Source: Rhodococcus sp. IITR03
GTDB lineage: Bacteria; Actinomycetota; Actinomycetes; Mycobacteriales; Mycobacteriaceae
Direction: 5' to 3'
Length of the DNA stretch: 10,443 bases
NCBI GenBank assembly: GCA_001017865.1
Contig: LATQ01000419.1
Span: 1-10,443, forward strand
In this document: in pieces, positions 1 through 10,443 of the stretch
Layout of the letters: each line of letters starts with the position of its first letter
Numbering within the stretch: the stretch's first letter is position 1
Made by a program: the position numbers and the translations under genes
The notes under the pieces: generated by a model
The model's input: only the letters and a program-made list of their open reading frames with translations
What the model was told of the DNA's origin: nothing
Databases searched by the model: none

Positions 1-910
1 GGCCCGGCTCGGAGTGGCTGCGCGCGCGGTCGAGCCAGCCGTGCTGCGCGGTGGCGACCTTCTCGCGCATCCGCGTCCAGATGGTGCGGTGTGCCGGTGC
101 CTGATCGCCGAGCACCATCTTCCGCAGCGCTCCGGAGATGAGTTCGACGACGATGCACAGTGCGACGACGAACAGCGCCAGCGCCATGCCGCGCTGATAG
201 TTCATGGTGCGCAACGCACCCGACAGTTCGAGGCCGATGCCGCTGACGCCGACGTATCCGAGGATGACCGACGCGCGCAGGTTGATGTCGAAACGGTGCA
301 GGGCGGTGGCGACGAAGGCCGGCATGGCCTGCGGGAACACTCCGCCCACGATCTGCTGCCACCATGACGCACCGGCCGCACGCAGTGCATCGCGGGGTCC
401 GGGGTCGGTGTCCTCGATCGCATCCGCATAGAGCTTGCCGACCATGCCGATCGAGTGCAGGCCGAGCGCGAGAATGCCGGCGACCGCTCCGAGTCCGAAC
501 AACCGCAGGAACAGGATCGCCAGCACGAGTTCGGGAATGGTGCGGGTGACGACGATGATCGCACGGGCACCCCAGCGCAGCGCCGTGCCGGGGGTGGTGT
601 TGTGGGCCGCAGCGAGGGCCACGAACATGCTGAGTATCACCGACAGCACCGTCGCGAGGAGCACGATGCCGAGGGTCTGTGCCGTCATCGTGACGAGTTC
701 GCCGATCGGCGGGAAGTCGAGCGGGAAGATGCGCCCGACGAAACTCACCGCATTGTCGGCACTGTCGATGATCGTGGCCACATTGATCTTCAGGTCCGCC
801 ACCGCCCACAGGGACGCGGCGAACAGGCCGAACAGGATGACGTTCACGCTCACCGTCTGCCACGTCGGGCGTGGCAGCGTCGAGCGCGGTGGGTTGGTCA
901 GAAGAGTCAT
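1..910 (-). CDS. phnE: Phosphonate ABC transporter permease PhnE (3' end outside window)
   Basis: Inner-membrane permease of the PhnDCE phosphonate importer. The frame is open from ATG at 910 to the left edge (303 codons), with no frameshift. It starts MTLLTNPPRS, followed by several hydrophobic segments. A permease EAA loop is seen at about residues 174-197 (DALRAAGASWW, then GGVFPQAMP), the surface that meets the ATPase PhnC. The start lies 6 nt after the phnC stop; no clear Shine-Dalgarno is seen, so translation is probably coupled. Single-domain PhnE proteins are about 260-280 residues. Here the membrane part seems complete near residue 265, but a charged stretch (RTIWTRMREKVATAQHGW and on) continues without a stop. 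This could lead into a second, fused PhnE permease domain or be a long tail; the window ends before this is settled. Confidence 0.93.
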   Translation of the reverse strand, partial: MTLLTNPPRSTLPRPTWQTVSVNVILFGLFAASLWAVADLKINVATIIDSADNAVSFVGRIFPLDFPPIGELVTMTAQTLGIVLLATVLSVILSMFVALAAAHNTTPGTALRWGARAIIVVTRTIPELVLAILFLRLFGLGAVAGILALGLHSIGMVGKLYADAIEDTDPGPRDALRAAGASWWQQIVGGVFPQAMPAFVATALHRFDINLRASVILGYVGVSGIGLELSGALRTMNYQRGMALALFVVALCIVVELISGALRKMVLGDQAPAHRTIWTRMREKVATAQHGWLDRARSHSEPG

Positions 911-916
911 GGAGCG

Positions 917-1736
917 CTACACCGGCTGTCCGACGGAGACCGGTTCGACGGCCGAGTAGATCGACATCGTCTCGTTCTTGTCGATCTGCGAGACCGGCTT
1001 GTCGAGAACCAGTGAGCCGCCGCGCAATCCGACGAGTCGATGTCCCCACGACAACGCGAGGTCGACCTGGTGCAGACTGCACACCACGGTCAGCGAATCC
1101 TCCGACGCGATGCGGGAGATCAAGGCCATCACCTGAGCCGAGGATTCCGGATCGAGGGAGGCGACCGGTTCGTCGGCGAGCAGGATGCGCGGCTTCTGGA
1201 TGAGTGCGCGGGCCACGGCGACTCGCTGCTGCTGGCCCCCGGAGAGGGTGTCGGCGCGCTGGAACGGACGGTCGGCGAGGCCCACACGGTCGAGTTGTTC
1301 CATCGCGGCGAGCCGCACCGACTTCGGATAGCTCATCAGCCGAAGCGCGGGCCGCGCAGCGACCCGAGGCGCCGGTGCACACGTTCTCGAGCACCGTCAT
1401 GTTCCCGACGAGATGGAACTGCTGGAAGACGAAACCGACCTTGCGGCGCAACGCCCGAAGTTCTCGTCCGCGGGCGGTGCCGACGTCCTGGCCGAGAACC
1501 TGCACCGTGCCCGAGGTGGGCAGGTGCAGGCCGTCGAGCAGACGCAGCAGGGTGGATTTTCCGGAGCCCGACAGGCCCAGGAGCGCGACAACTTCACCCG
1601 GGTACACCTCGAGCGACACGTCGTCGAGCGCCCGCAGATCGGGACCGAACTGCTTCGTGACGCCGCTGAGCGAGATGGTGGGCCGGAGGATCTTGTCGAT
1701 GGATGCGCCGAGGCGCGAATGATCGGAGTCGGTCAT
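917..1736 (-). CDS. phnC: Phosphonate ABC transporter ATP-binding protein PhnC (two apparent frameshifts)
   Basis: Cytoplasmic ATPase that drives PhnDE phosphonate import. Start ATG at 1736 is preceded by GGAG with 6-nt spacing. It shows Walker A GLSGSGKST, Q-loop FVFQQFHLV, ABC signature LSGGQQQRVAVARAL, Walker B ILLADEPVASLDPES and H-loop SLHQVDLAL. All match PhnC, including the family's LSGGQQQRVA and SLHQVD forms. The frame breaks twice, near 1370 (GCC-TC, one C short) and near 1340 (GGCTG, one C short). Adding these bases restores a PhnC-like middle, NVCTGALGSLRGPRFGLMSY, and gives about 273 residues, the normal size. Both breaks look like sequencing errors. Stop TAG at 917-919. It follows phnD by 32 nt and is in the same operon. 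Confidence 0.93.
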
Positions 1737-1768
1737 GTCGGGCTCCAAGAGGGTCGGGGTTCGTGGGG

Positions 1769-2734
1769 TCAGCTCGCGCAGGACGGCGACTGGGTGATCT
1801 CGCAGACTTTGCGGACGCCGTCGTAGACGTCGTCGGTCACCGGGATGTATCCGTACTCGGCGCTCTCCGGCAGTTCGCACTCCTCCGCGGTGCTGCAGTA
1901 GCCGGCCTCGACGAGCGCCGGACGGTTGAGCTTGTTCTGGAAGATGTCGCTGAGCTGGTCGACGAGGTCCTGCGGCAGAGTGCTCAGCACCGCGGTCGGG
2001 CTGGACGCGATGGTCTCGGATTCCCAGACGACGTCGAGGTCACCTTCGGCGAGATCGCCCTTCTTCACGAGGGTCTCGGTGACCATCGTGTCGAACGCGA
2101 AGCCCGCGTCGCACTGGCCGCTCTTCACGGCGAGCGCCGACGCGTCGTGACCGCCGGCGAAGACCGGGGTGACGTCGTTCTCCGGGTCGATTCCGGCCTC
2201 GATGAGACCGGCCGAGGGATACAGGTAGCCGGATGTGGAGGTGGGGTCGACGAAGCACACCGTCTTGCCACGGAAGTCTTCGAGCGAGCGGATGTCGGAA
2301 CCGGCAGGCACGATCGCGTACGACTGGTAGCCGGGCTTCTCGTCGGGGGCATCGGCGAAGCTCGCGAGCGGCTGCACGGGCACACCGCTGTCCCGTGCCG
2401 TGACGTAGGAGAACGGGCCGTAGTGGCCGATGTGCACCTTTCCTGCGCGCTGCGCCTCGATGACAGCGGCGTAGTCGGTGGCATTCTGGAATTCGGTCTT
2501 CAGGCCGGTCTCGTCCTCGATGACCTTCTGCACCAGCGCGAACTGCTGCTGGAGACTGGAGCTCTCCTCGCTGGGGATGGCGGCGATCACCAGGGTGTCG
2601 GGGGCGCCGTCACCGACGGACGTGCCGCCGGCGGAGTTGTCCTCGTCGGCGCTCGACCCGCAGGCGGAGAGGGCGAGCGCCGCGGCGGCGGCCACGGCGG
2701 CAGCCGTCAGGGAACGTGATGAACGAATACGCAT
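1769..2734 (-). CDS. phnD: Phosphonate-binding lipoprotein PhnD
   Basis: Extracytoplasmic substrate-binding protein that captures phosphonate and delivers it to PhnE/PhnC. It is 321 residues and intact. The N-terminus is a lipoprotein signal: MRIRSSRS, an Ala/Leu-rich core and the lipobox LSAC with Cys25, so it is membrane-anchored outside the cell. The mature part has the PhnD/SsuA-type periplasmic-binding fold: AAIPSEESSS, the YAAVIEAQRAGKVHIGHYGP region, and FVDPTSTSGYLYPSAGL, the loop that usually binds the phosphonate/phosphate oxygens. ATG at 2734 has a strong AAGGAG Shine-Dalgarno (2743-2748, 8-nt spacing). PhnD relatives also bind phosphite or hypophosphite; the C-P lyase genes upstream make phosphonate the likelier ligand. 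The 125-bp gap upstream carries likely control sites, so phnDCE may have its own promoter. Confidence 0.95.
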   Translation of the reverse strand: MRIRSSRSLTAAAVAAAAALALSACGSSADEDNSAGGTSVGDGAPDTLVIAAIPSEESSSLQQQFALVQKVIEDETGLKTEFQNATDYAAVIEAQRAGKVHIGHYGPFSYVTARDSGVPVQPLASFADAPDEKPGYQSYAIVPAGSDIRSLEDFRGKTVCFVDPTSTSGYLYPSAGLIEAGIDPENDVTPVFAGGHDASALAVKSGQCDAGFAFDTMVTETLVKKGDLAEGDLDVVWESETIASSPTAVLSTLPQDLVDQLSDIFQNKLNRPALVEAGYCSTAEECELPESAEYGYIPVTDDVYDGVRKVCEITQSPSCAS

Positions 2735-2859
2735 GGGAAGAACTCCTTGTCGGGGCGTCGCGTTCAGACTGTCTGCATGGTGTATCCGGGTATCGAACTG
2801 GAGATGAACCGTTCATCTCGCCCGAGCGACGATCCGTACGCCTTGTGCGGTAATTCGGA
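2735..2859 (-). promoter_or_regulatory. phnM-phnD intergenic region, probable phnDCE promoter
   Basis: This is the only sizeable gap inside the phn cluster; the other junctions overlap or are at most 32 nt apart. It holds a 19-nt palindrome (2801-2819), two 11-nt GTTC-type direct repeats on the minus strand (2788-2809), a small 11-nt palindrome (2765-2775) and the phnD Shine-Dalgarno (2743-2748). I infer a promoter for phnDCE on top of read-through from the phnF end. No confident -35/-10 pair can be named by eye. Confidence 0.55.
2788..2819 (-). promoter_or_regulatory. Candidate phosphate-starvation (PHO-box-like) site: palindrome plus GTTC direct repeats
   Basis: A perfect inverted repeat GAGATGAAC-C-GTTCATCTC occupies 2801-2819. 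Reading the minus strand, GTTCATCTCCA (2809-2799) is followed directly by GTTCGATACCC (2798-2788), two 11-nt units in register. Actinobacterial PhoP/RegX3 regulators bind GTTCA-type repeats with 11-nt spacing upstream of phosphate-uptake genes, so this is a sensible candidate for SenX3-RegX3 or PhoR-PhoP control of phnDCE. The match is by eye and the regulator is inferred. Confidence 0.5.
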
Positions 2860-4093
2860 TCACACCGCGCGCAGCACGGCGCGGGTGACGGGATGCCCGT
2901 GCTCGACGGCGACGAGCACCAGATCAGCGCGCTGACCTGCGTCGAGAGCCCCTCGGTCGGCGAGCCCCACGGCCGTGGCAGGGCCACTGGTGACCAGCGC
3001 GACGGCGGCCGGAAGGCCATCCCCGCTCGGCGAGGACGAACGCTGCACCCAGCAGCGACGACGGAAGGTAATCCGACGCCAGCGCGGTCACCAGTCCCAG
3101 GTCGGCCAGCTCACCGGCGGACACGTTGCCGGAATGCGACTTCCCGCGCAGCACGTTCGGTCCGCCCATGACCACCGACATCCCGCGATCCCGCGCCTCT
3201 CGTGCCGCCTCCACCGTCGTGGGGAACTCGGCGACGTTGCCGCCGCGCGCAGCGAGGTCGGCGATCTCCACGGCCGACTCGGGGTCGTGCCCGAAGATGC
3301 GGACGAGCCCGGTACGGGACTGCTCGGCGAGCCAGCCCATCGTCGTGTCGCGGATGCCGGCGTTGGCTTCGCGTTCGGCTGCCAGTTCGTCGACGTAGGC
3401 GCGGGCGGCCTCCGCGGAGATGCCGCGAACACCTGCGATGTGATTCTCGTAGTAGGCGCGGTCCGCGTACTGCCCGATGCCGGGGGTGTGGTCCTCGTGC
3501 GAGATCACCGCGGGCGTTTCGGTGGTGACCGCACCGGTGGCGACGAGCCGCTCGAATTCGGCACGCATGGCCTCGAACCCGGCCTCCGACCGGACGTCCA
3601 GGCGGTGCAGTACCCGGTGGTCGACGAGCCGCAGTCGGTCTCGCGCAGCGACCACTGCTCGATGGACTCGCACATGCGTTGCGCGACGTGCACGCTGCGG
3701 CCCGACGTCGCGGTGGCCCGGTCGGAGAACGACGCGCCGTGGAAGACCGTGGTCACGCCGGCGGCGCGAACCTTGCCCTCGAACGACATGAGCGCGAACG
3801 ACCAGGCAGTTCGACGCCGGGTCGCGGCATCCGTTCCTTCTCGAGGCCGTCGGAGTGCACGTCGACGAGCCGGGCAGGCACAGCAGTCCCCCGCCGTCGA
3901 CGTCGGCGCGGACACCGGGCACCGACGGGCCGACTTCGGCGATACGACCGTCGCGCACCACGATGCGGGCGTCGTCGAGGACCCGGTCGGGCAGCACGGC
4001 CCGCACGTGCCCGATCACGTAGTTCTGCGGTGCGCGCTGCAACGTCCAGGGCAGCGCGTCGGTGGTCTCGGGGGCGAGTTCGATTCCGGTCAT
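2860..4093 (-). CDS. phnM: PhnM, alpha-D-ribose 1-methylphosphonate 5-triphosphate diphosphatase (four apparent frameshifts)
   Basis: Amidohydrolase-fold enzyme that removes pyrophosphate from ribose-phosphonate triphosphate before C-P cleavage. Start ATG at 4093 overlaps the phnL stop (ATGA) and has GGGAG about 10 nt upstream. In order it shows LPGLVDVHSDGLEKE (metal site, compare LPGLIELHTDNLDK of E. coli PhnM), MPRPGVELPW, SFEGKVRAAGVTTVFHG, SHEDHTPGIGQYADR, FGHDPES, NVAEFPTTVEAAREARDRGM, VMGGPNVLRGKSHSGNVSA, SDYLPSSLL and the C-terminal GLADRGALDAGQRADLVLV. Breaks: near 3870 (GGG short by one), 3805 (CCC short by one), 3637 (CCC short by one) and 3021-3024 (one G too many or two too few on the coding strand). 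Repair gives about 411-412 residues. The real stop is TGA at 2860-2862; the unrepaired frame ends falsely at 2924. Confidence 0.92.
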
Positions 4094-4828
4094 GCTGCGT
4101 GTGCTCCCAATACGTCGGCGGGGGGACCGATTTCGGCGATGTCACCGTCCGCGAACCGGACGACACGGGTGGCGAGGCGGTGCATGGCGTCGATGTCGTG
4201 GAAGACCGCGAGAACGGCGACGCCGGAGGCGGACAGCGAGGCGATCAGCTCCAGGCGCGCTCCCGGTTGACGGGTCGAGCGCCGAGACCGGTTCGTCGAG
4301 CAGCAGCAGCGCGGCGGGTGCACGGTGCCCGCGGCGATGTTCACACGCTGACGTTCACCGCCCGACAGGACGCTGCAGTCGACGTCCCACAGTGCCTCGT
4401 CGAGGGCCAGGCGCTTCAGCGACTCCGCGGCGGCGTCGCGGGCCTCGGTGCGGCTCATCCGCGGCGACGAGCGGCGGATGCCACCACCTCGAGCGGTGCG
4501 GTGCGCGGCGGCGCCGACAGGAATTGGGAGACGTAACCGAGTTCGCGGCCGCGGAGGCGGGCCATCTCCCGGTCGGCAGATCGGTGAGTTCGACCGGGCC
4601 GTCGTCGGTGTGCAGCACGACGGATCCGGAGTCGGGCAGGTAGCTGCGGTGCACGCAGCGCAGGAAGCTGGACTTTCCTGCACCGGACGGCCCGGCGAGC
4701 GCCACGTGCTCGCCGGCGGCCACGTCGAGGTCGACGCCGTGCAGCGACGTCACCTTCCGTCCGTCGATGGTGTGGAGGGTGAACGACTTTCGCAGGTCGC
4801 GCACGGTCAGAACAGGTGTGGTCTGCAT
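4090..4828 (-). CDS. phnL: PhnL, C-P lyase system ATP-binding protein (five apparent frameshifts)
   Basis: ABC-family ATPase of the C-P lyase pathway, needed with PhnG/H/I for making the ribose-phosphonate triphosphate. It shows [18 protein letters not shown], Walker [10 protein letters not shown], the PhnL-specific GYVSQFL followed by PRTAPLEVV, signature [14 protein letters not shown], Walker [13 protein letters not shown] and H-loop [16 protein letters not shown] lies 6 nt before ATG 4828; an in-frame ATG at 4834 overlaps the phnK stop (ATGA) but sits directly on that GGAG, so 4828 is preferred. Breaks: near 4569, 4460, 4312, 4265 and 4255, each one base short in or beside a G/C run. Restoring five bases gives 744 nt, about 247 residues. 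Stop TGA 4090-4092 overlaps the phnM start. Confidence 0.92.
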
Positions 4829-4830
4829 GG

Positions 4831-5670
4831 TCATCTCCGGGCGGCGGCGACGAGCCGCTGGGTGTAGGGGTGGTGTGGGTCCTGGAACAGCTGGTCGGTG
4901 AGGCCGGTTTCGACGGCGCGTCCCACGTTCATCACCAGCGTGCGGTCGGTGAGCGCTTCGATGACCGCGAAGTCGTGGCTGACCACCACGGCTGCGGTGT
5001 CGCGTTCGGCGAGCAGGTTGCGCAGCAGGTCGAGCACACCCGCGGCGACGGAGGCGTCGAGACCGGTGGTGGGCTCGTCGAGCAGCAGCACCGCGGGTCG
5101 GTGGCGAGGGCCTTGGCGATCTGCACGCGCTGGCGCATACCGCCGGAGAAGGTGTGGACCGGATCGTCCATGCGGTCGAGGGGAACTTCGACCTTCTCGA
5201 GCAGATAGGCGGCGCGGTCGCGGATCTCGTAGTAGTTGCGCCAGCCCGCCGCGGTGAGCCGCTCGGCGATGTTGCCACCGGCCGACACCGTCATGGTGAG
5301 TCCGTCGGCGGGGTTCTGGTGGACCAGCCCCAGGGTGTCGATCCGCAGAGCACGACGCTCGGTGTCGTCGAGGGTGAACACGTCGGTGCGGCCCTCGTCG
5401 AGCGTGGTCAGGAACATCGAACCGGCCGTGGCCTTCTCGTCGCCGATGAGGCAGCGCAGCACGGTCGACTTGCCGGATCCGGATTCGCCGATGATGCCGA
5501 GTGCCTCACCGGGTGCGACGTCGAAGCTGACGTCCCATGCCGCGACGACCGCTCCGGTACGGGGACTGATGGCCGTGCCGGCCTCGGGTCCGGTGCCGGG
5601 AACTGCGTCGGCGCCACCGGGGCCGTGCACCTTGCGACTCCGCGGACGGCGAGCGTCCAGCCTTCGGCAT
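4831..5670 (-). other. phnK: PhnK domain of the fusion
   Basis: ABC ATPase half. It shows [33 protein letters not shown] with Walker [10 protein letters not shown] near residue 400, the PhnK-typical [11 protein letters not shown] and [11 protein letters not shown], signature [15 protein letters not shown], Walker [13 protein letters not shown]-loop [12 protein letters not shown] and the C-terminal [11 protein letters not shown]. Compared with E. coli PhnK it carries about 20 extra residues rich in Gly, Pro and Ala between the first strand and WDVSFD. No ATG, GTG or TTG lies in frame between the last PhnJ cysteine codon (5822-5824) and the first PhnK strand. Confidence 0.9.
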
Positions 5671-6690
5671 GGGCCGGGACGGGCCGGTCGACGAGTTCCT
5701 TCGGGTCGCGGTGATCGGCGGCCGCGGCGACGCGGACGCGACGCTGCGGATCGGGCAGGTACTGCAGCGGGGCGTTGTTCGCGTGCCGGTCGAGGTCGAC
5801 GTCGGCGTCGGTGACGCGGGTGCACCACTCGACGTCACTGCACATCATGCGGCCGGGGGCGGCTTCGACGAGGAAGGTGTCGGTGGAACCGCACCGCTCG
5901 CACTGCTGATCCTTCGAACCCTCCACCTCGAACGGCACGTCGTCGAACGTCAGCGGGCGCACGTCGGTGTAGGGGGGGACGGCGAAGATGCGCTTCTCAC
6001 GACCCGCACCCAGCAGCGTCAGGAACGGCGAGTCGTGAAGCTGCGGCACGTCCCAGCGCGGGATGGGCGAGGTGATCATCACGTAGCGGCCGTTGACGAG
6101 CACCGGGTAGCCGGTGGTCTTGGTGATGACGCCGTTGCGGACGAGGTCCTCGTAGAGGCTCACCCACATCATCGAGTAGTCGGCCTCGGCGTGCATGCGC
6201 GCGCACTCGGTGACGGACTTCTGCACGGCGCGAAGAGGTTCGGAGTTGGGGACCTGCAGGACGAGGATCTGGTCCTCCCCCATCGGTTCCTCGGGGATCC
6301 GGTGACGCGACTGGATGATCGTCGCCTCACGGGTGTCCTTGGTGCTCGCGCACTTCTCGCTGTCCTCGATGAGGCGGCGCAGGTTGGTGGCGTTGACGCC
6401 GTCGTCGTCACCCTGGTCGATGACCTTGACGACGTCGTCGGCGGTCACCAGACCGAGCGTGACCTGCAGGCCACCGGAACCCCAGCCACGTGCCACCGGC
6501 ATCTCGCGGGACCCGAAGGGGGTGAGGTAACCGGGCACGCAGACCGCGGTGAGGGATGCGCGGCGGATCTCGCGCTTGGAACCTTCGTCGAGGATGCCGC
6601 GGCCGGGGGTGGCGGCGCGATCGCGTCGAGGGTGTGGGTCAGGCGGGACGGCGCAGCGCCGGGAGCGTGCGTCGTGAGGGTGTCGGTCAT
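4831..6690 (-). CDS. phnJ: PhnJ-PhnK fusion: radical-SAM C-P lyase joined to its ATPase subunit (three apparent frameshifts)
   Basis: PhnJ cleaves the C-P bond of 5-phosphoribosyl 1-phosphonate by a radical-SAM reaction, giving an alkane and ribose cyclic phosphate; PhnK is an ABC ATPase that binds PhnJ in the core complex. ATG at 6690 overlaps the phnI stop (TGATG), with GGAGG 9 nt upstream. The PhnJ half is complete: glycyl-radical region [14 protein letters not shown] (Gly about 54), [25 protein letters not shown], then Cys 264, 267, 284 and 290 ([13 protein letters not shown]). Without a stop it continues through a linker of about 50 residues into [13 protein letters not shown] and the full PhnK ATPase. 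Breaks near 6614 (GG short), 5636 (GTCCGC lost a C) and 5092 (one base short before the Walker B codons). Repaired length is about 620 residues. Stop TGA 4831-4833. The fusion call is about 0.75; the family calls are near certain. Confidence 0.9.
5700..6690 (-). other. phnJ: PhnJ domain of the fusion
   Basis: Codes for residues 1 to about 330. The start region [17 protein letters not shown] runs into [17 protein letters not shown] once one G is restored near 6614. The four PhnJ cysteines occur with the family spacing: CxxC, then 17 residues, then C and six further. In E. coli PhnJ these correspond to C241, C244, C266 and C272, and Gly32 corresponds to the glycine of VPGY here. After the last cysteine, E. 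coli PhnJ ends within about ten residues; this one continues ([20 protein letters not shown]). Confidence 0.9.
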
Positions 6691-7799
6691 CAGCAGATGC
6701 CTCCGAGAGGTTCGGCAGTGCGGGCCGGAGCGTCGTCCTCGCCGGCCTGGACTGCGAGTTTGCGGTCGATCATCGATCGGAAGGTGACGTAGTGCGGAAG
6801 CTTGAGGTGCTCGAGGAAGCCGCAGGAGTCGAGGCCGTCCGTGGTGAGCAGCAGGGTCTGTTCGAGGCCGGTGCTGTCACCGAAGCGACGGCACGCGATG
6901 TCGAGGTTGGCCATGGCGATGGCCTTGCGTTCGTTGTGCCCGAAGCACAGGCCGTAGCCGACGTCGAAGCGGCCGCGGTCCTCGTCGGGACCGTTGAGGT
7001 CCTCGATCGCTTCGCACTCGCTGGCGCGGATCTCGCCCATGACGAAGGGATTACCGGTGTGCGGGTGCCGGATCCGACCGGGATACGCCCGTGCCGGACC
7101 TCGCCGAGGGTCGTTTCGTGGATGTTCCCGTCGGTGCCGCGGACCGAGCGGTACCAGGTGCCCACGAGCGCACCGGTCTCGGCTCGCGCCATCGAGGCGA
7201 GCACCGCCCGAGCGCGGCGCCGGGGGAACCGGCAGGTGACGGGAGATGTCGAACGGTTCCGGGTCGGAGCCGTCCTCGGGACGGCTGTCGACCATCAGGT
7301 TCATGTCGCGCAGCAGGTCGGAGAAGCGGCGCGGGTGCCGTTCGGCCTCGGTGCGTTCGACGGACGGATCGGCCTCGGACGGCACCGTCACGATGTTCGT
7401 GCCCTCACGCACCAGCATGCGTCCGGTGTAGTCGCTTGTGCGGCCGAGCAATTGGGGTCCGTCCGGGGTCCGCCACGCCGGCACGATGCGGCGCAGCACC
7501 GTCATCTCGTCGGGGTCGACCGGCTCGCTGGTCGCCAGTCGCGGCAGGGTGGACTGGTGGGCGCGGACGAGGTGGGTGGCTTCGATGACGTCGCCTTCGG
7601 CCTGTCGCAGCGCATCGGCGGCGGTGGCCTCGTCGTACAGCGAGCCCTCCCCCATCACGCGGTCGACGGCGAGTCGCATCCGGCCGGTGATCTGCGCGGT
7701 GGTCAGCGCCGGCGAATCGTCGGTGTCGCGGGCGGTGCGGACGAGTTCTTCGGCGGCGAGGATCGCGTCGAGTCCGCCGCGTGCTCCCGAGTACCCCAT
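6690..7799 (-). CDS. phnI: PhnI, C-P lyase core subunit (two apparent frameshifts)
   Basis: Core subunit of the PhnGHIJ complex; PhnI is the nucleosidase/transferase that displaces adenine from ATP with phosphonate, helped by PhnG, PhnH and PhnL. ATG at 7799 (MGYSGARGGLDAILAAEELV) has GAGGAG 7 nt upstream and lies 1 nt after the phnH stop. It shows LAVDRVMGEGSLYD, LRQAEGDVIEATHLVRAH, LLGRTSDYTGRML, FDISRHLPVPPAPRS, GALVGTWYRSVRG, HPHTGNPFVMGEI, FDVGYGLCFGHNERKA and HLKLPHYVTFRSM, matching PhnI throughout. The frame shifts near 7207-7209 (G run off by one insertion or two deletions) and returns near 7080-7082 (one C short on the coding strand). The stretch between reads in the other frame as AVLASMARAETGALVGTWYR and HETTLGEVRHGRIP. 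Repaired length is 369-370 residues. Stop TGA overlaps the phnJ ATG. Confidence 0.94.
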   Translation of the reverse strand: MGYSGARGGLDAILAAEELVRTARDTDDSPALTTAQITGRMRLAVDRVMGEGSLYDEATAADALRQAEGDVIEATHLVRAHQSTLPRLATSEPVDPDEMTVLRRIVPAWRTPDGPQLLGRTSDYTGRMLVREGTNIVTVPSEADPSVERTEAERHPRRFSDLLRDMNLMVDSRPEDGSDPEPFDISRHLPVPPAPRSGGARLDGASRDRCARGHLVPLGPRHRREHPRNDPRRGPARAYPGRIRHPHTGNPFVMGEIRASECEAIEDLNGPDEDRGRFDVGYGLCFGHNERKAIAMANLDIACRRFGDSTGLEQTLLLTTDGLDSCGFLEHLKLPHYVTFRSMIDRKLAVQAGEDDAPARTAEPLGGIC

Positions 7800-7800
7800 G

Positions 7801-8388
7801 TCAGTTCTCCTCTGCGATCGGAACGACGCGTGTCGTGCGGGGAATGCCGACCATCGCACCGTCTTCGGCGACGATCAGCAGGTCGATACCTGCGGGAAAA
7901 TCCGCGGTGGCCTCGTTGCGGGCCCGCCACAGCTGCTCGTCGAACCCGGACGGCGAAATACGTTCGGCTTCCTCGACTCCCGGGCCGGTCAGTTCGACCG
8001 GGGTACCGCCGCGCAGCGAGGTCACCTCGACCACGACGGTCGCGGCCGATTCGGGTGACAGGGCGCTGCCGCGGGTCGCGGTGAGCAGATCGTCGGCGGT
8101 GGGAGCTCGCAGCACCGTGAGGTAGCGGGCACGGTCGGCCGACGTCACGGGAGCGCCGGTGGCGACGGTGAGCACCTCGAGCCAGTGGCGGCCGTCGGAT
8201 TCGAGGACCTCGACGCCGGTATCGAGATCGGCGAGGGCGAGCGCCGGCAGCAGCGCCGCCGGGAAATCGGTCGAGGGCAGCATCTGCTCGAGGCCGGGGC
8301 GCGTGTACGCGGCGAGAACGTCGCGGTAGATGCGTCCGGCGGTGGCGGGATCGAGTCCGATACCGACGATCGGGTCTGCGATGGTCAC
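7801..8388 (-). CDS. phnH: PhnH, C-P lyase core subunit
   Basis: Subunit of the PhnGHIJ core complex; PhnH forms the dimeric/peripheral part and has no known catalytic residues. It is intact, 195 residues, close to E. coli PhnH (194). The start is GTG at 8388 (VTIADPIVGIGLDPATAGRI), with GAGGAG 5 nt upstream; the upstream phnG stop overlaps it (GTGA). Conserved stretches: VTSLRGGTPVELTGPGVEEA, ERISPSGFDEQLW and the PhnH ending DFPAGIDLLIVAEDG followed by VGIPRTTRV. The frame stays open far upstream in GC-rich sequence, so length alone would place the start wrongly; the Shine-Dalgarno and overlap fix it. No frameshift is needed. Confidence 0.95.
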   Translation of the reverse strand: MTIADPIVGIGLDPATAGRIYRDVLAAYTRPGLEQMLPSTDFPAALLPALALADLDTGVEVLESDGRHWLEVLTVATGAPVTSADRARYLTVLRAPTADDLLTATRGSALSPESAATVVVEVTSLRGGTPVELTGPGVEEAERISPSGFDEQLWRARNEATADFPAGIDLLIVAEDGAMVGIPRTTRVVPIAEEN

Positions 8389-8820
8389 GTGAGCTCCTCG
8401 AATTGCACGATGGTGGGGGCGATCCGGCCCATTCCTCCTGATCGGCGCGGTCGAGGTCCTGCTCGACACGGGCACACAGATCGCGGACGACATGGGCGTG
8501 CGGACGATCGGCGGCGACCTCGGCGTCGCACACCGCGGCGGCGAGCACGGCCGCGCGGTCGTCACCCATACGCAGAGCCCAGCCGCGGGTTCCGGCCACG
8601 CGCACCTCGCGTGGCAGGCCAGGACGTTGCCGAGATAGAAGCGGTCGTGGGCGATGGGTTCGCGTACCTGTACCGCAACGCATCCCACTTCGGGAGCGGT
8701 CAGGACGGTGAGGTCGGCGCCGTCGGACAGACACGCGTCGGCGGCCGCGACGAGGTCGGGTTCGGGTGCCGCCGCGAGCAGTTCGGCGAGCCGCTCACGC
8801 GTGTAGTCGGCTGTAATCAT
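8385..8820 (-). CDS. phnG: PhnG, C-P lyase core subunit (two apparent frameshifts)
   Basis: Small subunit of the PhnGHIJ core complex, needed with PhnI, PhnH and PhnL for ribose-phosphonate triphosphate formation. Start ATG at 8820 overlaps the phnF stop (ATGA), with AGGG 8 nt upstream. N-terminus MITADYTRERLAELLAAAPE; middle VGCVAVQVREPIAHDRFYLG and NVLACHA; then, after a one-base shift near 8609, EVRVAGTRGWALRMGDDRAA, VLAAAVCDAEVAAD and CARVEQDLDRADQEEWA. A second shift near 8425 restores APTIVQFEELT and a TGA that overlaps the phnH GTG start. Adding both bases gives 438 nt, 145 residues, near the family length (about 150). The pattern matches the Thr-Arg-rich start, E(V/T)G(L/C)V and the G(Y/W)xxxxG(R/D)D region of PhnG. 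Confidence 0.92.
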
Positions 8821-9580
8821 ACGAATATCCCTGTTCTCCTCTGAGATTCGAGTGGGTTCGATACGGAGCGGTCGCCTATTTCCATGACCACGCGGATCAT
8901 GTCGGCGCGCATCCACGACATGCTGTAGGTGACGGCGACGCCGGTGTCGGCGTCCCGATTGATCGATTCGACCGTCCACACGGGCGTCACGAAGTTCATT
9001 TCGAGTGCGTCGGCGATCTCCGGTGCCGGCACTTCCGTTCCGATGCGGCACCACGACCGCACGACGTCGAATCTTCCCATCTGACGCAGTAATTCGTCGA
9101 GAGATTCTTCGACCCGCAGACCGGAGCCGAGTTCCGTGAGCGCGGCACGGGTGACCCATTCGTCGCCGACCGCCGCGACGTTGCCGTCGACGAACCGCAG
9201 GCGACGCATATGGTGCACCTCGGTTCCGGGCGCGACCCCCAGGTACGCGGCTTCGCGTGCCGAGCCGGCCGGACATCGGAGGACAGCACCGTCGACCGGG
9301 GCGTTGCACCTGCGGCCTCGACCGTGCGGTGCCACGACGGTCGCTGTTCGTGCGAGATGAGGTAGTCGATGGGCCGGTTGACGAAGGTGCCCGACCCTCG
9401 GACGCGCCGGACCAGTCCGCGACGTTCGAGTTCCTGCACGGCGGCGCGGGCGGAGGCCCGGCCGACTCCGAACCGATGCATCAACTCGTGTTCGCTGGCG
9501 AGCTTCGTACCGGTTTCGAGCTCGGAGATCTCGTCGGCGAGCACACACGCAATGTCGTGGTAACCGCTACGTTCTGTCAC
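8817..9580 (-). CDS. phnF: PhnF, GntR/HutC-family repressor (one apparent frameshift)
   Basis: Likely transcription regulator of the cluster. The N-terminal winged helix-turn-helix (about residues 5-75) reads HDIACVLADEISELETGTKL, ASEHELMHRFGVGRASARAA, then VQELERRGLVRRVRGSGTFV, a textbook GntR domain. After a one-base shift near 9265 (GCC short by one C) the C-terminal UTRA effector domain follows: AREAAYLGVAPGTEVHHMRR, FVDGNVAAVGDEWV, and a YSMSWMRADMIRVVMEIGD ending typical of HutC-subfamily proteins. Repaired length is about 254 residues. The start is GTG at 9580 (VTERSGYHD); no Shine-Dalgarno is seen, so it may be leaderless or start otherwise. The stop overlaps phnG. A PhnF-type operator 23 nt upstream suggests autoregulation; in M. 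smegmatis, PhnF represses phnDCE. The ligand is not known. Confidence 0.9.
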
Positions 9581-9602
9581 GTCGACGACTGTCGCCGACG
9601 GA

Positions 9603-9616
9603 GTTGTACAGACAAC
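9603..9616. promoter_or_regulatory. Candidate PhnF operator
   Basis: GTTGT-ACAG-ACAAC is a perfect 5-bp inverted repeat. Its core TTGTACAGACAA agrees at 9 of 12 positions with the operator known for M. smegmatis PhnF (TGGTATAGACCA), and two of the three differences are a compensating pair that keeps the symmetry. It fits the HutC-subfamily rule GT-N-TA-N-AC except for C in place of T. It sits 23 nt before the phnF start codon. Confidence 0.65.
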
Positions 9617-9641
9617 TTCCCTTCAGATAAGCAGAAGGGAA
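9617..9641. repeat. Inverted repeat TTCCCTTC / GAAGGGAA
   Basis: Perfect 8-bp arms (9617-9624 and 9634-9641) separated by 9 nt (AGATAAGCA). It directly abuts the PhnF-type operator. It could be a binding site for a second regulator or a stem-loop in the leader RNA of the plus-strand gene. No function can be assigned from sequence. Confidence 0.6.
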
Positions 9642-9668
9642 ACAAAGCTGAACGACTCGGGTAGTTGT

Positions 9669-9889
9669 ATGGCCACCAGTACCGCGTGGTGCTCCCGCCT
9701 CTTCGACACCTCACCCGTGCTCGACGAAGACGACGAACCGGGCGCCGTCCATCATGCGGTCTTCACGCTCGACGGTGGCACACCGTTCGGATTGCGCACC
9801 CATTCCGATTCGCCGCCGCAGGCGTCCTTCGACGAGCGGAACACGGGGCTCGACCACATCGCGTTCGAGTTCTTCGCACCACGAGCTGA
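9669..9889 (+). pseudogene. Remnant of a VOC (glyoxalase/bleomycin-resistance fold) gene
   Basis: From ATG at 9669 the frame gives AWCSRLFDTSPVLDEDDEPG, AVHHAVFTLDGGTPFGLRTH and SFDERNTGLDHIAFEFFAPR. These match three parts of actinobacterial VOC proteins, but two pieces are missing. The first strand that normally precedes SxAWYxRLF (about 18-20 residues) is absent. TGLDHIA, which should be followed by some 45 residues, joins straight to the usual C-terminal LEFFAP motif. The frame lacks a stop, but adding one C at 9886 would give APRA followed by TGA (9887-9889). The predicted product is about 73 residues against a usual 130-140, with a metal-binding half probably lost. It is divergent from phnF and tail-to-tail with the VWA gene. 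I call it a decayed remnant; an assembly collapse is the alternative. Confidence 0.6.
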
Positions 9890-9893
9890 TCGA

Positions 9894-9908
9894 CCACCCG
9901 GTCGGTGG
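9894..9908. terminator. Weak hairpin between convergent genes
   Basis: CCACC and GGTGG flank CGGTC in the 49-bp gap between the VOC remnant and the VWA gene stop. It is placed where a bidirectional terminator would be, but the stem is only 5 bp and there is no T run. Confidence 0.2.
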
Positions 9909-9938
9909 AGCATCCGCGCGCGTGCGTGGCGATGCCGC

Positions 9939-10443
9939 TCAGGTGCGCGAGGTGCCGATCTCCACCACCTGCGCCCATTCCGGTGGCCGGTCCGGAACGA
10001 AGTCGGGGTTCGCTTCGCTCAGGGAAGCGATCCGGGGGAACAGTCCGACCACCGTTCGGCACCCCGGACGGCTGTTGGGCCAGGGAGTCTGCCCGTCGGT
10101 GAGGACGACCACCACGTCGGGCCGGGGCGTACTGCGCAGCATCCGGGTGAACCCGGCCCGCAGATCCGTGCCACCGCCCCCGACCAGTGGAATGTCCTCG
10201 GCCGTGCACAGCGGGTGTACGATCCGCGCCGCTGCGTCGCAGGACAGCACCGTGACGAGGTCGCGTCGCCCACCTACGGCCCGCACGATGGCGGCCACCT
10301 CGAGCAGCGCGCTGCCCAGGTCGGTATCGGAAACCGAGCCCGACGTGTCGACGATGACGCCGACCCGGGGCGGGTCCGCCGCAGGCTCGGTAGTACCGCC
10401 CCGGGCACGGCTGCCGAGCGCGCGCCGGTCGACGATAGGTGTA
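9939..10443 (-). CDS. VWA-like domain protein, C-terminal part (5' end outside window)
   Basis: The visible 167 residues end at TGA 9939-9941. They form a VWA-like domain: PPRVGVIVDTSGSVSDTDLG with the MIDAS motif DTSGSVS, LLEVAAIVRAVGGRRDLVTV, LSCDAAARIVHPLC, GGGGTDLRAGFTRML (the second MIDAS threonine region), RPDVVVVLTDGQTPWP (third MIDAS Asp) and PEWAQVVEIG at the end. This matches the C-terminal domain of the VWA-like/DUF2201 family, whose members often sit next to a MoxR-type AAA ATPase and are thought to act as metal-dependent protein-interaction partners; that neighbour would be to the right of the window. The frame is intact here. It faces the VOC remnant and shows no functional tie to phosphonate use. 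The specific role is unknown. Confidence 0.82.
   Translation of the reverse strand, partial: TPIVDRRALGSRARGGTTEPAADPPRVGVIVDTSGSVSDTDLGSALLEVAAIVRAVGGRRDLVTVLSCDAAARIVHPLCTAEDIPLVGGGGTDLRAGFTRMLRSTPRPDVVVVLTDGQTPWPNSRPGCRTVVGLFPRIASLSEANPDFVPDRPPEWAQVVEIGTSRT

Follow-up and report, generated by a model that had tools for sequence, protein, structure and literature searches.

Introduction

The closest described system is the C-P lyase of Escherichia coli, Phn(GHIJKL)2 (PDB 7z15-7z19 and 4xb6), where two distinct genes that overlap, phnJ and phnK, encode the proteins. In the available text of PMC9947105, PhnK docks on PhnJ, and complexes have been isolated both with one PhnK, which are inactive, and with two. 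When PhnK is alone on the core it is disordered as well as inactive; when there are two, they recruit two PhnL, and the core is opened by hydrolysis.

The stretch of Rhodococcus sp. IITR03 DNA analysed here (10,443 nt, hereafter the window) differs from the E. coli arrangement in that PhnJ and PhnK are encoded as one chain joined by a linker. It is likely that this is a Rhodococcus-like C-P lyase operon in which phnJ and phnK have become one gene with one protein product, giving two PhnK per core. The grounds for this explanation, the best of those considered, are a stop-free frame in intact relatives, a widespread clade of fused genes, and the retention of the cluster cysteines and the main ATPase motifs. 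No description of a PhnJ-PhnK fusion was found in the open-access literature among the matches listed, although an earlier mention is possible; the available text of PMC9947105 holds no word starting with 'fus'.

The operon and the quality of its sequence

The minus strand of the window carries a C-P lyase operon, in the order phnF-type regulator, phnG, phnH, phnI, phnJK, phnL, amidohydrolase and transport genes (Table 1). Pfam matches, all in frame pieces, were obtained to PhnI, PhnJ, ABC ATPases, a phosphonate-binding protein and a UTRA regulator, together with a weak PhnG match; PF05861 was found and PF06754 was weak, at 22.5 bits, below its cut-off of 32.4. The equivalent region in locus L001 encodes a GntR/UTRA regulator, PhnG, PhnH, PhnI and then PhnJ-PhnK as a single frame of 621 aa; next come an ABC ATPase at the PhnL position (7707-8465, 252 aa), an amidohydrolase, a phosphonate-binding protein and a further ABC ATPase. 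With PF06754, PF05845, PF05861 and an ABC ATPase as its neighbours, phnJK in L001 thus lies in an operon with phnG, phnH, phnI and phnL.

Table 1. Position of phnJK, its parts and neighbouring genes in the window
Feature	Position	Strand	Basis
phnJK, fused PhnJ (putative C-P bond-cleaving radical enzyme) then PhnK (ABC ATPase)	4831..6690	-	P0002/G796
PhnJ part; Gly54 (E. coli Gly32), Cys264, 267, 284, 290 (P0002 numbering)	5822..6690	-	PF06007, residue mapping
Linker, conserved first part, P0002 residues 291-318	5738..5821	-	54-sequence alignment, pLDDT
Linker, variable part, P0002 residues 319-344	5660..5737	-	Low pLDDT, length varies in relatives
PhnK part from W345, ABC ATPase domain	4834..5659	-	PF00005 on 5828-4932; TIGR02323 best NCBIfam match
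PhnK Walker A, GESGSGKST	5463..5489	-	Sequence
PhnK ABC signature, FSGGMRQ	5130..5150	-	Sequence
PhnK Walker B with catalytic Glu, LLLDEP	5071..5091	-	Sequence
phnI; stop touches phnJK start; frame-broken near 7207 and 7075	6690..7859	-	PF05861
phnL, separate gene, overlaps phnJK stop; lower end approximate	4090..4834	-	L001 equivalent
phnF-type regulator, upstream of phnGHI-JK-L	8817..9548	-	PF07702 (UTRA); L001 equivalent GntR + UTRA

Aligned with genome G796, the window shows 99.57% identity across 10,469 columns. It has 17 mismatches, one insertion and 26 deletion sites; 25 of these sites lack a single base and one lacks two, and four of the 26 fall within the final 25 bases, which are aligned with less certainty. 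Three deletions fall inside phnJK, so that no window frame covers the whole gene: the coding frame shifts near 6617, 5634 and 5090, the second of these about eight codons into PhnK. Several draft errors break phnL, and other genes in the window are broken in the same way. The predominance of single deletions and their spread over the operon mark the window as what appears to be an uncorrected draft, and the high DNA identity indicates that G796 is probably the same species. In G796 the gene has 620 codons, and the 620-aa protein P0002 is matched there at 100% over its full length with no stop; in the window it occupies three frames through apparent draft errors. The window alone cannot prove a fusion, because its coding frame shifts within 4831-6690; G796 does so.

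The frame switch just inside PhnK was what first raised the suspicion of a draft artefact, in which sequencing errors would have merged genes that the organism keeps apart. The deletions and the insertion counted against G796 lend this some substance, and errors in overlapping phnJ and phnK can make single proteins. When a joined E. coli J+K sequence was the query, 44 matches were examined; the cysteine pattern was intact in 17, including the candidate fusions P0125, P0127, P0144 and P0146, and not intact in 27, some of which are fragments. The artefact was ruled out by the intact relatives, and we consider it extremely improbable: besides G796, which refutes it for this gene if the two are the same species, PhnJ and PhnK share an uninterrupted frame in 46 of 47 fused loci (the exception, L012, breaks within PhnK), linker positions are at least 90% conserved, and the fused form makes up a supported clade.

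The junction between PhnJ and PhnK

The first-pass annotation had proposed that PhnJ and PhnK form one polypeptide. This interpretation is supported by the intact relatives, which are fused, although in the window itself 4831-6690 is not one open frame. The details given for the junction were accurate: the last PhnJ cysteine is encoded at 5824-5822, the frame stays open from there for 54 codons up to the W of WTLAVRGV, and the minus strand from 5837 to 5508 has zero stop triplets in any frame. The open frames put forward as evidence are therefore real, but weak when taken alone, because the window has 69% GC and stop-free 320-bp stretches occur at 4.6% on the minus strand (0.6% on the plus strand). 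Such stretches are not rare enough in the window to establish a fusion, and the proof has to come from relatives.

Single proteins of about 620 residues with PF06007 followed by an ABC ATPase, which the annotation suggested looking for, do exist: both PF06007 and PF00005 are present in 117 of the best 120 of 5,037 protein matches, the pair being absent from P0001, P0006 and P0018. P0002 carries both domains; over 85% of the query its identity is 95%. Among the nearest sequences, no close relative was seen in which PhnJ ends at a stop and PhnK has its own start; G796 and L001-L003 are all fused. The structural rationale offered, that PhnK docks on PhnJ, agrees with the docking in E. coli (PMC9947105, in the text available), and a 1:1 PhnJ:PhnK stoichiometry would follow from the covalent link.

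Conservation of the two halves

PF06007 (PhnJ) scores 345.6 bits on 6538-5408 of the window and 373.6 bits in L001, against a cut-off of 25, and PF00005 is above its cut-off in the PhnK part. Contact and catalytic residues were mapped from the E. coli C-P lyase as given in the available text of PMC9947105, and E. coli numbering is used for them here. Seven separate loci (L092-L094, L096, L113, L114 and L116) do not match the cysteine pattern and fall outside the domain set, and thus outside the tree, the residue mapping and the linker-length counts.

In PhnJ, Gly32 and the four cluster cysteines are identical in P0002 and in 46/46 rows of the main fused clade. Y158 and D229 are kept in all main-clade rows, D228 in 43 of the 46, and E149 is present as D; D226 is not kept, being T in 41 of 46. 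The PhnJ half would cleave the C-P bond as a radical enzyme.

In PhnK, the Q-loop residue Q90, the Walker B pair D170/E171 and H204 are identical in 45/45 main-clade rows. Two of the docking residues, R78 and R116, are likewise found in 45/45, and Y118 is Y in 42 and F in three; the docking residue R82 is replaced by V (25) or I (20), as it is by V or I in 31 separate copies. The A-loop residue Y15 is H in 31, Y in 11 and F in three of the 45 rows, and H in P0002, while separate actinobacterial copies have Y (16), F (16), H (4) or a gap (4) at this position. W29, which stacks on PhnL in E. coli (PMC9947105, text available), is A in 45/45. The departures at D226, W29, R82 and Y15 count against the best explanation. 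At R82, D226 and W29 most separate actinobacterial copies depart from E. coli likewise, and at Y15 less so. By analogy with E. coli, the PhnK half probably binds PhnJ and dimerises beneath PhnL in an ATP-dependent way.

TIGR02323 (PhnK) is the best NCBIfam match of the PhnK half, at 229-235 bits for P0002 and L001, although its cut-off is 302.85. Because the score lies under the cut-off, the half is called here a PhnK-type domain and not a member of the TIGR02323 equivalog family. Five separate actinobacterial PhnK were scored and 5/5 were also below the cut-off, at 210-224 bits; the E. coli protein reaches 412.3. The predicted halves match the E. coli PhnJ and PhnK structures, and a pTM of 0.82 suggests that the two domains are held in a definite arrangement.

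A CxxC...CxxC pair, possibly metal-binding, occurs near the start of separate PhnK in 9/43 loci scored (L054, L070, L083, L084 and L087-L091, where the L070 match may begin in upstream sequence) and in 0/48 fused.

The linker

The linker has two parts of different character. Conservation across 54 aligned sequences reaches 90% or more at R292, D297, D299, H303, P308, L309, L312, P313 and R318; by pattern, R occupies position 2 with a D following in 46/46, and [LY]P[DEN]P occurs in 30/46. AlphaFold pLDDT is 95, 92 and 81 for P0002 residues 291-300, 301-310 and 311-320, then falls to 55 (residues 321-330) and 66 (331-340). The stretch that separates the last cysteine from Walker A is 92-123 residues long in 46 main-clade loci, with one outlier at 272. 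Separate PhnJ end 5-33 residues past the last cysteine in the 43 loci scored; four of the separate loci that miss the cysteine pattern (L092-L094 and L096) have tails of about 38-65 residues, of other sequence and lacking the main-clade motif. In-frame tandem repeats were seen in two long linkers, L015 (6933-7221, 108 nt) and L061 (5383-5487, 51 nt), and sit in the variable part.

In comparisons of the window with L001 and L002, dN/dS is 0.25 to 0.83 for the linker, measured in pieces of 27-30 codons, 0.10-0.11 for PhnJ and 0.06 for PhnK. Protein evolution in the linker is several times faster than in either domain, which counts against the best explanation.

Translated whole, phnJK would give one protein of about 66 kDa. 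The low model confidence of the second linker part leaves some room for a fused gene with two products, made by cleavage of the linker or from an internal PhnK start and acting as in E. coli; we regard this as quite unlikely. As first noted in the earlier annotation, the window has no in-frame ATG, GTG or TTG between the last cysteine and the start of the first PhnK strand: the sole such triplet in 5823-5650 is the ATG at 5670, outside the PhnJ and PhnK frames, and a GTG does not occur in the PhnK frame until 5630, beyond that strand.

Distribution of fused and separate forms

The best 80 of 152 genome loci comprise 47 fused, 31 separate and two in neither class (L030 ends at a contig edge and L064 shows no PhnK match), a ratio biased by the choice of loci nearest to the window. 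In the family of G003 (Pseudonocardia kunmingensis), 38/390 genomes match and 33 of the 38 are fused, counting G1042, whose match ends inside PhnK; three of the 33 also have a separate PhnJ. Within the genus of G001, 5/18 genomes match, four fused and one with a PhnK piece only, and within its order 9/397 match, four fused, four separate at 47-53% identity, and L112 (G743) fused-like but frame-broken. The gene in L112 is of the fused type, with frame changes between linker and PhnK and again inside PhnK. Among 396 genomes sampled evenly across the phylum, 15 match, and the fused form is present in the centre genome itself only (1/15). The fusion is common in certain actinomycetes and rare across the phylum, where the separate form prevails, a point that counts against the best explanation. 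Viral contigs gave no matches to the query, and plasmids gave four records only, matching over at most about 1% of it.

Some genomes hold both forms: a fused phnJK and a separate phnJ occur together in G003 (L022/L070), G004 (L025/L054), G783 (L031), G006 (L074/L121) and G1054. A second close PhnK beside the fused gene was not seen in the loci examined.

Origins of the fusion

A PhnJ tree of 95 rows was built with the linker left out. Here 47 fused rows (including P0002) and two rows not assigned to either form make up one clade with support 100/97, which holds no separate row among those sampled and spans Rhodococcus, Nocardia, Mycobacterium, Pseudonocardia, Saccharopolyspora, Streptomyces and others. 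Two further fused loci, L061 and L076, lie outside it, so that the tree implies three changes, of which well-supported branches force two. In the PhnK tree the main fused rows group together (SH-aLRT 99) and two changes are needed in all. Neither L061 nor L076 has the main-clade motif in its linker. L061 is a fusion known from one thin assembly with coverage near 1, and a search for kin of L076 matched 1/37 genomes of its family, L076 itself.

The AU test was applied to groups chosen after the tree was seen. It rejected a single origin of all fusions, with all fused rows as one clade (p 0.0013), and it rejected the main clade with L061 (p 0.0105); the main clade with L076 was not rejected (p 0.147). 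We read this as at least two origins of the fusion, the second (L061) supported and L076 as a third not forced.

In L083 and L084 (genomes G244 and G105), phnJ and phnK share a frame and are divided by nothing but a TAG, which may represent a step towards the fusion. This arrangement shows that a fusion can arise easily, being one change away, and so lends weight to a neutral account in which the phnJ stop was lost, the adjoining genes were joined with no functional consequence, and the state was inherited. The coexistence of both forms in some genomes speaks for neutrality too, and counts against the best explanation. We nevertheless hold the neutral account to be rather unlikely: the main clade extends over many genera without a separate row inside it among those sampled, the start of the linker is conserved, and at least one further independent fusion is supported.

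Discussion

A single phnJK protein can be fitted to the scheme known from E. coli. The PhnJ half would join PhnG, PhnH and PhnI in the two-fold core, so that every core would carry two PhnK domains. As in E. coli, the helical insertion of PhnJ would be their docking site; they would form a dimer upon ATP, bring in PhnL and, on hydrolysis, pull the core open. The first part of the linker is predicted to be an ordered extension of PhnJ beside the last cluster cysteine, and the remainder may serve as a flexible leash. By analogy, the main effect of the fusion would be that each core always has two PhnK and the single-PhnK state is excluded.

A further role for the linker can be imagined: its conserved segment, predicted to be ordered and lying just past the last cluster cysteine, could be a new element that covers the iron-sulfur site and relays the ATP-driven movement of PhnK to it; this we think doubtful. 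Were it true, the motor would drive the radical centre via the backbone as well as through docking, which might aid an oxygen-sensitive enzyme in aerobic actinomycetes.

Unrecognised fusion may explain why some Streptomyces clusters appear to be without phnJ or phnK. The available text of PMC7866108 gives such clusters as phnFGHIKLM, phnMLKIHFEEDCNKG and phnMLJIHFCED, and a fused gene, which can be named only once, would leave one of the two names missing.

Comparison with known systems

Single proteins that combine J and K also occur sporadically near E. coli (P0123-P0150). Most of these have PF06007 and PF00005 in one frame, 25/28 are single-member clusters, and many lack the intact cysteine pattern. 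Two other J+K single proteins, P0181 and P0209, are 45-48% identical to the E. coli query; P0181 (named Nocardia) keeps its cysteines intact, does not show the main motif in its linker, and may be another fusion event. A different joint is seen in P0152-P0164, proteins of about 633 aa that connect PhnI to E. coli-type PhnJ. P0152 represents 385 members, and its PhnI end departs from K-12 before the joint, making a frame change likely.

PhoF, the fungal phosphonate oxygenase that fuses PhnY and PhnZ, is likewise a domain fusion in phosphonate breakdown, although its enzymes and pathway are other than those of C-P lyase (PMC10574752, text available). The nearest separate counterparts are actinomycete phnJ and phnK (for example L050-L060, L070 and L074), which are two genes with phnK just downstream; in these examples PhnJ is 62-69% identical to the fused half, and the five separate PhnK tested fall under the TIGR02323 cut-off as the fused half does.

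Set against the E. coli C-P lyase, the fused form differs in some contact residues and presents a new variation on the known machine. What E. coli encodes as two proteins is encoded as one here and in many relatives, so that every enzyme should carry its own ATP-burning motor; a fused phnJK would be a construct unable to lose that motor. A covalent 1:1 link made by nature would support the view that the enzyme works as the complex with two PhnK and with PhnL bound.
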